A DNA stretch of 64,000 bases from an uncultured Alphaproteobacteria bacterium. Its GTDB lineage: Bacteria; Pseudomonadota; Alphaproteobacteria; Rhodobacterales; Rhodobacteraceae. The translations under genes were made by a program, and so were the position numbers. Below, piece after piece: positions 1-64,000 of this stretch (its first letter is position 1; each line of letters starts with the position of its first letter). The notes below the pieces were generated by a model, which did no database searches, was not told where the DNA came from, and saw only the letters and a list, made by a program, of their open reading frames with translations. The stretch spans positions 1 to 64,000 of the forward strand of contig CACBAO010000008.1 in NCBI GenBank assembly GCA_902537235.1, given 5' to 3'.

Positions 1-309
1 GGGCCTTAGCGAAGCTAAAAATTCATCGGCACCAGACTTAATCTTTGCCCAGTCAGGTTCATCGGTCATGAAAACAGTGATTTTTGCTAAATCCTCTTTC
101 GTGCCATCTCGCGATTCAACAATCAAATTTATGTTTTGTAATGCTAAACGATATTGATCCTTTAGACCTTCTGCGACATTACCCTCCATATCATTTCCAA
201 TTTATCCAGATATTGATAGCAATTTTTTTTCTGCCGGTATAATAGTTACATTTGAGTTATTAGTAGCAGGTTTTGGTACGTTGGATGGATTAAGTAAGGT
301 AATTGCCAT
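1..309 (-). pseudogene. RidA/YjgF family protein, interrupted by an in-frame TAA and cut by the window edge
   Basis: Reading the minus strand from an ATG at 309 gives MAITLLNPSNVPKP, then a strand ending LLSISG, then TAA (complement of 202-204). The same frame continues with IGNDMEGNVAEGLKDQY, ALQNINLIVESRDGT and KITVFMTDEPDW to the window edge. This is the RidA (YjgF/YER057c/UK114) fold pattern, where the LLSISG segment is normally followed by Q; CAA to TAA is one transition. RidA proteins are small trimers that hydrolyse reactive enamines and imines made by PLP enzymes. Restart at the in-frame ATG at 189 would lose the first strands of the fold. Either this is a recent pseudogene or a base-call error. 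The C-terminus lies outside the window, so the catalytic Arg cannot be checked. Confidence 0.75.
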
Positions 310-471
310 TGGGTAAGCCTTATTAGTTATCATTAACATGATTATGATATCGTAATAATAATTTGCGTGAAATTAAATAAACTTCGACATGACGACATTT
401 CTGAGACCTTGACTTTGAAAAGCCAAAAGAACTAAAGTTATTATAGTCTTAGCTTTGTGGGGTAATATATT

Positions 472-663
472 ATGGCAACTTATGAATGTTCTAAATGTGG
501 AATGGCAGTAAATGCTTTTTGTGCTAAATGTGAAACTGCGCTAGAGAATGACTTTGTTACCAGTGATGAAGGAAAAAAAATACAAGTGTCAGTCTGTCCA
601 AATGGCCATGGAAAGATAAAGTCACCCACTTGTTGTGGCGCTGACATGGATTGCAAGGGTTAA
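472..663 (+). CDS. Small cysteine-rich putative zinc-ribbon protein
   Basis: A 63-residue protein with CSKC at 6-9, CAKC at 17-20, then CPNGHGK at 42-48 and a CC plus a final C at 54-61. The paired Cys knuckles followed by a Cys/His-rich C-terminal half look like a zinc ribbon or rubredoxin-like metal site. No signal peptide or membrane segment is present. It ends 7 bases before the class III cyclase gene on the same strand, so the two are probably co-transcribed. A weak -35-like TTGACT lies at 409-414 with no convincing -10. I recognise it only as a small conserved-looking metal-binding protein and assign no function. Confidence 0.75.
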   Translation: MATYECSKCGMAVNAFCAKCETALENDFVTSDEGKKIQVSVCPNGHGKIKSPTCCGADMDCKG

Positions 664-670
664 TCTCTAA

Positions 671-1630
671 ATGAATGATTTGAGTCCCGAAGAGGAGCTG
701 ACGCAATTAAAGCGAGAGCTTTCTAAGTTAAAGCTTGAAGCTAATTTACGAAAATCTCTTTCAACTCAGCTTGAGGCACAAAAGAAAATAGCCGATCAGG
801 CCAAAGAAGAAGCTTTAAAAAAATCAGAAGAGTTGGAGGGGATTTCTGGCAAATTAGCTAAGTATCTATCTCCTCAGATCCATGAACAGATTTTCAGTGG
901 AAAGCAAAGTGCAGAGGTAACAAGTTCTCGTAAAAAATTGACTCTTTTTTTCTCTGATATCGTAGGTTTTACAAGTATTTCAGATGAATTGGAGTCTGAG
1001 GAAATCACAAGCTTAATCAATTTTTATCTAAACGAAATGTCTATTATTGCTCTCAAATATGGTGGCACTATAGACAAGTTTATTGGTGACTCTATTATGA
1101 TTTTCTTTGGAGACCCAACAACGAAGGGGCCAGAAGAAGATGCTAAGCTTTGTGTTGAAATGGCTGTTGAGATGCTTGAAAAAATGGATGAACTAAAAGG
1201 TTCTTGGGGAAAAAACTTTTCATTGAGAAATGATCTTGAAATACGGATTGGTATTAATACAGGGTATTGCACTGTTGGCAACTTTGGGAGTAATGAAAGA
1301 TTAGATTATACAGCTGTTGGTGGAACTGTTAATCTTGCCTCCAGACTTGAGAGTGTTGCAAACTCGGGCTCTATTTGTATATCAGAAGAGACATATCTTT
1401 TGGTGAATTCTTTCTTTAAATTTCATGACCCAAAAGAGATAGACGTAAAAGGATACTTAAGAAAAATAAAATATTATGAGCTCGATCGAGATACCAAAGT
1501 CGATAAAAACCAAATTATTACTTTAACTGGAAACGGTTACAATATTTCAATAGATAAGGAAAAACTTACACAGCAAGAATATACTCAAATAAAGACCGCA
1601 ATTGATAATATTCAAGCTCAAGAAAGTTAA
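671..1630 (+). CDS. Class III adenylate/guanylate cyclase, cytoplasmic
   Basis: 319 residues. Residues 1-60 form a charged, coiled-coil-like helix and the catalytic domain runs from about 88 to 275. The metal-binding aspartates are D96 (FFSDIVGFT) and D140 (DKFIGDS). K136 is at the purine-specifying position expected for ATP, while guanylate cyclases have Glu there. The transition-state Asn and Arg are N221 and R225 (GTVNLASR). All catalytic residues are present, so it should make cAMP, probably as a homodimer held by the coiled coil. There is no membrane segment and no recognisable sensory domain, so any input must come from a partner. The small Cys-rich protein encoded 7 bases upstream is one candidate. 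The cAMP assignment is inferred from K136. Confidence 0.9.
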   Translation: MNDLSPEEELTQLKRELSKLKLEANLRKSLSTQLEAQKKIADQAKEEALKKSEELEGISGKLAKYLSPQIHEQIFSGKQSAEVTSSRKKLTLFFSDIVGFTSISDELESEEITSLINFYLNEMSIIALKYGGTIDKFIGDSIMIFFGDPTTKGPEEDAKLCVEMAVEMLEKMDELKGSWGKNFSLRNDLEIRIGINTGYCTVGNFGSNERLDYTAVGGTVNLASRLESVANSGSICISEETYLLVNSFFKFHDPKEIDVKGYLRKIKYYELDRDTKVDKNQIITLTGNGYNISIDKEKLTQQEYTQIKTAIDNIQAQES

Positions 1631-1668
1631 AAAATCTTATACTCACTTTAATTTTTCTTTTTAAATAT

Positions 1669-2889
1669 ATGAAAAAAAACACTTTTGTTACACATCTTGA
1701 ATGCTCCATTTCTGGTGAACGGTATGAAAAAGATCTCGTTCATGGTTTGTCGGATAAAGGAAAGCCATTATTTGTTCGATATGATCTGGAGAAAATTAAA
1801 GAAGGATTTTCAAAGGACTACATAAAAAAAACGGATAAAAACGGTTTTTGGCGTTATTCATTTCTGTTGCCGGTTGAGACATCAAACATAATATCACTGG
1901 GAGAGGTTTTAACTCCTTTGCTCTCACTTGATAATGTAGCCAAAAAATTAAATCAAAAGGGAGATTTATTGGTTAAAGACGAAGGCTTACTACCTACTTC
2001 TTCTTTTAAGGCACGTGGCTTAGGTGTTGCTGTATCAATGGCAAAACAATTTGGCATACGTCATTTGGCAATTCCATCGAATGGTAATGCCGGTGCTGCG
2101 ATGGCAGCCTACGGAGCAAAGGCTGGAATAAAATGTACTGTATTCTGCCCAGACGACACTCCTGAGATAAATATCAGAGAAATAAGTCGACTTGGAGCTG
2201 AAATCTTTAAAGTCAATGGTCTTATCAATGATTGTGGAAAAATAGTACGTGAAGGCAAGGATGAAGTAGGTTGGTTTGACGTTTCAACTTTGAAGGAACC
2301 GTACCGCATTGAAGGTAAGAAGACAATGGGTTTAGAGTTAGCAGAGCAACTAAACTGGGAGTTGCCAGATGTTATTTTTTACCCAACTGGAGGTGGAACT
2401 GGTTTAATAGGGATGTGGAAAGCGTTTTCAGAGCTGCAAAAGCTAGGATGGGTTGGAAAAAAATTGCCTCGTATGGTGGCAGTACAAGCTGAGGGATGCG
2501 CCCCGATTGTCGATGCATGGCGGCAAGGCAAAGAGACCGCGGAGTTATGGGAAAATGCTAATACCATAGCAGCGGGGATTCGAGTGCCAGTCGCAGTAGG
2601 AGACTTTTTAATAATCAGAGCTGTTAATGAAAGTAACGGCTTTGCAATTTCCGTAAGTGATAATGAGATTGTTGAAGCAAGAGATTCCGTCTCGCAAACC
2701 GAAGGAACTTTATTATGTCCAGAAGGAGCAGCTACTCTCGCCGCATTTGAAAAATCTTTAAGCGAGGGGCTGGTTTCTAATAATGATCGTGTTGTGCTAT
2801 TTAATTGCGCGTCCGGTTTAAAATATTCTCTACCTGAAGTAAAAAATACATTAAACAAAGATCAATCTGTAGATTATTCTATGTTCTAA
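1669..2889 (+). CDS. thrC: Threonine synthase-like PLP enzyme
   Basis: 406 residues of the fold-type II PLP family. The N-terminal region (LECSISGERYE, about 10-20, and GKPLFVRYDL, about 31-40) matches the plant/archaeal-type threonine synthase N-terminus. K114 in SSFKARG is the Schiff-base lysine, NGNAGAA at 138-144 is the substrate loop, and TGGGTGLIG near 240-248 binds the PLP phosphate. The expected reaction is O-phosphohomoserine to threonine. No other threonine-pathway gene is nearby, so a related role such as a threonine dehydratase-like lyase is possible. Its 3' end overlaps the 3' end of the convergent dehydratase gene by 11 bases. The 38-base gap after the cyclase leaves co-transcription open. 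Confidence 0.75.
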   Translation: MKKNTFVTHLECSISGERYEKDLVHGLSDKGKPLFVRYDLEKIKEGFSKDYIKKTDKNGFWRYSFLLPVETSNIISLGEVLTPLLSLDNVAKKLNQKGDLLVKDEGLLPTSSFKARGLGVAVSMAKQFGIRHLAIPSNGNAGAAMAAYGAKAGIKCTVFCPDDTPEINIREISRLGAEIFKVNGLINDCGKIVREGKDEVGWFDVSTLKEPYRIEGKKTMGLELAEQLNWELPDVIFYPTGGGTGLIGMWKAFSELQKLGWVGKKLPRMVAVQAEGCAPIVDAWRQGKETAELWENANTIAAGIRVPVAVGDFLIIRAVNESNGFAISVSDNEIVEARDSVSQTEGTLLCPEGAATLAAFEKSLSEGLVSNNDRVVLFNCASGLKYSLPEVKNTLNKDQSVDYSMF

Positions 2890-4729
2890 ACTTATTTTGA
2901 GGAGTGAACGAAGATTTAACTCCTTCTCTTGGATCATTAACAAAGATCTTTCGTTCCGGATGCATTCCCGCTCCAAATACAGCAGAAACAGCTGAATACC
3001 TCATCTTATGCAATAAACGCGTATCAGCATTTCCAACAGCGGGATGGATGCCATTGTTTTCATTCACTTTTCTATGCCAATCTTTCATTCTTTCGTCATA
3101 GGTATTTTTATTTTCAAGCTCCACACAATTAATTTCATTCTTATTTAGATCAACGATTATTTGATCACCTTCGTCAATGAGCGCGATTGGACCTCCCACT
3201 GCTGCTTCGGGCCCTACATGCCCAATTACTAAACCAACTGAGCCACCGGAAAAGCGGCCATCCGTCATAAGTGCAACTACAATGTTTTTTTCTCTACAAA
3301 GTGTTGTTATTCGTGAAGTTGAGTCTAGCATTTCAGGCATTCCAGGTCCTCCCACCGGTCCTTCATATCTGACAACTATCATATCGAAGTTTTCAAAAAC
3401 CTCTGGCCTTTTGTCCAAGGTATCTAATAAAGCTTGTTCTCCATCAAATATTTTAGCCTGTCCTTTAAATACATTATTTTCAAGCCCTCCTTCTACTCCA
3501 GCAAGTTTTAAAATTGAGCTATATTCAGGAGACAAATTCCCACCCAAGACACGTAGTCCACCCGTCGGTTTATAGGGTGATGAAACACTATATATTACCT
3601 TATTATCTGGATTAGGTGGCGACAATCTTTTAATTTGTTCAAAAAGGGTTTCACCTGTGCAGGTCATGGTATCTCCATTTAATAAGCCTGCTTCCAATAG
3701 ATTTCTGACTATAACTTGTACGCCTCCCTTTGTGTCAATATCCACCATCGAATATTTCCCAAAAGGTCTGGCGTCTACAATAACTGGTACAACATTCTTT
3801 GATAAATGGTTAAATTCTTCTGAACTCATAATGTCTTGAGAAAAATTTTTGTAGCCCGCGGCTCTGGCGATCTCTGGAGCATGTAGCATTACATTTGTTG
3901 AGCCTCCAACAGCCATGGCAACAATTATGGCATTTCTAATTGACTCTCTTGTTACGATATCTCTAGGAGTTATGTTTTTTTCAATCATTTTTTCAAGAAA
4001 TTCAACAAGCTGTTGTGGAAATTCGTCTAGCCTTCTGCTGTCTTCTGATGCGGGAGATACCATATGCAAAGGCTGCATACCTACAACACCAATAAACGTC
4101 TGCATCGTATTATAAGTGAACATTCCTCCGCAACTCCCAAATCCTGGACACGCTTCTAATGCAATTCGTTTTTTGAACTCTTCATCTGGATTGCCAGCAA
4201 TTTGGTAACTGGAAATAATATCTATAGGCTCACCAGTTTTTGAGTCTTTGCCTGGTCGTATAGATCCGTCTGACATGATAATGGCTGGTCTGTTATGTTC
4301 TAAAACTGCAGCGAGTGTTCCAACTGGTGGTTTGTCACAAGCTACAACTGCAATAACCCCTTCTAATCCTGAGGCGCTTAAGTGTTCACACATTGAATCA
4401 TTTGTTACTTCTCGTCCAATTAAGGAATATCTCATTTCCTTAGTTCCATTGCGAATTCCATCTGAGGTAGCTATGGTAAACTCGGGTTGCACTAACCTCA
4501 TTGATAATTGCTCTGGATCTGTTCCTATTCTACTCTTTAAAATTTCATGAATTTTTTCTACTTTGCTTGAAACGCCTATGTAACATTGCGAGTCGCCCTT
4601 GTTTCCAACAACCCCAACCGAGGGTTCATGTATTAAATCAACATCTGTTCCCAGTTCTCTTGCTATTCCAAAAGTTTGAGAATTTCTTCCTGGATTTTTA
4701 TCAATTAATACTGTTTTTGAGTTTCTCAT
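2879..4729 (-). CDS. IlvD/Edd family dehydratase (dihydroxy-acid dehydratase-like)
   Basis: 616 residues. Three cysteines sit where IlvD/Edd enzymes bind their Fe-S cluster: C49, C131 (VACDKPPVG) and C200 (CPGFGSCGGMFT). The pattern is consistent with the cluster-bearing dihydroxy-acid dehydratase and sugar-acid dehydratase family. The N-terminus (about 1-60) and the CDKPPVG motif, where CDK..PG is usual, differ from standard IlvD. The substrate could therefore be a sugar acid instead of 2,3-dihydroxyisovalerate, and I leave the symbol blank. No branched-chain amino acid genes are near. It follows the methyltransferase on the same strand after a gap of 150 bases, so it probably has its own promoter. 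Confidence 0.85.
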   Translation of the reverse strand: MRNSKTVLIDKNPGRNSQTFGIARELGTDVDLIHEPSVGVVGNKGDSQCYIGVSSKVEKIHEILKSRIGTDPEQLSMRLVQPEFTIATSDGIRNGTKEMRYSLIGREVTNDSMCEHLSASGLEGVIAVVACDKPPVGTLAAVLEHNRPAIIMSDGSIRPGKDSKTGEPIDIISSYQIAGNPDEEFKKRIALEACPGFGSCGGMFTYNTMQTFIGVVGMQPLHMVSPASEDSRRLDEFPQQLVEFLEKMIEKNITPRDIVTRESIRNAIIVAMAVGGSTNVMLHAPEIARAAGYKNFSQDIMSSEEFNHLSKNVVPVIVDARPFGKYSMVDIDTKGGVQVIVRNLLEAGLLNGDTMTCTGETLFEQIKRLSPPNPDNKVIYSVSSPYKPTGGLRVLGGNLSPEYSSILKLAGVEGGLENNVFKGQAKIFDGEQALLDTLDKRPEVFENFDMIVVRYEGPVGGPGMPEMLDSTSRITTLCREKNIVVALMTDGRFSGGSVGLVIGHVGPEAAVGGPIALIDEGDQIIVDLNKNEINCVELENKNTYDERMKDWHRKVNENNGIHPAVGNADTRLLHKMRYSAVSAVFGAGMHPERKIFVNDPREGVKSSFTPQNKFRT

Positions 4730-4879
4730 TTTTTATGCCTACATAGTTTTTTTCGTGTCGTAAATTTATTATAATTTTTACTCAAAAACAAGATAACAAA
4801 AATTAGTATGTAAAAGATTTTATGGTTCAAACAGAAGCAATACACTTCTTCAGGGTCAAGTAATGTAAATAACTTTTAA

Positions 4880-5536
4880 TCAAGTTTTGGAAAACGAACA
4901 AACACAGGCTTTACCATTTTTTATATTCAGATTCTTATTATCTTTATTATAGACCTTGACTTCATTTAGCTCAAAGCAACTAATAATGTTTGTTTCATTT
5001 AGAGCTTTGAACTGTTTTTCAAAGCCTTTTGAATGGTAGTGGTCAAAGTTAATTCCAATTACAAATTTGGTGCTTGCATTAAAATGAGAAATTAAGCGCT
5101 TCAGAGTTTCTGAACCCAGGTGCCCGTGTGTAAATGTCCCAGCGCTTACCACAGCTGAATAATCTTGTAATAATGAGTCAAGAGGGTCTTCAAGATTAAG
5201 TTCAAGCAAATTTCGATATAAGTTTTTTTCTCTAGATATTTGTATCATATCTTGTGATATATCAACTCCGTCTATGACAGCATCTGGAGCTTTCTTTTTA
5301 ATTTCATTTGCAACTAACCCAGTGCCACAGCCGATATCACAGATAGGTCCATCTATTGTAAACTTCTCAACTAGAAGATTTGCCACTACAGTAGGATAAG
5401 TGTAACCAAGATCTTTTACAAAAACACTGTCGTAGAAAGGAGCAAAACCTTCATAGTATTTCTTGTTGTCATCTGGAGTTATTAGGTTGTAAGCTCCCTT
5501 AAGAAGATCCAACGCATTTTTTTCTGTCTTGCTCAT
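4880..5536 (-). CDS. Class I SAM-dependent methyltransferase
   Basis: 218 residues. Motif I is ICDIGCGTGLVA near residues 65-76 and the acidic motif II loop is IDGVDISQDMI near 88-98, the typical order of a Rossmann-like SAM methyltransferase. The N-terminus (KKYYEGFAPFYDSVFV) resembles the lid of small-molecule methyltransferases. The substrate cannot be told. It is transcribed divergently from nth across an 87-base gap. Confidence 0.85.
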   Translation of the reverse strand: MSKTEKNALDLLKGAYNLITPDDNKKYYEGFAPFYDSVFVKDLGYTYPTVVANLLVEKFTIDGPICDIGCGTGLVANEIKKKAPDAVIDGVDISQDMIQISREKNLYRNLLELNLEDPLDSLLQDYSAVVSAGTFTHGHLGSETLKRLISHFNASTKFVIGINFDHYHSKGFEKQFKALNETNIISCFELNEVKVYNKDNKNLNIKNGKACVCSFSKT

Positions 5537-5623
5537 AACAGTACCAATATTCCATAGTTCTTTGCTGCAAAAAAGGAAAATGTGTGAAAATTGAACTTTT
5601 GGCTAATTTGAAAGGTTAGTGAC

Positions 5624-6277
5624 TTGAACAAGATTGATAGAGCAGCCTATGTGGTGGAGCGGTTGGATGAAATTTATCCCGAGACACCAGTGCCTCTAAA
5701 TCATAGGAGTAAATTTGAACTACTTATTGCCGTTTTGCTTAGTGCACAGTGTACTGATGAAAGGGTTAATCAGGTTACCCCACAACTTTTCTCGCTTGCA
5801 GATAATCCTTTGGATATGAGTAAATTACAAACAGAAAAAATTTATGAAATTATAAGGCCATGTGGTCTTGCACCACAAAAATCTGCGAATATCTCTAAAT
5901 TGTCTATCATGATTATTGAAAAACATCAGGGTCTAGTTCCCTCAAACTTTGAAGATCTCGAGCGACTGCCTGGCGTGGGACATAAAACTGCAAGTGTAGT
6001 AATGTCTCAGGGGTTTGGGTACCCAGCTTTTCCAGTTGATACACATATTCATAGGCTCGCACAGCGTTGGGGCTTAACCAATGGAAAAAACGTAACGCAA
6101 ACTGAAAAAGATTTAAAAAAGCTTTTCCCTGAAGAAAGGTGGAATAAATTACATCTACAGATAATTTTTTATGGCAGGTCTCACTGCACGGCAAGGGGTT
6201 GTGATGGAACTGTATGCGAGATATGCAAGACATGCTTTCCCCGAAGAAAAAAACCTTTTAAGGCAAAAAAACCATAG
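5624..6277 (+). CDS. nth: Endonuclease III (DNA glycosylase/AP lyase)
   Basis: 217 residues, normal size. The helix-hairpin-helix motif is LPGVGHKTAS (115-124) with catalytic K121, and D139 in FPVDTHIHRL is the second catalytic residue. The enzyme removes oxidised pyrimidines and nicks the abasic site in base excision repair. The start is a TTG at 5624, as no in-frame ATG is better placed. The C-terminal cysteines are C188, C193, C198, C201 and C204. That spacing differs from the usual C-X6-C-X2-C-X5-C of the [4Fe-4S] cluster, so the cluster may be altered or absent. The TAG stop at 6275-6277 is in frame with the HAD gene that follows. Confidence 0.92.
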   Translation: MNKIDRAAYVVERLDEIYPETPVPLNHRSKFELLIAVLLSAQCTDERVNQVTPQLFSLADNPLDMSKLQTEKIYEIIRPCGLAPQKSANISKLSIMIIEKHQGLVPSNFEDLERLPGVGHKTASVVMSQGFGYPAFPVDTHIHRLAQRWGLTNGKNVTQTEKDLKKLFPEERWNKLHLQIIFYGRSHCTARGCDGTVCEICKTCFPRRKKPFKAKKP

Positions 6278-6292
6278 TACTGGATAAAAACC

Positions 6293-6745
6293 ATAGACAT
6301 AATTTTTGATATTGATGGAACTATTTTAGATATCTCGCATAGAGTAAAGTTTGTTTTGCAGGACCCCAAAGATTGGAAAAACTTTTATAGCAATATGGAT
6401 AAAGATCGACCAATCGAAGAAGTTTGTGCTTTGTTGAAGTCTTTGCTTAAAGATGACACTAACCAAATAATTTTTTGTACTGGTAGGGTTGAGGACTATA
6501 GGGAAAAAACAATTGAACAGATTAAGAAAATATTAAAAGGTAGTAAAAATATTGATATAGATAGTTGCTTGTATATGAGACCACAAGGTGATTTCAGAAA
6601 AGATTTTATGGTAAAAAGGGATCTTTATAAAAGAATGATTTTTGATGGATTTAATCCGGTTATAGTATTTGAAGATAAAATTACGGTTGTTGAAATGTGG
6701 AAGGAGATGGGTTTAAAATGCTTAAGGGTTACAGGAGCTCAATAA
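6293..6745 (+). CDS. HAD-family phosphatase resembling the polynucleotide kinase 3'-phosphatase domain; non-standard start
   Basis: From an ATA at 6293 the frame reads MDIIFDIDGTILD if ATA is read as Met. This contains HAD motif I (FDIDGT), then IIFCTGR (motif II region), RKDFMVKRDLY (motif III lysine region) and FEDKITVVEMW (motif IV acidic residues). The order and the end resemble the 3'-phosphatase half of T4-type polynucleotide kinase, so a nucleic-acid or nucleotide phosphatase is likely. A TTG at 6356 is the first usual start codon, but it would delete the nucleophile Asp. A GGA at 6282-6284 lies 8 bases before the ATA. The frame is continuous with nth except for its TAG. The alternatives are an ATA or ATT start, a mutated ATG, or readthrough. 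Confidence 0.7.
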   Translation: MDIIFDIDGTILDISHRVKFVLQDPKDWKNFYSNMDKDRPIEEVCALLKSLLKDDTNQIIFCTGRVEDYREKTIEQIKKILKGSKNIDIDSCLYMRPQGDFRKDFMVKRDLYKRMIFDGFNPVIVFEDKITVVEMWKEMGLKCLRVTGAQ

Positions 6746-6751
6746 TTTAGA

Positions 6752-7924
6752 ATGAAAATGAAACGCACTATAATAAGGCCAAACGGGGTGCCAAATTCTA
6801 TATCAGAGCAGGTTGTAACCCCTATTATGCCATCGGTTGTTTATGCTTCTCAATCTCCCAATGAACTCGATGAACAATATGAAGGTAAGCAAAAAGGTTA
6901 TACATACGCAAGAGAAGGGCACCCTAATGCAGAAATCTTAGCTCGTTTGATTGATAAGCTTGAAGGGAGTTCCACTGGTCTGGTTGTAAGCTCAGGAATG
7001 GCTGCCATTTCTTCTCTTATTATGGGTACTTTGTCTTCGGGAGACCATGTTTTAGGGGGTAGCCAATTATATGGTCGTACATTGAGACTAATGCGTGAAG
7101 ATTTGCCTAGATTTGGAATTCAAACGTCGTTCGCTGATCCAACAAATATTGACTCAGTTAAAACTGAGATTAGAAAAAATACAAAAATGATCTTAATTGA
7201 GTGTGTATCTAACCCAACACTTAGGGTTGCCGATGTAGAGGGTATCGCAAATTTATGTAAAAGAAACAATATTTTACTGGCTGTTGATAATACATTTACA
7301 ACACCTGCATGCATTAAGCCAGTTGAGTATGGTGCCGATTTTGTTATTCATTCTATTACTAAATTGTTATCTGGTCACTCCGATACCACATTAGGATATG
7401 TTTCATCAAAAGATCAAAACAAGATGGAGGCGATTTACAACTTTTCTGTTTCAATCGGTGGAACTCCAAGTCCTTTTGATTGTTGGCTGGCTGAAAGAGG
7501 TCTAGCTACATTTGAATTAAGATTTGAAAAAGCTCAAAAAAACGCAGAAATCCTTGCTAAAGCCTTGAAGAAAAATAGCAAGGTTAAAAAAGTACTTTAT
7601 CCCACCATGTCGGAGCACCCTGATATATCACTTTCGAAGCAACTCTTAAAGGGAAATGGTTGCAACATGGTAAGTTTTGAAATCGGTGATAATAGGGAAG
7701 ATGCAAATGAATTTATTGAAAATATAGAGGGTATAGCATTTGCTCCCACATTAGGAGATATTGGAACTACAATATCGCATCCCGCAAGTAGTTCACATAG
7801 ATACCTTAATCTGAGTGCTCGTAAAGAGCTTGGTATATCCGAAGGCTTTTTCAGAGTATCTGTTGGTCTTGAAGATCCAGATGAATTAGTAGGCTCTATT
7901 GAAAGAGCTTTAAAAGCAATATAG
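6752..7924 (+). CDS. Cys/Met metabolism PLP enzyme (cystathionine gamma-synthase / methionine gamma-lyase family)
   Basis: 390 residues. The family signature is complete: YTYAREGHPN (50-59), VSSGMAAISS (79-88), AVDNTF (177-182) and the PLP lysine K204 in SITKLLSGHSD. These enzymes make or cleave the C-gamma to S bond of cystathionine, homocysteine or methionine. Which reaction applies cannot be told. Given the sulfur metabolism further along, methionine gamma-lyase, which would yield methanethiol, is one option. It follows the HAD gene after 6 bases. A second in-frame ATG two codons later is an alternative start. Confidence 0.88.
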   Translation: MKMKRTIIRPNGVPNSISEQVVTPIMPSVVYASQSPNELDEQYEGKQKGYTYAREGHPNAEILARLIDKLEGSSTGLVVSSGMAAISSLIMGTLSSGDHVLGGSQLYGRTLRLMREDLPRFGIQTSFADPTNIDSVKTEIRKNTKMILIECVSNPTLRVADVEGIANLCKRNNILLAVDNTFTTPACIKPVEYGADFVIHSITKLLSGHSDTTLGYVSSKDQNKMEAIYNFSVSIGGTPSPFDCWLAERGLATFELRFEKAQKNAEILAKALKKNSKVKKVLYPTMSEHPDISLSKQLLKGNGCNMVSFEIGDNREDANEFIENIEGIAFAPTLGDIGTTISHPASSSHRYLNLSARKELGISEGFFRVSVGLEDPDELVGSIERALKAI

Positions 7925-7944
7925 CTTCTACCTTCAGAAAAAGT

Positions 7945-9129
7945 CTAAATTATTCGGTTTATAAAACGTTTTAGCCTTTCGCAAGACAGGTTTATCATCT
8001 TATCGGGCACCGTTAAACTTATGCGTACTAAATGGTGGGCATTTTCTCCAAATGATGCGCCTGGCATGAGCGCCAATTTTTCTTCATCTAAAAGTTGTTT
8101 AACAAAAGCGTCGCTACTTAGTCCTGTTTTAGATATATCGGCAAGTAGGAACATTCCTGACTGTGGCATTATTGGCTCCACTTTATTTGTTTTTTTTAGA
8201 GCTTCATAAATATTTACGGCCCTATGATAATATGAGTCCCTCATTTTTTTTGCAGTACGAAAATCATTTTTAAGCGCATATGCTGTCATATCTGCTATGA
8301 ATGGTTGGTTGCCAAATAGCATTGTTTCAGAAAGAGGCAAAACCGCATCGCAAAAGTCTTTGGGACCAACCAGCCATCCACTTCTAAACCCCGGCGCTGC
8401 ATGTGATTTCGATATACTTGAGACAACAATAGTACGATGCAATGCGTCTCGAACATTTAGTGGTGAGTAAAATTCCGTTTTGTTATCAAAATCATAAATT
8501 AAGGATGCATACACTTCGTCTGAGATGATCCACAAATCGTTTTGGAGACAAACTTTAACAATTTCTTCGATTTCTTTTTTAGTCAATAATGCTCCAGATG
8601 GATTATGTGGATTATTCAAAAGAAGAACTTTGCTTTTGCTTGTTACAGAGTTAGCTAAGTCACTAGAATTCATTCGAAAGCTATTTTCTTTTTTTAGTTC
8701 TATTCTTTTCAAGGTTCCACCTGCAGCGGCTACAACCCCTTCATAGGTTGCGTATAGCGGATCTCCTAAAAGAACCTCATCACCTTCATTAACTAGGCCC
8801 ATAATCGACGCAAAAAGTGAGGTTTGAGTGCCAGGAAAACACAAGACATTATTTTCGGTTATATTAAGCCCACATTCGTCATTATACTTATTTACTAAAC
8901 TGGAAACTAAGTTTTGTTCTCCTCTTCCATTGGAATAACCTGTTCTTCCTTCTTTAATGGCCTTGATCGTAATGTTGGCAAGTTCGTCTGAAACTGAAAT
9001 ATCAGGCTGGCCTATGGTCAGCAAAATCACATCAGGATCAATTTCAGCCATTTTCTTTGCTTTCAAATGAGGCATCCATTTTTCAGAGCCTAATTTTGCT
9101 ACTCTTTTTGTTATTGATGCGAATTGCAC
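7945..9129 (-). CDS. Class I/II aminotransferase (aspartate aminotransferase-like)
   Basis: A fold-type I aminotransferase of about 394 residues. LTIGQPDISV, the YSNGRGE segment, NNPHNPSGA, ISDEVYASL and the PLP lysine in SSISKSHAAPGFRSGW are all present. I chose the GTG at 9129 because AAAGGAA precedes it by about 10 bases and translation then begins at QFASITKRVA, as in relatives. An in-frame ATG at 9162 would add 11 residues and leave only 15 bases to the divergent gene. The amino-donor specificity is unknown. Confidence 0.87.
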   Translation of the reverse strand: MQFASITKRVAKLGSEKWMPHLKAKKMAEIDPDVILLTIGQPDISVSDELANITIKAIKEGRTGYSNGRGEQNLVSSLVNKYNDECGLNITENNVLCFPGTQTSLFASIMGLVNEGDEVLLGDPLYATYEGVVAAAGGTLKRIELKKENSFRMNSSDLANSVTSKSKVLLLNNPHNPSGALLTKKEIEEIVKVCLQNDLWIISDEVYASLIYDFDNKTEFYSPLNVRDALHRTIVVSSISKSHAAPGFRSGWLVGPKDFCDAVLPLSETMLFGNQPFIADMTAYALKNDFRTAKKMRDSYYHRAVNIYEALKKTNKVEPIMPQSGMFLLADISKTGLSSDAFVKQLLDEEKLALMPGASFGENAHHLVRISLTVPDKMINLSCERLKRFINRII

Positions 9130-9177
9130 GATATTTAAATTCCTTTTAACGAAAAAATACACTATTTTCTAAAAGAC

Positions 9178-9990
9178 ATGACCTCAACATGCAAGTTTTT
9201 GTCTGCTCTTTTCTTCTTTACAAGACTTTTATCGATAATAAAAAGTCGTGTCTATATAGTGTCCTTATTTGTTTTTTTCCTTAACGTTTTTCATTCTTAT
9301 GCTCAGGAAACAGTTATACCTGAGATCATAAGAAAAATTCCCCATGATAGTAAGGCTTTTACTCAGGGTTTAATTGTAGACGAAGGAATATTTTATGAAA
9401 GTACCGGTCTATATGGAAATTCAAGTCTTAGAAAATATAATAAACATTCTGAAAAATTGATAAAAAAAATATCATTGGAGGATAAGTTTTTTGCTGAAGG
9501 ACTTACATTATTCAATGGTAGGCTTTATCAACTGACTTGGAAATCGGGAGTTATGTTCATATACGATAAAACTACGTTCGAGATAATAGAAAGTTTGTCG
9601 TATAATGGAGAGGGTTGGGGGCTTACTAGTAACAACAAATATTTAGTAATGAGTGATGGTAGTAACATTTTAAAATTTCGTGATCCGAGTACCCTTCGGG
9701 TGATAAGGTCAATAGCAATTACCTATAATGGATTGCCTGTGAACAATCTTAATGAGTTAGAGTTTGTTGGAAATGAGATTTGGGCGAATATATGGAAATC
9801 TGACTTAGTAGCATGTATCGATAGTACTACCGGTGAATTAGTCAGATGGATTGACTTTTCATCAATCAGTGAAAGAAATGGAGCTGAAGATGTATTGAAT
9901 GGGATAGCCTATGATAAAGTTGAAGACCGAATTTTTGTTACTGGAAAATTTTGGAATTCTATATACGAAGTATCAATCCAGGAGCAGTAA
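9178..9990 (+). CDS. Glutaminyl-peptide cyclotransferase, secreted (propeller type)
   Basis: 270 residues. A hydrophobic stretch near 24-42 ending SYAQE looks like a signal peptide, so the mature protein is probably periplasmic or extracellular. The body has the plant/bacterial glutaminyl cyclase pattern: FTQGLIVDEGIFYESTGLYGNSSLRKY, FAEGLTLFNGRLYQLTW, GEGWGLT, NNLNELEFVGNEIWANIW and VLNGIAYD near the end. The enzyme converts N-terminal Gln to pyroglutamate. The long N-terminus before the hydrophobic core suggests the true start may be internal, for example near residue 25. Confidence 0.85.
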   Translation: MTSTCKFLSALFFFTRLLSIIKSRVYIVSLFVFFLNVFHSYAQETVIPEIIRKIPHDSKAFTQGLIVDEGIFYESTGLYGNSSLRKYNKHSEKLIKKISLEDKFFAEGLTLFNGRLYQLTWKSGVMFIYDKTTFEIIESLSYNGEGWGLTSNNKYLVMSDGSNILKFRDPSTLRVIRSIAITYNGLPVNNLNELEFVGNEIWANIWKSDLVACIDSTTGELVRWIDFSSISERNGAEDVLNGIAYDKVEDRIFVTGKFWNSIYEVSIQEQ

Positions 9991-10003
9991 TAAAGCTTAA
10001 GTG

Positions 10004-11080
10004 CTACTTGAACCTATTTGGAGAGACTTTCTTTTGCAACTGTCCAAAGCTTGATTTTTCTCCTAGAATAATCTCACTAGCCATTTTGCTTGCTGCAGCT
10101 GACGTTTGAAAGCCATATCCCCCTTGACCTGCAAGCCAAAAGAAACTGGGGACAACGCTATCAAAGCCAATAACAAGAGTGCGATCAGGTGCAAAAGTTC
10201 GAAGGCCCGCCCAGCTTGAGGTAATTCTTTTAACAGAATAGCTTACAACTTCCTCAAAATTGAAAATACCTTTTGCTAAGTCTTCATCATTTGCATACGC
10301 GTCATGAGGAAATGACTTGGTTTCTTCCGATGGGGAGACAATCATTTCTCCTGCATCAGGTTTTGCGTAAAAAGCTTCATTTATTCCAAAAGCCATTGGC
10401 CAACTTTTATGATTACCACTATCATCAGGAGCAGGCACTCTAGCCATAGATCTTTTAAAAGGTAAAAAGCCCAAAGGTTTGATGCCGCATTTCAATGCTA
10501 ATTCATCTACCCATGCTCCTGCTGCATTTACAATGACATCACAAATAAATGTTTTTCTATCCGTTGTAATGTGCCACTTACCTTCTTTAAACTCAGCAGC
10601 AATTACTTTCGAGCTGGTATAAATTTCTGACCCATTAGCTTTTATATCTTTTGTAAAATGTTGCAATAGTTTATCTGTATCAATATCGAAGATGTCCTCT
10701 TTATATCCAGCATATTTTACTGACTTATTATTGATTATTTCTATTAAGCTACGCGCATCGCTGACAGATATTTCATTGTGAGCAAAACCTGAACATTGCT
10801 CTTTAAATGCATTTTTTTCGTCTTTTTTTCCTAAAATAAGGCTGCCCCTTGGGGACAGAACATCTACGCCATCCTTTGAAAGATAGCTTTTGCTTGCACT
10901 ATTGAATTCCCGAATAATGTCGTTTCCGTAGTCTTCGATAAATGCAGCAGCGGATCTACTTGATGAGTGGTATCCAAGATTTTCTTCGGCCTCTAGCAAA
11001 GTAACCTTCGCTGATTTACTTAGTCTACCTGCTACTGAGAGACCAGCAATTCCACCACCAACTACTAATATATCTACCAT
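10004..11080 (-). CDS. FAD-dependent oxidoreductase, DAO family
   Basis: 358 residues. It has an N-terminal FAD Rossmann motif (LVVGGGIAGLS, 5-15), a helix with SSSRSAAAF typical of D-amino-acid oxidase-like flavoproteins, and a C-terminal FAD loop GQGGYGFQTS. It is a soluble enzyme of the DAO superfamily (glycine/D-amino-acid oxidase or 2-hydroxyglutarate oxidase type). The substrate is not readable. A small membrane ORF ends 14 bases upstream on the same strand and may be co-transcribed. Confidence 0.87.
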   Translation of the reverse strand: MVDILVVGGGIAGLSVAGRLSKSAKVTLLEAEENLGYHSSSRSAAAFIEDYGNDIIREFNSASKSYLSKDGVDVLSPRGSLILGKKDEKNAFKEQCSGFAHNEISVSDARSLIEIINNKSVKYAGYKEDIFDIDTDKLLQHFTKDIKANGSEIYTSSKVIAAEFKEGKWHITTDRKTFICDVIVNAAGAWVDELALKCGIKPLGFLPFKRSMARVPAPDDSGNHKSWPMAFGINEAFYAKPDAGEMIVSPSEETKSFPHDAYANDEDLAKGIFNFEEVVSYSVKRITSSWAGLRTFAPDRTLVIGFDSVVPSFFWLAGQGGYGFQTSAAASKMASEIILGEKSSFGQLQKKVSPNRFK

Positions 11081-11094
11081 CTGAAGCTCATTAA

Positions 11095-11250
11095 CTAGGC
11101 CAAATATATCATCATACCAAAAGCAATACTACCTATTATAACTAACCAAATTATGCTCGATCCTAGCATGAAAAGTTTGAGTATTTTTAATATAGGTCTG
11201 AAGCCAAAAAGAAGTAAAAAGCCAATTATGCCTAGAAAAAATAGTTCCAA
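11095..11250 (-). CDS. Small hydrophobic membrane protein, 51 residues, TTG start
   Basis: An overlooked short reading frame with a TTG start at 11250 and a TAG at 11095-11097. The complement of 11257-11261 is GAGGT, placed 6 bases before the TTG, a good ribosome binding site. The protein begins MELFFLGIIGFLLLFGFR. It has two hydrophobic segments (about 3-20 and 29-50) joined by a short basic turn (RPILKILK), giving a two-helix hairpin. It sits 14 bases upstream of the DAO-type oxidoreductase on the same strand. No function is assigned. Support comes from the ribosome binding site, the composition and the filled gap. Confidence 0.55.
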   Translation of the reverse strand: MELFFLGIIGFLLLFGFRPILKILKLFMLGSSIIWLVIIGSIAFGMMIYLA

Positions 11251-11317
11251 TTATTGACCTCGATCAAAATTATTTTTATTTTAATTATTCAAGATAAATT
11301 AACAATCTTCCAGAATA

Positions 11318-12043
11318 ATGCGACTCAAAAACAAAAAAGCTTTCGTAACTGCCGCGGGTCAGGGAATTGGTAAAGCTATTGCAGAGAAATTCTTCCATTT
11401 TGGTTCCGAAGTGCTGGCCGTTGACATAAACGATGCTATGTTAACGCAATTAAGAGTCTCCAAGTCTCTTTGTGTAGATGTTAGAGATGCTGAAGCTATC
11501 CTTACAGCGATAAAAGATTTTGAGCCAGACATATTGATAAATTGTGCAGGTGTAGTTCATTCAGGTACGATACTTATATCTAAAGAAGAGGAGTTTGATG
11601 ACGCAATTGATTTAAATATCAAGTCAATGTATCGCACTATAAAAGCTGCTATCCCTTTTATGCAGAATAAAGGTGGTGGTAGTATAATTAATATTGGTTC
11701 CGTGGTTTCATCTGTAATTGGTGCACCGAATCGTTGTATTTATGGTTTATCAAAGGCTGCAGTAGTCGGTTTAACCAAGTCTGTAGCGGTTGATTTTGTT
11801 AAAGAGGGAATTAGATGTAATTGCATTTGTCCAGGTACTGTTGATACCCCATCATTGCACGAAAGGCTGGAAGCGACTGGTGATTATGATAAGGCTATGA
11901 ATGATTTTGTTAATAGGCAGCCCATGGGAAGACTTGGATTGGCAGATGAAATTGCTGATCTAGCAGTTTATTTGGCATCTGACGAAAGCAAATTTGTTAC
12001 GGGGCAAGAGCATATTATCGATGGAGGATGGTCCGCCAGTTGA
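11318..12043 (+). CDS. Short-chain dehydrogenase, DHRS6/BDH2-like
   Basis: 241 residues of the classical SDR fold. The cofactor loop is TAAGQGIGKA (11-20), followed by NCAG near 75-80, Ser in NIGSVVSS and the YxxxK pair in IYGLSKAA. The segment NRCIYGLSKAAVVGLTKSVA followed by IRCNCICPGTVDTPSLHERL closely resembles DHRS6/BDH2 (cytosolic 3-hydroxybutyrate or 4-oxo-proline dehydrogenase) and the bacterial enzymes annotated as 2-keto-3-deoxy-L-fuconate dehydrogenase. The lack of an Asp-free loop makes NAD(H) more likely than NADP(H). It precedes fadH by 47 bases on the same strand. Confidence 0.88.
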   Translation: MRLKNKKAFVTAAGQGIGKAIAEKFFHFGSEVLAVDINDAMLTQLRVSKSLCVDVRDAEAILTAIKDFEPDILINCAGVVHSGTILISKEEEFDDAIDLNIKSMYRTIKAAIPFMQNKGGGSIINIGSVVSSVIGAPNRCIYGLSKAAVVGLTKSVAVDFVKEGIRCNCICPGTVDTPSLHERLEATGDYDKAMNDFVNRQPMGRLGLADEIADLAVYLASDESKFVTGQEHIIDGGWSAS

Positions 12044-12090
12044 TTGGTTGTGATCTTGAGTAAAGAATTTTTAAGAAAGTAGGGAATAAA

Positions 12091-14124
12091 ATGAAAAATA
12101 AATATAGGCATATTTTTGAACCACTGATAGTCGGCAAACACATTATAAAAAATAGAATTATCATGGGATCCATGCATACAGGCTTAGAAGAGGGAGGGGA
12201 AGACGACTTTTCTAGAATGGGAGAATATTTTGCTGAAAGGGCATCCACAGGCGTTGGTCTTATAATTACGGGAGGTATTTCCCCCAATGAAGAAGGTGCT
12301 CTTGATGGAGCTATTTTTAACCAAGAAAGTCAAGTCGCAAGACATAAGCTCGTAACAGATGCGGTGCACAATGCGAATGTAGACACAAAAATTTGTATGC
12401 AGATTTTACATTCAGGTCCGTTGGCAATTAGTAAGGAATTAGTTGCCGCTAGTCCAGTTCGATCTAGAATTGGTCGTCTTGTTCCTAACGAAATGTCACC
12501 AGAGGTGCTCAGAAAGCAAATTAGTGATTTTATCAAGTGTGCAGAACTATGTAAAAAAGCTAATTATGATGGAGTGGAAATCATTGGTTCAGCTGGGTAT
12601 TTTATTTCTACTTTTTTCGTTAATAAAACAAATCTGAGAACCGACGAATATGGAGGAAGTTTCTCTAATAAAATAAGAATTGCTACAGAAATTGTGGAAG
12701 GAATTCGTAAATCCGTTGGTGAAGATTTTCTGATTATATTCAGAATACCAGCAATGGATATGCTTGAGGGAGGAATGTCATGGGAAGAGATCTGCGCTTT
12801 AGGGCAGGCTTTAGAAAATTCGGGTGTTTCGATAGTGTCTACTCATTTCTCATGGCATGAAAGCCCTGTTCCAACCATCGCAACTATGGTTCCTAGAGCA
12901 GCTTTTACATCAGTAACCAAGCGCCTGAAAAGTGTTATTAATGTTCCGGTAATTACATCAAACAGAATCAATATGCCGGATGTTGCAGAGACAGTTTTGG
13001 CGAATGGTGATGCAGACTTAGTTTCGATGGCTAGACCATTTCTTGCAGATGGTAAAATTTTTGAAAAAATTAAAGAAGGTAGGGAAGACGAAATAAACAC
13101 ATGCATAGCTTGTAACCAAGCTTGCCTAGATCATGCCTTTGATAAAAAAGAAATATCTTGCCTAGTGAATCCGAGAGCATGTAATGAAACCAACCTGAAC
13201 TATTTACCAACTACGAATAAAAAAACTATTGCCGTTATTGGTGCTGGGCCAGCAGGACTTGCTTTTTCTGAAATTGCAGCTTCAAGAGGGCATCATGTTG
13301 AATTATTTGAGGCAAGTGATCAGATAGGGGGTCAGTTTAATTTGGCCAAACAAATCCCCGGTAAAGAGGAGTTTCATGAAACAATCCGCTATTTTTCTAC
13401 CATGCTTAAGAAAAATGGTGTTAAAGTACACTTAAATAAAAAGGTTCAACCTATTGATTTAATAAATAAAAAATATGATGAGGTCATTGTATCGACAGGA
13501 GTTTATCCAAGGTCTCTCGATATTCCTGGTTCTGATGAAGAGATAGTAATTTCATATATAGATGCAATAAGGAACATAGATAAAATTGGGAAAAAGGTAG
13601 TTCTAATTGGAGCTGGGGGTATAGGGTTTGATATGGCTGAACTCCTATCTCATGGTAAAAAGAACCCCTCTACCAATATTGACGACTTTGCTGAGCAATG
13701 GGGTATAGATTTTACTAATCATCCTAGAGGAGGTGTAACGGGTGTTATGGCTAAAGCAAGTAAATCTGAGCGTGAAATCTATTTATTGCAAAGAAAAGTA
13801 ACGCCATTAGGGATTGCACTAGGTAAAACGACTGGATGGACTCACAGGTTAAGTTTAAGGAAAAAAGAAATAAAGATGCTTAAGGGAGTTACCTATAAAA
13901 AGATTGCAAAAAATGGTATTTACATCTCTATTAATGATCAGGATCAGTTTATTGAATGCGATAACATTATTGTTTGTGCTGGACAGGAGCCAGACCGTTC
14001 ATTTTTTAACTCGGCAAATAATACTGAATTTCGTATGCACCTGGTCGGGGGTGCTTATGAGGCTAGAGAATTAGATGCAAAGGTGGCAATTAAGCAAGCT
14101 TCGGAATTAGCAGCAGTTATTTAG
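12091..14124 (+). CDS. fadH: NADPH-dependent 2,4-dienoyl-CoA reductase
   Basis: 677 residues, full length for FadH. An N-terminal TIM barrel of old-yellow-enzyme type (1-330) contains MGSMHTGLEE at 25-34. The catalytic pair is Y170 (GSAGYFI) and H256 (SWHESPVPTIA), at the places used by the E. coli enzyme. [4Fe-4S] ligands are C338, C341, C345 and C357. C-terminal FAD/NADPH Rossmann domains start at AVIGAGPAGLAF (near 385). The enzyme reduces 2,4-dienoyl-CoA from polyunsaturated fatty acids. Neighbours are not beta-oxidation genes but an SDR and a DAO flavoprotein, so a related demethylase or reductase role is a weaker alternative. Confidence 0.9.
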   Translation: MKNKYRHIFEPLIVGKHIIKNRIIMGSMHTGLEEGGEDDFSRMGEYFAERASTGVGLIITGGISPNEEGALDGAIFNQESQVARHKLVTDAVHNANVDTKICMQILHSGPLAISKELVAASPVRSRIGRLVPNEMSPEVLRKQISDFIKCAELCKKANYDGVEIIGSAGYFISTFFVNKTNLRTDEYGGSFSNKIRIATEIVEGIRKSVGEDFLIIFRIPAMDMLEGGMSWEEICALGQALENSGVSIVSTHFSWHESPVPTIATMVPRAAFTSVTKRLKSVINVPVITSNRINMPDVAETVLANGDADLVSMARPFLADGKIFEKIKEGREDEINTCIACNQACLDHAFDKKEISCLVNPRACNETNLNYLPTTNKKTIAVIGAGPAGLAFSEIAASRGHHVELFEASDQIGGQFNLAKQIPGKEEFHETIRYFSTMLKKNGVKVHLNKKVQPIDLINKKYDEVIVSTGVYPRSLDIPGSDEEIVISYIDAIRNIDKIGKKVVLIGAGGIGFDMAELLSHGKKNPSTNIDDFAEQWGIDFTNHPRGGVTGVMAKASKSEREIYLLQRKVTPLGIALGKTTGWTHRLSLRKKEIKMLKGVTYKKIAKNGIYISINDQDQFIECDNIIVCAGQEPDRSFFNSANNTEFRMHLVGGAYEARELDAKVAIKQASELAAVI

Positions 14125-14163
14125 TTTTTAAAGTATAATTTTTACAATTATGAAAGGAAGCAG

Positions 14164-15474
14164 ATGAGTAACGAACAAAATTTTGATGCTATCATTATTG
14201 GGGCTGGTGTTATCGGCAACGCCGTTGCCTTTGAGTTATCTAAAAAAGGTTTGAAGACTCTAAACATAGATAGAAATCACGTTTCAGGTTATGGCTCCAC
14301 TTCGGCTTCCTGTGCAATTATTAGAGTACATTACTCGACGTTTGATGGCTGCGCTCTTGCTTATGAGAGTTATCACTTTTGGAAAGATTGGGTGGCATAT
14401 TTGGAGGCATCAGAACACGATAATCTGGCTAAGTTTATTGAGTGTGGGTGTATGATTTACCAAACTGAGCAAAATAACTATCTAGATAAAGTAATTAAAA
14501 GAGCTGAAGAACTGAATATACCCCATGAGCTATGGGATCCAAAAAAAATCAAAGAAAAGTTAAGAATTGTTGATACGAATAAATATGGACCTGTAAAGTC
14601 AACAAGCGATAAAAGCTTTGGGTCAAAAACCGGAGATGATTTAAGGGGATCTGTTTTCTTCCCCACAGCAGGTTATATAAACGATCCTCAGCTTTCTGCG
14701 CAAAATCTACAAATGGCTGCTTCAAAGAAAGGAGCAAAATTTCTATTTAAATCAAGCGTTAAAGAGATAATTCAGGAAAAGGGGAGAGTCAGTGGCGTTG
14801 TTTTAGAAAATGGCAAGAAAATTAACGCAAAAATTGTTGTGAATGTTGCCGGGCCACACTCTATGAAGGTCAACCAGATGGCAGACGTAGAAAATGATAT
14901 GAATATAAAAACAAAAGCTTTAAAGGTTGAGGTTTGTCATGTGCCTTCTCCATCTGGATTTAATTATGAGAAAGAAGGTTTTGTAATTTCTGATAGCGAT
15001 ATAGGGTGTTATAGCCGACCTGAAATTGGAAACAATGTGCTTATCGGTAGTGAAGACCCAGAATGTGATGAAAGGTTGTTCGTAGATCCTGATATTTGGG
15101 ACGAAAGCTTTTCTGAGCAATGGAGAACCCAAGTTTTAAGACAGGCACAGAGGTACCCAGATTTGCCAATACCATCAAATTCAAAGGGTGTGGTGGCTTT
15201 ATATGACGTATCTGATGATTGGATCCCCATTTACGATAAATCCTCTTTACCAGGATTTTATATGGCAGTTGGCTCGAGTGGAAATCAATATAAGAACGCT
15301 CCGATGGCTGGAAAGATTATGGCTGAATTGATAGTGAAGTGCGAAAATGGGCATGATCATGATAACGATCCTATCAAACTTCAATTAAGTTATATTGATA
15401 GAGAAATTGATCTGGGCTTTTATTCACGCAACCGCGTAATTAATGAAGAAAGTAGTATGTCTGTTTTGGGTTAA
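14164..15474 (+). CDS. FAD-dependent oxidoreductase, DAO/sarcosine oxidase beta-like
   Basis: 436 residues. The FAD motif is IIIGAGVIGNAVAFEL (10-25) and the flavin-contact helix contains YGSTSASCAIIRVHYST, the pattern of sarcosine or dimethylglycine oxidases. The C-terminal loop has MAVGSSGNQYKNAP. It is probably a soluble amine oxidase/dehydrogenase, substrate unknown. It lies 39 bases downstream of fadH with GAAAGGAAG just before the ATG, so SDR, fadH and this gene may form one unit. Its stop overlaps the stop of the convergent gene by 4 bases. Confidence 0.85.
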   Translation: MSNEQNFDAIIIGAGVIGNAVAFELSKKGLKTLNIDRNHVSGYGSTSASCAIIRVHYSTFDGCALAYESYHFWKDWVAYLEASEHDNLAKFIECGCMIYQTEQNNYLDKVIKRAEELNIPHELWDPKKIKEKLRIVDTNKYGPVKSTSDKSFGSKTGDDLRGSVFFPTAGYINDPQLSAQNLQMAASKKGAKFLFKSSVKEIIQEKGRVSGVVLENGKKINAKIVVNVAGPHSMKVNQMADVENDMNIKTKALKVEVCHVPSPSGFNYEKEGFVISDSDIGCYSRPEIGNNVLIGSEDPECDERLFVDPDIWDESFSEQWRTQVLRQAQRYPDLPIPSNSKGVVALYDVSDDWIPIYDKSSLPGFYMAVGSSGNQYKNAPMAGKIMAELIVKCENGHDHDNDPIKLQLSYIDREIDLGFYSRNRVINEESSMSVLG

Positions 15475-16523
15475 ATAGCACTAAAAACGTTTTTTAAAGT
15501 TCCGTGTTTTTCCATGAGACCTTTTGTATGCTCAAAGCCATCGAGCATTAATTCTCCTTCTTTCCACAATGGCTTGTCATCGATTAGCACAGTATGATTA
15601 GGAATCATCCAACATATCTCACCTGGTGCATAGTTCCCGCAAGTATGGAAATGAAGATATTTGGGTTGTCCAAACACTGTATTTGACCATTTATCAGGGT
15701 CATACTCATAAAATTTATTATCCTCTGCTCCTGGATGTATCCCCGGATGCCAAGAGTGTACTGCACGCATATCTATGTCAAACTTTTGGGAAACATACGC
15801 GTAATGGTTCTGAATATTATTTACATCGTCATATCTTCCCTGAATATCTGCAATTCTACCATTTTCAATATGAATAGTTACCTCACTATTTATTTTTATA
15901 AAATTAGGTTTATAAAATCTAGATCCCGTCGATGTCAGATAGTTGTTCAATACAACTTTGCCTGAGAACGGTTTTGCGTCTATGGGTTTAGGAACAAGTA
16001 ATGGAAATCGTAGTACAGATACTTCTGTAGTTTCAGAGTTATCTGGAGCTATTTCTCCAATCAAATTTGTTCCTAGTGGGCATTTAATTTTAATTATATT
16101 GGAATTTTCTAGCAACCGATCAATTGCATTCTTCACAAGGACATTTAAGTTATAGTCGAATGTCCCAAAGATAGACGCTAGGCTTTCGCAATCTCTTACA
16201 TAGCTCATAACTCGCTTTGTAGAAAAGCCTTTCTTCTCAAAACGATTTTGATCGCCCAATCTTGCAAAAAAAATTACACAACTGTACCGATTTATTTTTT
16301 CATAAAAATTTTGATCTTGATTTGTCTCGGGTGACCCGACTTCATCTAAAGAAGTGTGAATACCCATTTCTTCGGCACATTGCAAAATAAAGTCAGATAT
16401 ATCATTCTTATACCAGCCTAAACTTTCTTTTTCTCTCACAATTAATAAAGTATCTGATTGCTTAAGTCTTGCACATTCTATTAGAAGATTGTGCGCTGCT
16501 TTTGAAAGTCTCGTGTCATTCAT
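15471..16523 (-). CDS. M29/NicX-like putative metalloenzyme
   Basis: 350 residues from the ATG at 16523, which starts 5 bases after the preceding gene's stop; an upstream in-frame ATG at 16583 lies inside that gene. The N-terminal half (HNLLIECARLKQSDTLLIV) and overall pattern resemble aminopeptidase T (M29) and the related 2,5-dihydroxypyridine dioxygenase NicX. The C-terminal half carries a His-rich set likely to bind metal: H256, H259, H263, then H291, H293 and H310. The ligand spacing is not that of either known family. Whether it is a hydrolase or a ring-cleaving dioxygenase is open. The 2OG oxygenase neighbour favours small-molecule catabolism. Confidence 0.7.
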   Translation of the reverse strand: MNDTRLSKAAHNLLIECARLKQSDTLLIVREKESLGWYKNDISDFILQCAEEMGIHTSLDEVGSPETNQDQNFYEKINRYSCVIFFARLGDQNRFEKKGFSTKRVMSYVRDCESLASIFGTFDYNLNVLVKNAIDRLLENSNIIKIKCPLGTNLIGEIAPDNSETTEVSVLRFPLLVPKPIDAKPFSGKVVLNNYLTSTGSRFYKPNFIKINSEVTIHIENGRIADIQGRYDDVNNIQNHYAYVSQKFDIDMRAVHSWHPGIHPGAEDNKFYEYDPDKWSNTVFGQPKYLHFHTCGNYAPGEICWMIPNHTVLIDDKPLWKEGELMLDGFEHTKGLMEKHGTLKNVFSAI

Positions 16524-16528
16524 ACGGG

Positions 16529-17488
16529 CTATTTTCTGTATGAAAATGCTTTGCCAAATCTCCAAATAAGATAGTCGCCACATGTTATTGGATCGCTAAG
16601 GCTCTTTTCGTTCTGACCAAATATATCAGCTGGATTGATCAGTGTTTCTGGGTTTGGATCGAACGCTAGAACGATCGACAGACGTTCCTTCCCCGATTGA
16701 TTGACAACTCGGTGAGGTGTGGATTTATATAAACCATTTGTCCATCTACTAAGAAGGTCTGCTACATTAACTACCAATGTACCTTCAATAGGCGGTGCAT
16801 GAAACCAGTCACCTGATGAATCCTGTATTTGAAGTCCTCCAACTGTATCTTGGCAAAGAACGGTTAAAACACCAAAATCTGTGTGAGCGCTTACGCCAAA
16901 TTGATCATCACCCATTTTTTTTGGTTGATCAGGGTAATAAACAAGAGATGCGCGGCTTAAGGGTTGAGTAGCATTCCGTATAAAGAAATCTTTTTTTAGA
17001 TCTAGGCCCAAAGCAAAGCCTTCTAGAAGAGTTTTAGCCAAGCTATCCGCTAAATCAAAATAATTAAGAGCATTTTTCTTGAAGCTTGGGATAAAGCTCG
17101 GCCATTTATTCGGACCCCTAATAGGGTGGTCGTCAACTTCCCCAGTTTGGTATTCATATCCCCAAATAAAGCTTTCTTTTAAGTCAGGTTTTGCATCATC
17201 TTTCATTTTTGCACCGCCAAAACCGAGCCAACCTCTATGTCTTTCTGAAATCGTCACTAATTCTTTATTTTCCTTGCTGGATCTAAAAAATTGAAGACCA
17301 TCATCTCTCAGCGCATCAATTTTTTTTTGTGGAATACCGTGGTTTTTTATGTAAATAAAACCTAATCCTGTACTAGCACTATAAAGTTCTGTTGCTACCG
17401 AAGTGGGGTCCGAATTATCTCTAAGGGAACCAATGTCAATAATGGGAACTTTGTCTATGTCTAGTTCTTTTACTATTGAGGTGCTCAT
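16529..17488 (-). CDS. 2-oxoglutarate/Fe(II) oxygenase, isopenicillin N synthase family
   Basis: 319 residues from the ATG at 17488, placed 7 bases after the preceding stop; an upstream ATG at 17536 overlaps that gene. It has the N-terminal DIOX_N region (KVPIIDIGSL, NHGIP at 49-53) and a jelly-roll core with the facial triad H202, D204 (SAHTDFG) and H259 (STPHRVV). R269 and S271 (ERLSI) anchor 2-oxoglutarate. Such enzymes hydroxylate, desaturate or cyclise small molecules. The substrate is probably that of the same operon (AhpD-like and M29/NicX-like proteins). Confidence 0.88.
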   Translation of the reverse strand: MSTSIVKELDIDKVPIIDIGSLRDNSDPTSVATELYSASTGLGFIYIKNHGIPQKKIDALRDDGLQFFRSSKENKELVTISERHRGWLGFGGAKMKDDAKPDLKESFIWGYEYQTGEVDDHPIRGPNKWPSFIPSFKKNALNYFDLADSLAKTLLEGFALGLDLKKDFFIRNATQPLSRASLVYYPDQPKKMGDDQFGVSAHTDFGVLTVLCQDTVGGLQIQDSSGDWFHAPPIEGTLVVNVADLLSRWTNGLYKSTPHRVVNQSGKERLSIVLAFDPNPETLINPADIFGQNEKSLSDPITCGDYLIWRFGKAFSYRK

Positions 17489-17495
17489 ATAATTC

Positions 17496-17831
17496 CTAAT
17501 TTGATAGTTGATCAAAGGCCTCCAATGCCTTTGCACTATATGTTATTGAGGGACCACCACCCATATATGAGCTCATGCTCAGAGCTTCAACAAATTCCTC
17601 TCTTGTTGCCCCTAAACGAACTAAATGTTCAACGTGTAGTCCTATGCAACTCTCACACCTGACAGCAACTGAAATACCAAGCGCAATAAATTCCTTGGTT
17701 TTTTCACTCAAATGTCCATTCTTCTTTGCATCTTTACCCATAACTCCAAAACCTTCAAACGTAGCTGGGGTTTCCTTTTGAAATTTTGAAAACAATTGTT
17801 TGGTGTCGGCAGTTAATTTTTTCCAGTCCAT
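17496..17831 (-). CDS. Carboxymuconolactone decarboxylase / AhpD-like protein
   Basis: 111 residues. The CxxC plus His motif of the AhpD-like fold is CESCIGLHVEH near residues 59-69, and the helices after it (GATREEFVEAL) fit the family. Members act as alkylhydroperoxidase-type reductases or as decarboxylases, and the retained CxxC favours a redox role. It is the first gene of a tight minus-strand trio with the 2OG oxygenase and the M29/NicX-like protein. It follows the ABC permease by 82 bases on the same strand. Confidence 0.88.
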   Translation of the reverse strand: MDWKKLTADTKQLFSKFQKETPATFEGFGVMGKDAKKNGHLSEKTKEFIALGISVAVRCESCIGLHVEHLVRLGATREEFVEALSMSSYMGGGPSITYSAKALEAFDQLSN

Positions 17832-17913
17832 ATCTTATCTTTCTTTGCTAACGTTACCTAAAGTCTAATTTTTTTCACATTTTATTCAATAGTTCATAAT
17901 TTCCAAAATGGTC

Positions 17914-18684
17914 TTAGCTAGTGGCGCTTTCATTGGATCCAAGCTTTTTCTCCAAATATCTTACCCCAAAGCTAATAAGCAACACTAGAATTAGATACTC
18001 AAAAATTAAAAGTGTGTAGATCTCTAAAGGACGGTATTCTGTTACAACTATCTCGTTTGCTCTCCTTGTTAACTCTTGCATCCCAATAACAGAAGCGAAT
18101 GCAGACATTTTTACAATATAGATGAATTGGTTTGCCAGTGGAGGTAGAATTCTTCTCAATGCCTGGGGCATGATCACATACCTCATGGTTTGGTAATAGT
18201 TTAGGCCAATAGTTTTTGCGGCTTCAGTTTGTCCTTTAGAAATGGATTGTATGCCAGCCCTATAAATTTCTGCAGTGAATGCACTATCCGAAATTGCTAA
18301 TGTGATAATTGCGCCCCAGAAAGCATCAATATTGGCATCTATGCCCATTGACTTTAAAATGACAGGAAGTCCGTAAAACACCCAGAACAACATTGGTAAC
18401 AAAGGAATGGACCTAATAAATTCTACATAGACTCTATTGAATAGTTTTAGCAGTTTATTGTCGGACATTGCTGGTAATGCTACAACAAGGCCAATAAAAA
18501 TTGATAAAAAGGCAGCAATTATTGATAAAAGTATTGTTGAGTAAAATCCTCCAGCCAAAAATTTTATATTTGTCCACCCAGCTTTAGTAGAAGGGTCAAT
18601 TACATACCACCCCCAAGTGCCTTCGGGCGACGAGCAGCTTCCTAAAGTAAAAAAAATAAGAAATAATATTAAAATACGAAACAT
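17914..18684 (-). CDS. Polar amino acid ABC transporter permease
   Basis: 256 residues from the ATG at 18684, which starts 7 bases after the ATPase stop; an upstream ATG at 18792 lies within the ATPase gene. The protein has an N-terminal hydrophobic helix, a periplasmic loop (about 18-45), then the His/Glu/Gln-type permease core. That core includes FIRSIPLLPMLFWVFYG and the EAA loop (AAKTIGLNYYQTMRYVIMPQALRRILPPL). The N-terminus FFTLGSCSS resembles a lipobox with C17, unusual for a permease. Only one permease gene is present, so the channel is probably a homodimer. It works with the ATPase upstream and the divergent binding protein at 19615. Confidence 0.9.
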   Translation of the reverse strand: MFRILILFLIFFTLGSCSSPEGTWGWYVIDPSTKAGWTNIKFLAGGFYSTILLSIIAAFLSIFIGLVVALPAMSDNKLLKLFNRVYVEFIRSIPLLPMLFWVFYGLPVILKSMGIDANIDAFWGAIITLAISDSAFTAEIYRAGIQSISKGQTEAAKTIGLNYYQTMRYVIMPQALRRILPPLANQFIYIVKMSAFASVIGMQELTRRANEIVVTEYRPLEIYTLLIFEYLILVLLISFGVRYLEKKLGSNESATS

Positions 18685-18691
18685 TGTTAAA

Positions 18692-19432
18692 TCAGTGGTG
18701 TAGTATTTGTTTAAGAAATTTTTTGCATCTTGCAGTTTGGGGTTTTTTAAAAAACATTCCGGGGCTGTTCTGCTCAACAATTGATCCACCATCCATGAAT
18801 ATTATTCGATCGGCAACTTTTTTAGCAAAACCCATTTCATGGGTAACAACAACCATAGTCATTCCTTCTCGGGCTAAATCTACTATTACTTCTAAGACCT
18901 CTGAAATCATCTCGGGATCCAGAGCAGATGTAGGTTCGTCGAATAGCATAAGTTTTGGCTCCATGCAAAGCGCTCGGGCAATTGCAACTCTCTGTTGCTG
19001 GCCTCCCGATAGCTGATTTGGCTTTTTTAACGCTTGTTCTGGTATTTTTACTCTCTCCAAAAGTTTTCTTGCACGAGTCTCTGCATCCTTTTCTGATAAT
19101 CCTAGTGACTTTACAGGCCCTAGTTTTAAGTTTTCAATGACTGAGAGGTGAGGGAACAAATTAAATTGTTGAAAAACCATTCCTATATGAAAATCAGAAA
19201 CAAAACTTTCTTTTGTAGGATTTTGAGAGTTGCCTGATATTGATATTTTCCCCTCATCAAAGTCTTCAAGGCCATTAATGCATCTTATAAGCGTAGATTT
19301 ACCTGATCCTGAGGGGCCACAAATAACAACTTTTTCACCATGTTTGATATTAAGGTCTATGGTATCGAGGGCTTTAAAGTCTTTAAATGATTTTGTTAGT
19401 CCTTGTATTTCGACTGCAAATGTATTTTCCAA
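18692..19432 (-). CDS. Polar amino acid ABC transporter ATP-binding protein
   Basis: 246 residues from a TTG at 19432. GAGGCGGG lies about 7 bases before it, and translation begins [15 protein letters not shown] as in GlnQ/HisP-like ATPases. An in-frame ATG at 19525 would add 31 basic, low-complexity residues and is less likely. The Walker A is GPSGSGKST (39-47), and Q-loop [11 protein letters not shown], signature LSGGQQQR, Walker [13 protein letters not shown] and the switch His in VTHEMGFA are intact. It heads a unit with the permease and is divergent from the binding protein over a gap of 182 bases. Confidence 0.92.
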
Positions 19433-19614
19433 TTTATACCCGCCTCTGTGTGAAATTTTGCGTTTTGCCCTTTTTAGCTTAACCGCATGACAATACTTAA
19501 AGCAACTCCTTGTTCTTAGTTGCATATTTCTTGGTTGTACTTATAGTGTTATTGTCAAAATAAGTTGTTTTTATAAACTAAAAATATTGGTTTTAATACC
19601 TTAGGGAGATTTTA

Positions 19615-20388
19615 ATGAAAGTTTTAAGAATTATTTTTATTACACTGATGAGCATGGTTCTTGTCGTTGGTGGCGTAAGCGCGGAGTCAGCGCTTAACCA
19701 AATATTAAGTAGTGGCAAACTAAAAGCAGGGACCACAGGTGACTTTAACCCCTTCACGGTTAGGGATCCAGCGACTAATAAATACAAAGGTTATGACATT
19801 GACATAATGACCGAGTTAGCAAATGACCTAGGAGTAGAAATCGAATTTGTCCCAACAGACTGGAAGACAATAGTAAATGGCGTAGTCGCAGGGAAATACC
19901 ATATAACAGGTTCAGCGTCTATCAAGCCTTCAAGAATGAAAGCCGCAGGTTTTTCTGAAAGTTACATGGCTGTTAACTTCAAACCTTTTACTACATCTGA
20001 TAAAGTAGGGCAGTTTAATGGTTGGGACTCCATCAATAAAGATGGAGTAAAGGTTGCTACCACTCTTGGAACCGCTATGGAGCCCTTAGTTAAGGGTTGG
20101 TTTCCAAATGCCAGCATAAAAAGCGTTGAGGCTCCCGCTAGAGGGTATCAGGAAGTATTAGCAGGGAGAGCGGATGTTTTTGTTACATCTAACTTGGAAG
20201 GCTCTACTCTTAAGGCAAAGTATTCAAATGTTAAAGAAATTAGTATAGATGCACCGCGTTCACCAACTCCACTTGCTATGTTGCTTCCTCAAAATGACCA
20301 AGTGTGGATTAATTTTGTTAACCACTGGATAGAAATAAAGAAGGCAAAAGGCTTTTTTAAGAAAACTGCCGAAAAGTGGGGCCTGTAG
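19615..20388 (+). CDS. Polar amino acid ABC transporter substrate-binding protein
   Basis: 257 residues with a clear signal peptide (hydrophobic 5-20, cleavage after VSA near 23). The mature part is a type II periplasmic binding fold: LKAGTTGDFNPFTV, KGYDIDIMTELANDLGVEIEFVPTD and the ITGSASIKPSRMKAAGFSESY segment where the ligand Arg sits. It also resembles periplasmic cyclohexadienyl dehydratase (PheC), but the divergent ATPase and permease genes argue for uptake. AGGGAG precedes the ATG by 6 bases. A hairpin follows the stop codon. The ligand is unknown. Confidence 0.9.
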   Translation: MKVLRIIFITLMSMVLVVGGVSAESALNQILSSGKLKAGTTGDFNPFTVRDPATNKYKGYDIDIMTELANDLGVEIEFVPTDWKTIVNGVVAGKYHITGSASIKPSRMKAAGFSESYMAVNFKPFTTSDKVGQFNGWDSINKDGVKVATTLGTAMEPLVKGWFPNASIKSVEAPARGYQEVLAGRADVFVTSNLEGSTLKAKYSNVKEISIDAPRSPTPLAMLLPQNDQVWINFVNHWIEIKKAKGFFKKTAEKWGL

Positions 20389-20400
20389 TCTGATTTTTCT

Positions 20401-20423
20401 GAAGGGCGGTACAGCCGCCCTTC
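20401..20423 (+). terminator. Hairpin after the binding protein gene (attenuator or terminator)
   Basis: A perfect 9-base-pair stem, GAAGGGCGG at 20401-20409 and CCGCCCTTC at 20415-20423, with a 5-base loop. It is GC-rich in an AT-rich region and lies 12 bases after the stop codon. The following bases are TATTAA without a long T run, so partial termination or mRNA 3'-end protection is as likely as full termination. Confidence 0.7.
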
Positions 20424-20443
20424 TATTAACGGAGCTTTTTAAA

Positions 20444-21022
20444 ATGTCGTCTTGGATAAAGATGCTTTCTGATGAAATGGCTGACGCTGAACTTAAGCAG
20501 GCTTTGGATGAAGCAAGAACCCCTCACGGAACAGTTGATAATGTTCTAAGGGTCCACTCATTAAGACCTAATACTATGAAAGGCCATATGGCACTTTATA
20601 AAAGCTGTTTGCACGATGATACAAATACATTGCCAGAATGGTTACAAGAAACTATCAGCTCATATGTATCTATTTTAAATTCATGTGAATATTCTCTTTT
20701 AAATCATTGGAAAAACGCTGAATTTTTAATTCGTGATAAAGAAAAGAGTAATAAGATTTATTTTTCATTGAAAAATAGAAAACCACAAGATTGTTTCACA
20801 GGACTTGAACTTGCTTTGATGCAGTATGCAGAAAAACTGACCTTAAGACCGAGCGATATTAAAAGAGCTGATGTGGATAATTTAAGAACTGCGGGTTTAG
20901 ATGATGGGCAGATATTAGAAGCTAATCAGATCATTTGTTATTTTAATTATGTGAATAGAAGTATAAATGGGCTAGGGGTTACCAATGAAGGCGACATTAT
21001 AGGATATTACAAAGATGATTAA
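20444..21022 (+). CDS. Peroxidase-related / carboxymuconolactone decarboxylase-like protein lacking the second Cys
   Basis: 192 residues. VDNVLRVHSLRPNTMKGHMALYKSCL, then SSYVSILNSCEYSLLNHWKNA, match the AhpD-like 'uncharacterised peroxidase-related enzyme' family. There the motif is normally CEYC..HH; here the second Cys is Ser (C84-E-Y-S), which would prevent the usual dithiol chemistry. It begins 20 bases after the hairpin behind the amino acid binding protein gene and overlaps the next gene by 8 bases. A non-redox role is possible. Confidence 0.75.
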   Translation: MSSWIKMLSDEMADAELKQALDEARTPHGTVDNVLRVHSLRPNTMKGHMALYKSCLHDDTNTLPEWLQETISSYVSILNSCEYSLLNHWKNAEFLIRDKEKSNKIYFSLKNRKPQDCFTGLELALMQYAEKLTLRPSDIKRADVDNLRTAGLDDGQILEANQIICYFNYVNRSINGLGVTNEGDIIGYYKDD

Positions 21023-21653
21023 CGCAATTACAATTATTAAGAAAAAACAAGGACTAACATATGAAAAGTTCCAGAATTACTGGAAAAATGAACATGCCAA
21101 AATTGTTACTAGATCGCCACTAGTGGGAACCTATGTTCAATCTCACCCAATATATAATAACGAATTGACGTTTGAAGATACTATCGATGGTATTGCGGAA
21201 ATATGGTTTGAAGACACAAATGCAATGCGTTTTTTAGCTGCCACTAAGGAATATAAAGATATTCAGGACGATGAAAACGTCTTTATTGATGGCAGTGCTG
21301 TAAGGTTAATCATTGCCGAGGATATAATAACTGTTGAAGGTGACGTTTCAGACTACAAGCTTATAATTTTTATGAATAAATCTAGTAATGTTGAATTAAC
21401 AGACTTTAGAAATGATTTAGTTGATAAGGCATCTCACTACTCCAAAAAAAATCTAAATAGGGTGAAAGTAAGTTTGCCAAAAATAGCAGGCTACAAGGGT
21501 GATAAAAGTCCTGCTTGGGATGCTATTTTAACTTTTTGGTTAGACTTCGAAGTCGATCAACAGTATGTACACGAAGTATTAAGAGATTTTTCTTCTTTTT
21601 CCAAAAATATCATTGCAAAATTATGTAATTCGGTAGTAGTACAGGAAAAATAA
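21015..21653 (+). CDS. EthD domain-containing protein
   Basis: 212 residues. The N-terminal half (INAITIIKKKQGLTYEKFQNYWKNEHAKIV, then YVQSHPIYN and FDGIAEIWFE-like text) is an EthD dimeric alpha-beta barrel domain. The second half (DYKLIIFMNKSSNVELTDF onward) looks like a degenerate second copy. EthD proteins accompany degradation pathways of ethers, aromatics and quinones without a settled catalytic role. The 8-base overlap with the AhpD-like gene implies coupled translation. Confidence 0.75.
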   Translation: MINAITIIKKKQGLTYEKFQNYWKNEHAKIVTRSPLVGTYVQSHPIYNNELTFEDTIDGIAEIWFEDTNAMRFLAATKEYKDIQDDENVFIDGSAVRLIIAEDIITVEGDVSDYKLIIFMNKSSNVELTDFRNDLVDKASHYSKKNLNRVKVSLPKIAGYKGDKSPAWDAILTFWLDFEVDQQYVHEVLRDFSSFSKNIIAKLCNSVVVQEK

Positions 21654-21662
21654 TTGAAAAAG

Positions 21663-23498
21663 CTACTCGGGCAAACCAGCAAGTCGCATGCCTTCAATCA
21701 TTAATTCTTTAATTTCGTTGTTTAAATCGGGAGCCACACTTTTATAGTCGTCCATTGTTTTTATTTCGGGCCGTTCTTTTTGATATTTTAATAGCCATTC
21801 TTTACTTTCCGAAACCTTACCTTGATGAGCTAACACAGATGCTTTGAAACCAAAATATCTACTATGATTATTTTCCCTCATCTCCCGATCTAAAGACTGA
21901 TTGGCTTTTTCCCAATCACGATTACCAAGATGACAGAAAAATATAACAGTCTCTCCATAATCTTCTCCTAGCGGGTCAACTTCAGCTGCTCTAGTAAAGG
22001 CGTCAATTGCTGCATTAAAGTCTTTGCCCTCTTCTAATAAATTCATCCCTTTGGCCATTAAAGATCGAGAATGATGCGGATTAACCTCTAAAGCTTTATT
22101 TACATATTCTGTAAATCTATTCTTATCCTCGTCAAAAAACGCCATAAAACCCATATTCATTATTGAGTCGGGATTTTGGGGATCTAGTTGAAATGCTTTT
22201 TCAGTGAACTCCCTAAACTTTTTTTCATTTTCTGATCTTTTATCCTGAACTGACGATTCAAAAATTAGAAAATTATGAGCTTGAGCTAACAAGTTGAATG
22301 CAGAACTGTGATTTGGGTCTAATGCAGTTGCTTTCTCTCCATGCTCGATCGATTTAGTTATATTAAGTAGTTTTTCTTCAGTTGTTTTTGCTGCATTCAT
22401 AAGTGCATAAGAGTTAACAGCTTGCAAATACTCATCCCAGCTGCTGAGAGCATTCATCTCACGATCAGTTAACTTTTTCCTTTCGTTGGTAATAACTGCT
22501 GGACTAATTAACGCTGCGGATTTTTGTGAAACTTCATCCTGAACTTCAAAGACATCATCTAATGATCGATCCCATGTTTGTGACCAAATTTGTGTATCTT
22601 CAACAGCATCTGTAAGCTTTGCCATTATCCTAACTTTATTGCCACCTTTTCTAATACTTCCTTGAACTAAATAACTTACACCCAACTCAGAAGCTATTTT
22701 TTGAGTGGGGTCCTTTGTGTCTTTGTAAGCGAGTACCGAATTAATTGAAATAATTGGGAATGTTTTTAACTTAGATAGATACGAAATAATGTCCTCAGTA
22801 ATCCCATCAACAAAGAAATCTTGCTCGGGATCGTTGCTTAAATTCAAAAAAGGAAGTACTGCTACTGATGGCGCTTTACTTGTTTTTGTAATTTTTTCAG
22901 CTGCAGCCTCTGCAAGTTTTTTGTCATTTTTTTCTCGAACTTTAAGATCAGGATCCGCAATATCATAGGCATGAACCTCAGTGTTTTTAACTTTTTGTTC
23001 TCCAAGATCATTGAATAGCAGTTCTGTTTTTTTATTTACAAAGTCAACTATGCTTTTTGATACACATATCCCATTGGGTTGTGAAAGAGCCTCAAGTCTC
23101 GCGGCTACATTTACACCTTCACCGTAAAGATTATCTCCTTCAATTATCACATCACCCATATTCAAACCTATCCGGAAGCTCATTTGGGATTCTTTAGAAA
23201 CTGACTTATTTCTCTCTTTAATTAATTTTTGAAATTCATTAGCACAAACCACAGCAGAGACGGCACTCTGAAATTCAGCTAATACAGAATCTCCTGCCGT
23301 ATTAAAAATTCTTCCACCATGTTCTTCAAAAAGTTTATCTAAGATTTCCTGGCAAGCTCTAAAGCTACGTAAGGTTTCTTCTTCATTTACTTCCATAGAT
23401 TTGCTAAAACCAACAACGTCAGTAACAAAAATAACTGCGATTTTTCTGTCTATGTCTTGCTGAGATGATTTATTTAATTGAACAACGTTTTCTGCCAT
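21663..23498 (-). CDS. Class III adenylate/guanylate cyclase domain fused to TolB-like and TPR regions
   Basis: 611 residues. The cyclase homology domain spans about 15-190, with metal aspartates in FVTDVVGFSK and NTAGDSVLAEF and with GVNVAARLEALSQPNGICVS near the end. The next region (about 210-330, VAVLPFLNLSNDPEQDFFVDGITEDI, then YLVQGSIRKGGNKVRI) is the FlgO/TolB amino-terminal-like domain. From about 350 to the end come TPR-like helices. No membrane segment is visible. This architecture is common in alphaproteobacteria. The cyclase part is probably active but its purine choice is unclear. It is the second class III cyclase in the window. Confidence 0.9.
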   Translation of the reverse strand: MAENVVQLNKSSQQDIDRKIAVIFVTDVVGFSKSMEVNEEETLRSFRACQEILDKLFEEHGGRIFNTAGDSVLAEFQSAVSAVVCANEFQKLIKERNKSVSKESQMSFRIGLNMGDVIIEGDNLYGEGVNVAARLEALSQPNGICVSKSIVDFVNKKTELLFNDLGEQKVKNTEVHAYDIADPDLKVREKNDKKLAEAAAEKITKTSKAPSVAVLPFLNLSNDPEQDFFVDGITEDIISYLSKLKTFPIISINSVLAYKDTKDPTQKIASELGVSYLVQGSIRKGGNKVRIMAKLTDAVEDTQIWSQTWDRSLDDVFEVQDEVSQKSAALISPAVITNERKKLTDREMNALSSWDEYLQAVNSYALMNAAKTTEEKLLNITKSIEHGEKATALDPNHSSAFNLLAQAHNFLIFESSVQDKRSENEKKFREFTEKAFQLDPQNPDSIMNMGFMAFFDEDKNRFTEYVNKALEVNPHHSRSLMAKGMNLLEEGKDFNAAIDAFTRAAEVDPLGEDYGETVIFFCHLGNRDWEKANQSLDREMRENNHSRYFGFKASVLAHQGKVSESKEWLLKYQKERPEIKTMDDYKSVAPDLNNEIKELMIEGMRLAGLPE

Positions 23499-23592
23499 GT
23501 AAAGTCCTTAAAATATACCTTTAACACTTTAATCTTTTTTCTCTCAAAGTCACGAACTTAGAATAGATTTTTATAATTAAGTTTTAGAAGTA

Positions 23593-24951
23593 TCAAATCT
23601 TTAGGCGTTCCAAAGAAGATTTTTTTTCACTCTTAATTTTAACAAATCTAAAAAAAAGAAGGATAGAACAAACTAATAAACCTAGTCCAATGCCGTAATA
23701 AACTCCTGAGCCGGCCAATGAAGTCTTTTGAGAAAGAAAATATGCAGCAGGGATACCTATAGTCCAATAAGAAAAAAAAGAAATTATGAAGGGTTTCTTT
23801 GTATCTGAGAAGCCTCTTAAAAGTGCAGCGAAAAGTATTTGTCCGCTGTCTGCTAAATGGAAAAAACAGCCAACAAAAAGAAAAATTCCTGCATAAAATG
23901 CAACTATATCCACATTTAAATCATTACTATTTAAAAACAAAGAGATTATAAAATCACCAAAAAATATTATTAGGAAGGTATTTAGAAGTGCCCACCCAAG
24001 ACCAAGAATATAGACAGAAGAGGCTGCTTGGTCCAACTTGCTTAAATCATTGGCTCCTATTGTTTTGGCAACAATGACCGTACCGGCTTGAGAGATTCCC
24101 AAGGGTATCATGAAAAAAAGTGCGAAAACTGTTATGGAAATACCGTGGGCTGCTAATTCTACGTTACCAATCCAACCCATTAAAATAGAGGCGAATGAAA
24201 ACATTCCACTTTCGGCCATAATTGTCAAACATATCGGCCAACCGAGCTTGAAAAGATTTTTAAAGATTTCAGCATCGAAAACAAAAAAATCTTTAAAAAT
24301 TTGCTTTTCTTTCAAATCGGAAAGATGAATGTACAAAAGCCCAGAGATCATCATGCAAATACTGGTTAAAAGTGAAGAACAAGCGACGCCAGTGATCCCT
24401 AATTCCGGGAGTCCAAAGTTGCCAAAGATAAATAGATAATTAAATATAAAGTTCGTGATTAAGCCCAAGATAGAAATGAAAAGAACAACTTGCTGCTTTT
24501 TTACGGATATCAAAAATGCCTTTATTACATATGTGAGTAGTAAAAATGGCATCATCCACTGAACTATTTGAATATATTCAGATACTATTTCAACAATGTA
24601 TTCATCCTGTTCTAAAAATGTAAGAAATGCTGAAGTTTTGTTCACTAAAGCCAAACCAAACAAGGAAAAGGCAAAAACTAGCCAAAGACCCATTCTGAAA
24701 TTAATTCTAAGTGCTTCCGTATCGTCCTTGCCAAAAGCTCTTGATACATTTGTAATAACAGCTAGTGAAAAACCAGTAAGAGTTATATAGATAAAGAAAA
24801 GGCATGTATGTCCAAGAGTTAAGGCAGCTAATTCATTCGTCCCATACCAACCAATCATTGCAACGTCGGTTAGCCCCAAGCCTAACTGAGCTATTTGTGC
24901 GATGATTAATGGTAAAGATAGCTTAAAAGTTGATAGTAGATGTTCTCTCAA
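23593..24951 (-). CDS. MATE family efflux transporter (NorM-like)
   Basis: 452 residues with about twelve hydrophobic segments. The N-terminal MATE pattern LSLPLIIAQIAQLGLGLTDVAMIGWYG and the second-half repeat (KLGWPICLTIMAESGMFSFASILMGWIGNVELAAHGI) are clear. It would be a cation-coupled drug or metabolite exporter in the inner membrane. No regulator gene adjoins it. Confidence 0.9.
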   Translation of the reverse strand: MREHLLSTFKLSLPLIIAQIAQLGLGLTDVAMIGWYGTNELAALTLGHTCLFFIYITLTGFSLAVITNVSRAFGKDDTEALRINFRMGLWLVFAFSLFGLALVNKTSAFLTFLEQDEYIVEIVSEYIQIVQWMMPFLLLTYVIKAFLISVKKQQVVLFISILGLITNFIFNYLFIFGNFGLPELGITGVACSSLLTSICMMISGLLYIHLSDLKEKQIFKDFFVFDAEIFKNLFKLGWPICLTIMAESGMFSFASILMGWIGNVELAAHGISITVFALFFMIPLGISQAGTVIVAKTIGANDLSKLDQAASSVYILGLGWALLNTFLIIFFGDFIISLFLNSNDLNVDIVAFYAGIFLFVGCFFHLADSGQILFAALLRGFSDTKKPFIISFFSYWTIGIPAAYFLSQKTSLAGSGVYYGIGLGLLVCSILLFFRFVKIKSEKKSSLERLKI

Positions 24952-24994
24952 TTGCGTATCACAATTGTACTATAAAATTGATTAAGAAAATGGC

Positions 24995-25291
24995 CTACTC
25001 TGCCGCCTCGACATACCTAAATTCACGAATGGCTGCCCCGTCCAAAGCTCTTAGTGCTTCTTGGTATCCTTCGCTATTATAGCCATTTTCTGCGTGTTCT
25101 AAGCTTTCCCACTCCAAAACAACTGTTCTCGTTTTTTCACCACTTTCTTTTGTCATAACAGGAATTCCTCTAGCAAGAAACTTGCCCCCAGCCCCTTTAA
25201 TTGCTGGACCTGCCAAAGCTGCGTATTTTGCCAACTTTTCTTCGTCAGAAATTGATTTATAGATAACTACTTGATAGATTTTTTTTGACAT
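24995..25291 (-). CDS. DUF1330 family protein
   Basis: 98 residues. YQVVIYKSISDEEKLAKYAALAGPAIKGAGGKFLARG then VVLEWESLEHAENGYNSEGYQEAL is the DUF1330 dimeric ferredoxin-like (NipSnap/ABM-like) pattern. No catalytic function is established. A T-rich AAAATTTC-free leader with AGGAT before the ATG supports the start. It is divergent from the GAF protein gene. Confidence 0.85.
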   Translation of the reverse strand: MSKKIYQVVIYKSISDEEKLAKYAALAGPAIKGAGGKFLARGIPVMTKESGEKTRTVVLEWESLEHAENGYNSEGYQEALRALDGAAIREFRYVEAAE

Positions 25292-25419
25292 TTTATCCTC
25301 TTAAAAATTGTTTGTTCAAATTTAAGAACAATATCGAACTTTGTATACTAATACTTTAAGATAAAGTTGAATAAATAGTTTTTTAGTTTACAATCCATAC
25401 TGTTGAAAAGGAGAGAATA

Positions 25420-26241
25420 ATGTCAGTAGGATTAGCGCCAAGACCCGCAAATGAAGAACAACGAGCAAAGGCAGTTGTGAAGACGGGTTTGATCGAAAGC
25501 CCCAATCCAGATTTATTTCAGGTATATTGTGATTTAGCAAAAGACATAACAGGTTTTACAGACGCAACTTTCAGCCTGTACGATGGTGAAATGCAGTGTG
25601 CGATCGCAATGACTGGGAGAGAAACTGAAGAGTGGAAACCTGGTAGTAAAAACTTACGTACAGAGCACAATATTTGCTCATTCGTTTTGTTAGACACTGA
25701 ACCATTGTTAATGCATGATATATCTAAAGACCCTGTTTGGAAATCGCATCCAAAGGCTGAATCTTGGGGATACGCTGGATTTCCTGTCGTAAACAAAGAC
25801 AATTATGCACTAGGAACACTCTGTATGTTCGATAGAAGTGGGCCAAGGTCGTTAAACGAGGGTCAAGTCCAGCTTGTGAAAAAGATCAGTAGTAGTATTG
25901 CTCATCTGTTGGATGTAAAAACTGAACAAAAGCAAATGACATCGCAAAACATGCTAGAAGCGATTACAAAGTTCAAAAAGTATAATGAGTCCTTAAGCAT
26001 TGACGATTTTGAATGTTTTGTGTCGTTATCGGCTGGACTGAAACAAGCTGATTCTAAAATAGCAATTCTTGCTGAGGCTGGCCTTTGTGAACTAAATGCC
26101 TCAGGAGATACTAAAATTACAGCTGAAGGTATCGAGTTACAGAGGGAAATGCGGCTTGAGGCAAGACTGATGAAAAAGGTGAAAATAACTGGTGATGATG
26201 CGAGCGTGATGATAGACGAAATGATGAAGGAGTTGAACTAG
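25420..26241 (+). CDS. GAF domain-containing protein
   Basis: 273 residues. One GAF domain occupies about 25-165, with TDATFSLYDGEMQCAIAMTG, NICSFVLLDTEPLLMHDI and the YAGFPVVNKDNYALGTLCMFD stretch typical of cytosolic GAF sensors. The C-terminal third is helical without an output domain such as HisKA, GGDEF or HTH. It may therefore work by protein contact with the small protein encoded 4 bases downstream. AAAAGGAGAG lies before the ATG, a strong ribosome binding site. Confidence 0.85.
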   Translation: MSVGLAPRPANEEQRAKAVVKTGLIESPNPDLFQVYCDLAKDITGFTDATFSLYDGEMQCAIAMTGRETEEWKPGSKNLRTEHNICSFVLLDTEPLLMHDISKDPVWKSHPKAESWGYAGFPVVNKDNYALGTLCMFDRSGPRSLNEGQVQLVKKISSSIAHLLDVKTEQKQMTSQNMLEAITKFKKYNESLSIDDFECFVSLSAGLKQADSKIAILAEAGLCELNASGDTKITAEGIELQREMRLEARLMKKVKITGDDASVMIDEMMKELN

Positions 26242-26245
26242 AACA

Positions 26246-26566
26246 ATGTATGCAAAAGTATACAATTTAAAATTTCCTGGCCTCAGCGAAGCAAAGGTTG
26301 CAGCTACTTTTTGCTCTGAAAACCTCGGAAAAAAAATAGTAGCTTTCAATATTAGATCATTGAATATTTCGATCGGTCAATGCGGAAGTGTTTCTATTTC
26401 ACTAAAGTTTGAAACTGGAGGCGATTTAAAAAAATTTGAAGAGCATTCTACAGGGTTTTTTAGTGAGCTAAAGGATACCTTTGTTTACAAGGAGACCAAT
26501 TTTTCTGGAATTTTTGTTTATAATTATGACTCGGAAATTACATCTACCGAGCTTTCAGTTAACTAA
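26246..26566 (+). CDS. Hypothetical protein, partner of the GAF protein
   Basis: 106 residues, no family recognised. It begins 4 bases after the GAF gene, so the two are almost certainly co-translated. The text (LSEAKVAATFCSENLGKKIVAFNI, SVSISLKFETGGDLKKFEE) suggests a small alpha/beta ferredoxin-like fold, similar in feel to stress-responsive or NipSnap-like barrels. There is no signal peptide or metal motif. Confidence 0.6.
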   Translation: MYAKVYNLKFPGLSEAKVAATFCSENLGKKIVAFNIRSLNISIGQCGSVSISLKFETGGDLKKFEEHSTGFFSELKDTFVYKETNFSGIFVYNYDSEITSTELSVN

Positions 26567-26595
26567 ATGCGCTCCTTATAATCTTTGGGTAAACT

Positions 26596-28137
26596 ATGGA
26601 AGAGATAAAAAAGCTTGCTCAAGTCCATAAAATTTTAGATTTTCACGTACAAAAAAATCCAGACAATGTGTCTCTATCGATAGATAGTATAAGCTATACA
26701 AACTCTGAAGTATTATCAAAAGTATTATCCCTTGTTGGATTATTAAAAAGAAATAAAGTTACATCTGGCGACCGAATAGCTTTTTTGGCAAAAAATTCTT
26801 CTGAATTTATAGAGCTAATGTACGCTTCATCCATTCTTGAACTTGTTATGGTTCCAATAAATTTCAGGCTTGCGTATGAAGAAGTAAAGTTCATAATACA
26901 AGACTCTGGCTCAAAAATTATTATTTTTGGTAAGGAATTTAAAGAGCTAGTAGAAAAACTTAATGCCGACAAAACTGACTTACACCTTGCTTTTGGAATA
27001 AGTGAACTAAGGAATTTATTAAAGTCGAAAAGTCCAGGTGCATTTGATGTATCATTATCTGTAAATAAAGATTCTAAAACCCCACTTTTTCAAATGTATA
27101 CTTCGGGAACTACAGGCAATCCCAAGGGCGCTTTGATTTCTCAAAAAGGGATTATGTCTTTAATTACTAATGGAATGAATAACTTAGGGCCATTCGATCC
27201 CAACGCTGTTAATCTTGTTTGTATGCCATTATTTCATATAGCGGGAAGTGCGTGGCTTTTCTTTGGGCTTGCATCAGGATGTAAAAATATATTATTGGTA
27301 GATATAAATCCTGAGAAGATTTTGGATATCATTGAGAACTATAATGTAGCTACCACCTTGATGGTTCCAGCTGTAATTCAAATGGTAGTTGTGGCTGCTG
27401 AAAAAAATAGCAAAGTACTTAAAAATGTTAAAAATATTGTTTTTGGTGCATCACCAATGGCTGTTGATACGTTAAAGCGTGCGCAAAAAATATTTCCAAA
27501 CTCAAATTTTACTCATGTCTATGGAATGACCGAAACAACTGGTATGTTTATGTCCTTGGATCCAAGCGAATTAAAAGCAAACAGAAGGCTAGAATCATGT
27601 GGAAAATGTTTCAGCAACTCAGAGATAAAAATAGTTGATGCTCATAATAATGAAGTTCCTACCAATACTATCGGAGAGATTATATGCCGTACCGATCAAA
27701 TTATGGATGGCTATTTTAATAGAGAAAAGGTGAATAACGAGGTAATAAAAGATGGCTGGTTTTACACAGGAGATGCTGGGTATCTCGATGAAGAGGGGTA
27801 TCTGTTTATCAGAGATCGGATAAAAGATCTAATTATAACCGGTGGAGAAAATGTTTATCCTGCAGAAGTTGAAAATGCTTTAATGTTGCAACCTTCTATT
27901 ATCGATTGTGCTGTAATTGGGGTGTCAGACCCCAAGTGGGGAGAAGCTGTTATAGCTCTAGTCATCGTTAATAGCGATAATTTTTCAGAGATAGAGGTGA
28001 GATCATCTTTGAAGTCGCAGTTAGCTGGTTTTAAAATACCAAAAACATTTCACGTTGTAGATAGTTTGCCACGAAACGCTGGAGGTAAGATTACAAAACA
28101 TGTCTTGCGTGAAAAATATGCATATCTCGGTAAATAA
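26596..28137 (+). CDS. AMP-dependent acyl-CoA ligase
   Basis: 513 residues of the ANL superfamily. The P-loop-like motif is MYTSGTTGNPKG, the A5 motif is YGMTETTG, FYTGDAGYLDEEGY carries the ribose-binding Asp, and DLIITGGENVYPAEVE is the hinge region. The catalytic lysine is in NAGGKITKHVLR near the C-terminus. It activates a carboxylic acid, likely fatty or aromatic, to its CoA thioester; the acid is not readable. The next gene's ATG directly abuts the TAA stop. Confidence 0.9.
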   Translation: MEEIKKLAQVHKILDFHVQKNPDNVSLSIDSISYTNSEVLSKVLSLVGLLKRNKVTSGDRIAFLAKNSSEFIELMYASSILELVMVPINFRLAYEEVKFIIQDSGSKIIIFGKEFKELVEKLNADKTDLHLAFGISELRNLLKSKSPGAFDVSLSVNKDSKTPLFQMYTSGTTGNPKGALISQKGIMSLITNGMNNLGPFDPNAVNLVCMPLFHIAGSAWLFFGLASGCKNILLVDINPEKILDIIENYNVATTLMVPAVIQMVVVAAEKNSKVLKNVKNIVFGASPMAVDTLKRAQKIFPNSNFTHVYGMTETTGMFMSLDPSELKANRRLESCGKCFSNSEIKIVDAHNNEVPTNTIGEIICRTDQIMDGYFNREKVNNEVIKDGWFYTGDAGYLDEEGYLFIRDRIKDLIITGGENVYPAEVENALMLQPSIIDCAVIGVSDPKWGEAVIALVIVNSDNFSEIEVRSSLKSQLAGFKIPKTFHVVDSLPRNAGGKITKHVLREKYAYLGK

Positions 28138-29469
28138 ATGCACATAAATTTAGACTCAAATGAAAAAATAAAAGGATACTATGATAGCCCTTGGCCCGCC
28201 GAATGTGGCGGTCCCAGAAGACAAAAAATACCTAGATCACCTGGATTGAATATTAGCAACGGCGAATATTTATCTCAGAAAACTAGAGCAAATGGTGAAT
28301 GGAATGTAATGATGGTTCTTAGAGATCCCGGAGAAGTTTTTTTGATGGGAAACAACCATATTAATTCTACTGAAAAATATGGCTTTTTAGAAAAGATAGA
28401 TCCTTATTCTTTAGAATGTATTTCGCGTTCACCTAATTTACCATCTGGAGGCCATACTTGGTGTGGGGGTATTGTTGTGCATGAAAATGGCTATCTCTAT
28501 CTCAATAACGGAAATTATTGTTATAAGCTGGATCCAGATTGTAAAGTAGTGGCCTCAAAAAAATTACCACAAAATTCTGCATATAACAGTTTCTTGATTA
28601 TGAAAGATGGAAATCTTGTTATGAAAAATATCGAGCATGCATGGGATGCAAAGTCAAAATTTGTTATTTTAGAACCAGAGTTTCTTAATCAGGTTACAGA
28701 TGAAGTTGCCATTGATGAAAACTCGATGGGTAGAATAGCCATGGATATTGATACACAGGGAACACAATGGATATATGTTCCAGGGCGAGACACTTTCTTT
28801 AGATACAAATACGAAAAGGCAAGCTTGACTTTAGATCAGAGTTGGATGCCAAAATATAGAACACTGAATTATGAGGAGCAGAGTTTTAGTTGGGATAGCT
28901 GTATAAGTGACGACGGATGTTGGTTTTTAGATAATGGCGATAATAGAGCTAATGTGACTATATTTTCTACAAGACCATTTGGTCAAGACCTTCCAGCTAG
29001 AGGGTCTGTTTTTCAAGGGTTATCATCATCGCCACAAAAATTATTTCGAGTTGATATAAAAAATGATAAAAAATTAGAGGTTGTACAGCCTTTTGATAAA
29101 CAACGAGGAAGCATTTTTAGCCCCCCAGCATTTGATCCCATACATAAAGTTGCGATAGCGTTTGACACAGGAAATGGCTTGCTAGCGGGTTTGAATTACT
29201 CAAAAGATCTGGGTTTTAAGAAATTATGGGAAAAGCCTACTAGAATTTCTATGCAAATGGTGATGTACAGCGATACGAGGGAGATTGCAGTGAATGACTT
29301 TCGTACCGGCTATGACAATATTGTCGTTTTCGATACAATTACCGGCGAAGAAAAAGGAAGGGTGCCTACAGAGAGTACGACAGCAAATGGAATGTTTCTT
29401 TCTCCTGGTTGGGAAAGAGACGTTTTTTACTGTTCAATAGGGGCTATTGCTAGAGCTTTTATAGAGTGA
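28138..29469 (+). CDS. Unknown protein, probably beta-propeller
   Basis: 443 residues with no signal peptide or membrane segment. Repeating short strands such as NGYLYLNNGNYCYKLDPDC, TQWIYVPGRDTFFRY, CWFLDNGD, VAIAFDTGNGLLAGL and IVVFDTITGEE recall blade patterns of WD/SMP-30/quinoprotein-type propellers, though no family is recognised. The ATG abuts the CoA ligase stop with no spacer, so translation is coupled. It may act on, bind or process the ligase's substrate or product. Function unknown. Confidence 0.7.
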   Translation: MHINLDSNEKIKGYYDSPWPAECGGPRRQKIPRSPGLNISNGEYLSQKTRANGEWNVMMVLRDPGEVFLMGNNHINSTEKYGFLEKIDPYSLECISRSPNLPSGGHTWCGGIVVHENGYLYLNNGNYCYKLDPDCKVVASKKLPQNSAYNSFLIMKDGNLVMKNIEHAWDAKSKFVILEPEFLNQVTDEVAIDENSMGRIAMDIDTQGTQWIYVPGRDTFFRYKYEKASLTLDQSWMPKYRTLNYEEQSFSWDSCISDDGCWFLDNGDNRANVTIFSTRPFGQDLPARGSVFQGLSSSPQKLFRVDIKNDKKLEVVQPFDKQRGSIFSPPAFDPIHKVAIAFDTGNGLLAGLNYSKDLGFKKLWEKPTRISMQMVMYSDTREIAVNDFRTGYDNIVVFDTITGEEKGRVPTESTTANGMFLSPGWERDVFYCSIGAIARAFIE

Positions 29470-29508
29470 TAGACTTAAACTTCTAATAAGGCAAGAGGGG
29501 AGTCCGTT

Positions 29509-29922
29509 ATGGAACTTAGTGGAAGGTGCTATTGTGGTGATATTCAATATGAAATTAACGGAGAATTGCAAGCTAGTTTCCAATGTCACTGTCGTGAGTG
29601 TCAGTATATAACCGGTGGAAATGCAAATACTGTTATGGTTTTTTCAGAGGATGATTTCCAGTTTACAAAAGGAAAACCCTCGGTCTTTGCTAGAAAAGAT
29701 CTAGAAACACCAGTTAAGAGGTATTTTTGCGATAAGTGTGGTACTGGTTTTGGAAGCATTAGTCCCTCGAGGCCAGGCTCATTTATTGTTAAGGTGGGTA
29801 CTCTTGATACACCTGAAGTCTTTTCTCCTGATTTCGCAATATTTACTTGTGATATCAAAGACTATCATCACATTCCTGAACATTTAACTTCCTTCGATAA
29901 AAGACCCCCTAAGAAAAACTAA
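29509..29922 (+). CDS. GFA/CENP-V family zinc protein
   Basis: 137 residues. It carries the GFA zinc ligands: CYCGDIQYEI (8-17), CHCRECQ (27-33) and the CDKCGTGFGS pair near 74-83. Members include glutathione-dependent formaldehyde-activating enzyme homologues, most of unproven function. It follows the propeller gene by 39 bases with AGAGGGGAG before the ATG. Confidence 0.88.
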   Translation: MELSGRCYCGDIQYEINGELQASFQCHCRECQYITGGNANTVMVFSEDDFQFTKGKPSVFARKDLETPVKRYFCDKCGTGFGSISPSRPGSFIVKVGTLDTPEVFSPDFAIFTCDIKDYHHIPEHLTSFDKRPPKKN

Positions 29923-29940
29923 ACTAAAGATATTACAGGA

Positions 29941-31119
29941 ATGAAAAGTATCTTTGGGGGCTTTGTTCCAGTTCATAGTCTGGGTATAAGTCAGATCGTT
30001 GCCTATGGCGCGATGTTTTATTCTTTTGCGCAAATCAAAGTAGAGTTAGCTGAAAAACTAGGGATGTCCCTTGAGACGACTACCATGGTAGTCAGTCTGT
30101 CTTTATTTATAAATGTACTTATTTCCAGTTACGTTGGTTATTTAATTGATAGATCTGGAGGGTTGAAAGTTCTTTCTACTGGGCTCTTTATCGGATCAAT
30201 AGGATTTATCTCGCTGTATTTTACTAAGGACTTATTAGGATTTTTGTTTTCAATGCTGCTGATAGGAATAAGTTTTAGTTCAGCGTCTTACAACGTGGCT
30301 TTCAGCACGGCAATTCAATTAGATGACCAAAACTCACGAAAGAACATTACCATAATCACATTTTATGGTGCTATCGCAAGTTCGGTGTGTTGGTTGACTA
30401 TCGGTTTTTTACGTAACTATTTTGGGCTGGATTCAATATTTTTGCTTCTGTCATTATCTTTATTTCTAATGGCGGTATATTTTTTTATAAATTTAAACTT
30501 TAAAAAGGAAGAGAAGAAAAATGAGGCTAAAAAACCAATTATAGATCTTCTTCCTTTAAGATTGTCTAAGAAAGAAAAAGTCATAATTACTGTTTTGATG
30601 ATTTTTGGGTTTACAGAATACTTAATTTTTTCAACGACTGCGCTGTCATTAATTCAGTTTTTTAACTCAAATTTTAATGATCCTTCAATTGCAATAGTAT
30701 TAGCGAGTGTATATGGACCGTTTCAGCTAGTAGGTCGCTTTTTAGAGATGAAGTTTGCCACATTTCTGGATGCTAGACTTACAGGCCTAGTAGCTAGCGC
30801 AATTGTACCGTTATCATTAATCATAGTACTTACACCCAACTTCTATGTATGTATTATCGCTATGGCTCTTTTTGGCATGGGTCATGGATTGCTGACTGTA
30901 ACAGGTGGATATGTCCCAAATTTATTTTTTGAACCACAAGTTATTGGGAGAGTTAAAGGATACATATGGGCGCCTACGGCGCTGGGGATGGCATGTGCGC
31001 CTTTTTTTTCAGGAATATTTCACGAAAATATGAATAATTTAATTATTTTTTTGTTAGCTTTGTCTGTATGCCCTTTTTTTTCATTGCTCTTTATCTTTAA
31101 AATGAAAACAAGATTTTAA
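29941..31119 (+). CDS. Major facilitator superfamily transporter
   Basis: 392 residues with about twelve hydrophobic helices. An N-terminal half opens VPVHSLGISQIVAYGAMFYSF, a Dx-rich loop GYLIDRSGGLKVL matches the MFS motif A position, and a charged central loop (FKKEEKKNEAKK) separates the two halves. The opening resembles the oxalate/formate- or monocarboxylate-type MFS members found in alphaproteobacteria, but the substrate is unknown. It lies 18 bases after the GFA gene and 2 before the NUDIX gene. Confidence 0.87.
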   Translation: MKSIFGGFVPVHSLGISQIVAYGAMFYSFAQIKVELAEKLGMSLETTTMVVSLSLFINVLISSYVGYLIDRSGGLKVLSTGLFIGSIGFISLYFTKDLLGFLFSMLLIGISFSSASYNVAFSTAIQLDDQNSRKNITIITFYGAIASSVCWLTIGFLRNYFGLDSIFLLLSLSLFLMAVYFFINLNFKKEEKKNEAKKPIIDLLPLRLSKKEKVIITVLMIFGFTEYLIFSTTALSLIQFFNSNFNDPSIAIVLASVYGPFQLVGRFLEMKFATFLDARLTGLVASAIVPLSLIIVLTPNFYVCIIAMALFGMGHGLLTVTGGYVPNLFFEPQVIGRVKGYIWAPTALGMACAPFFSGIFHENMNNLIIFLLALSVCPFFSLLFIFKMKTRF

Positions 31120-31121
31120 AG

Positions 31122-31511
31122 ATGTCTATACATAAGGCGAGTATTGATGTAGTTGCGGCAGTGATTAAGAAAAATGATTTATTTCTTATTGCAAACAGAA
31201 GTTTTGAAGCCAACTCCCAGGGTATATGGGAGTTTCCAGGGGGAAAGGTTGAAGAAAGCGAGACTTTCACATCTGCTCTGATAAGGGAAATCAAAGAAGA
31301 ACTTTCTCTGAATATCAAAGTTGGTAATATGATAGCGACTATCGACCTGGATAAGGCAGATAAAAATATTTACGTCCATTATTATTATGCAATTATAGTA
31401 TCTGGTCAAATAAGTCTAAATGTTCACTCAGAGTTTAAATGGGTGCCACATCCTCAATTAAAAAACTTTACATATATTGATGGTGATAGACATATTTTAA
31501 ATTATCTTTGA
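31122..31511 (+). CDS. mutT: NUDIX hydrolase, MutT-like (8-oxo-dGTP diphosphatase)
   Basis: 129 residues, the usual MutT size. The Nudix box begins at G41 (GGKVEES) with E47 and continues REIKEEL at 55-61, all catalytic residues present. Preceding NSQGIWEFPGG is typical of MutT. It would sanitise 8-oxo-dGTP. It begins 2 bases after the MFS gene stop. No thiamine synthase domain is fused, as occurs in some relatives. Confidence 0.85.
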   Translation: MSIHKASIDVVAAVIKKNDLFLIANRSFEANSQGIWEFPGGKVEESETFTSALIREIKEELSLNIKVGNMIATIDLDKADKNIYVHYYYAIIVSGQISLNVHSEFKWVPHPQLKNFTYIDGDRHILNYL

Positions 31512-31578
31512 ACAAAAAATTTATAGGGAAAGGGTGATCGTAGCAATATAACGAAATTTATTTATGGTATATAAAGAT

Positions 31579-33237
31579 TTAGTTATAAGGAATTAAATTC
31601 TCCTTTGGTAATAAAGGCTTATTCAAAATATGATCTACTGCTTTTTCTCCTACCATGATGCTTGGGGCATTGAGGTTGCCATTCGTTATTGTAGGAAAAA
31701 TAGAAGAATCTGCACAAAAAAGATTTTCTACACCATTTACTTTGCATTCAGGGGTCACAACCGTTTCTTGATCAGCAGGGTCCCCCATTTTGCAGGTGCC
31801 ACAAGGGTGAAACGCTGACTCAACGCTCGACTTGATGAATTCATCCAACTCCCTTTTCAACCTCAAAGTTGGCTTTGGTTGAATTTCTTGGCCCGCATAA
31901 TCTTTAAAAGCAGGCTGATCTAGGATATTTCTTGTTATTCTAATTGCATTTCGAAAATCCTTTAGGTCATCAGAGTGACTAAGATAGTTAAACTTTATAG
32001 TAGGAGAGTTTTGTGGATTTGCATTCTTAATGGCAACATATCCCCTAGATTTTGACCGCATCGTTCCTACATGGAACTGAAAGCCATCCCCTCTGTATGG
32101 TGATGATCCATCATAATTTATTGCGAGAGGTAAAAAGTGATACTGCAGGTTAGGGTACCTTTGTTGTCTATCCGTTTTAAGAAAGCCAAGAGTTTCAAAT
32201 TGATTTGATATTCCTAACCCTTTTTTGAACATATACCATTGTAAGAAAATTTTAGCTTTTGAAAATAAGCTAGTATTTCTAAAAAGAGTAACAGGTTGAG
32301 TGCATTTCACTTGAAAATATAACTCAAGATGATCCTGTAAATTATTTCCAACACCTTTTAAATCCAGAAAAGGTTTTATACCAATGCCCATAATATGTTT
32401 TGAATCTCCTATTCCAGATCTCTGTAAAATACAGGGATTGCCAATGGAACCGGCGGCTAATATGACACCTCTTTTGCATTGCACAGAAAAAGTTTCAGAC
32501 TTCTTTTTAAAAATAATTCCATTGCATTTATTATTTAAAAACAATAGCTTATCAACTAAACATGAAGTCTTAATGCAAATGTTTTTTTGTTCTGTTATAT
32601 TGTTCAAATAGCCTTGGGCAGTAGACCATCTCTTGCCTTTATATACAGTCATTTCTGCAGCTCCAATGCCTTCCTGCTTATAGCCATTATAATCTTCAGT
32701 AAAAGAGTAACCACATTGTATAGCTGCATCTGAAAAAACTTTATGCAATACGTTTTTTTGTTCTGCAGTTCTTATACGGATAGGGCCATTTTTCCCTCTC
32801 CAAGCTGATTGTCGATTTTCACAACACTCCATTTTTTTGAAGTAAGGAAGAACATCTGCAAATGACCAGCCTGAGGCCCCCTTGGCGCTCCAATTATCGA
32901 AATCTTGAGGATGACCTCGTACATAAATCATTCCATTGATTGAAGATGATCCACCTAAACCTTTTCCTCTGGGACAGATTAATGATCTTCCATATAAGTT
33001 TGGTTCTGGTTCTGCTCTATAACCCCAGTTATATTTTTTCAAATTCATAGGGTATGATAGAGCCGCTGGCATATCTATAAATACCGATCTGTTTTGTCCC
33101 CCATATTCAATTAATAGCACTTTCAAATTGTTTTCTTGCGCTAGTCTGTATGCTATTGCAGAACCAGAAGAGCCCGCACCTACAACAATATAGTCAAAGT
33201 CGCCAGAAAAATGCTTAATATTTTTTTTATCTAAAAT
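31579..33237 (-). CDS. GMC family flavoprotein oxidoreductase (choline dehydrogenase-like), ATT start
   Basis: The frame gives 552 residues when begun at ATT (complement of 33235-33237), which overlaps the stop of the preceding gene. AGGA (complement of 33247-33250) lies 9 bases before it. This start keeps the FAD motif DYIVVGAGSSGSAIA (about 16-29). The first usual start, TTG at 33126, would cut that motif off. GRSLICPRGKGLGGSSSING is the GMC signature 1 region. The C-terminal active site is FHPCGTCKMG, with catalytic Asn in NGNLNAPS. It oxidises an alcohol such as choline or an aliphatic or polyethoxylated alcohol. It is the last gene of an operon with ald and the BciA-like gene. Confidence 0.87.
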   Translation of the reverse strand: MLDKKNIKHFSGDFDYIVVGAGSSGSAIAYRLAQENNLKVLLIEYGGQNRSVFIDMPAALSYPMNLKKYNWGYRAEPEPNLYGRSLICPRGKGLGGSSSINGMIYVRGHPQDFDNWSAKGASGWSFADVLPYFKKMECCENRQSAWRGKNGPIRIRTAEQKNVLHKVFSDAAIQCGYSFTEDYNGYKQEGIGAAEMTVYKGKRWSTAQGYLNNITEQKNICIKTSCLVDKLLFLNNKCNGIIFKKKSETFSVQCKRGVILAAGSIGNPCILQRSGIGDSKHIMGIGIKPFLDLKGVGNNLQDHLELYFQVKCTQPVTLFRNTSLFSKAKIFLQWYMFKKGLGISNQFETLGFLKTDRQQRYPNLQYHFLPLAINYDGSSPYRGDGFQFHVGTMRSKSRGYVAIKNANPQNSPTIKFNYLSHSDDLKDFRNAIRITRNILDQPAFKDYAGQEIQPKPTLRLKRELDEFIKSSVESAFHPCGTCKMGDPADQETVVTPECKVNGVENLFCADSSIFPTITNGNLNAPSIMVGEKAVDHILNKPLLPKENLIPYN

Positions 33238-34196
33238 AGTTTTTGATCCTTTAATTCTTTATAAACCACATCGTTCTTAAGTATTTTTTTGTAATATTCT
33301 TCTAACGATTCATTACCGTATTCTGGTGTTTTATTCGAGCTGTAAGAACCAATTTTTTCATCCCAGAATAACATAGACTCCGTCGCGTAGTAATAAGCAA
33401 TCTTAAGGAATTCCCTTAAATCTCGTATTTTTTTTGAGACTATTGATAAGGGGATCAGAGCATAAGTGATCACGAGGAAAAGCTTCGGGGATATATGAGT
33501 AAATTTTTTTTCTTTTTTGCATAGCTCAAATAATAATTCAGCTTGGCGTTTAGGGGAGATGGGTGGACCTGGGCCACCTATTATGTGAATTTTGTTCTCA
33601 GAATGACTTCTAGTAACAAGTGGGATAATGAATTTGCTTAAATCGCGTGCAGAGATTGGCTTACAAGATGTTAATTCGCCACTACCAAAAATTAAAAAGC
33701 TTTTTCCTTTTTTAACTCTATCAATCTGTCCAGAGAGACTTTTGAAAAAAGCTGTTGGTCTTATTATTTCATATTCAAGACTTGAATTTTGTAACAGATC
33801 TTCAAAGGCTAATTTCGCTTTTTGAAATTCTAGAGTAGGCTTCTGAACACATATTGCAGATATAAGAACAAATCTCTTTATGCCTACCCTTTTAGATAAA
33901 TCCAAAAAGAATTTATTTAGAGAGTATTCAACATTCCATGAATCTGTAATGCCTCCTCTTCTTGAAGCAATACAGGAAATAATAGTAGTTGGTTTTACGC
34001 TTAATGTTTCGAGAAAACTTTCAATTTGAGAGATATCTACAAAAACAATATTTTTCTTTTTCTCAAGTTGCTTTTTGTTTCGTATTGGGCAAATAATCTG
34101 AATCTTTTTTTCTAACAAAACTTTCGCAAGAGTTGTGCCGATATAGCCCGTATACCCTAAAAGTAAAACTTTAGTGTTAACTAAGTCCACATTCAT
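33231..34196 (-). CDS. Divinyl chlorophyllide a 8-vinyl-reductase-like SDR (BciA/DVR family)
   Basis: 321 residues of the extended/atypical SDR group. The Rossmann loop is GYTGYIG (14-20). The family landmarks of the 8-vinyl reductase follow in order: CIASRRGGITDSWNVEY, LISAICVQKPTLEFQKAKLAFE, RPTAFFKSLSGQ, CKPISARDL, IGGPGPPISP and YYATESMLFWD, ending YGNESLEEYYKK. In phototrophs this NADPH enzyme reduces the 8-vinyl group of divinyl chlorophyllide. No other bacteriochlorophyll gene is in the window, so the role here is uncertain. It is in an operon: 17 bases after ald and overlapping the GMC gene start. Confidence 0.8.
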   Translation of the reverse strand: MNVDLVNTKVLLLGYTGYIGTTLAKVLLEKKIQIICPIRNKKQLEKKKNIVFVDISQIESFLETLSVKPTTIISCIASRRGGITDSWNVEYSLNKFFLDLSKRVGIKRFVLISAICVQKPTLEFQKAKLAFEDLLQNSSLEYEIIRPTAFFKSLSGQIDRVKKGKSFLIFGSGELTSCKPISARDLSKFIIPLVTRSHSENKIHIIGGPGPPISPKRQAELLFELCKKEKKFTHISPKLFLVITYALIPLSIVSKKIRDLREFLKIAYYYATESMLFWDEKIGSYSSNKTPEYGNESLEEYYKKILKNDVVYKELKDQKLF

Positions 34197-34213
34197 TTTG
34201 AAACCTCAACTTT

Positions 34214-35311
34214 TTAATTACAGCTTACAGTTTCCAGCAATGCTTCCTTTACCGCGGAATGAGTGATCTGTCCCTTTGAGACATTCAATCCCATCGCTAA
34301 ATTTTGATCTTGCTCTAAAGCCTCTAGTCCCAAACTTGCTATTTTTGAAATGTAGTTAGCTGTAACATTATTGAGAGCATAAGATGCTGTCTTAGGCACA
34401 GAGCCTGGCATATTTGCTACACAATAATGTAAAACACCATCTTCATAGTAGATCGGATTTTGGTGTGTTGTTGGTTTTGATGTTTCAAAGCATCCACCCT
34501 GATCAATAGCAACATCAACTAAAACAGAATTATTTTTCATTTTGGATAGAAATGACTTTTCAATTAGTTTTGGAGCGCTTGCACCAGGTATCAATACTGC
34601 ACCTATCACTAGATCTGCGTCAACAAGTTGGTTTTTAAGTTCCAGAGGTTCCGAGTAAAGAACCTTAGCTGAATTACCGAAGATATCATTGAGGTATCTT
34701 AATCTTTCAATAGATTTATCGAAGATTGTAACGTCGGCCCCCACTCCAATTGCCATTTGAGCTGCATTTGTTCCAACCATACCGCCCCCTAAAATTATGA
34801 CCCTCGCAGGCTTTACACCTGGAACACCAGATATTAAAGAGCCAGGTCCTCCACAGGTCTTTTTTAAGTGATAAGCACCTTCAAAAACTGCTAATCTTCC
34901 AGCAATTTCACTCATAGGTGCTAAAAGGGGTAATGCGCCTTTGTCGTCAGTAATTGTTTCATATGCAATTGCGTGGCATTTTGCATCAATTAGGCCTTTT
35001 GCTTGTTTTGGATCTGCGGCTAAATGAAGGTAAGTGAAAAGAATTTGTTCTTCTTTGAGCATTTTCCATTCAGATTCTTGAGGTTCCTTTACTTTTACGA
35101 TCATATTGCTGTCTTTAAAAATCTCTTCAGGTCCATCAACAACTTTTACTCCTACTTTTACATAATCGTCATCAGTAGCACCAATACCTTCGCCGCTGTT
35201 TTTTTGAAGAAGTACAGTATGATTTTCTTCGATCAATCGTGAAGCAGTTGAGGGTGTGATACCAACCCTATATTCACTTGGTTTAATTTCCTTAGGCACC
35301 CCAATTATCAT
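34214..35311 (-). CDS. ald: Alanine dehydrogenase
   Basis: 365 residues, full length. The pyruvate and catalytic residues known for the family are in place: R15 (EYRVGI), K75 (IVKVKEP) and H96 (YLHLAA). GGGMVGTNAAQMA near 174-186 is the NAD Rossmann loop and VDVAIDQGGC near 267-276 carries the conserved Asp. It interconverts L-alanine and pyruvate with release of ammonia. In taurine dissimilation Ald regenerates pyruvate for taurine:pyruvate aminotransferase, which fits xsc-pta nearby. A perfect 16-base inverted repeat lies 54 bases upstream of the start. Confidence 0.95.
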   Translation of the reverse strand: MIIGVPKEIKPSEYRVGITPSTASRLIEENHTVLLQKNSGEGIGATDDDYVKVGVKVVDGPEEIFKDSNMIVKVKEPQESEWKMLKEEQILFTYLHLAADPKQAKGLIDAKCHAIAYETITDDKGALPLLAPMSEIAGRLAVFEGAYHLKKTCGGPGSLISGVPGVKPARVIILGGGMVGTNAAQMAIGVGADVTIFDKSIERLRYLNDIFGNSAKVLYSEPLELKNQLVDADLVIGAVLIPGASAPKLIEKSFLSKMKNNSVLVDVAIDQGGCFETSKPTTHQNPIYYEDGVLHYCVANMPGSVPKTASYALNNVTANYISKIASLGLEALEQDQNLAMGLNVSKGQITHSAVKEALLETVSCN

Positions 35312-35364
35312 TAAAATCCCCCTTTAAAAATTATAATCAATAATATCACAATCTAGAGTGTTAC

Positions 35365-35399
35365 CCAAAGTATTAAAAATATAATTTTTAATACTTTGG
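35365..35399. promoter_or_regulatory. Perfect 16-base inverted repeat between ald and the M16 protease gene
   Basis: CCAAAGTATTAAAAAT at 35365-35380 is followed after ATA by its exact reverse complement ATTTTTAATACTTTGG at 35384-35399. It is centred in the 133-base gap between two divergent genes, 53 bases from ald and 45 from the protease gene. In that position a terminator for either gene is excluded, so an operator for a dimeric regulator is likely. A hairpin in one leader transcript is the alternative. Confidence 0.6.
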
Positions 35400-35444
35400 T
35401 GTTATTTAGCTTGTATTCGAATTCAAAGATATTATCTTCCAATC

Positions 35445-38300
35445 ATGTTCGAAATACAAAATACCAAAGAAATCCCATTGCTCAGGGTAGATGCTCAAGT
35501 GTTTAAACATTCAAGATTTGGATGCACCCATCTACATTTAGGTTGTGACAGTTCAGAAAAAGCTTTTTCGGTTGCTTTCAGGACTATTCCTAAAGATCAC
35601 AGTGGCATAGCGCATATTTTGGAGCATACGGTCTTATGTGGATCAGAAAAATTTCCAGTGAGAGATCCTTTTTTTATGATGACGAGACGCTCATTAAGCA
35701 CTTTTATGAATGCGATGACCTATCCAGATATAACTGCTTACCCGTTTGCGACGCTGAATGATAAGGATTTTAGAAATCTTCTGTCGGTATATTTAGACGC
35801 TGCTTTTTTTCCAAATATAGATGAACTCGACTTCATGCAGGAAGGCCATAGGTTTGAATTAATTAAAGATGGCGATAAAGAAAAGCTTGCCCTTAAAGGT
35901 GTTGTATATAACGAGATGAAAGGTGCTATGAGTTCTGTTCCACGACAATTATGGCATGGGGTTTCGAAGTCACTATATCCCACAACTACTTATGGGTTTA
36001 ATTCTGGTGGAGATCCTGATTTCATTCCTGATCTGACTTACGCAGATCTAAAAAACTTTCACAAAAAGTATTATCATCCTTCAAATGCTGTGTTTTTTTC
36101 TTATGGAAATATTGATGCAAATGAACTGCAGCAAGAAATTGAAGGCTCAGTGTTAAAAAAGTTTACTCCAAAACTTGATAATCTTAGGGTAAATCCAGAG
36201 CCTGCCTTCGAAGAAGAACAATATAGTCATTCATATTACAACCCACTTCCTGACGACGAAAACAATCATCATGTAGTGGTCGCCTGGCTGCTAGACTCTA
36301 CTAAAGATCCTGTTGATCATTTAGAGGCATGTTTGTTAGAAAACATTTTGCTTGATAATTCTTCTTCACCCCTGAGAAAAGCTCTTGAGAGCACTGATTT
36401 AGGAAAAGCGCCATCTCCCGTAACCTTTATGGAAACGGAACAGAAACAAATGGCTTTCGTAGCCGGTTTAGAGGGAGTTGAAAAGGGAAAAGAGAAAGAT
36501 GTTGAGGAGTTAGTCTTAAGTGTCTTCAGGGATCTTGTTCTTAATGGTGTTGAAAAAGATTTGATAGAGGCTTCCTTACATCAAATCGAAATATCACAAA
36601 GGGAGATATCAGGTGGCATGCCATATGGTTTACAACTTTTGCTCGGGACAATGCCTTCAATTTTGCATGACTCTGATCCATTAGAGGTTCTTGATCTTGA
36701 AGGAGCTCTTTCAAAATTGAAGAAAAGATTGGAAGAACCTAATCATTTAGAGAGGCTTGTTGAAAAATTCTTTATTAAAAATAAACACAGGGTTACCTTT
36801 CAATTGATTCCAAATATTGATTACGATAAAAATAAGATGGAGAAGCTTGATAAGCTACTCTCTGAAAAAAATAGTTCCTTATCAAGTTCACAGAAAGATA
36901 ATATCCGTGATCTTACGAAAAAATTAGAAACAAGGCAGAACTCAAAAGACGATCCTAATTTGCTTCCCTGTGTAACGGTTAATGATATTGAGAAAGAGAG
37001 ATTTTATACCACTGGCTGTAAACAAGAAGATGGCGATAAGATCAAATATTTTTACCATGCTGGAACGAATGGGATAGATTACACTACAAAAGTGTTCTCC
37101 TTAGAGTCAGCAAATTTGGATGATCTTAAATATAGTAATTTTTTCTCAGATGTTGTGACAAGTGTAGGCGTAGGAGAGAAAGATTATGAGAAAATTCAAA
37201 AAGAACAGTCACTAAGTACTGGTGGAATAGGATTAAGTTTCAATGTTCTTCCGGATAGTTCAGGTAATAAATTCCTCCTTAGTGCTGGGTTGCATGGTAG
37301 TGCTCTTAAAAAAAACTTTTCAAAGCTTGAGAGTTTAATGAACGATACTATTTATGGATTTCGACTAGATGAAATAAAAAGATTGGAAGAACTTACACAA
37401 TTCGAAATTGCTGGAAAAGAAAAATCAATTACTCAGAGTGGCCACATGCTAGCAATGAATGGTGCGTCGGCTCAAATCTCAAAGTTTGGTGCTGTGTCAG
37501 AATTTGTCGGCGGCGTGTCGTCTATACATAATCTCAAAACGCTAAGAGACTCAAATGGAAAAATAAAAATGGAAGTGTTACTCGAGTCATTTTCAAAGTT
37601 AAACAGTTTCATTAATCCTGCTTCTAAAATAGAGGTGGTTATAAGTGCAAGTAATCAAAATTTTGATAAGGAAACTACAACCAAAACCGGGTTAGAAACC
37701 TTAGACGCTCTAAATGGAATAGACTTGCAATCTGAGGAAATTGCGTGGATTACTGGATCGGATGTAAATTTTTGTGCGCAGGCATTTCCCACAGTCGGTT
37801 ATGATCATCCTGATGCACCGATACTTACTGTCTTAGGAGCTGTTTTACGAAATGGATTTCTTCACTCTGCAATAAGGGAAAAGGGAGGAGCTTACGGTTC
37901 AGGTGCTCAGCAGGATTCAGCATCTCGTTCTTTTAGATTTTTTTCATATCGAGACCCAAATTGCAAAGAGACTTTTAACGCATTCAATGAATCTATTGAA
38001 TGGTCATTAAAATCTATAACCTCAGAAAAGTTAGAAGAAGGAATATTGGGTGTTATTTCTTCGATTGACAAACCTGGTTCACCCGCTGGTGAGGCAAGAG
38101 CGGATTTTAATCAAAATATAAGAGGAATAGACCAATCCAAAAGAAAAATTTTCAGGAGCCGTGTTATTAATTGTTCAGTTGAAAGGCTTGTAGAAGTTTC
38201 AAACAAATATTTGACTTGTGAACCTAAGAAATCCGTGATTTCCGGAAAGCATTTTGAAAAAGAGATTAAAGATCTTGGCTTATCTATTCATTATGTTTAG
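35445..38300 (+). CDS. M16 metallopeptidase, PreP/M16C type
   Basis: 951 residues, the usual size of the presequence-protease class. The inverted zinc motif is HILEH at 57-61 (DHSGIAHILEHTVLCGSEKFP), and the downstream Glu ligand is in GVVYNEMKGAM near 150-160. A second pseudo-symmetric half contains the RGGAYGSG-like closing segment (EKGGAYGSGAQQ). There is no signal peptide, so it is cytoplasmic; it would degrade short unstructured peptides. It is divergent from ald and separated from xsc-pta by convergence, so it has no obvious link to sulfur metabolism. Confidence 0.92.
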   Translation: MFEIQNTKEIPLLRVDAQVFKHSRFGCTHLHLGCDSSEKAFSVAFRTIPKDHSGIAHILEHTVLCGSEKFPVRDPFFMMTRRSLSTFMNAMTYPDITAYPFATLNDKDFRNLLSVYLDAAFFPNIDELDFMQEGHRFELIKDGDKEKLALKGVVYNEMKGAMSSVPRQLWHGVSKSLYPTTTYGFNSGGDPDFIPDLTYADLKNFHKKYYHPSNAVFFSYGNIDANELQQEIEGSVLKKFTPKLDNLRVNPEPAFEEEQYSHSYYNPLPDDENNHHVVVAWLLDSTKDPVDHLEACLLENILLDNSSSPLRKALESTDLGKAPSPVTFMETEQKQMAFVAGLEGVEKGKEKDVEELVLSVFRDLVLNGVEKDLIEASLHQIEISQREISGGMPYGLQLLLGTMPSILHDSDPLEVLDLEGALSKLKKRLEEPNHLERLVEKFFIKNKHRVTFQLIPNIDYDKNKMEKLDKLLSEKNSSLSSSQKDNIRDLTKKLETRQNSKDDPNLLPCVTVNDIEKERFYTTGCKQEDGDKIKYFYHAGTNGIDYTTKVFSLESANLDDLKYSNFFSDVVTSVGVGEKDYEKIQKEQSLSTGGIGLSFNVLPDSSGNKFLLSAGLHGSALKKNFSKLESLMNDTIYGFRLDEIKRLEELTQFEIAGKEKSITQSGHMLAMNGASAQISKFGAVSEFVGGVSSIHNLKTLRDSNGKIKMEVLLESFSKLNSFINPASKIEVVISASNQNFDKETTTKTGLETLDALNGIDLQSEEIAWITGSDVNFCAQAFPTVGYDHPDAPILTVLGAVLRNGFLHSAIREKGGAYGSGAQQDSASRSFRFFSYRDPNCKETFNAFNESIEWSLKSITSEKLEEGILGVISSIDKPGSPAGEARADFNQNIRGIDQSKRKIFRSRVINCSVERLVEVSNKYLTCEPKKSVISGKHFEKEIKDLGLSIHYV

Positions 38301-38305
38301 CCAAG

Positions 38306-39250
38306 TTAGGCCGTGTCATCACTCAAAATACTGGCTAGTGCTATAGACGCAAGCCTTGCTTCCGGTGGATCTGCTCGACTTGTAAGTAGAACAGGTACTT
38401 TTGCTCCTAGAACGATGCCTGCCGCGCACCCTCCAGCAAAGTATACAAGTGATTTGTAAAGAGTATTACCGGATACAATTTCTGGTACTACTATCCCATT
38501 CGATTGGCCCGCAACAGGGTCATTCCCCAATCCTTTTTTAATTGCTGCATCTCTACTAATTATAAGGTCAAGAGCTAGAGGGCCAGAAAATAATGCGTCT
38601 TTAATATTTTCTGTGGCCCATTCCTTCAAGTTATGAGCAATTATAGTTGACTCCATATTTTCCATAACAATCTCACTAGCAGATAAAAATGCAATTTTTG
38701 GGGTCTTTATACCCAGTGTTTTCAAACTTTTAACCATTGTTTCAATAACTGTTTTTAGAGTTTTCTCACTAGGTTTGATGTTTACTGCTGCATCTGAGAC
38801 CATAATTCCTGTATTCATATCGTCATTAGTTATATAAAATTGATGAACAATCTTGTGTTTTGTTCTCAGATTATTTTTTTTCGCAATTACAGATCTCATG
38901 AAAGTATCTGAATGCAAATCCCCCTTCATAAGGATATCTGCTTCACCGTTCCCACATAAAAGGGCACTGATATCCCCAGCTTTTTCTTCTTCAGTTTCAT
39001 TTATTATTCTGTAACAAGATATATCCCAGCTTAAACCTCTAGCCTGTTTTTCAATTTGATCTTTAGGGCCTACAAAGATTGGTTCAATCAAATTTAAATC
39101 AAAAGCTTGTTTTGCCCCTGAAATAGCGGACTTGCTATGAGAAAATGCGATGACTACTTTAGCTACTTTTGCCCTATTTTTTGCCATTTTTAGCAAGCTT
39201 TTTGGAGCAAATACTTTTGATTGATCTAATATGAAAGAGCTTGGGCTCAA
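38306..39250 (-). CDS. pta: Phosphate acetyltransferase (Pta, PTA/PTB family)
   Basis: 314 residues from a TTG at 39250, preceded by AGGA at about 9 bases. The PTA/PTB domain shows LMKGDLHSDTFMR, NTGIMVSDAAVNIKPS and the C-terminal VAGQSNGIVVPEIVSGNTLYKSL then GAKVPVLLTSRAD. It converts acetyl phosphate and CoA to acetyl-CoA. The gene follows xsc by 17 bases, and Xsc makes acetyl phosphate, so this is the Pta of sulfonate degradation. It is the short form without the N-terminal DRTGG region. Confidence 0.9.
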   Translation of the reverse strand: MSPSSFILDQSKVFAPKSLLKMAKNRAKVAKVVIAFSHSKSAISGAKQAFDLNLIEPIFVGPKDQIEKQARGLSWDISCYRIINETEEEKAGDISALLCGNGEADILMKGDLHSDTFMRSVIAKKNNLRTKHKIVHQFYITNDDMNTGIMVSDAAVNIKPSEKTLKTVIETMVKSLKTLGIKTPKIAFLSASEIVMENMESTIIAHNLKEWATENIKDALFSGPLALDLIISRDAAIKKGLGNDPVAGQSNGIVVPEIVSGNTLYKSLVYFAGGCAAGIVLGAKVPVLLTSRADPPEARLASIALASILSDDTA

Positions 39251-39267
39251 TTTTCTAATCCTATTAA

Positions 39268-41043
39268 CTAGCCAACGGCTTTCATATCGCCCTTTGATAT
39301 TCCAGCAACAGGAACAGGGGCTTTCATAGCATCCCTTCTAAAAGGTTCTCCAAGTTCTTGATTTAGCATCACTTCAATGAATGTAGTTTTATTGTTTTCC
39401 ATTTGTTGGTTAATGGCTTCTTTTAAAATAGATGTTAACTCTTCCATAGAGTTAGCAGTTGTTCCAATGAAGCCACAAGCATCTGCCATTTTTGCGTAAG
39501 ATACCTTGGTGTCTAATTCCGTGCCTACAAAATTGTCTTTAAACCAAAGCGTAGTGTTTCTTTTTTCAGCTCCCCATTGATAATTTCTAAAGATAATCAT
39601 AGTTATAGCAGGCCATTCAGACCTACCAATAGAAGTCATTTCATTTACCGAAATTCCGAATGCGCCATCTCCCGCAAATCCAACTACAGGAACACTTGGC
39701 ACTCCAATTTTTGCGCCTACGATTGAAGGCAACCCATATCCGCACGGCCCAAATAAACCCGGGGCTAGATATTTTCTTCCTTTTTCAAAAGTAGGATATG
39801 CATTACCTATTGCACAATTATTCCCGATGTCTGATGAGATAATAGCATCTTTAGGCAATGCTGATTGAATAGCTCTCCAAGCCATTCGAGGCGACATTTT
39901 TTCGGGTTCTCTCTTCCTTGCTCTTTCATTCCAAGTTGTTCCTGGGTCGTCCTCTTCGTGATCTAAAGAACTTAGTTCCTGAGCCCACTTTGACTTAGTT
40001 TGCGAAATATAATCAGTACGTTCTTTAACTTTATCATCTATCGCTATTTCAGGCGTAAAAGTGAGAATTTTCTTAATTACCTTCTTAGCATCACCAACAA
40101 TACCCAAAGACACTTTTTTTGTTAATCCTATACGATCACTGTTTAAGTCTATTTGGATTATTTTTGCCTTCTCTGGCCAATAGTCGATGCCGTAACCAGG
40201 TAAAGTTGAAAAAGGGTTAAGACGCGTTCCAACGGCCAAAACAACATCAGCTTTCTTTATTATTTCCATAGCAGCCTTCGATCCATTATATCCAAGAGGA
40301 CCACAATGAAACGGATGTGAGCCTGGAAAAGCATCATTATGTTGGTAACCGGTACATACCGGTGCGTGTAACCTTTCTGCTAATTGTATAGTGTCATTTA
40401 TTGCATCGCTTAATACAACTCCAGCTCCATTAAGGATTACAGGAAAATTTGCATTTATAAGCAGGTTAGTAGCTGTTTTTATAGTGTCCTCGCCCCCATC
40501 AGGTAATTCAAATTCAATTAACTCCGGAATATCTATATCAACTTCCTTGTTCCAAAAATCCCTAGGAATATTTATTTGAGCAGGAGCAGATGCTTTTTTT
40601 GCTCTAGATATAACTCTATTCAACGTCTCAGCTATTCTTTGAGGATCTCTTACTTCTTCTTGATATGCCACCATGTCTTTGAATAGCGCCATTTGCTCAA
40701 CTTCTTGAAAACCTCCTTGACCTATTGTTTTATTAGCAGCCTGAGGAGTTACCAAAAGAAGAGGGGTGTGGTTCCAATAAGCTGTCTTTACCGGGGTAAC
40801 AAAGTTTGTGATACCTGGTCCGTTTTGCGCTACCATCATAGACATTTCTCCGGTTGCTCTTGTGTAACCATCAGCCATCATTCCAGCGTTACCTTCATGA
40901 GCAGCATCCCAGAATTGAATACCAGCTGAAGGAAATAAATCGGAAATTGGCATCATAGCAGAGCCAATAATTCCAAATGCATGAGCGATTCCATGTTTCT
41001 GTAATACTTTTACAAAGGCTTCTTCAGTGGTCATCTTAGTCAT
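39268..41043 (-). CDS. xsc: Sulfoacetaldehyde acetyltransferase
   Basis: 591 residues, full length, a thiamine-diphosphate enzyme. MTTEEAFVKVLQKHGIAHAFGIIGSAMMPISDLFP, EGNAGMMADGYTR (with the cofactor-activating Glu region) and the C-terminal ThDP site GFAGDGAFGISVNEM are present. Xsc-specific text such as YQHNDAFPGSHP and RREPEKMSPRMAWR-like segments (390-400) separates it from acetolactate synthases. The reaction is sulfoacetaldehyde plus phosphate to acetyl phosphate plus sulfite. It is paired with pta, and SoeABC encoded 3.6 kb away can oxidise the sulfite. Taurine or isethionate are likely parent substrates. Confidence 0.95.
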   Translation of the reverse strand: MTKMTTEEAFVKVLQKHGIAHAFGIIGSAMMPISDLFPSAGIQFWDAAHEGNAGMMADGYTRATGEMSMMVAQNGPGITNFVTPVKTAYWNHTPLLLVTPQAANKTIGQGGFQEVEQMALFKDMVAYQEEVRDPQRIAETLNRVISRAKKASAPAQINIPRDFWNKEVDIDIPELIEFELPDGGEDTIKTATNLLINANFPVILNGAGVVLSDAINDTIQLAERLHAPVCTGYQHNDAFPGSHPFHCGPLGYNGSKAAMEIIKKADVVLAVGTRLNPFSTLPGYGIDYWPEKAKIIQIDLNSDRIGLTKKVSLGIVGDAKKVIKKILTFTPEIAIDDKVKERTDYISQTKSKWAQELSSLDHEEDDPGTTWNERARKREPEKMSPRMAWRAIQSALPKDAIISSDIGNNCAIGNAYPTFEKGRKYLAPGLFGPCGYGLPSIVGAKIGVPSVPVVGFAGDGAFGISVNEMTSIGRSEWPAITMIIFRNYQWGAEKRNTTLWFKDNFVGTELDTKVSYAKMADACGFIGTTANSMEELTSILKEAINQQMENNKTTFIEVMLNQELGEPFRRDAMKAPVPVAGISKGDMKAVG

Positions 41044-41138
41044 ATCGATATCCTTTTTTTTGAGGAATATAAAATTGATTAAAAAATTTATATTTAATAT
41101 TCTAACATGTAATTAATTTATAGGAGAATTTAATAAAG

Positions 41139-41927
41139 GTGCAAAGTTTAAAATCAGGATTAGAAAATATTCATTTCGATGATAGGGGCCCCAAGGATGA
41201 TTTCGCAATTGTTTTTCTAAATTCTTTAGGGACTGATTTAAGGGTATGGGATAAACTATTATGTGTTTTAGGAGAACGTTTTAGAACTGTCAGAATAGAT
41301 AAAAGAGGTCATGGATTGTCAACGAATTTTAAAAACGACATTTCTATTGAGAGCCTTGCAAAAGATGTGAGTAATTTAGTTGATTATCTAAATCTTAAAA
41401 ATATTTGTCTGGTGGGACTATCAATAGGGGGCTTGATTGCCCTCGAATTCATTAAGCAAAGACCAAACATTTGTAATAAATTAATCTTATGTGATACAGC
41501 ACCAAAAATTGGTTCAAAGGAGATGTGGACCGAAAGAATAAAGCGTGTCAAAGAAGGAGGGATAGAAGCAATTTCAGATGATATTTTGGCGCGATGGTTT
41601 TCTACTTCTTTTTTAAAATATAGTACTGATGAATTACAAATGTGGAGATCAATGCTCACAAGGACAACAAAATCTGGTTATATTGGATGTTGTGAAGCTA
41701 TTTCCCGCTGCGATCTAACTGAACAGGCAAAAATAATTAACATGCCTACTTTAGTAATAGTAGGTGAGGAAGACGGCTCTACTCCGATTAATCTTGTTCA
41801 AAATGCTGCGAGTTTAATTAGAGGTAGTATTTTTAAAGTTATAAAAACAGCTGGACATCTGCCGTGTGTTGAGCAGCCAAATGAAGTGGGATCTATATTT
41901 TTGCAGTTTTTAGAGAATAATAAGTGA
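41139..41927 (+). CDS. Alpha/beta hydrolase, 3-oxoadipate enol-lactonase-like
   Basis: 262 residues from a GTG at 41139 with TAGGAG upstream. The nucleophile elbow is GLSIGG (Ser near 95), the acid is in VGEEDGSTP and the His is in TAGHLPCVEQP. The order FLNSLGTDLRVWD, RIDKRGHGLS matches PcaD-type enol-lactonases. No protocatechuate genes are present, so another ester or lactone is probable. It is divergent from xsc and overlaps the ammonia-lyase gene by 4 bases (GTGA), so the two are translationally coupled. Confidence 0.85.
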   Translation: MQSLKSGLENIHFDDRGPKDDFAIVFLNSLGTDLRVWDKLLCVLGERFRTVRIDKRGHGLSTNFKNDISIESLAKDVSNLVDYLNLKNICLVGLSIGGLIALEFIKQRPNICNKLILCDTAPKIGSKEMWTERIKRVKEGGIEAISDDILARWFSTSFLKYSTDELQMWRSMLTRTTKSGYIGCCEAISRCDLTEQAKIINMPTLVIVGEEDGSTPINLVQNAASLIRGSIFKVIKTAGHLPCVEQPNEVGSIFLQFLENNK

Positions 41928-43009
41928 ACTATATATCTAATCCTTTTTTTCCTATTGGTTTAAAGAAGCCCTCCAATGTAAAAGATTTGAATGACAGTAC
42001 AGATATTTTGTTAAAGCTTTTAGATTTCTGCCCAGAGTACATGCCGACAGACTTCTATGACCAAAAGACATTTGCAGAAAATTTAGGTTTAAAATCTGTC
42101 CTTATAAAAGATGAAAGAAAAAGGTTTAACTTAGGTAGCTTTAAAGCAACAGGCGCAACATATGCTATAGCAAAGATGGCTTATTCACGCTTGGGCGCAA
42201 AAGTCGAAGTTTCATTAGAAAATCTAAGAAATATGTTGAGAGGTGTTACTTTTGTGACAGCAAGTGCCGGGAACCATGGTATTTCAATGTCAGTAGGAGC
42301 TAAATTATTTGGTGCAAATGCGATTATTTTTCTTTCAAAAAACGTACCAAAAGCTTTTGCAGATCGACTTAAAAACATAGGTGCAGATGTTAAGTTTAAA
42401 GGGGATAACTACGAGGCAAGTATGATTGAGGCCGAAAAATATGCACGTAATAATAATTATGTTTTATTATCTGATTCAACTTGGGAAACTTGCCAGTCGG
42501 GCGTTGATGTTATGGAAGGATACATGATTATAGGTGAAGAGGTTCGCAAACAACTAACATCATATAACTTAAATCAAATAACACATGTTTTTTTGCAGGC
42601 AGGAGTTGGTGGATTTGCGGCCGCCATTGCGTTATCCCTTCGAAAGTTTTTAAGGCAAGATGCCCAGATAATTGTAGTCGAGCCTAGTCAAGCAAAAACG
42701 TTGTTTTTGTCTTTACAAAATGAAAAACCAAGTGTTGCCGAAGGCCAAGTGTCAACAATGGGGCGTTTAGATTGTAAAGAGCCATCCTGGTCAGCTTTTT
42801 ATTCGCTTTCAAAGACAGCTAATTATTTCATGCACTTGGAAGATGATTATGTCGAGAAAAAACTTATTTTCATAAATGATTTTGGAATAACAACTAGCCC
42901 TTCTGGGGGTGCAGGCATTGCCGCCTTGATATATGCCACAGAAAACCAACTTTTCGAGATAAATAAGGACTCGTTCGCTCTTGTGTTTTTAACAGAAGGT
43001 AAAATTTAA
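41924..43009 (+). CDS. Diaminopropionate ammonia-lyase-like PLP enzyme
   Basis: 361 residues from a GTG at 41924. It is a fold-type II PLP enzyme. LIKDERKRFNLGSFKATGA carries the Schiff-base lysine (GSFKATG near 72-78), SAGNHGIS is the substrate loop and FLQAGVGGFAAA the phosphate-binding glycines. The layout is that of DpaL: 2,3-diaminopropionate to pyruvate and two ammonia. It is shorter than the E. coli enzyme by about 35 residues and ends LTEGKI with no C-terminal tail. Coupling to the lactonase gene suggests a joint pathway I cannot name. Confidence 0.82.
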   Translation: MNYISNPFFPIGLKKPSNVKDLNDSTDILLKLLDFCPEYMPTDFYDQKTFAENLGLKSVLIKDERKRFNLGSFKATGATYAIAKMAYSRLGAKVEVSLENLRNMLRGVTFVTASAGNHGISMSVGAKLFGANAIIFLSKNVPKAFADRLKNIGADVKFKGDNYEASMIEAEKYARNNNYVLLSDSTWETCQSGVDVMEGYMIIGEEVRKQLTSYNLNQITHVFLQAGVGGFAAAIALSLRKFLRQDAQIIVVEPSQAKTLFLSLQNEKPSVAEGQVSTMGRLDCKEPSWSAFYSLSKTANYFMHLEDDYVEKKLIFINDFGITTSPSGGAGIAALIYATENQLFEINKDSFALVFLTEGKI

Positions 43010-43015
43010 AGCGGA

Positions 43016-44314
43016 TTAGTTTAGAAACCTTTCATCGAATGGATAAGAGGTAAGATTTTCAAATCCACTGTCTGTTACAAGTAATTGATCTTCAAGCTTA
43101 ATTGAAAATTCGCCGTTTTCACGGCTGATTAATGCCTCTACACATAATGTCATTCCTGGCTGAAGGACATAATCAAATGCACCCTCTTCATAGTCCTCTG
43201 GGTATGTTATCAGAGGAAACTCGTCGCACAGCCCAACACCGTGAAACCTGCAGCTGTATTGTTGTTTTTTATACATATCATCAAGTTGATGTCCTTTAAA
43301 TGTTAAATCTTTAAAGGGGACACCAGGAGCAACAAGTTCAGCATTCTTTTGGATATGTTCCAATGCTATTTGATAATCTTGTTTCATTTCCATTGTTGGC
43401 TCTTGGTCTCCGATCCACCATGTTCTAGAAATATCAGTACACATCGAGTAACAACCAACTAGATCAGTATCAAAAGCCACTATTTCATTTTTCTGAAGCA
43501 TTCTAGAGCCACATTCCTGGAACCAGGGGTTTGTTTTGGTGCCGGACGAGAGTAAGCGAGTTTCAATCCACTCTCCACCTCTTTTAATGTTTTCTGAATG
43601 AAGAATTGACCAGATATCATTTTCAGTCATTCCTGGCTTTGTTTCTTTCTCCATAACATGTATTGAGGTTTCGCACGCCGAAATAGAGCATCTCATAGCT
43701 TTTATCTCTTCAGTAGATTTTATCGATCGCGCATGCTCCATTATTTTTTCTCCATTTTCGATTTTAAAGTCTCTACTTTCTAGACTTTTAAACCCATCGA
43801 GCATTATTTTATCTATCGCCAATTTCTTTTTATTTTTTCTTTTTTTTTTGAAGGCTTGACTAACTTGATGAGAAAAGTTTTCAGCGGCAGACTTCACATT
43901 ATCTCCTTTTGCAAAATAAAACATAGACGCACCAGTTCTAACTTCATCAATGTATAGATAATTGGATTCTATATAATGCGTGCTTTCTTGGTAATCCCAA
44001 AGAATGCAGTGGCCGTCATCAAAAACTAAGCAGGATCTAAAAGGATTATGTGTATTCCACAAAAGCATATTAGATGTGCCAGTTGCGTACCTAATATTTA
44101 ACGGGTCAAAAAGCAAAATGGCATCGACTTTGTTCTTTTTTAATTGCGCTATGACTTGTTCCTTTCTATATGAATTAATTATAGATACGTCTGGCAATTG
44201 TAAGCCTTTATTATTCCATTCTTTTAGAGCTAGTTCTGTTGGTTCTGAAAAAACACTTATTTTTTCTGGAGCTTTGCCAGGATTTATTTTTTTTTGAAAA
44301 GAAGGTGCCTGCAT
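43016..44314 (-). CDS. dddP: DMSP lyase DddP (M24 fold, di-iron)
   Basis: 432 residues. The M24 peptidase fold is modified as in DddP. The six metal ligands of the Ruegeria DddP (D295, D297, D307, H371, E406, E421) correspond one-for-one, at a constant offset of 13, to D282, D284, D294, H358, E393 and E408 here. Catalytic D377 corresponds to D364 and Y366 to Y353. Family text such as FDPLNIRYATGTSNM, ENIKRGGEWIETRLLSSG and NPWFQECG is conserved. The enzyme cleaves dimethylsulfoniopropionate to dimethylsulfide and acrylate in the cytoplasm. It is divergent from the biotinyl carrier and soeABC. The offset relies on remembered residue numbers for the reference enzyme. Confidence 0.92.
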   Translation of the reverse strand: MQAPSFQKKINPGKAPEKISVFSEPTELALKEWNNKGLQLPDVSIINSYRKEQVIAQLKKNKVDAILLFDPLNIRYATGTSNMLLWNTHNPFRSCLVFDDGHCILWDYQESTHYIESNYLYIDEVRTGASMFYFAKGDNVKSAAENFSHQVSQAFKKKRKNKKKLAIDKIMLDGFKSLESRDFKIENGEKIMEHARSIKSTEEIKAMRCSISACETSIHVMEKETKPGMTENDIWSILHSENIKRGGEWIETRLLSSGTKTNPWFQECGSRMLQKNEIVAFDTDLVGCYSMCTDISRTWWIGDQEPTMEMKQDYQIALEHIQKNAELVAPGVPFKDLTFKGHQLDDMYKKQQYSCRFHGVGLCDEFPLITYPEDYEEGAFDYVLQPGMTLCVEALISRENGEFSIKLEDQLLVTDSGFENLTSYPFDERFLN

Positions 44315-44414
44315 TTGACTCTCCCTATAGAATTTTTATGTTAATATTTTTTTTAAATCTTTTAAATATTTTTTAATTACGTTATTTTGTAATTCATTTA
44401 TTGAAGGGAACACT

Positions 44415-44642
44415 GTGGGAAGAGTTATTCTTTTGTCAGAAATATCAGGATCGATTTGGAAAATTGATTGTAAAGTTGGAGATGTTATAGAAACTGGTCA
44501 AGACGTGATAGTTATTGAATCTATGAAAATGGAAATCCCCGTTGTTTCACATGTTACTGGTACGGTTGCCTCTATTTTTGTAGTTGAAGGCGAAATGGTT
44601 GATGAAGACCAAAAATTAATAGAATTAAATACTGAAGATTAA
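44415..44642 (+). CDS. Stand-alone biotinyl/lipoyl carrier domain
   Basis: 75 residues from a GTG at 44415 with AAGGGA upstream. The whole protein is one biotinyl domain with the biotinylation site ESMKME (K38) and the hammerhead strands ISGSIWKIDCKVGDVI and VTGTVASIFVVEGEMV. Such carriers serve biotin carboxylases. No carboxylase or transcarboxylase gene is in the window, so its partner is elsewhere. It lies 14 bases before soeA, which has no known need for biotin. Confidence 0.88.
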   Translation: MGRVILLSEISGSIWKIDCKVGDVIETGQDVIVIESMKMEIPVVSHVTGTVASIFVVEGEMVDEDQKLIELNTED

Positions 44643-44656
44643 TCTAAAAGAAAAAT

Positions 44657-47455
44657 ATGGATAAAGAAGTTGACGCTACTGAGAGCCTTGGGAAGGTTTC
44701 TAAAACGACTTGTTATATGTGTGCATGTCGCTGCGGCATTGATGTGCATATAAAAGACAATGAAGTTGTTCATATAGAAGGTAATAGAGATCACCCAGTA
44801 AATAGGGGTGTTTTATGTGCAAAAGGCGCTTCTGGTATTTTTCAGCATAAAGCAGCCTCTAGACTAAAAAAGCCACTACGTAGAGTTGGTAAGCGTGGAG
44901 AGGGGAAGTTTAAAGAAATATCTTGGGACGAGGCTCTTAAGATTGCGGTTGAGTGGTTAATTCCCATTCGTAAAAAATCACCAGAAAAACTTGTCTTTTT
45001 TACTGGTCGAGATCAATCTCAGTCATTTACTGGCTGGTGGGCGCAAAAGTTTGGTACCCCCAACTACGCGGCCCATGGCGGCTTTTGCTCTGTAAATATG
45101 GCTGCTGCAGGTATTTATACTATGGGAGGTTCATTTTGGGAATTTGGTTCTCCTGATTGGGACAAAACGGAGCTGATGCTTCTTTTCGGTGTGGCAGAGG
45201 ATCATGACAGTAATCCTATTAAAAGAGGATTAGGAAAGTTAAAAAATAGAGGTGCAAAAGTTATCGCAATTAATCCAGTTAGGACTGGCTATAATTCAGT
45301 TGCAGATCAATGGGTAGGCATACGGCCAGGAACCGACGGTCTCTTGGTTCTTTCGCTTGTGCATACACTGCTTAAAAAGAAAAAAATTGACTTAGATTAT
45401 TTGCAAAGTTTTACAAATTCGCCATTCCTTGTGAGTGTTACATCAACTAATAAGAGCAAGGGGTTATTTTTAAGAGATAAAGACGGCTCTCCTCTTATAA
45501 TTGATCATATTTCTGGTAATTTGAAGAAATTTTCAGATAAGGGTGTGAAGCCGTCTTTGACTAAGTCTTATTCAAATAAAGATGGTTCCTTTAAGACTGT
45601 ATTTACTTTGTTAACTGAAAAATATTTGGACAATTCATATTCTCCAAAATTGGTTGCACCGCAGTGCGGATTGAAGGAAGAACAAATATTAAGCTTGGCC
45701 AATGATATAGCTACAACCGCGTTTAACAAGTCAATATACATCGATCAAAGTTGGGTAGACTTTAGGGGAGAAAAAAGGTCGGGTTTCACCGGCAGGCCGG
45801 TTAGTTTCCATGCGATGAGAGGTATTTCAGCGCACTCTAATGGATTTCAAACTTGCCGAGCTATACACTTGCTTCAAATTTTAATTGGTAGCGTTGATGT
45901 TCCGGGTGGATTTCGGTATAAGCCACCTTATCCAAAGCCGTTTGATGCGCACCCTAGGCCACATTTTAAATTTAGTCCTGATAGTGAATTAGATGGACCT
46001 CATCTTGGATATATAGGTGGACCCGAAGATTTAGCTTATACTGAGGATGGTAAACCAGCAAGAATTGATAAAGGTTTTACATGGGAAAACCCTATGTCTT
46101 CACATGGATTAATGCATACTGTAATAGCTAACTGTCACAGTGGAGATCCATATAAAATAGATACATTGTTTCTTTACATGGCCAATATGGCATGGAATTC
46201 CTCTATGAATACTGAGGAAACAATTAAGAAGTTAACAGCACGAGACGCTGACACAGGCGAGTATAGAATTCCTAGGATAATATACTCTGATAGCTATTAC
46301 TCGGAGACTGTTGCCTATGCTGATCTCATTTTGCCGGATACAACCTATTTAGAAAGATATGATTGCATATCTTTATTGGATCGGCCTATAGGTGAGCCCG
46401 ATCAAGTTAGTGATGCAATACGCTGGCCAGTTGTTAAGCCAAATAGAGATGTGAGAAGCTTTCAAGATGTTTTGCTACAACTTGGCGTTATGCTGGAGTT
46501 ACCAGGAATGGTAGACAGCGACAAGCGGCCATTATATGAAGATTACGCTGATTACATGCAGAAGCATCAGAGACGCCCAGGCATTGGGCCCTTAGCAGGA
46601 TTTAGAGGTGAGACTAATACAGATTGTGGCAGAGGAGACGTTAGCTTAAATCAAATTGAGAATTATATAAAGAATGGAGGATTTTGGAGTGAAAAAATCC
46701 CCGAGGAAGCCCAATATTATAAACCATGGAATAAAGCGTATCAAAAGTGGGCTGTTGAAATGGGTTTCTACGATAAAGAAGAGCCTTTTGTCTTTCAAAT
46801 CTATTTAGAACCACTAGCAAAGTTGCAAAATTACCACCAATTGCCAGATAATTTGAAACCTAAGAAGCATTTGTATAAAAGAATTGAAGAAAAAATGGAT
46901 CCGTTACCAATTTGGTGGTCAAATCATGATCCAAATAAAGTCAAAAAATATCCAATACATGCAATTACACAGAGACCTGCAGCAATGTATCATAGTTGGG
47001 GCAGTCAGAATGTTTGGTTGAGACAAATTCATGGTTCCAATAAATTATTTGTGTCTGAAGGTATTTGGAAAGAAAAGAATTTCAAAGATGGAGACTGGGC
47101 AAGATTGACGTCAGAAAATTCATCAATAGTTGTTCCGGTTGCGCTTATGAAGAGCCAAAACGAAAATACGGTATGGACATGGAATGCAATCGGCAAAAGA
47201 AAAGGATCTTGGGCTTTAGATGAAAATGTGGAGGAGGCTAATGAAGGTTTTATAATAAATCACCTTATTTCTGATCTCCTGCCCGAAAATGATAGCGGCT
47301 ACAGATATAGTAATTCTGATCCTATTACTGGACAAGCTGCATGGTATGACCTATTGGTTAATATTGAAAAAGTCGACAACCCCACCAAGGTATCTCTCCC
47401 ACAGTTTCCAGTATTGGGCTCTCCTGTAAATGTTGGGGTAGATAAAAAGAAATGA
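44657..47455 (+). CDS. soeA: Molybdopterin oxidoreductase, sulfite dehydrogenase SoeA type
   Basis: 932 residues of the DMSO reductase family. The N-terminal [4Fe-4S] set is C19, C22, C26 (TTCYMCACRCG) and C54 (GVLCAKG). The bis-MGD core continues with FFTGRDQSQSFTGWWAQKFGTPNYAAHGGFCSVNMA, FGVAEDHDSNP and INPVRTGYNSVADQWVG. The C-terminal cofactor lobe has QRPAAMYHSWGSQN. No Tat signal is present, so it acts in the cytoplasm. The size, the text and the soeB-soeC order match the SoeABC sulfite:quinone oxidoreductase, oxidising sulfite to sulfate. A polysulfide or tetrathionate enzyme is the weaker alternative. Confidence 0.88.
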   Translation: MDKEVDATESLGKVSKTTCYMCACRCGIDVHIKDNEVVHIEGNRDHPVNRGVLCAKGASGIFQHKAASRLKKPLRRVGKRGEGKFKEISWDEALKIAVEWLIPIRKKSPEKLVFFTGRDQSQSFTGWWAQKFGTPNYAAHGGFCSVNMAAAGIYTMGGSFWEFGSPDWDKTELMLLFGVAEDHDSNPIKRGLGKLKNRGAKVIAINPVRTGYNSVADQWVGIRPGTDGLLVLSLVHTLLKKKKIDLDYLQSFTNSPFLVSVTSTNKSKGLFLRDKDGSPLIIDHISGNLKKFSDKGVKPSLTKSYSNKDGSFKTVFTLLTEKYLDNSYSPKLVAPQCGLKEEQILSLANDIATTAFNKSIYIDQSWVDFRGEKRSGFTGRPVSFHAMRGISAHSNGFQTCRAIHLLQILIGSVDVPGGFRYKPPYPKPFDAHPRPHFKFSPDSELDGPHLGYIGGPEDLAYTEDGKPARIDKGFTWENPMSSHGLMHTVIANCHSGDPYKIDTLFLYMANMAWNSSMNTEETIKKLTARDADTGEYRIPRIIYSDSYYSETVAYADLILPDTTYLERYDCISLLDRPIGEPDQVSDAIRWPVVKPNRDVRSFQDVLLQLGVMLELPGMVDSDKRPLYEDYADYMQKHQRRPGIGPLAGFRGETNTDCGRGDVSLNQIENYIKNGGFWSEKIPEEAQYYKPWNKAYQKWAVEMGFYDKEEPFVFQIYLEPLAKLQNYHQLPDNLKPKKHLYKRIEEKMDPLPIWWSNHDPNKVKKYPIHAITQRPAAMYHSWGSQNVWLRQIHGSNKLFVSEGIWKEKNFKDGDWARLTSENSSIVVPVALMKSQNENTVWTWNAIGKRKGSWALDENVEEANEGFIINHLISDLLPENDSGYRYSNSDPITGQAAWYDLLVNIEKVDNPTKVSLPQFPVLGSPVNVGVDKKK

Positions 47456-47462
47456 GCAAGAA

Positions 47463-48206
47463 TTGACAAAATTACCTAAATGCGAAGATAAAAAACTAGG
47501 GCTTTTAATTGATCTTGACACTTGTGTCGGATGTCACGGATGTGTAGTGAGTTGTAAGGAATGGAATTCATCGGGAAGTGAAAAACAGTTAAGTGACATA
47601 AACTCCCATCAGAAGGATCCAGTTGGAACTTTTTTAAATCGAGTTCATTCATATGAGAGAGAAAACAGCTGTACGAATGAAACTGAGACCTTTTATTTTC
47701 CAAGATCTTGCCTTCATTGTGAAGATGCACCTTGTGTGACTGTTTGCCCGACAGGAGCAAGTTATAAGAGAGAAGAAGATGGGATAGTTCTTGTTAATGA
47801 AGATGATTGTATGGGCTGTGGGCTTTGTGCTTGGGCATGTCCCTATGGCGCTCGAGAGTTAGATTTAGTAAGCGGTGTGATGAAAAAGTGTACTTTGTGT
47901 ATTGATAGAATTTATAGTGAAGAGCTTCCACCAGAGGACAGAGTGCCTGTGTGTGTAAAGAGTTGTCCCACTGGCGCAAGAGCATTTGGCGATTTCAATG
48001 ACCCTAACTCAGATGTTTCAAAAAAGGTCAAAGAGAGAGGTGGGATTGATCTTATGCCTGAAATGCAAACAAAACCAGTTAATAAATATCTACTTCCTAG
48101 AATAAAGTCTAAGGACTCCGTTGGGTCTGTTGGGTCAGTTGGTGAGGAGGAAACAGATGCTACAGGACTACTTGGTTGGGTAGATAGAGCTCTTAGTAAG
48201 TTCTGA
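47463..48206 (+). CDS. soeB: Iron-sulfur subunit SoeB (four [4Fe-4S] ferredoxin type)
   Basis: 247 residues from a TTG at 47463. Cys clusters come in the DmsB order: CVGCHGCVVSC (21-31), CLHCEDAPCVTVCP, CMGCGLCAWACPYGA and the KKCTLC plus CVKSCPTGA set, together enough for four clusters. It carries electrons from SoeA to SoeC. Near the C-terminus is a short (SVG)3 repeat encoded by a 9-base tandem repeat. It follows soeA by 7 bases and its TGA overlaps the soeC ATG by one base. Confidence 0.92.
   Translation: MTKLPKCEDKKLGLLIDLDTCVGCHGCVVSCKEWNSSGSEKQLSDINSHQKDPVGTFLNRVHSYERENSCTNETETFYFPRSCLHCEDAPCVTVCPTGASYKREEDGIVLVNEDDCMGCGLCAWACPYGARELDLVSGVMKKCTLCIDRIYSEELPPEDRVPVCVKSCPTGARAFGDFNDPNSDVSKKVKERGGIDLMPEMQTKPVNKYLLPRIKSKDSVGSVGSVGEEETDATGLLGWVDRALSKF
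48120..48143 (+). repeat. Short 9-base tandem repeat in soeB
   Basis: GTTGGGTCT at 48120-48128, GTTGGGTCA at 48129-48137 and the partial copy GTTGGT at 48138-48143 encode three Val-Gly units, giving SVGSVGSVG in the linker before the C-terminal helix. This is a likely slippage site with in-frame length change. Confidence 0.6.
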
Positions 48207-49078
48207 TGCATCCTGCTCCATCAATAATTCTTTTTACTGTTCTTTCTGGTTTTGGTTTTGGGCTGATTTCAATTGTCGGGCTGCTGCAATTTTTGAGTCA
48301 GATCAGCGCAGTTAATATTATTATTTTTTCTTTAATAGGGCTTATTTTTTCAACCGTTGGATTAATCTCCTCTTTTTTTCATCTTGCAAACAAAAAAAAT
48401 GCAATCAAATCCATGTCTCAATGGCAAACTAGCTGGCTCAGTCGAGAGGCAATTTCCTCGATCTTCTGCCTATCAATTGTTGTAGGAAACATTGGTTGGG
48501 TTTTTATTCAAAATCGATATATCAATGAGGTTGGCATAGTGTTATTTCTTTTATCCTTATTTACTATTTTTACTACTTCCATGATTTATGCACAGTTAAA
48601 AACCGTTCCATCTTGGAATAATATATTAACGCCTGCTCTTTTTATTTTTGCAGCTTTGGCTGGTGGCTCAATTCTATTAATGGATTACGCTAGCTTAGTT
48701 TTGCTACTAATTTTTGGGGTTCTTCAAGTCTGGTTTTGGTATATTGCTGACCAAAGTTTTATGTATAAAGAAACAACTATTGGTACTGCTCTGGGATTTA
48801 GTAAAAATGAAAATATCAGAGCTTTTGATTTTGCTCATACTAATAGAAACTATTTGCTTAATGAGATGGTTTACAAAGTTGCTAGGAAACATGCAATAAA
48901 AATAAGATATATCTCTTTCTTTGCGGCATTTGTTTTTCCAATGTCATTAACTTTAATCTTTCCAGGTAATTTTAGCGTTAGCGTTTTTATGCTTGTCTTT
49001 CACCTTGTAGGAATTTATTTTTCAAGATGGTTATTTTTTGCTGAGGCTAAACATGCGGTTAGTTTTTATTATAATTAA
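48206..49078 (+). CDS. soeC: Membrane anchor subunit SoeC (DmsC family)
   Basis: 290 residues with about eight hydrophobic helices. The opening MHPAPSIILFTVLSGFGFGLISI and the segment SFFHLANKKNAIKSMSQWQTSWLSREAISS are typical of the SoeC/DmsC anchor. The His in the FHLAN helix and the Arg in WLSRE lie near the quinone site. It fixes SoeAB to the cytoplasmic face of the inner membrane and passes electrons to the quinone pool. It is the last gene of the soeABC unit. Confidence 0.9.
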   Translation: MHPAPSIILFTVLSGFGFGLISIVGLLQFLSQISAVNIIIFSLIGLIFSTVGLISSFFHLANKKNAIKSMSQWQTSWLSREAISSIFCLSIVVGNIGWVFIQNRYINEVGIVLFLLSLFTIFTTSMIYAQLKTVPSWNNILTPALFIFAALAGGSILLMDYASLVLLLIFGVLQVWFWYIADQSFMYKETTIGTALGFSKNENIRAFDFAHTNRNYLLNEMVYKVARKHAIKIRYISFFAAFVFPMSLTLIFPGNFSVSVFMLVFHLVGIYFSRWLFFAEAKHAVSFYYN

Positions 49079-49170
49079 ATACTAATGGAGTGTTAGGGTT
49101 ACTTCAAATATATTTGTAAATATAAAATATTCACTTATCGAGGATTAATAGTAAGAGGGTTGCTTAAGAA

Positions 49171-50550
49171 ATGGAAAATGATCAAAAATTTCTCTTAAAT
49201 AATAGAGAAAAATTTAATAAAGAGTTATTGGATTTTGTTTCAATACCTTCGATAGCTGCTTTGCCAGAACATGCTAAAGACGTTCAAAGGGCTGCTGTCT
49301 GGTTAAAGGAAAGATTGTCTGAAGCAGGTATTGAAAATGCAGAGGTCATGGAGACAGGAGGCCAGCCAGCTGTATATGGTGACTGGATGCATGCAGGAAA
49401 TGGGAAGCCAACAGTACTAATATATGGCCATTTTGATGTGCAACCCGTAGATCCAGTTGAATTATGGGATCATGACCCGTTTGTACCAACAATAAAAGAT
49501 GAAAAGATTTTCGCAAGAGGAGCCTCAGATGATAAGGGATCTATGTTTATACCTATTATAGTTTTTGAGGCCATTTATAAAAGCAGTGGGTCCTTTCCCT
49601 TTAATATAAAATTCCTCTTTGAAGGAGAAGAAGAAATTGCGTCGCCTAAAATGCCTGAGTTTGTATCAAGCAATGTAGATAAATTAAAGTGCGATATGAT
49701 TTTTTCTGCTGATGGCGGGCAATTTTCTGAAGATGAGCCAAATCTAGCAGTTGGATTTAAGGGCATATTAGGTTTTGATATCGAGGTTGTTGGTCCAGAA
49801 ACCGATAAGCATTCAGGATTATTTGGAGCAGCAATCGCCAATCCCATTATGGCAATTACACAATTACTTTCTTCTATGAAAAATTCTGACGGCGAGATCA
49901 CGATAGATGGTTTTTATGACGAGGTCGTGCCTCTAAATGATAAAGATAAAGCTGAGATTGCTCGAGTTCCATTTAATGAAAAAGAGTACTTGAAATTAAC
50001 AGGATCCGTAGGTTTAGATGGCGAAGTTGGATATACTGCGCCGGAAAGAATAGGTGCGCGTCCTACATTGGACATAAACGGCATATGGGGTGGGTATCAA
50101 GGCGTAGGTACGAAAACAGTTTTACCCGCTAAGGCAAACGTAAAAATAACTTGTAGATTGGTTGCCAATCAAAAACCGAAGGAAATTTTAAAAAAGATAG
50201 AAAAGCACGTTGAAAAATTTTTACCTAGAGGAGTAACTGGAAAGGTCATTCCATTGCAAGATGAAGGTGACCCACTATTGATACCAGAAAACCATAGGTC
50301 AACAGAAGTTGCAAGAGATGTGCTCAAAAATGTTTATGGTAAAGAACCGTATATGATTAGAGTAGGGGGGTCGATACCTATTCTTTCCGCGTTCTACAAA
50401 TATCTTGGAATACACGCTACTATGTTTGCTTTTCAGCTAGACGATGAAAACTGGCACGCACCGAACGAATTTTTTCGTTTATCAAGCTTCTATAAGGGAC
50501 AGGAGGCATATCGGCAATTATTTCATAAAATTGGAGGTCTAAGTTCTTGA
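49171..50550 (+). CDS. M20 family peptidase (dipeptidase)
   Basis: 459 residues, PepV/CNDP-like in size. The metal ligand His and the following Asp are in YGHFDVQPVD (near 87-96), the bridging Asp and the catalytic pair in RGASDDKGS and FEGEEEIASP, and the late His in FQLDDENWHAPNE. The dimerisation lid domain lies between about 205 and 330. It hydrolyses dipeptides or N-acyl amino acids with two zinc ions. Its TGA overlaps the TTG of the DsbA-like gene by 4 bases. Confidence 0.9.
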   Translation: MENDQKFLLNNREKFNKELLDFVSIPSIAALPEHAKDVQRAAVWLKERLSEAGIENAEVMETGGQPAVYGDWMHAGNGKPTVLIYGHFDVQPVDPVELWDHDPFVPTIKDEKIFARGASDDKGSMFIPIIVFEAIYKSSGSFPFNIKFLFEGEEEIASPKMPEFVSSNVDKLKCDMIFSADGGQFSEDEPNLAVGFKGILGFDIEVVGPETDKHSGLFGAAIANPIMAITQLLSSMKNSDGEITIDGFYDEVVPLNDKDKAEIARVPFNEKEYLKLTGSVGLDGEVGYTAPERIGARPTLDINGIWGGYQGVGTKTVLPAKANVKITCRLVANQKPKEILKKIEKHVEKFLPRGVTGKVIPLQDEGDPLLIPENHRSTEVARDVLKNVYGKEPYMIRVGGSIPILSAFYKYLGIHATMFAFQLDDENWHAPNEFFRLSSFYKGQEAYRQLFHKIGGLSS

Positions 50551-51314
50551 TATTTGGAAAACTAAAAGCTATCTCGTTTACAATCCTCTTCGTAGTTAAA
50601 TTTTTCACAAGCTTGCCTTTGTTAGCTCAAGAAAAAAACAGTGACGATTTTTCAGAAAGTGAGATGGCAACAATAAAACAGTTAGCACTGGAAGCTTTGC
50701 TAGAAAATCCTGAAATACTGAGAGAGGCCTCTAGAATCCTTCAAGCTAGGGAAGAACAGCAAAGGAATGATAATGTTTCAAATCTTATAAGAGAATATAG
50801 TTCAGAACTAACCAATACTGAAGATACAGTTGTTATTGGTAATCCAACCGGAGATATTACGATTGTTGAATTCTTTGATTATAACTGTCCGTATTGCAAA
50901 ACGGCCGCAACAGATCTTCAAAATTTAATTAAAGCTGATGAGAACATAAAGTTTATTCCACGCGAGTGGCCTATTTTAAACAATAATAGTGTTATTGCCG
51001 CAAAAGCGGCTTTAGCATCAATCGCACAAGGCAAGTACAAAGAATATCATTGGCGGCTTATGAAGGAAGGTAGTCTAACTGAGACTAAAATTTTTGAAAT
51101 AGCAAAAAATTTAAAAATTGATATCGCTAGCTTGAAAAAAGATATGGAAAGTGAATTCGTAATAAACCACATAGCAAAATCTACCGCACTAGCAAGACGA
51201 ATAGGTTTTTCTGGCACACCTCTATTTATAATAGAGGGTAAATTTTTCCCGGGCTTTGTGCCTTTAGAGGAGCTTGAACTTATTATTTCTGACATCAGAG
51301 AAAGTAGAATGTAA
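50547..51314 (+). CDS. DsbA-like periplasmic thiol:disulfide protein
   Basis: 255 residues from a TTG at 50547 overlapping the preceding stop. A hydrophobic stretch (about 10-26) ending LLAQEK is a signal peptide. Residues 38-90 are charged helices, as in the ScsC/BdbD-like group with an N-terminal oligomerisation segment. The thioredoxin domain has CPYC (C114, C117 in FFDYNCPYCKTA) and the cis-Pro loop GFSGTPLFII. It probably makes or isomerises disulfides in the periplasm. Coupling to the peptidase gene seems positional only. Confidence 0.88.
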   Translation: MIFGKLKAISFTILFVVKFFTSLPLLAQEKNSDDFSESEMATIKQLALEALLENPEILREASRILQAREEQQRNDNVSNLIREYSSELTNTEDTVVIGNPTGDITIVEFFDYNCPYCKTAATDLQNLIKADENIKFIPREWPILNNNSVIAAKAALASIAQGKYKEYHWRLMKEGSLTETKIFEIAKNLKIDIASLKKDMESEFVINHIAKSTALARRIGFSGTPLFIIEGKFFPGFVPLEELELIISDIRESRM

Positions 51315-51345
51315 ACGATTAGATTGCATACATATTTATAATCTC

Positions 51346-52767
51346 TCAAATGCCTAAAGTTGAATAGGTGCTGGCTACTCTACTTATCGAAACCATCATA
51401 GCAGCAGTACGCAAGTCAGGAATATTTTTATCTGAGTTCCAACGAGCGCTTATTACATCATACGTAGTTCGCATGGTATCTTCTAGTCCTGATCTTACTA
51501 AATCAAGCTCTGAGTCGCCTTTAACAATCTCTTTTTTAAACTCGTCAGAAAATTTTTCTTTAGTCATAGATTCAATTCCACTGATTAAAGAAGACAGTTG
51601 GTTTTCTTGAGCACGTTTTTGTAGTCTACCAAATCTTATTCTGCTTAAATTTTTGATCCATTCGAAGTAGCTAACTGTAACTCCACCAGCATTAGCATAT
51701 AAATCAGGAATAATGATTTTACTATTTTTATTTAATATCTTGTCAGCAATGGACGAAATTGGTCCATTTGCTGCTTCAACGATTAGAGGAGCCTTAATTC
51801 TTGCAGCATTTTCTTCAGTTATTACCAACTCCATTGCTGCAGGAATCAGGATATCGGCATCAGCTTCCAGAAGCTCTGACCCTTTATCGGTAAACCCCGG
51901 ATAGCCTTTTATTGAGCCATTTTTTATTATATGGTCTCGTAATCTCTGGATATCGATCCCTTGCTCATTTATTATCGCACCACCCCGCTCCAAAACATGA
52001 GTTATTTTTGCACCATCGTCCATAGATAAAAATAGTGCGGCATGATAACCAACATTACCCAGACCCTGTACTATTACTCGTTTTCCACTTAATCCCGGTG
52101 AGAGTCCTGTTTTTTCTAAATCAATTTTACTGTCAAAGAATGCGTTTAGTGCGTATTTTACGCCACGCCCAGTAGCTTCAGTTCTGCCAGCAATCCCTCC
52201 TTTGCTTACAGGTTTTCCAGTAACGCAGGCCCATGCATTTAAATCGGTAGGGTACAACCTCCTATATTCGTCTGCCATCCAGGCCATTTCTCGTTCCCCT
52301 GTGCCCACATCAGGTGCTGGTACATTCTGTGACGGATGAATTAAATCTCTTTTAGCCAGTTCTTGAGTAAACCGTCGGGTAATTTTTTCTAGCTCTTCGG
52401 CACTCCATTCTTTTGGATCAATGATTAGGCCTCCTTTTGATCCCCCGAAAGGCACCTCAACAAGCGAACACTTATAAGTCATAAGAGCTGCTAAAGCTTC
52501 AACTTCTTCTTGATTTACATCTAAATCGTATCTGATACCACCTTTAACAGGTTCAAAGTGATCAGAGTGTACTGATCTATATCCTTGAAATGTATAAACT
52601 TTATTTCTTAATCTAACGCCAAATCTTACTAAATAAGTTGAATTTGCTTGCATAATTTGTTCTGCAAGATCGTCAGTTAAAGCAGTCTCTGATTTATTAA
52701 TGTTTAAAAATTTTATAGCTTGCTTGAAGTTGCTTTCAATCGACTTTAAAAATTCTTTTCCTGCCAT
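51346..52767 (-). CDS. Glutamate dehydrogenase (Glu/Leu/Phe/Val family)
   Basis: 473 residues. The substrate-binding and catalytic lysines sit in VKGGIRYDLDVNQEEVEALAALMTYKCSLVEVPFGGSKGG. GIAGRTEATGRGV begins the nucleotide domain, and VIVQGLGNVGYHAALFL is the dinucleotide loop. It interconverts glutamate and 2-oxoglutarate with ammonia. The preference for NAD or NADP cannot be fixed by eye. It is a single transcription unit, divergent from the DMT transporter. Confidence 0.9.
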   Translation of the reverse strand: MAGKEFLKSIESNFKQAIKFLNINKSETALTDDLAEQIMQANSTYLVRFGVRLRNKVYTFQGYRSVHSDHFEPVKGGIRYDLDVNQEEVEALAALMTYKCSLVEVPFGGSKGGLIIDPKEWSAEELEKITRRFTQELAKRDLIHPSQNVPAPDVGTGEREMAWMADEYRRLYPTDLNAWACVTGKPVSKGGIAGRTEATGRGVKYALNAFFDSKIDLEKTGLSPGLSGKRVIVQGLGNVGYHAALFLSMDDGAKITHVLERGGAIINEQGIDIQRLRDHIIKNGSIKGYPGFTDKGSELLEADADILIPAAMELVITEENAARIKAPLIVEAANGPISSIADKILNKNSKIIIPDLYANAGGVTVSYFEWIKNLSRIRFGRLQKRAQENQLSSLISGIESMTKEKFSDEFKKEIVKGDSELDLVRSGLEDTMRTTYDVISARWNSDKNIPDLRTAAMMVSISRVASTYSTLGI

Positions 52768-52880
52768 TTCAATTCCCCCTACGGAAAGATTAACATGTTT
52801 ACTTTATTACTTAAAGCTATTAGAGATTCTTTGTCTATTTGAGAAAAGATTAATGAGAATATTGCAAATTTTAGAAGACT

Positions 52881-53753
52881 ATGACAGATAAGAGCTTTGG
52901 TATTCTTTTAGCTGTTACCGCAGGAATACTTTGGTCCACTATAGGATTAAGTATCAAGAGCATTGAGGAGGCCAATGCGTTTGAAATATTATTTTATCGT
53001 TCAATTTTCATTTCAATTTTTATTGGGTTTTTGCTCCATTTTTTTTTCAGGTTTAACTTTTTTCTTCTTTTAAGAAACTGGATGTCTTATTTGTCTGGTG
53101 GTACTGCGCTATTTTTTGCATATATAGGAGGAATTTACGCTTTATTAACAACATCAGCAGCAAATGCTCTCCTATTATTTGCTTGCGCCCCAATATTTAC
53201 AGCTATTTTGTCACCAATATTTCTAAAAGAAACAATATCAATCAAAACATTACTGTCCATTGCCATTGCTTTTACGGGCGTCTTTATAATGATTTGGGGT
53301 GATTTTGGTGGCGGTGATTGGAAAGGAAACTTATCCGCTATTATTTCAGCTATGGGCTTTTCTTTTTTTACTATCAATCTAAGACTAAACAAACATATGC
53401 AAATGTTACCATCTGTTTTTGCTTCAGGGATCATCGCATCCTCTGTTGCTTTCTTAATTATATTGTTTTCAAATTATAGTTTTCAGCTTATCAGCAAAGA
53501 CTTCTTCATTATTTTCATTTTAGGTGTCTTCCAGGTAGGTGGTGGCCTTGTTTTATATACTCTAGGCTCAAAATTTGTGCCTGCAACGCAACTAACCATA
53601 CTAATGCTTGGAGAGGTATTTTTGGGTCCGGTTTGGGTATGGATTTTTATTGGGGAAGAGGTTTTACTCAATACTATTCTAGGAGGATCTTTAATTTGCT
53701 TTGCTGTGGTGTATAATGCATTGTATTCTAACACCGACAAATTAATAAAATAA
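52881..53753 (+). CDS. EamA/DMT family transporter
   Basis: 290 residues with ten hydrophobic helices in two repeated EamA domains: GILLAVTAGILWSTIGLSIKS opens the first, and WKGNLSAIISAMGFSFFTIN the second. SPIFLKETIS and GEVFLGPVWVWIFIGEEVL are the paired signatures near the ends of the halves. It is probably a metabolite exporter, substrate unknown. It precedes the CaiC-like ligase by 35 bases on the same strand. Confidence 0.88.
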   Translation: MTDKSFGILLAVTAGILWSTIGLSIKSIEEANAFEILFYRSIFISIFIGFLLHFFFRFNFFLLLRNWMSYLSGGTALFFAYIGGIYALLTTSAANALLLFACAPIFTAILSPIFLKETISIKTLLSIAIAFTGVFIMIWGDFGGGDWKGNLSAIISAMGFSFFTINLRLNKHMQMLPSVFASGIIASSVAFLIILFSNYSFQLISKDFFIIFILGVFQVGGGLVLYTLGSKFVPATQLTILMLGEVFLGPVWVWIFIGEEVLLNTILGGSLICFAVVYNALYSNTDKLIK

Positions 53754-53788
53754 TAATTTAACGCTATTTTATAGTATGGAGTTTTATT

Positions 53789-55423
53789 ATGAAAGAACGA
53801 GGTGTTTTTGCAGAGAAATCCAACTGGAATATTTTAAAGTTGTTAAAAATCAGAGCGTCTGAATATGGGGACAAAGAATTCATTAGATTTGACTCCGGCA
53901 CTTCTCTCTCGTTTAAATTGCTTGATGAGCAGTCAGATAAATTTGCTTATAAACTTTTAGATATCGGACTTCAAGAAGATGAAAATGTCTTTTGTTTTCT
54001 AAAAAATAGTCCAGAATTTCTTATTTCTCTATTTGCTGTAATGAAGATTGGAGCTATTTTTGTTCCGATAAATACAGAATTAAGAGGGCAATTCTTAGAG
54101 CACCAGTTTCTTAATTCTGAGCCTAAAATAGTAATAATTGACAATATGTTGCTAGATTTTTTTAAAGATATAAAACCACAAGAAAACGAACTTAAAGGGA
54201 CAATTGTAACTAAATCTTTTGATAAAAAATTAGTACCTATGGCTCTCCATTCAGAAGCGGTTATCACCTTTCAATCATGCTTTGATCTCACTAGTCATGC
54301 TAGCGATATAAGTCTGCTGAAAACTGCTTCAATTCATAAAATTTGTGCGATAATGTATACGTCTGGTACTACTGGGCCATCTAAGGGGGTCTTATTAACA
54401 CATGGGCATTTTTTTTCGTATTCAATTATAAGTGCGGAGGTTCAACATTTAACTACCAAAGATACCTATTACATTTGCATGCCACTTTTCCATATTAATG
54501 CGTTAAGTATTCAATGTTTTGCTGCTCTCTACGCAGGTATGAATATTTACTGTGTAGAAAGGTTTAGTCCCAATAGATGGTTGCAGGATAACATTAATTG
54601 TAAAGCAACTGTAACAAATCTACTAGGCGTCATGACTGAATTTATTTTCAATACTGCTAAGAGTGATTTTGATAAAGATCATTCATTGAGGCATATAGGA
54701 GCCGTACCTATTGGAGCTGAGTGGGCCGATAAATTTGAGAAACGATTTAATATAAAGTTTTTCCAAGGTTTTGGTATGACCGAAAGTGGAATGAGTTTCT
54801 ATGAGCAAATCTCTAGTGACAAGACTATTCCCGGTTGTGCAGGGTATCCAATTGGCGAGTTATATGAGGTCAAAATAGCTAATCCTGAAAACGATGAAAC
54901 TTTACCCAGTAATAAAATTGGAGAGCTTCTTATAAGACCTAAGCACCCAGGTATCTTTTCTGCAGGTTATTACAAAATGCCAGAGAAAACTTTGGAATCT
55001 TGGCGAAATTTATGGTTTCACACTGGGGATGCATGTCATTTTGATGAAAAGGGAAGGATGCATTATTTTGACAGGATAAAAGACTGCATCAGGCGTAGAG
55101 GTGAGAATATTTCTGCCTTTGAATTGGAACAAGTTATTAATTCATACCCGCAAGTAGATGAAAGTGCAGCAATAGGGGTAAAAACAGAAAAATCAGGCGG
55201 TGAAGATGAAGTCCTCGTTTGTATTGTTATAAATAAAGGCGATAAAATTGATAACGATAAATTTCTTCTCTTTTGTCAAGATAAGCTACCTAGGTTTGCC
55301 GTCCCAAAGTATATCAGGTTTGTAGATAGTATCAGAAAAACTGGATCTGGGAAGTTAAGTAAGGTAGATGTCAGAAAGGAAGGCCTAACAGATGATGTTA
55401 TAATGCTGACCCCTGATCGTTAA
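53789..55423 (+). CDS. AMP-dependent CoA ligase, carnitine/crotonobetaine ligase (CaiC)-like
   Basis: 544 residues of the ANL superfamily. IMYTSGTTGPSKGVLLTH (P-loop), FGMTESGMS (A5), WFHTGDACHFDEKGRMHYFDRIKDCIRRRGENISAFELEQ (hinge and ribose Asp) and SIRKTGSGKLSKVDVRK with the catalytic lysine are complete. The RRRGENIS form of the hinge and the segment MPLFHINALSIQ recall E. coli CaiC. The glycine betaine/carnitine-type transporter and BKACE/carnitine-dehydrogenase-type genes downstream make a betaine acid a likely substrate. This substrate is inference. Confidence 0.85.
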   Translation: MKERGVFAEKSNWNILKLLKIRASEYGDKEFIRFDSGTSLSFKLLDEQSDKFAYKLLDIGLQEDENVFCFLKNSPEFLISLFAVMKIGAIFVPINTELRGQFLEHQFLNSEPKIVIIDNMLLDFFKDIKPQENELKGTIVTKSFDKKLVPMALHSEAVITFQSCFDLTSHASDISLLKTASIHKICAIMYTSGTTGPSKGVLLTHGHFFSYSIISAEVQHLTTKDTYYICMPLFHINALSIQCFAALYAGMNIYCVERFSPNRWLQDNINCKATVTNLLGVMTEFIFNTAKSDFDKDHSLRHIGAVPIGAEWADKFEKRFNIKFFQGFGMTESGMSFYEQISSDKTIPGCAGYPIGELYEVKIANPENDETLPSNKIGELLIRPKHPGIFSAGYYKMPEKTLESWRNLWFHTGDACHFDEKGRMHYFDRIKDCIRRRGENISAFELEQVINSYPQVDESAAIGVKTEKSGGEDEVLVCIVINKGDKIDNDKFLLFCQDKLPRFAVPKYIRFVDSIRKTGSGKLSKVDVRKEGLTDDVIMLTPDR

Positions 55424-55453
55424 GTGTAAATTAAGCTTAAAAGACAAAGAAAA

Positions 55454-55729
55454 TCAAAGCAGCGTTTCTGACTTAGATTTATTTTCAAGAGCTTTGTATT
55501 GGTCATTTTGTAAAGCACTTTCACTTAAAATTACGGCTTTTTTTATCGGTGACCCCTCAATGCTCACACGAAAATGCTTTATCTTATTTACAAAGATTTC
55601 CTTTTCCAAGAGGAGGGCATTGCGTTTTGTTCTTGAATATAGCCTCTGACCAACATTATAAACAGGTTTTTTACTGTTAAGCTTGGATAATATGTAATTG
55701 AACACTGTCACTATAGCCTCCGTAAACAT
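55454..55729 (-). CDS. Hypothetical protein
   Basis: 91 residues from the ATG at 55729, preceded by AAGG about 8 bases upstream; an ATG at 55786 would add 19 residues. It opens MFTEAIVTVFNYILSKLNSKKP, an amphipathic helix, and the rest is Lys-rich without a motif. No family is recognised and there is no signal peptide or metal site. It fills the gap between the ligase and the transporter genes on the opposite strand. A spurious frame cannot be excluded. Confidence 0.45.
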   Translation of the reverse strand: MFTEAIVTVFNYILSKLNSKKPVYNVGQRLYSRTKRNALLLEKEIFVNKIKHFRVSIEGSPIKKAVILSESALQNDQYKALENKSKSETLL

Positions 55730-55968
55730 TTTCAGGCCTTTTTTATAGAGGGCTAGCGACCGACCTCTTTTATTACCATACAGCAAACCGGCGTTTTTTC
55801 AAGCATTTTTAAAGGACTAGGTCAATAATTGAATGAAAATCGGATCTCAATCGTAAAGCTCGCTACAAAAAAGGTTGTTGCTATTGACAAGGGCTTAATG
55901 AAACGGGTAGCCTTACTATAAACAAATCTTGGTCTTTAACGTGTGACCTAAAATGGAAGGAAAGAGAT

Positions 55969-56973
55969 ATGTATAAATTTTTGATGTCAACTGTCGTTGT
56001 TGGCACTATGGCTTTAGCCACTAATGTCTACGCGGCATGTGGATCAATTTCTATGGCTGATATGAACTGGCCATCAGCTACACTAATGGCAAATGTCGAT
56101 AAAATCATCCTTGAAGAGGGCTATGGTTGTGAAATCGAAATGGTTGCCGGTGCAACTACTACGACTTTTGCGTCTATGAATGAAAAGGGTCAACCTGATG
56201 TTGCTGCCGAATTATGGATAAACGCGGTAAGGGAACCACTTTTCAAGGCAATGGATGAAGGAAGATTGCATTCAGCAAGAGAAATGCCAATCACGGACCT
56301 TGGAGAAGGATGGTGGGTTCCAGATTACGTGCTCACAAAGAACCCAGGTCTAAAGACTGTTTTAGATATCCTTGAAAGACCAGATCTATTCCCGGCAAAA
56401 GAGGATCCTTCAAAAGGTGAATTCATTGGATGCCCTGCAGGATGGGGTTGCCAACTTTCAAACATAAACCTTTTTAGAGCATTTAAAATGGAAGATAAGG
56501 GCTGGATCTTAATTGACCCAGGTTCACAAGCTGGTCTTGATGCATCTATGGCAAAAGCTGTGCAAAGAGGAGATAACTGGTTTGGGTACTATTGGGCTCC
56601 AACAGCTCCTATCGGAAAATTTAATATGCAGCTTGTTCCATTTGGTGTCCCCTTTGCTGGTGCAGAAAACTGGGATGGTTGTATTGCAAAAGCTGAACAA
56701 GACTGTGCTGATCCTAAGCCATCGGCTTGGACTAAGTCAGAAGTTCACACTATTGTGACTACAAACTTCAAAGAGTCTGCTGGCACAGATGCTATGGGTT
56801 ATTTTGCGAAACGTATTTTTCCAGGTCCAATTATGAACAAAATGTTGGTATATATGGAAGATAACCAAGCTAATGGTCCAGATGCAGCTGTTGAGTTCTT
56901 AATCGAATATGAAGATGTATGGACACCTTGGGTGTCTGCAGACGTTGCTAAGAAGGTTAAGGCATCTCTTTAA
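55969..56973 (+). CDS. Quaternary-amine ABC transporter substrate-binding protein (ProX/OpuAC type)
   Basis: 334 residues with a signal peptide (hydrophobic 4-20, cleavage after VYA at 20-22). The OpuAC fold shows ISMADMNWPSATLMANVDKIILEEGYGCEIEMV, DVAAELWINAVREP and the GWGCQLSNINLF and WFGYYWAPTAPIGKF segments that carry aromatic ligand-box residues. Ligands of this class are glycine betaine, choline, carnitine or proline betaine. Carnitine or betaine is favoured by the downstream genes. A strong GGAAGGAAAGAG ribosome binding site precedes the ATG and a rho-independent-type hairpin follows the stop. Confidence 0.9.
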   Translation: MYKFLMSTVVVGTMALATNVYAACGSISMADMNWPSATLMANVDKIILEEGYGCEIEMVAGATTTTFASMNEKGQPDVAAELWINAVREPLFKAMDEGRLHSAREMPITDLGEGWWVPDYVLTKNPGLKTVLDILERPDLFPAKEDPSKGEFIGCPAGWGCQLSNINLFRAFKMEDKGWILIDPGSQAGLDASMAKAVQRGDNWFGYYWAPTAPIGKFNMQLVPFGVPFAGAENWDGCIAKAEQDCADPKPSAWTKSEVHTIVTTNFKESAGTDAMGYFAKRIFPGPIMNKMLVYMEDNQANGPDAAVEFLIEYEDVWTPWVSADVAKKVKASL

Positions 56974-56989
56974 AGATATAATTTTATTT

Positions 56990-57024
56990 AGGTCGTCTTG
57001 GGTAACTGAGGCGACCTTTTTTTT
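56990..57024 (+). terminator. Intra-operon hairpin with T run after the binding protein gene
   Basis: AGGTCGTC at 56990-56997 pairs with GGCGACCT at 57010-57017 (one G-U pair), with a 12-base loop, then eight T from 57017 to 57024. It lies between the binding protein gene and the permease gene, so only part of the transcription should pass into permease and ATPase. This matches the high demand for binding protein. Confidence 0.8.
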
Positions 57025-57048
57025 AATTTTGTTAAAAAAGGGTCCCTA

Positions 57049-57939
57049 ATGGATTGGTTGGCAGAGTTTCCAAGCTTAGGCAAACGAGACTTAAGAGATT
57101 TGAAAAAAGGTATTGATGGATCTTTTAGAGAATGGTCTAGGTCAAATGGAGATGCTATTGAAGCATTCTTTGATCCTCTTTATTTCTTCTTAGTGTGGTT
57201 AGAAAAACTCCTAATAGCTACTCCATGGCCAATAATACTCATAATAGTTGCGGGGCTTGCCTATCTTGGGTCTAGAAGCTGGAAATTGGCTTTAGGCTCT
57301 GTTGTTTCTTTTATGTTAATTGGTTATTTTGGAATGTGGAAAGATATGATGGCAACTATTTCATTAATATCTGTCTCTACACTTATTTGCATAGCCGTCG
57401 GAATCCCAATTGGAATATTAATGTCGCGCTATGATCGTGTGCAAAGTGCTATTACGCCAATTTTAGATTTAATGCAAACTATTCCAATCTTCGTATATTT
57501 GTTACCAGTGGTAATGCTTTTAGGAATTGGAAGAGTACCAGGATTGATTGCTGTTTGTGTGTACGCGATACCTCCAATAATCCGTTTAACTAATCTAGGC
57601 ATTAGGTTAGTGGATAAGGAAATTCTTGAGGCTGCGGATGCTTTTGGTTCAAGTTACAGACAAAAGCTCTTTTCGGTTCAAATCCCATTGGCGTTACCAA
57701 ATATCTTTGCTGGAGTAAACCAAACTATCATGATGGCGCTTGCAATGGTTGTTATAGCTTCAATGATTGGTGTTAAAGGGTTAGGTATGCCGGTTCTGCA
57801 AGCTGTTCAAAATCAATATTTAACACTTGGCTTGATGAACGGTTTAGCAATTGTCGCGTTGGCAATAATTTTTGATAGGGTATCACAGCGATACGGACAA
57901 AGACTTCAGGCTCATCGGTACGGAAAAGAGCATGAGTAA
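57049..57939 (+). CDS. Quaternary-amine ABC transporter permease (ProW type)
   Basis: 296 residues. A soluble N-terminal region (1-55) precedes the membrane core. The permease signature contains SVSTLICIAVGIPIGILMSRYDRVQSAITPILDLMQTIPIFVYLLPVVMLLGIG and the EAA loop AADAFGSSYRQKLFSVQIPLALPNI. About six to seven hydrophobic helices are visible. It forms the channel with the ATPase whose gene overlaps its stop by 8 bases. It lies 24 bases after the T run of the hairpin. Confidence 0.92.
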   Translation: MDWLAEFPSLGKRDLRDLKKGIDGSFREWSRSNGDAIEAFFDPLYFFLVWLEKLLIATPWPIILIIVAGLAYLGSRSWKLALGSVVSFMLIGYFGMWKDMMATISLISVSTLICIAVGIPIGILMSRYDRVQSAITPILDLMQTIPIFVYLLPVVMLLGIGRVPGLIAVCVYAIPPIIRLTNLGIRLVDKEILEAADAFGSSYRQKLFSVQIPLALPNIFAGVNQTIMMALAMVVIASMIGVKGLGMPVLQAVQNQYLTLGLMNGLAIVALAIIFDRVSQRYGQRLQAHRYGKEHE

Positions 57940-58975
57940 AACGAAACTTAAAATAGAAAATCTCTATAAAATCTTTGGTCCTAGAGGTAAGTCTTTTATA
58001 GATCCTGTAAAAAATGGAATGTCAAAACAGGAGCTATTGGATGATCACAGTCATGTCCTTGGACTAAACAATATTAATTTAGATATTCCTGAACAAAGAA
58101 TACAAGTGATTATGGGATTATCAGGCTCTGGAAAGTCAACTCTGATAAGACATATCAATCGTTTGATTGAACCTACAGCAGGTGCAATAACTGTAGATGA
58201 TGAGGATATTCTTTCCATGTCACAACTTCAGTTGCGTGAATTCAGGCGAAAGAAAACGTCTATGGTTTTTCAAAAGTTTGCTCTATTACCACATAAAACA
58301 GTAGCGCAAAACGTTGCGTATGGCCTGACCATCCAAGGAGAGCAAGAGAGTATAGCGAAGGAGAAAAGCCATAAGTGGATTGAGAGTGTGGGATTATCAG
58401 GTTTTGAGGAAAGATATCCTGCTCAACTCTCCGGTGGTATGCAACAGAGAGTTGGTTTGGCTAGAGCATTGGCAACAGATGCTCCTATATTATTGATGGA
58501 TGAAGCATTTTCAGCCCTAGACCCTTTAATAAGAACTGACATGCAAAATATTCTTTTAGAACTTCAAAAAGATTTACATAAGACAATTATCTTTATAACA
58601 CACGATTTAGATGAAGCACTCAGAATTGGAGATAACATTGCAATATTGAGGGATGGAAAGATTATTCAAAAAGGTGATCCTCAACAAATAATTATGAAGC
58701 CAGCTGATGACTATATCTCTGATTTCATTAAAGATATTAACCGTGGGAAAGTAATTGAAGTTAAATCCATCATGCAAAAAGGTAGTAGTAAAGGCGCTTC
58801 TTTAAACAGCTCTTGTTCTCTCGAAGACGCTTTAAAAGTCTTAAATAATGAAAAGAATAATGAGTGTAGCGTCATCGATGGTAAAGGTAAAAAAATAGGA
58901 AAAGTTACGTTAGACGCAGCGATAGGTGCACTTTTCAGAGAGAGGGATTCTAGAAATAAAGAGAAATATAAATAG
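57932..58975 (+). CDS. Quaternary-amine ABC transporter ATP-binding protein (ProV type)
   Basis: 347 residues from the ATG at 57932 (GAAAAGAGC before it), chosen over an in-frame ATG at 57872 inside the permease gene. The Walker A is GLSGSGKST (62-70), the signature LSGGMQQR, the Walker B ILLMDEAFSALD, and the switch is FITHDLDEA. The N-terminal KIFGPR and the helical insert before GLNNINL are ProV-like. The C-terminal part (about 255-347) is a reduced CBS-type region, so osmotic or cyclic-nucleotide gating may be weaker than in OpuA. It is convergent with the NDP-forming synthetase gene, 4 bases away. Confidence 0.92.
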   Translation: MSKTKLKIENLYKIFGPRGKSFIDPVKNGMSKQELLDDHSHVLGLNNINLDIPEQRIQVIMGLSGSGKSTLIRHINRLIEPTAGAITVDDEDILSMSQLQLREFRRKKTSMVFQKFALLPHKTVAQNVAYGLTIQGEQESIAKEKSHKWIESVGLSGFEERYPAQLSGGMQQRVGLARALATDAPILLMDEAFSALDPLIRTDMQNILLELQKDLHKTIIFITHDLDEALRIGDNIAILRDGKIIQKGDPQQIIMKPADDYISDFIKDINRGKVIEVKSIMQKGSSKGASLNSSCSLEDALKVLNNEKNNECSVIDGKGKKIGKVTLDAAIGALFRERDSRNKEKYK

Positions 58976-58979
58976 GGTC

Positions 58980-61055
58980 TCATATTTTTCGGCTTAAAAC
59001 ACAATCTGCTGCTATTATGCTATCTTCGTATATAAAAAATGGATTTATCTCTATTGATGCGCACTCATTTTCTTCTTGGCTATGAAAATCTGCTATCTTA
59101 AATATTTCATTTATAATCAAACCTAATTTTACTTTACTATTATTGCGAAAGCCATTGATTAAATTAAAAAATTTCATTTTTTTTATCTCCTGTGAAATAT
59201 ATTTTTTTGATACAGGTAATATAAAAGTTTTTGTATCCATGTATAGTTCAGTAAATGCTCCTCCCATACCAACGACTAATACATTACCAAATGTTTTGTC
59301 ACTTCGAATGCTTAAAAACATTTCTGCAATTGGAGCTGGAAGCATTTCTTCAATAAAAAATGTACCATCATTAATCACTTTTATGCCCAATGATTTTTTA
59401 ATTTCATGATATTTTGATATAAGCTCCGTTCGACTATTAATATTTAATTTAACAGCTCCTAACTCGGTCTTATGTAAAATTTTCGAGCTAGTAAACTTTA
59501 AAGCGATTGGAAATTTAATTTTTATTTTTTCTAAATCTTTTATATTTTTGACAAGCTGAGCATTAGGAACCTTTATTCCTTGTGCTCTAATACTTATTTT
59601 TCCTTGGTACTCGTTTGTGTTTACAAATTTAGTATTTTTGCGTTGGGCTATCTTAAATTTCTGCAACTCTTTTTTATCACTGAAATTATTGTAATTTAGA
59701 AGGTGTCTTACTGCGTTTAAACAGTTATATATACCCTGCATTGGGACACCACCTAACCTCAAAATCTTGTTGCCTACATTTTCATTTATATTTTCAGGCA
59801 GAGTTGAACAGATAATGGGAGTAAGACCAACGAGTTTACTCTCATCTATAAAAGCCTTTGTATCGTTTAAATAGAGTTGTTCAGTATCGTTTATTTGTGT
59901 ATGAGGAAAATCCTGTATCAAAATTGCTGTGGAATAGTCGTTTTTCAGTGCGTTTTTAAATACTGGACCTGTCTTTTCTGGAATACCCCATATGGGAGTT
60001 GTGTAATCCAAGGGGTTTGATATCGTTGCTATTTTTGGTAACACTTTGTCCAGTGATTTTTTCTGACTTTTTCTAAAGTTTGGTAAATTTAATTCTAATT
60101 CTTCCGCGTTATCTGCAACCATTGCAGCTCCACCACCAGAACAGGTAAGTGCTAAAATTTTATTTGTTTTTATTGGGCATGAAACACTAAATAATTTAGC
60201 TGTTTCAAGTAATTGAATTGGATCATGCACTTCCGTGATAGCCAATTGCTTAAAAAGTGCTGAATACATTTCATTATTTCCGGAAAGAGATCCGGTATGG
60301 CTTTTAGTAATCCTTTTACCAATTTGTGATTTACCAGATTTGTAAACAATAATAGGTTTTCCTGCATTAAATGAAAATTTTGAGGCCTCCACAAATCTAG
60401 TTAAATCAGAAATTCCTTCGATGTGTATAGCAATGCAGGACACATTCGTCTTTTTGCTGAAATAGTAAATTAAGTCTTCAATCTTTGTTACGGCTTGGTT
60501 CCCCACGGATACCATAAAGCTAATTGGAAGTGATCTAGTTGCCATAATAATATCTGATGATAGCATTCCGCTTTGAGTAATAAGCGCAATTCCTTTTTTG
60601 CAACGTTTGCCTTTGTGTGAAAACGGCCAAAGTGCAAGGTTGTCAGAAAAATTAATAAATCCATAACAATTAGGCCCAATTAATGGAGTGTCACCGCATT
60701 CCTTAATAAGTCTATCCTCAAGGTATTTTCCAGTCTTACCGATTTCTTTAAACCCTGCCGAATAACATACTATTCCCTTGCACTTAAAAGCTTTAAGAGC
60801 TCTCACAGTTGAAATAACCTCTTTAGCAGGCACGGCGATGAACGCAGCATCTGGACTCAACGGAAGGTCAGAAACCTTTCTTAAACATTTATAATTATCG
60901 ATTTTCTTTCTGGTTGGGTTAACAACAAATATTTTCCCCTTATAACCTCTTCTTTTTAACTCCCTTATGGGAACAAATATGTCTTTGCCACCGATAAAAA
61001 CGACTGATTTTGCTTTAAAAAAACGATCAATGCTTTTAAAAGAGTTTAAAATCAT
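58980..61055 (-). CDS. NDP-forming acyl-CoA synthetase (CoA-binding plus ATP-grasp)
   Basis: 691 residues. The N-terminal CoA-binding Rossmann domain runs about 10-130, with LIGPNCYGFINF, then two succinyl-CoA-ligase-like domains (ITQSGMLSSDIIM, and ALTCSGGGAAMVADNAEEL near 310). The phosphohistidine site is SHTGSLSG (near 260). A C-terminal ATP-grasp domain ends FTELYMDTKTFILPVS. The family interconverts acyl-CoA and acid with ADP or GDP, here probably of a branched or betaine acid. The gene begins within the acyl-CoA dehydrogenase stop (ATGA overlap). Confidence 0.85.
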   Translation of the reverse strand: MILNSFKSIDRFFKAKSVVFIGGKDIFVPIRELKRRGYKGKIFVVNPTRKKIDNYKCLRKVSDLPLSPDAAFIAVPAKEVISTVRALKAFKCKGIVCYSAGFKEIGKTGKYLEDRLIKECGDTPLIGPNCYGFINFSDNLALWPFSHKGKRCKKGIALITQSGMLSSDIIMATRSLPISFMVSVGNQAVTKIEDLIYYFSKKTNVSCIAIHIEGISDLTRFVEASKFSFNAGKPIIVYKSGKSQIGKRITKSHTGSLSGNNEMYSALFKQLAITEVHDPIQLLETAKLFSVSCPIKTNKILALTCSGGGAAMVADNAEELELNLPNFRKSQKKSLDKVLPKIATISNPLDYTTPIWGIPEKTGPVFKNALKNDYSTAILIQDFPHTQINDTEQLYLNDTKAFIDESKLVGLTPIICSTLPENINENVGNKILRLGGVPMQGIYNCLNAVRHLLNYNNFSDKKELQKFKIAQRKNTKFVNTNEYQGKISIRAQGIKVPNAQLVKNIKDLEKIKIKFPIALKFTSSKILHKTELGAVKLNINSRTELISKYHEIKKSLGIKVINDGTFFIEEMLPAPIAEMFLSIRSDKTFGNVLVVGMGGAFTELYMDTKTFILPVSKKYISQEIKKMKFFNLINGFRNNSKVKLGLIINEIFKIADFHSQEENECASIEINPFFIYEDSIIAADCVLSRKI

Positions 61056-62209
61056 GCCCCAAGAGGTCTAAGCATTGAGCGTGTTACAATATGCCTTTGT
61101 ATTTCAGAGGTTCCATCCCAAATTCTTTCCAAACGTGAGTCTCTCCAAAGCCTCTCAATAGGCATCTCTTCCATTAAGCCCATTCCTCCAAAAATCTGAA
61201 CAGTATCATCTGCTACCTTATTAAGCATTTCAGAACAGAAAATCTTAACAATAGCCGCATCCTCATCCATCATTTGACCAGTAAGAGCCCTGTCTACAGC
61301 ATCTTTTACTAAAAGGTCTGCGGCTCGTAAGTTCATCTTCATGTCTGCTAGCTTGAAACCTGTAGCTTGGAAAGTTCCTATTGGCTTGCCAAATTGTTTT
61401 CTTTGAGCAGCCCAGTCTAAAGCTAAATCAAGAATTCGTTCTGCCTTGCCACAACAAGTCGCTCCTACCCAAATACGACCCATGCCAAGCCATTTTCCAG
61501 ATAATGAAAGTCCATTACCCTCAGTACCTAGTATCTTATCAGCAGAAAGCTTAACGTCGTTAAAGCTTAACTGGTAATTTTTATATCCCCGGTAGCTGAT
61601 ACACTTTGTACCCTCTTGAATATCAAATCCGGGAATACCAACATCTACTAGGAAGGCTGTAATTCTTTTTCTTTTTCCGCGAGACGTTTCATCTTCTCCT
61701 GTAGCAGCAAATACAATCGCAAAATCTGGCATACATGGTCCAGAAATAAAATGTTTGGAACCATTCAAAATCCAGTCATCTCCTTCTTTCTTCGCGTTAG
61801 ATTTCATGCTCATGATATCGGAGCCCGCGTCAGGTTCTGTTAATGCAAATAATTCTCGTTTATCACCTTTTACACAGGGATAAAGATATTCTTCCATTTG
61901 CTTTTTGTTGCAGGCTAGAAGTATTTCGGTAGGACGTGCTATCCATGAATGTAAAGCGTGTGAAGTTTTTCCATACTCCCTTTCAACTATCATCATTGAA
62001 GAATAATCCAATCCCCCCCCACCGTATTTTTCTGGAAGATTAGCTGCAAATAATCCTACTTCTTTTGATTTTTCTTCTATTTGTTTGCCTATTTCATCAG
62101 GAACATAACCAAGTTTATCCACACGGTCTTCATGAGGATAAATTTCGTCAGCCATGAATTTTTGGACAGTATCTAATAGAATTTTTGAGTCGCTTGAAGT
62201 GTCATACAT
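61052..62209 (-). CDS. Acyl-CoA dehydrogenase
   Basis: 385 residues with the ACAD pattern. EREYGKTSHALHSWIA is in the N-terminal domain, FALTEPDAGSDI is the FAD signature 1, and RKQFGKPIGTFQATGFKLADM and QIFGGMGLMEEMPIERLWRDSRL lie in the C-terminal domain. The usual catalytic-base position YEGT reads WDGTSEIQRHIV, with Asp in place of Glu. Either Asp works as the base or the base is elsewhere, as in isovaleryl-CoA dehydrogenase. The operon context fits gamma-butyrobetainyl-CoA or a short-chain acyl-CoA, but that is inference. Confidence 0.88.
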   Translation of the reverse strand: MYDTSSDSKILLDTVQKFMADEIYPHEDRVDKLGYVPDEIGKQIEEKSKEVGLFAANLPEKYGGGGLDYSSMMIVEREYGKTSHALHSWIARPTEILLACNKKQMEEYLYPCVKGDKRELFALTEPDAGSDIMSMKSNAKKEGDDWILNGSKHFISGPCMPDFAIVFAATGEDETSRGKRKRITAFLVDVGIPGFDIQEGTKCISYRGYKNYQLSFNDVKLSADKILGTEGNGLSLSGKWLGMGRIWVGATCCGKAERILDLALDWAAQRKQFGKPIGTFQATGFKLADMKMNLRAADLLVKDAVDRALTGQMMDEDAAIVKIFCSEMLNKVADDTVQIFGGMGLMEEMPIERLWRDSRLERIWDGTSEIQRHIVTRSMLRPLGA

Positions 62210-62224
62210 AGTTTATCTCGATAA

Positions 62225-63112
62225 TTAGTTTTTTATTAATGAAAGCTTTTTTCTTGTTTCATCGGGGGTAAGAACTCTTCCACCCATTAGAGTGATTATT
62301 TTTATAACTTTTTCAACCAATTGTCTATTCGTAGCAAGCACGCCTTTTGAAAGATAAAGATTATCTTCCAAGCCAACACGAACATTGCCCCCCATAGTAA
62401 CGGCTGCAGCAGCCATTGGTATTTGCATTCTTGAAATACCAAACCCAGACCAAGTTGCGTTTGATGGAAGATGATCCTTCATTGCCTTCATAGTATCAAC
62501 ACTTTGATCAGCGCCCCACGGTATTCCTAAACATATTTGAAACATTGGAGGTTCTTTAATTAATCCCTCTTCAATTAGCTGTTTGGCTAATCTAATATGA
62601 CCTAAGTCAAAAACCTCTAATTCTGGTTTTACTCCCCAAGATTTTGTCAATTCGGCCATTCTTCTCAGGATAGGTAGAGTGGATATATAAATAGAATGAT
62701 CGTTGACACCAAAATTTAAGGTTCCACAATCTAAGGAACAAATTTCTGGCTTACATATCTCTATATGCGCGAGCCTCTCATCAGGACCTATCATGTCCGT
62801 TCCGGGGCCAGGCATCGAAAAATCATTTTCATCAGGAACCCAATCACCGCCCATTCCTGCAGTAAGATTTATCACTACATCAGTTTTATCATTTCTTATT
62901 CTGTCAACCGCTTCTTTAAATAAGTTTACATCTCGGGATCCTTTACCAGTTTCTGGATCTCGCACATGAACATGGGTTGCAGAAGCACCTGCTTGCGCAG
63001 CTTCGATAGCAGCATCTGCAACCTCTTTTGGAGTTACTGGAACATGAGGACTTTTATCAACTGTCTCACCGGCTCCTGTAACCGCACATGTCACTATTAC
63101 CTCAAAATTCAT
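62225..63112 (-). CDS. BKACE family enzyme (beta-keto acid cleavage, DUF849), probably 3-dehydrocarnitine-cleaving
   Basis: 295 residues of the DUF849 TIM barrel. The metal-binding [15 protein letters not shown] near 43-57, an N-terminal [10 protein letters not shown]-like start ([24 protein letters not shown]) and the C-terminal [13 protein letters not shown] are complete. These zinc enzymes condense a beta-keto acid with acetyl-CoA to give acetoacetate and a new CoA ester. The adjacent 3-hydroxyacyl-CoA dehydrogenase family gene matches the CdhA-CdhC pair of Pseudomonas carnitine catabolism, which suggests 3-dehydrocarnitine as substrate and betainyl-CoA as product. Confidence 0.9.
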
Positions 63113-63122
63113 GCTGACCTCA

Positions 63123-64000
63123 TTATTTATTTGGATGATTGTTTTTTATGGCACTCAAAATCGCAACTATTGCGTTATCACGATCTTTAGCCATTTCAAG
63201 AAAATGCTTACCTTTTGACATGTCTTTACACCCATTAACCATCTTATCACGTAATTCTTGTGTTAATTCAGGTGCTTTAAGTCTAGTCCATGGTAATTGT
63301 AATGCAGGGCCGAATTGGTCTAGATTTGTAGCCATACCTCCTTCACCACAGGCTACGTGAAATGCCATGCATTGACCTTGGTAAGCCATCCTAGGTGCTG
63401 GCCCATTAATTAGTGCTAAATCAATTTGTTCGGGTGTTGCTTCATCATTTGCAACCATGTGTAATGCCTCTCGCCACAATGCTTCCTGTAAACGAGTTGC
63501 AATAAATCCTGGAATTTCTTTTTTAAGCACAATTGGGACTTTACCGACCGTTTTATAGAAGCTGACCGCCTGATCAACGCATAGTTTATTCGTGTATTCA
63601 CTAGCAACAACCTCTACCAGTGGAAGTAAGTAGGGAGGGTTAAAAGGATGTCCTACTATTGCTCTATCTTTTGTATTGCAGTTCTTTACGATTTCTGAAA
63701 TTAATAGTCCAGAAGTTGATGAAGCTATAATAACGCTTGGGTTTAAAAATAAATCAATTTGGGAATAAAAATCTTGCTTTACATTTAATATCTCTGGAAT
63801 GCTTTCCTGCACGAAGTCGACCTCGCTTAAGCTCTCTTTTAAGTTGGTAGAGATTTTCATTTTTTCTAACGATGCTGTTTTATCAATGCCTAATTTTTCT
63901 AATGTTTCCCAAGCCGTTTTGATTAATGACTTATAATCATCTATTTCATTCTCTGAGTGGAGATAACATTTTACATTTAGGCCTTTGGCTAGAAAGTGAG
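63123..64000 (-). CDS. 3-hydroxyacyl-CoA dehydrogenase family, L-carnitine dehydrogenase-like (5' end outside window)
   Basis: About 292 residues are visible; the N-terminal NAD loop lies beyond base 64000 and the frame enters as [17 protein letters not shown]. The 3HCDH landmarks are [61 protein letters not shown] and a C-terminal domain. The text [15 protein letters not shown] is typical of carnitine 3-dehydrogenases and lambda-crystallin-like members. The reaction would be L-carnitine to 3-dehydrocarnitine with NAD. It ends without a fused thioesterase domain, so the betainyl-CoA thioesterase should be a separate gene. The gene is 10 bases upstream of BKACE. Confidence 0.85.

Follow-up and report, generated by a model that had tools for sequence, protein, structure and literature searches.

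Two described regulatory systems are among the closest points of comparison for the control of the alanine dehydrogenase gene (ald) considered here. The consensus box of Lrp in E. coli is YAGHAWATTWTDCTR, as given in the excerpts of PMC5554404 on which we draw. TauR, of the MocR/GntR type, is described in excerpts of PMC5320631 as a regulator of taurine genes, including xsc and pta, in alphaproteobacteria, and its sites there are the direct repeats CTGGACYTAA. The same excerpts link Ald with taurine use by the Tpa route and report bisC, hybA and dmsC in the TauR regulons of some Rhodobacterales.

The window, a stretch of 64,000 nucleotides (64 kb) with a G+C content of 36.7%, is part of contig 8 of an uncultured, apparently marine member of the Rhodobacteraceae, whose assembly (G000) comprises 1.92 Mb in 59 contigs and is 80% complete. 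It contains the inverted repeat CCAAAGTATTAAAAAT-ATA-ATTTTTAATACTTTGG (Table 1). A preliminary description of this DNA had reported exact arms of 16 bases with a three-base spacer, placed between divergent ald and M16 protease genes, and reading of the sequence bears out both points. The region is divergent: ald, on the minus strand, has its start at 35311, and the protease gene, preP, on the plus strand at 35445.

The perfect dyad is far beyond chance. Only one other perfect inverted repeat with arms of at least 11 bases and a spacer of 12 or fewer occurs in the 64 kb, at 31093-31123, and its arms are 11 bases long. Simulations with a first-order Markov model gave no repeat with arms of at least 11 and a spacer of at most three in 20 windows, and a single simulated sequence of 1.92 Mb, with spacers up to 10 allowed, held one repeat with arms of at least 13 and none of at least 14. 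A genome search for the half site CCAAAGTATT, which the preliminary description had proposed, proved uninformative: there were 14 matches, of which the palindrome itself supplies two, and the reversed control gave 10. Elsewhere in the window the half site occurs at 52925-52934; this match falls within an ORF and was rejected.

Table 1. Features of the ald/preP intergenic region and its flanking genes, in window coordinates.
Feature	Coordinates	Strand	Details
Perfect inverted repeat, proposed operator	35365..35399		16-base arms (35365-35380, 35384-35399), spacer ATA; from the sequence
ald-proximal arm ('right' arm, ald sense strand)	35365..35380 (17 columns with 35364)		1/17 columns variable, ten species
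preP-proximal arm	35384..35399		5/17 columns variable, ten species; plus a one-base gap in the host genome
ald, alanine dehydrogenase, likely target	34214..35311	-	365 aa; TIGR00518 465 bits against a cut-off of 392
preP, M16C/PreP-like metalloprotease gene, possible second target	35445..38300	+	951 aa
Possible ald -35, TTGGGT	35363..35368	-	Overlaps palindrome end; from sequence and alignment
Possible ald -10, TATTAT	35340..35345	-	17 bases from possible -35; from sequence and alignment
Possible preP -35, TTAGCT	35406..35411	+	18 bases from possible -10; from sequence and alignment
Possible preP -10, TATTAT	35430..35435	+	Kept in two distant genus members too; from sequence and alignment

The palindrome sits between two possible -35 elements, one for each gene. 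The TTGG of the possible ald -35 and the TA...T of the possible -10 are kept in all 12 aligned species, and at the position of the possible preP promoter L023 reads TTGACT...TATTAT. A scan with consensus promoter elements reported neither the proposed ald pair nor the proposed preP pair; it gave a single weak pair on the ald strand (35405-35378, minus, 9/12) that reaches into the palindrome, one found against 1.9 expected. Both are named as possible promoters from conservation and position only. We note that the preP start codon lies nine bases past its possible -10 (35430-35447), with no visible ribosome-binding site; the transcript is possibly leaderless.

Further genes of the neighbourhood deserve mention. 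Near ald, at 38306-41043, are a phosphate acetyl/butyryltransferase gene and xsc, for sulfoacetaldehyde acetyltransferase, which passes its NCBIfam cut-off; the combination suggests taurine breakdown. A protein encoded at 43016-44314 reaches 611 bits for the DMSP lyase DddP, where the NCBIfam cut-off is 600, and genes for a molybdopterin oxidoreductase, a 4Fe-4S protein and a DmsC-like anchor stand in a row at 44657-49078.

Conservation was assessed with the Ald protein as query against 61 genomes. A true ald was present in 16 of the 22 members of the genus, six having none in their assemblies, and with G014 and G018 set aside as cut off before the promoter this gave 14 genomes, the host included, with a readable upstream region. 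Twelve species were aligned; the upstream regions of the other two, G009 and G021, were read by eye and subjected to a dyad test. The preliminary description had held that a lack of conservation in close relatives would speak against an operator. The palindrome is present in 10 of the 14 genomes, host included, among which ald is 97-100% identical. The common form is mostly close to CCCAAAGTATTAAAAATTATATTTTTAATACTTTGGG, and the dyad is perfect in six of the ten, with 16-base arms in L009 and 17-base arms in L010, L011, L012, L014 and L018, so that five of the other nine species with the site carry a perfect dyad of 37 bases (CCC...GGG). Arm changes number two each in L013 and L015 and one each in L016 and L017. 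Two further species, G001 (ald 92%) and G011 (ald 88%), retain a degenerate form whose ald-proximal arm contains AACAACTTGG. Pairing at the homologous position is 12/18 and 11/18, respectively, values that other centres in AT-rich gaps also reach; by pairing count these dyads are indistinguishable from chance. The dyad is absent from the upstream regions of G009 and G021 (ald 77%), both on reading and by the dyad test. The ald/preP arrangement itself is kept in G009, as judged from ORFs, and in G021, from the upstream sequence.

Among the ten sites, nine of the 37 palindrome columns vary. By comparison, the ald leader is variable at 26 of 55 columns, and the four-fold degenerate sites of ald at 65 of 155. 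When 37 four-fold sites of ald are drawn at random, nine or fewer are variable with P of about 0.01. All three spacer columns vary. The 37 bases on the preP side of the palindrome, where the preP promoter would be expected, are more conserved than the palindrome itself, with two variable columns of 37. The preP-proximal arm has decayed in four of the ten, by substitution in L013, L015 and L017 and by the gap in L009, which indicates that strict symmetry is not needed everywhere. The comparison points to a real, though moderate, constraint on the palindrome, which falls more heavily on the ald-proximal arm.

Is the element peculiar to this locus? A sequence model (R1) was built from the ten sites, which therefore match it by construction, and was run against the 22 genus genomes with 150 candidates scored in each. 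Among the matches listed, E values of 2.6e-7 or below occur only at ald in these ten; the next match is at ald in G001 (E 2.4e-6) and every other match listed has E above 0.016. A dispersed repeat or the end of a mobile element was considered and multiple copies were looked for; with strong matches only at ald among those listed, the palindrome is a local site. In one genome per genus of the family, 149 with the host included, searched under stricter filters with 38 candidates scored in each genome shown, only the host matched at E 0.001, so that all known copies are within the genus. Literature searches gave no paper on the palindrome site among the matches listed.

The inverted repeat is thus beyond chance, lies in what appears to be a promoter region and varies less than neutral four-fold sites. 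We consider it likely, on these comparisons, that the palindrome is the operator of a homodimeric (or dimer-of-dimers) transcription factor controlling ald and possibly the divergent preP. The preliminary description had proposed the operator of a dimeric regulator of ald, for instance an Lrp- or GntR-like protein. An element of this kind is supported by the conservation of the site, its place at possible promoters and its poor qualities as a terminator, but the two named regulators fit poorly. A dimeric regulator would bind the palindrome as double-stranded DNA; ald would be controlled and, judging by position, preP might be too. Repression of ald is the simplest sign, given the overlap of one arm with the possible ald -35: the bound protein would hold the gene off and be released by an inducer, which may be alanine or a related metabolite. 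Alternatively, the protein could activate ald from just upstream of the -35.

Might the dyad act without any specific DNA-binding regulator? One candidate is a hairpin formed by the RNA of the ald or preP 5′ leader, serving as an attenuator, stability element or terminator. In its favour are a strong predicted fold on the plus strand (-17.9 kcal/mol, z -5.2) and one terminator-like plus-strand match with a loose T tail, against 0.2 expected. However, G-C accounts for just three of 16 pairs, a U tract is absent on the ald side, and no plus-strand ORF of at least 90 aa ends in the 3.8 kb upstream, so there is nothing to terminate. Both flanking genes begin here and none ends; an intrinsic terminator was rejected, in agreement with the earlier remark that one makes no sense at this position. 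The weak scan pair at 35405-35378 would start ald transcription inside the palindrome, but the favoured possible promoters leave the dyad untranscribed. In an ald-sense transcript G-U pairing would survive three changes confined to one arm, two of them in L015 and one in L016, yet changes on both sides occur in none of the 17 pairs, a comparison of limited power as 12 of the 17 never vary. This combination makes an RNA role unlikely, the window has no Rfam match at gathering scores, and overall we regard the hairpin as quite improbable. An A+T-rich promoter element, UP-like or of bent DNA, could be shared by the divergent promoters, its symmetry arising from that shared use or from quasi-palindrome mutation with no specific regulator involved. 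The centre of the common form, AAAAATTATATTTTT, is built entirely of A and T and is closely followed by the possible ald -35, and the A and T tracts are kept in the more distant G001 and G011. An UP element needs no G+C-containing outer arms, however, and the conserved CCCAAAG...CTTTGGG is left unexplained; we judge this reading to be unlikely.

If the palindrome is an operator, which protein might bind it? The regulator domain search covered the Lrp/AsnC, GntR, TetR, XRE (HTH_3) and LysR families. The five families gave a single LysR-type protein in the 80%-complete host genome (1.9 Mb) and no Lrp/AsnC, GntR, TetR or HTH_3 domain. Lrp is a natural guess because an Lrp gene stands divergent beside ald in three related genomes (G034 and G024 by ORFs, G030 by coordinates; G034 checked with Pfam). 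A single gene represents the Lrp/AsnC family in the genus; it was found in 13 of the 22 incomplete genomes, and in seven of the 10 that bear the site, a number to be expected when assemblies that share a gene are incomplete. That this Lrp binds the palindrome and controls ald, in the role that position suggests for the ald-linked Lrp of related genera, is nevertheless very unlikely. In the eight loci read of the 13 it adjoins a gene for a PLP enzyme of Cys/Met metabolism (Pfam on one); in three near-complete relatives it is closest to other Lrp genes (39-41%) rather than the ald-linked ones (32-33%); and it is present in G009 and G021, both lacking the palindrome. The ald region fits the E. 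coli consensus at just 11-12 of 15 positions in all 12 species, with shuffle means of 11.4-11.8. The intergenic region of lrp itself matches at 15/15 in five of eight loci and 14/15 in three, at the same place in seven; the shuffles keep single-base composition only, and for two of the 14/15 matches they reach the score in 3 and 5 of 200. The 15/15 matches lie between lrp and the divergent PLP enzyme gene (L068, L069, L071, L072 and L073), and the box there is probably an Lrp site. The ald palindrome was sought in the aligned lrp intergenic region and none was visible by eye. An Lrp-like regulator of ald thus loses ground, the Lrp box being in the gene's own region, not that of ald. A GntR-like regulator fares no better, as GntR domains were found in two of the 22 genus genomes, one of which, G003, carries the palindrome. 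TauR came into consideration because xsc and a pta gene are near ald; it was rejected, since the TauR sites of the excerpted description are direct repeats and GntR domains were not found in 20 of the 22 incomplete genus genomes.

The one LysR-type protein found in the host, of 295 residues, is conserved, with orthologues 94.6-100% identical in nine of the 22 genus genomes, seven of them among the 10 palindrome-bearing genomes. The four readable genomes without an intact site yielded none (in G011, one of four LysR matches was compared), and from completeness of 90, 69, 76 and 58% the probability of four chance absences is about 0.003. The half-site core AAAGTATT can be read off by eye upstream of lysR in six of nine cases. 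Against this, the co-occurrence is confounded by shared ancestry, and common descent explains the pattern equally well as a real link. The gene was not found in palindrome-bearing G016, G007 and G015 (the last 88% complete), and occurs in G004 and G010, where ald is not assembled. The lysR promoter shows no full dyad, and none of the strong R1 matches listed falls there. Sites of LysR-type proteins are usually T-N11-A boxes near the lysR gene. That the palindrome is the operator of this protein seems rather improbable, and the co-occurrence (7/10) is a weak lead to the regulator. Among the R1 matches listed, with 150 candidates scored per genome, no second genomic site points to a regulator, and a literature search on regulators in streamlined roseobacters gave no paper.

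We return to the palindrome as the operator of a dimeric regulator, which is probably neither a GntR protein nor the single Lrp of the genus. Tentatively, and with more doubt than confidence, we suggest that control of ald has been rewired: the divergent Lrp gene would have been lost and preP have taken its place, a later sub-clade then gaining a long operator for a regulator of neither the Lrp nor the GntR type, whose principal or sole strong target would be ald (and preP).

Small-genome ocean bacteria are thought to keep few regulators. With the five searched families nearly empty as well, an operator conserved in single copy would offer a rare way into the control that remains and, if other regulator families prove as sparse, naming the protein becomes a small experiment. 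Since ald ties the use of alanine, and possibly of taurine, to pyruvate and ammonium, the site could show when breakdown of amino acids or sulfonates switches on.

The comparison with described systems can now be drawn together. With the TauR system, as far as the excerpts describe it, the locus shares the placing of ald near xsc and a phosphate acetyltransferase gene, and the bisC, hybA and dmsC of some Rhodobacterales regulons resemble the window genes at 44657-49078; the TauR sites are direct repeats, unlike the inverted repeat here, and the host genome yielded no GntR-domain protein. The Lrp box, in the excerpted form, resembles the ald palindrome as an A+T-rich dyad with an odd centre, but the best fit in the ald region is at chance level. 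In the ald/Lrp divergons of other Rhodobacteraceae (G034, G024 and G030) ald is likewise read away from a divergent promoter region, with an Lrp/AsnC gene as its neighbour; here a PreP-type protease gene is divergent instead, the genus Lrp is non-orthologous and the site is unlike an Lrp box. As a feature the palindrome belongs to a known kind. Such length and perfection are unusual where the searched regulator families are nearly absent, and so is the apparent replacement of the Lrp arrangement of its relatives.
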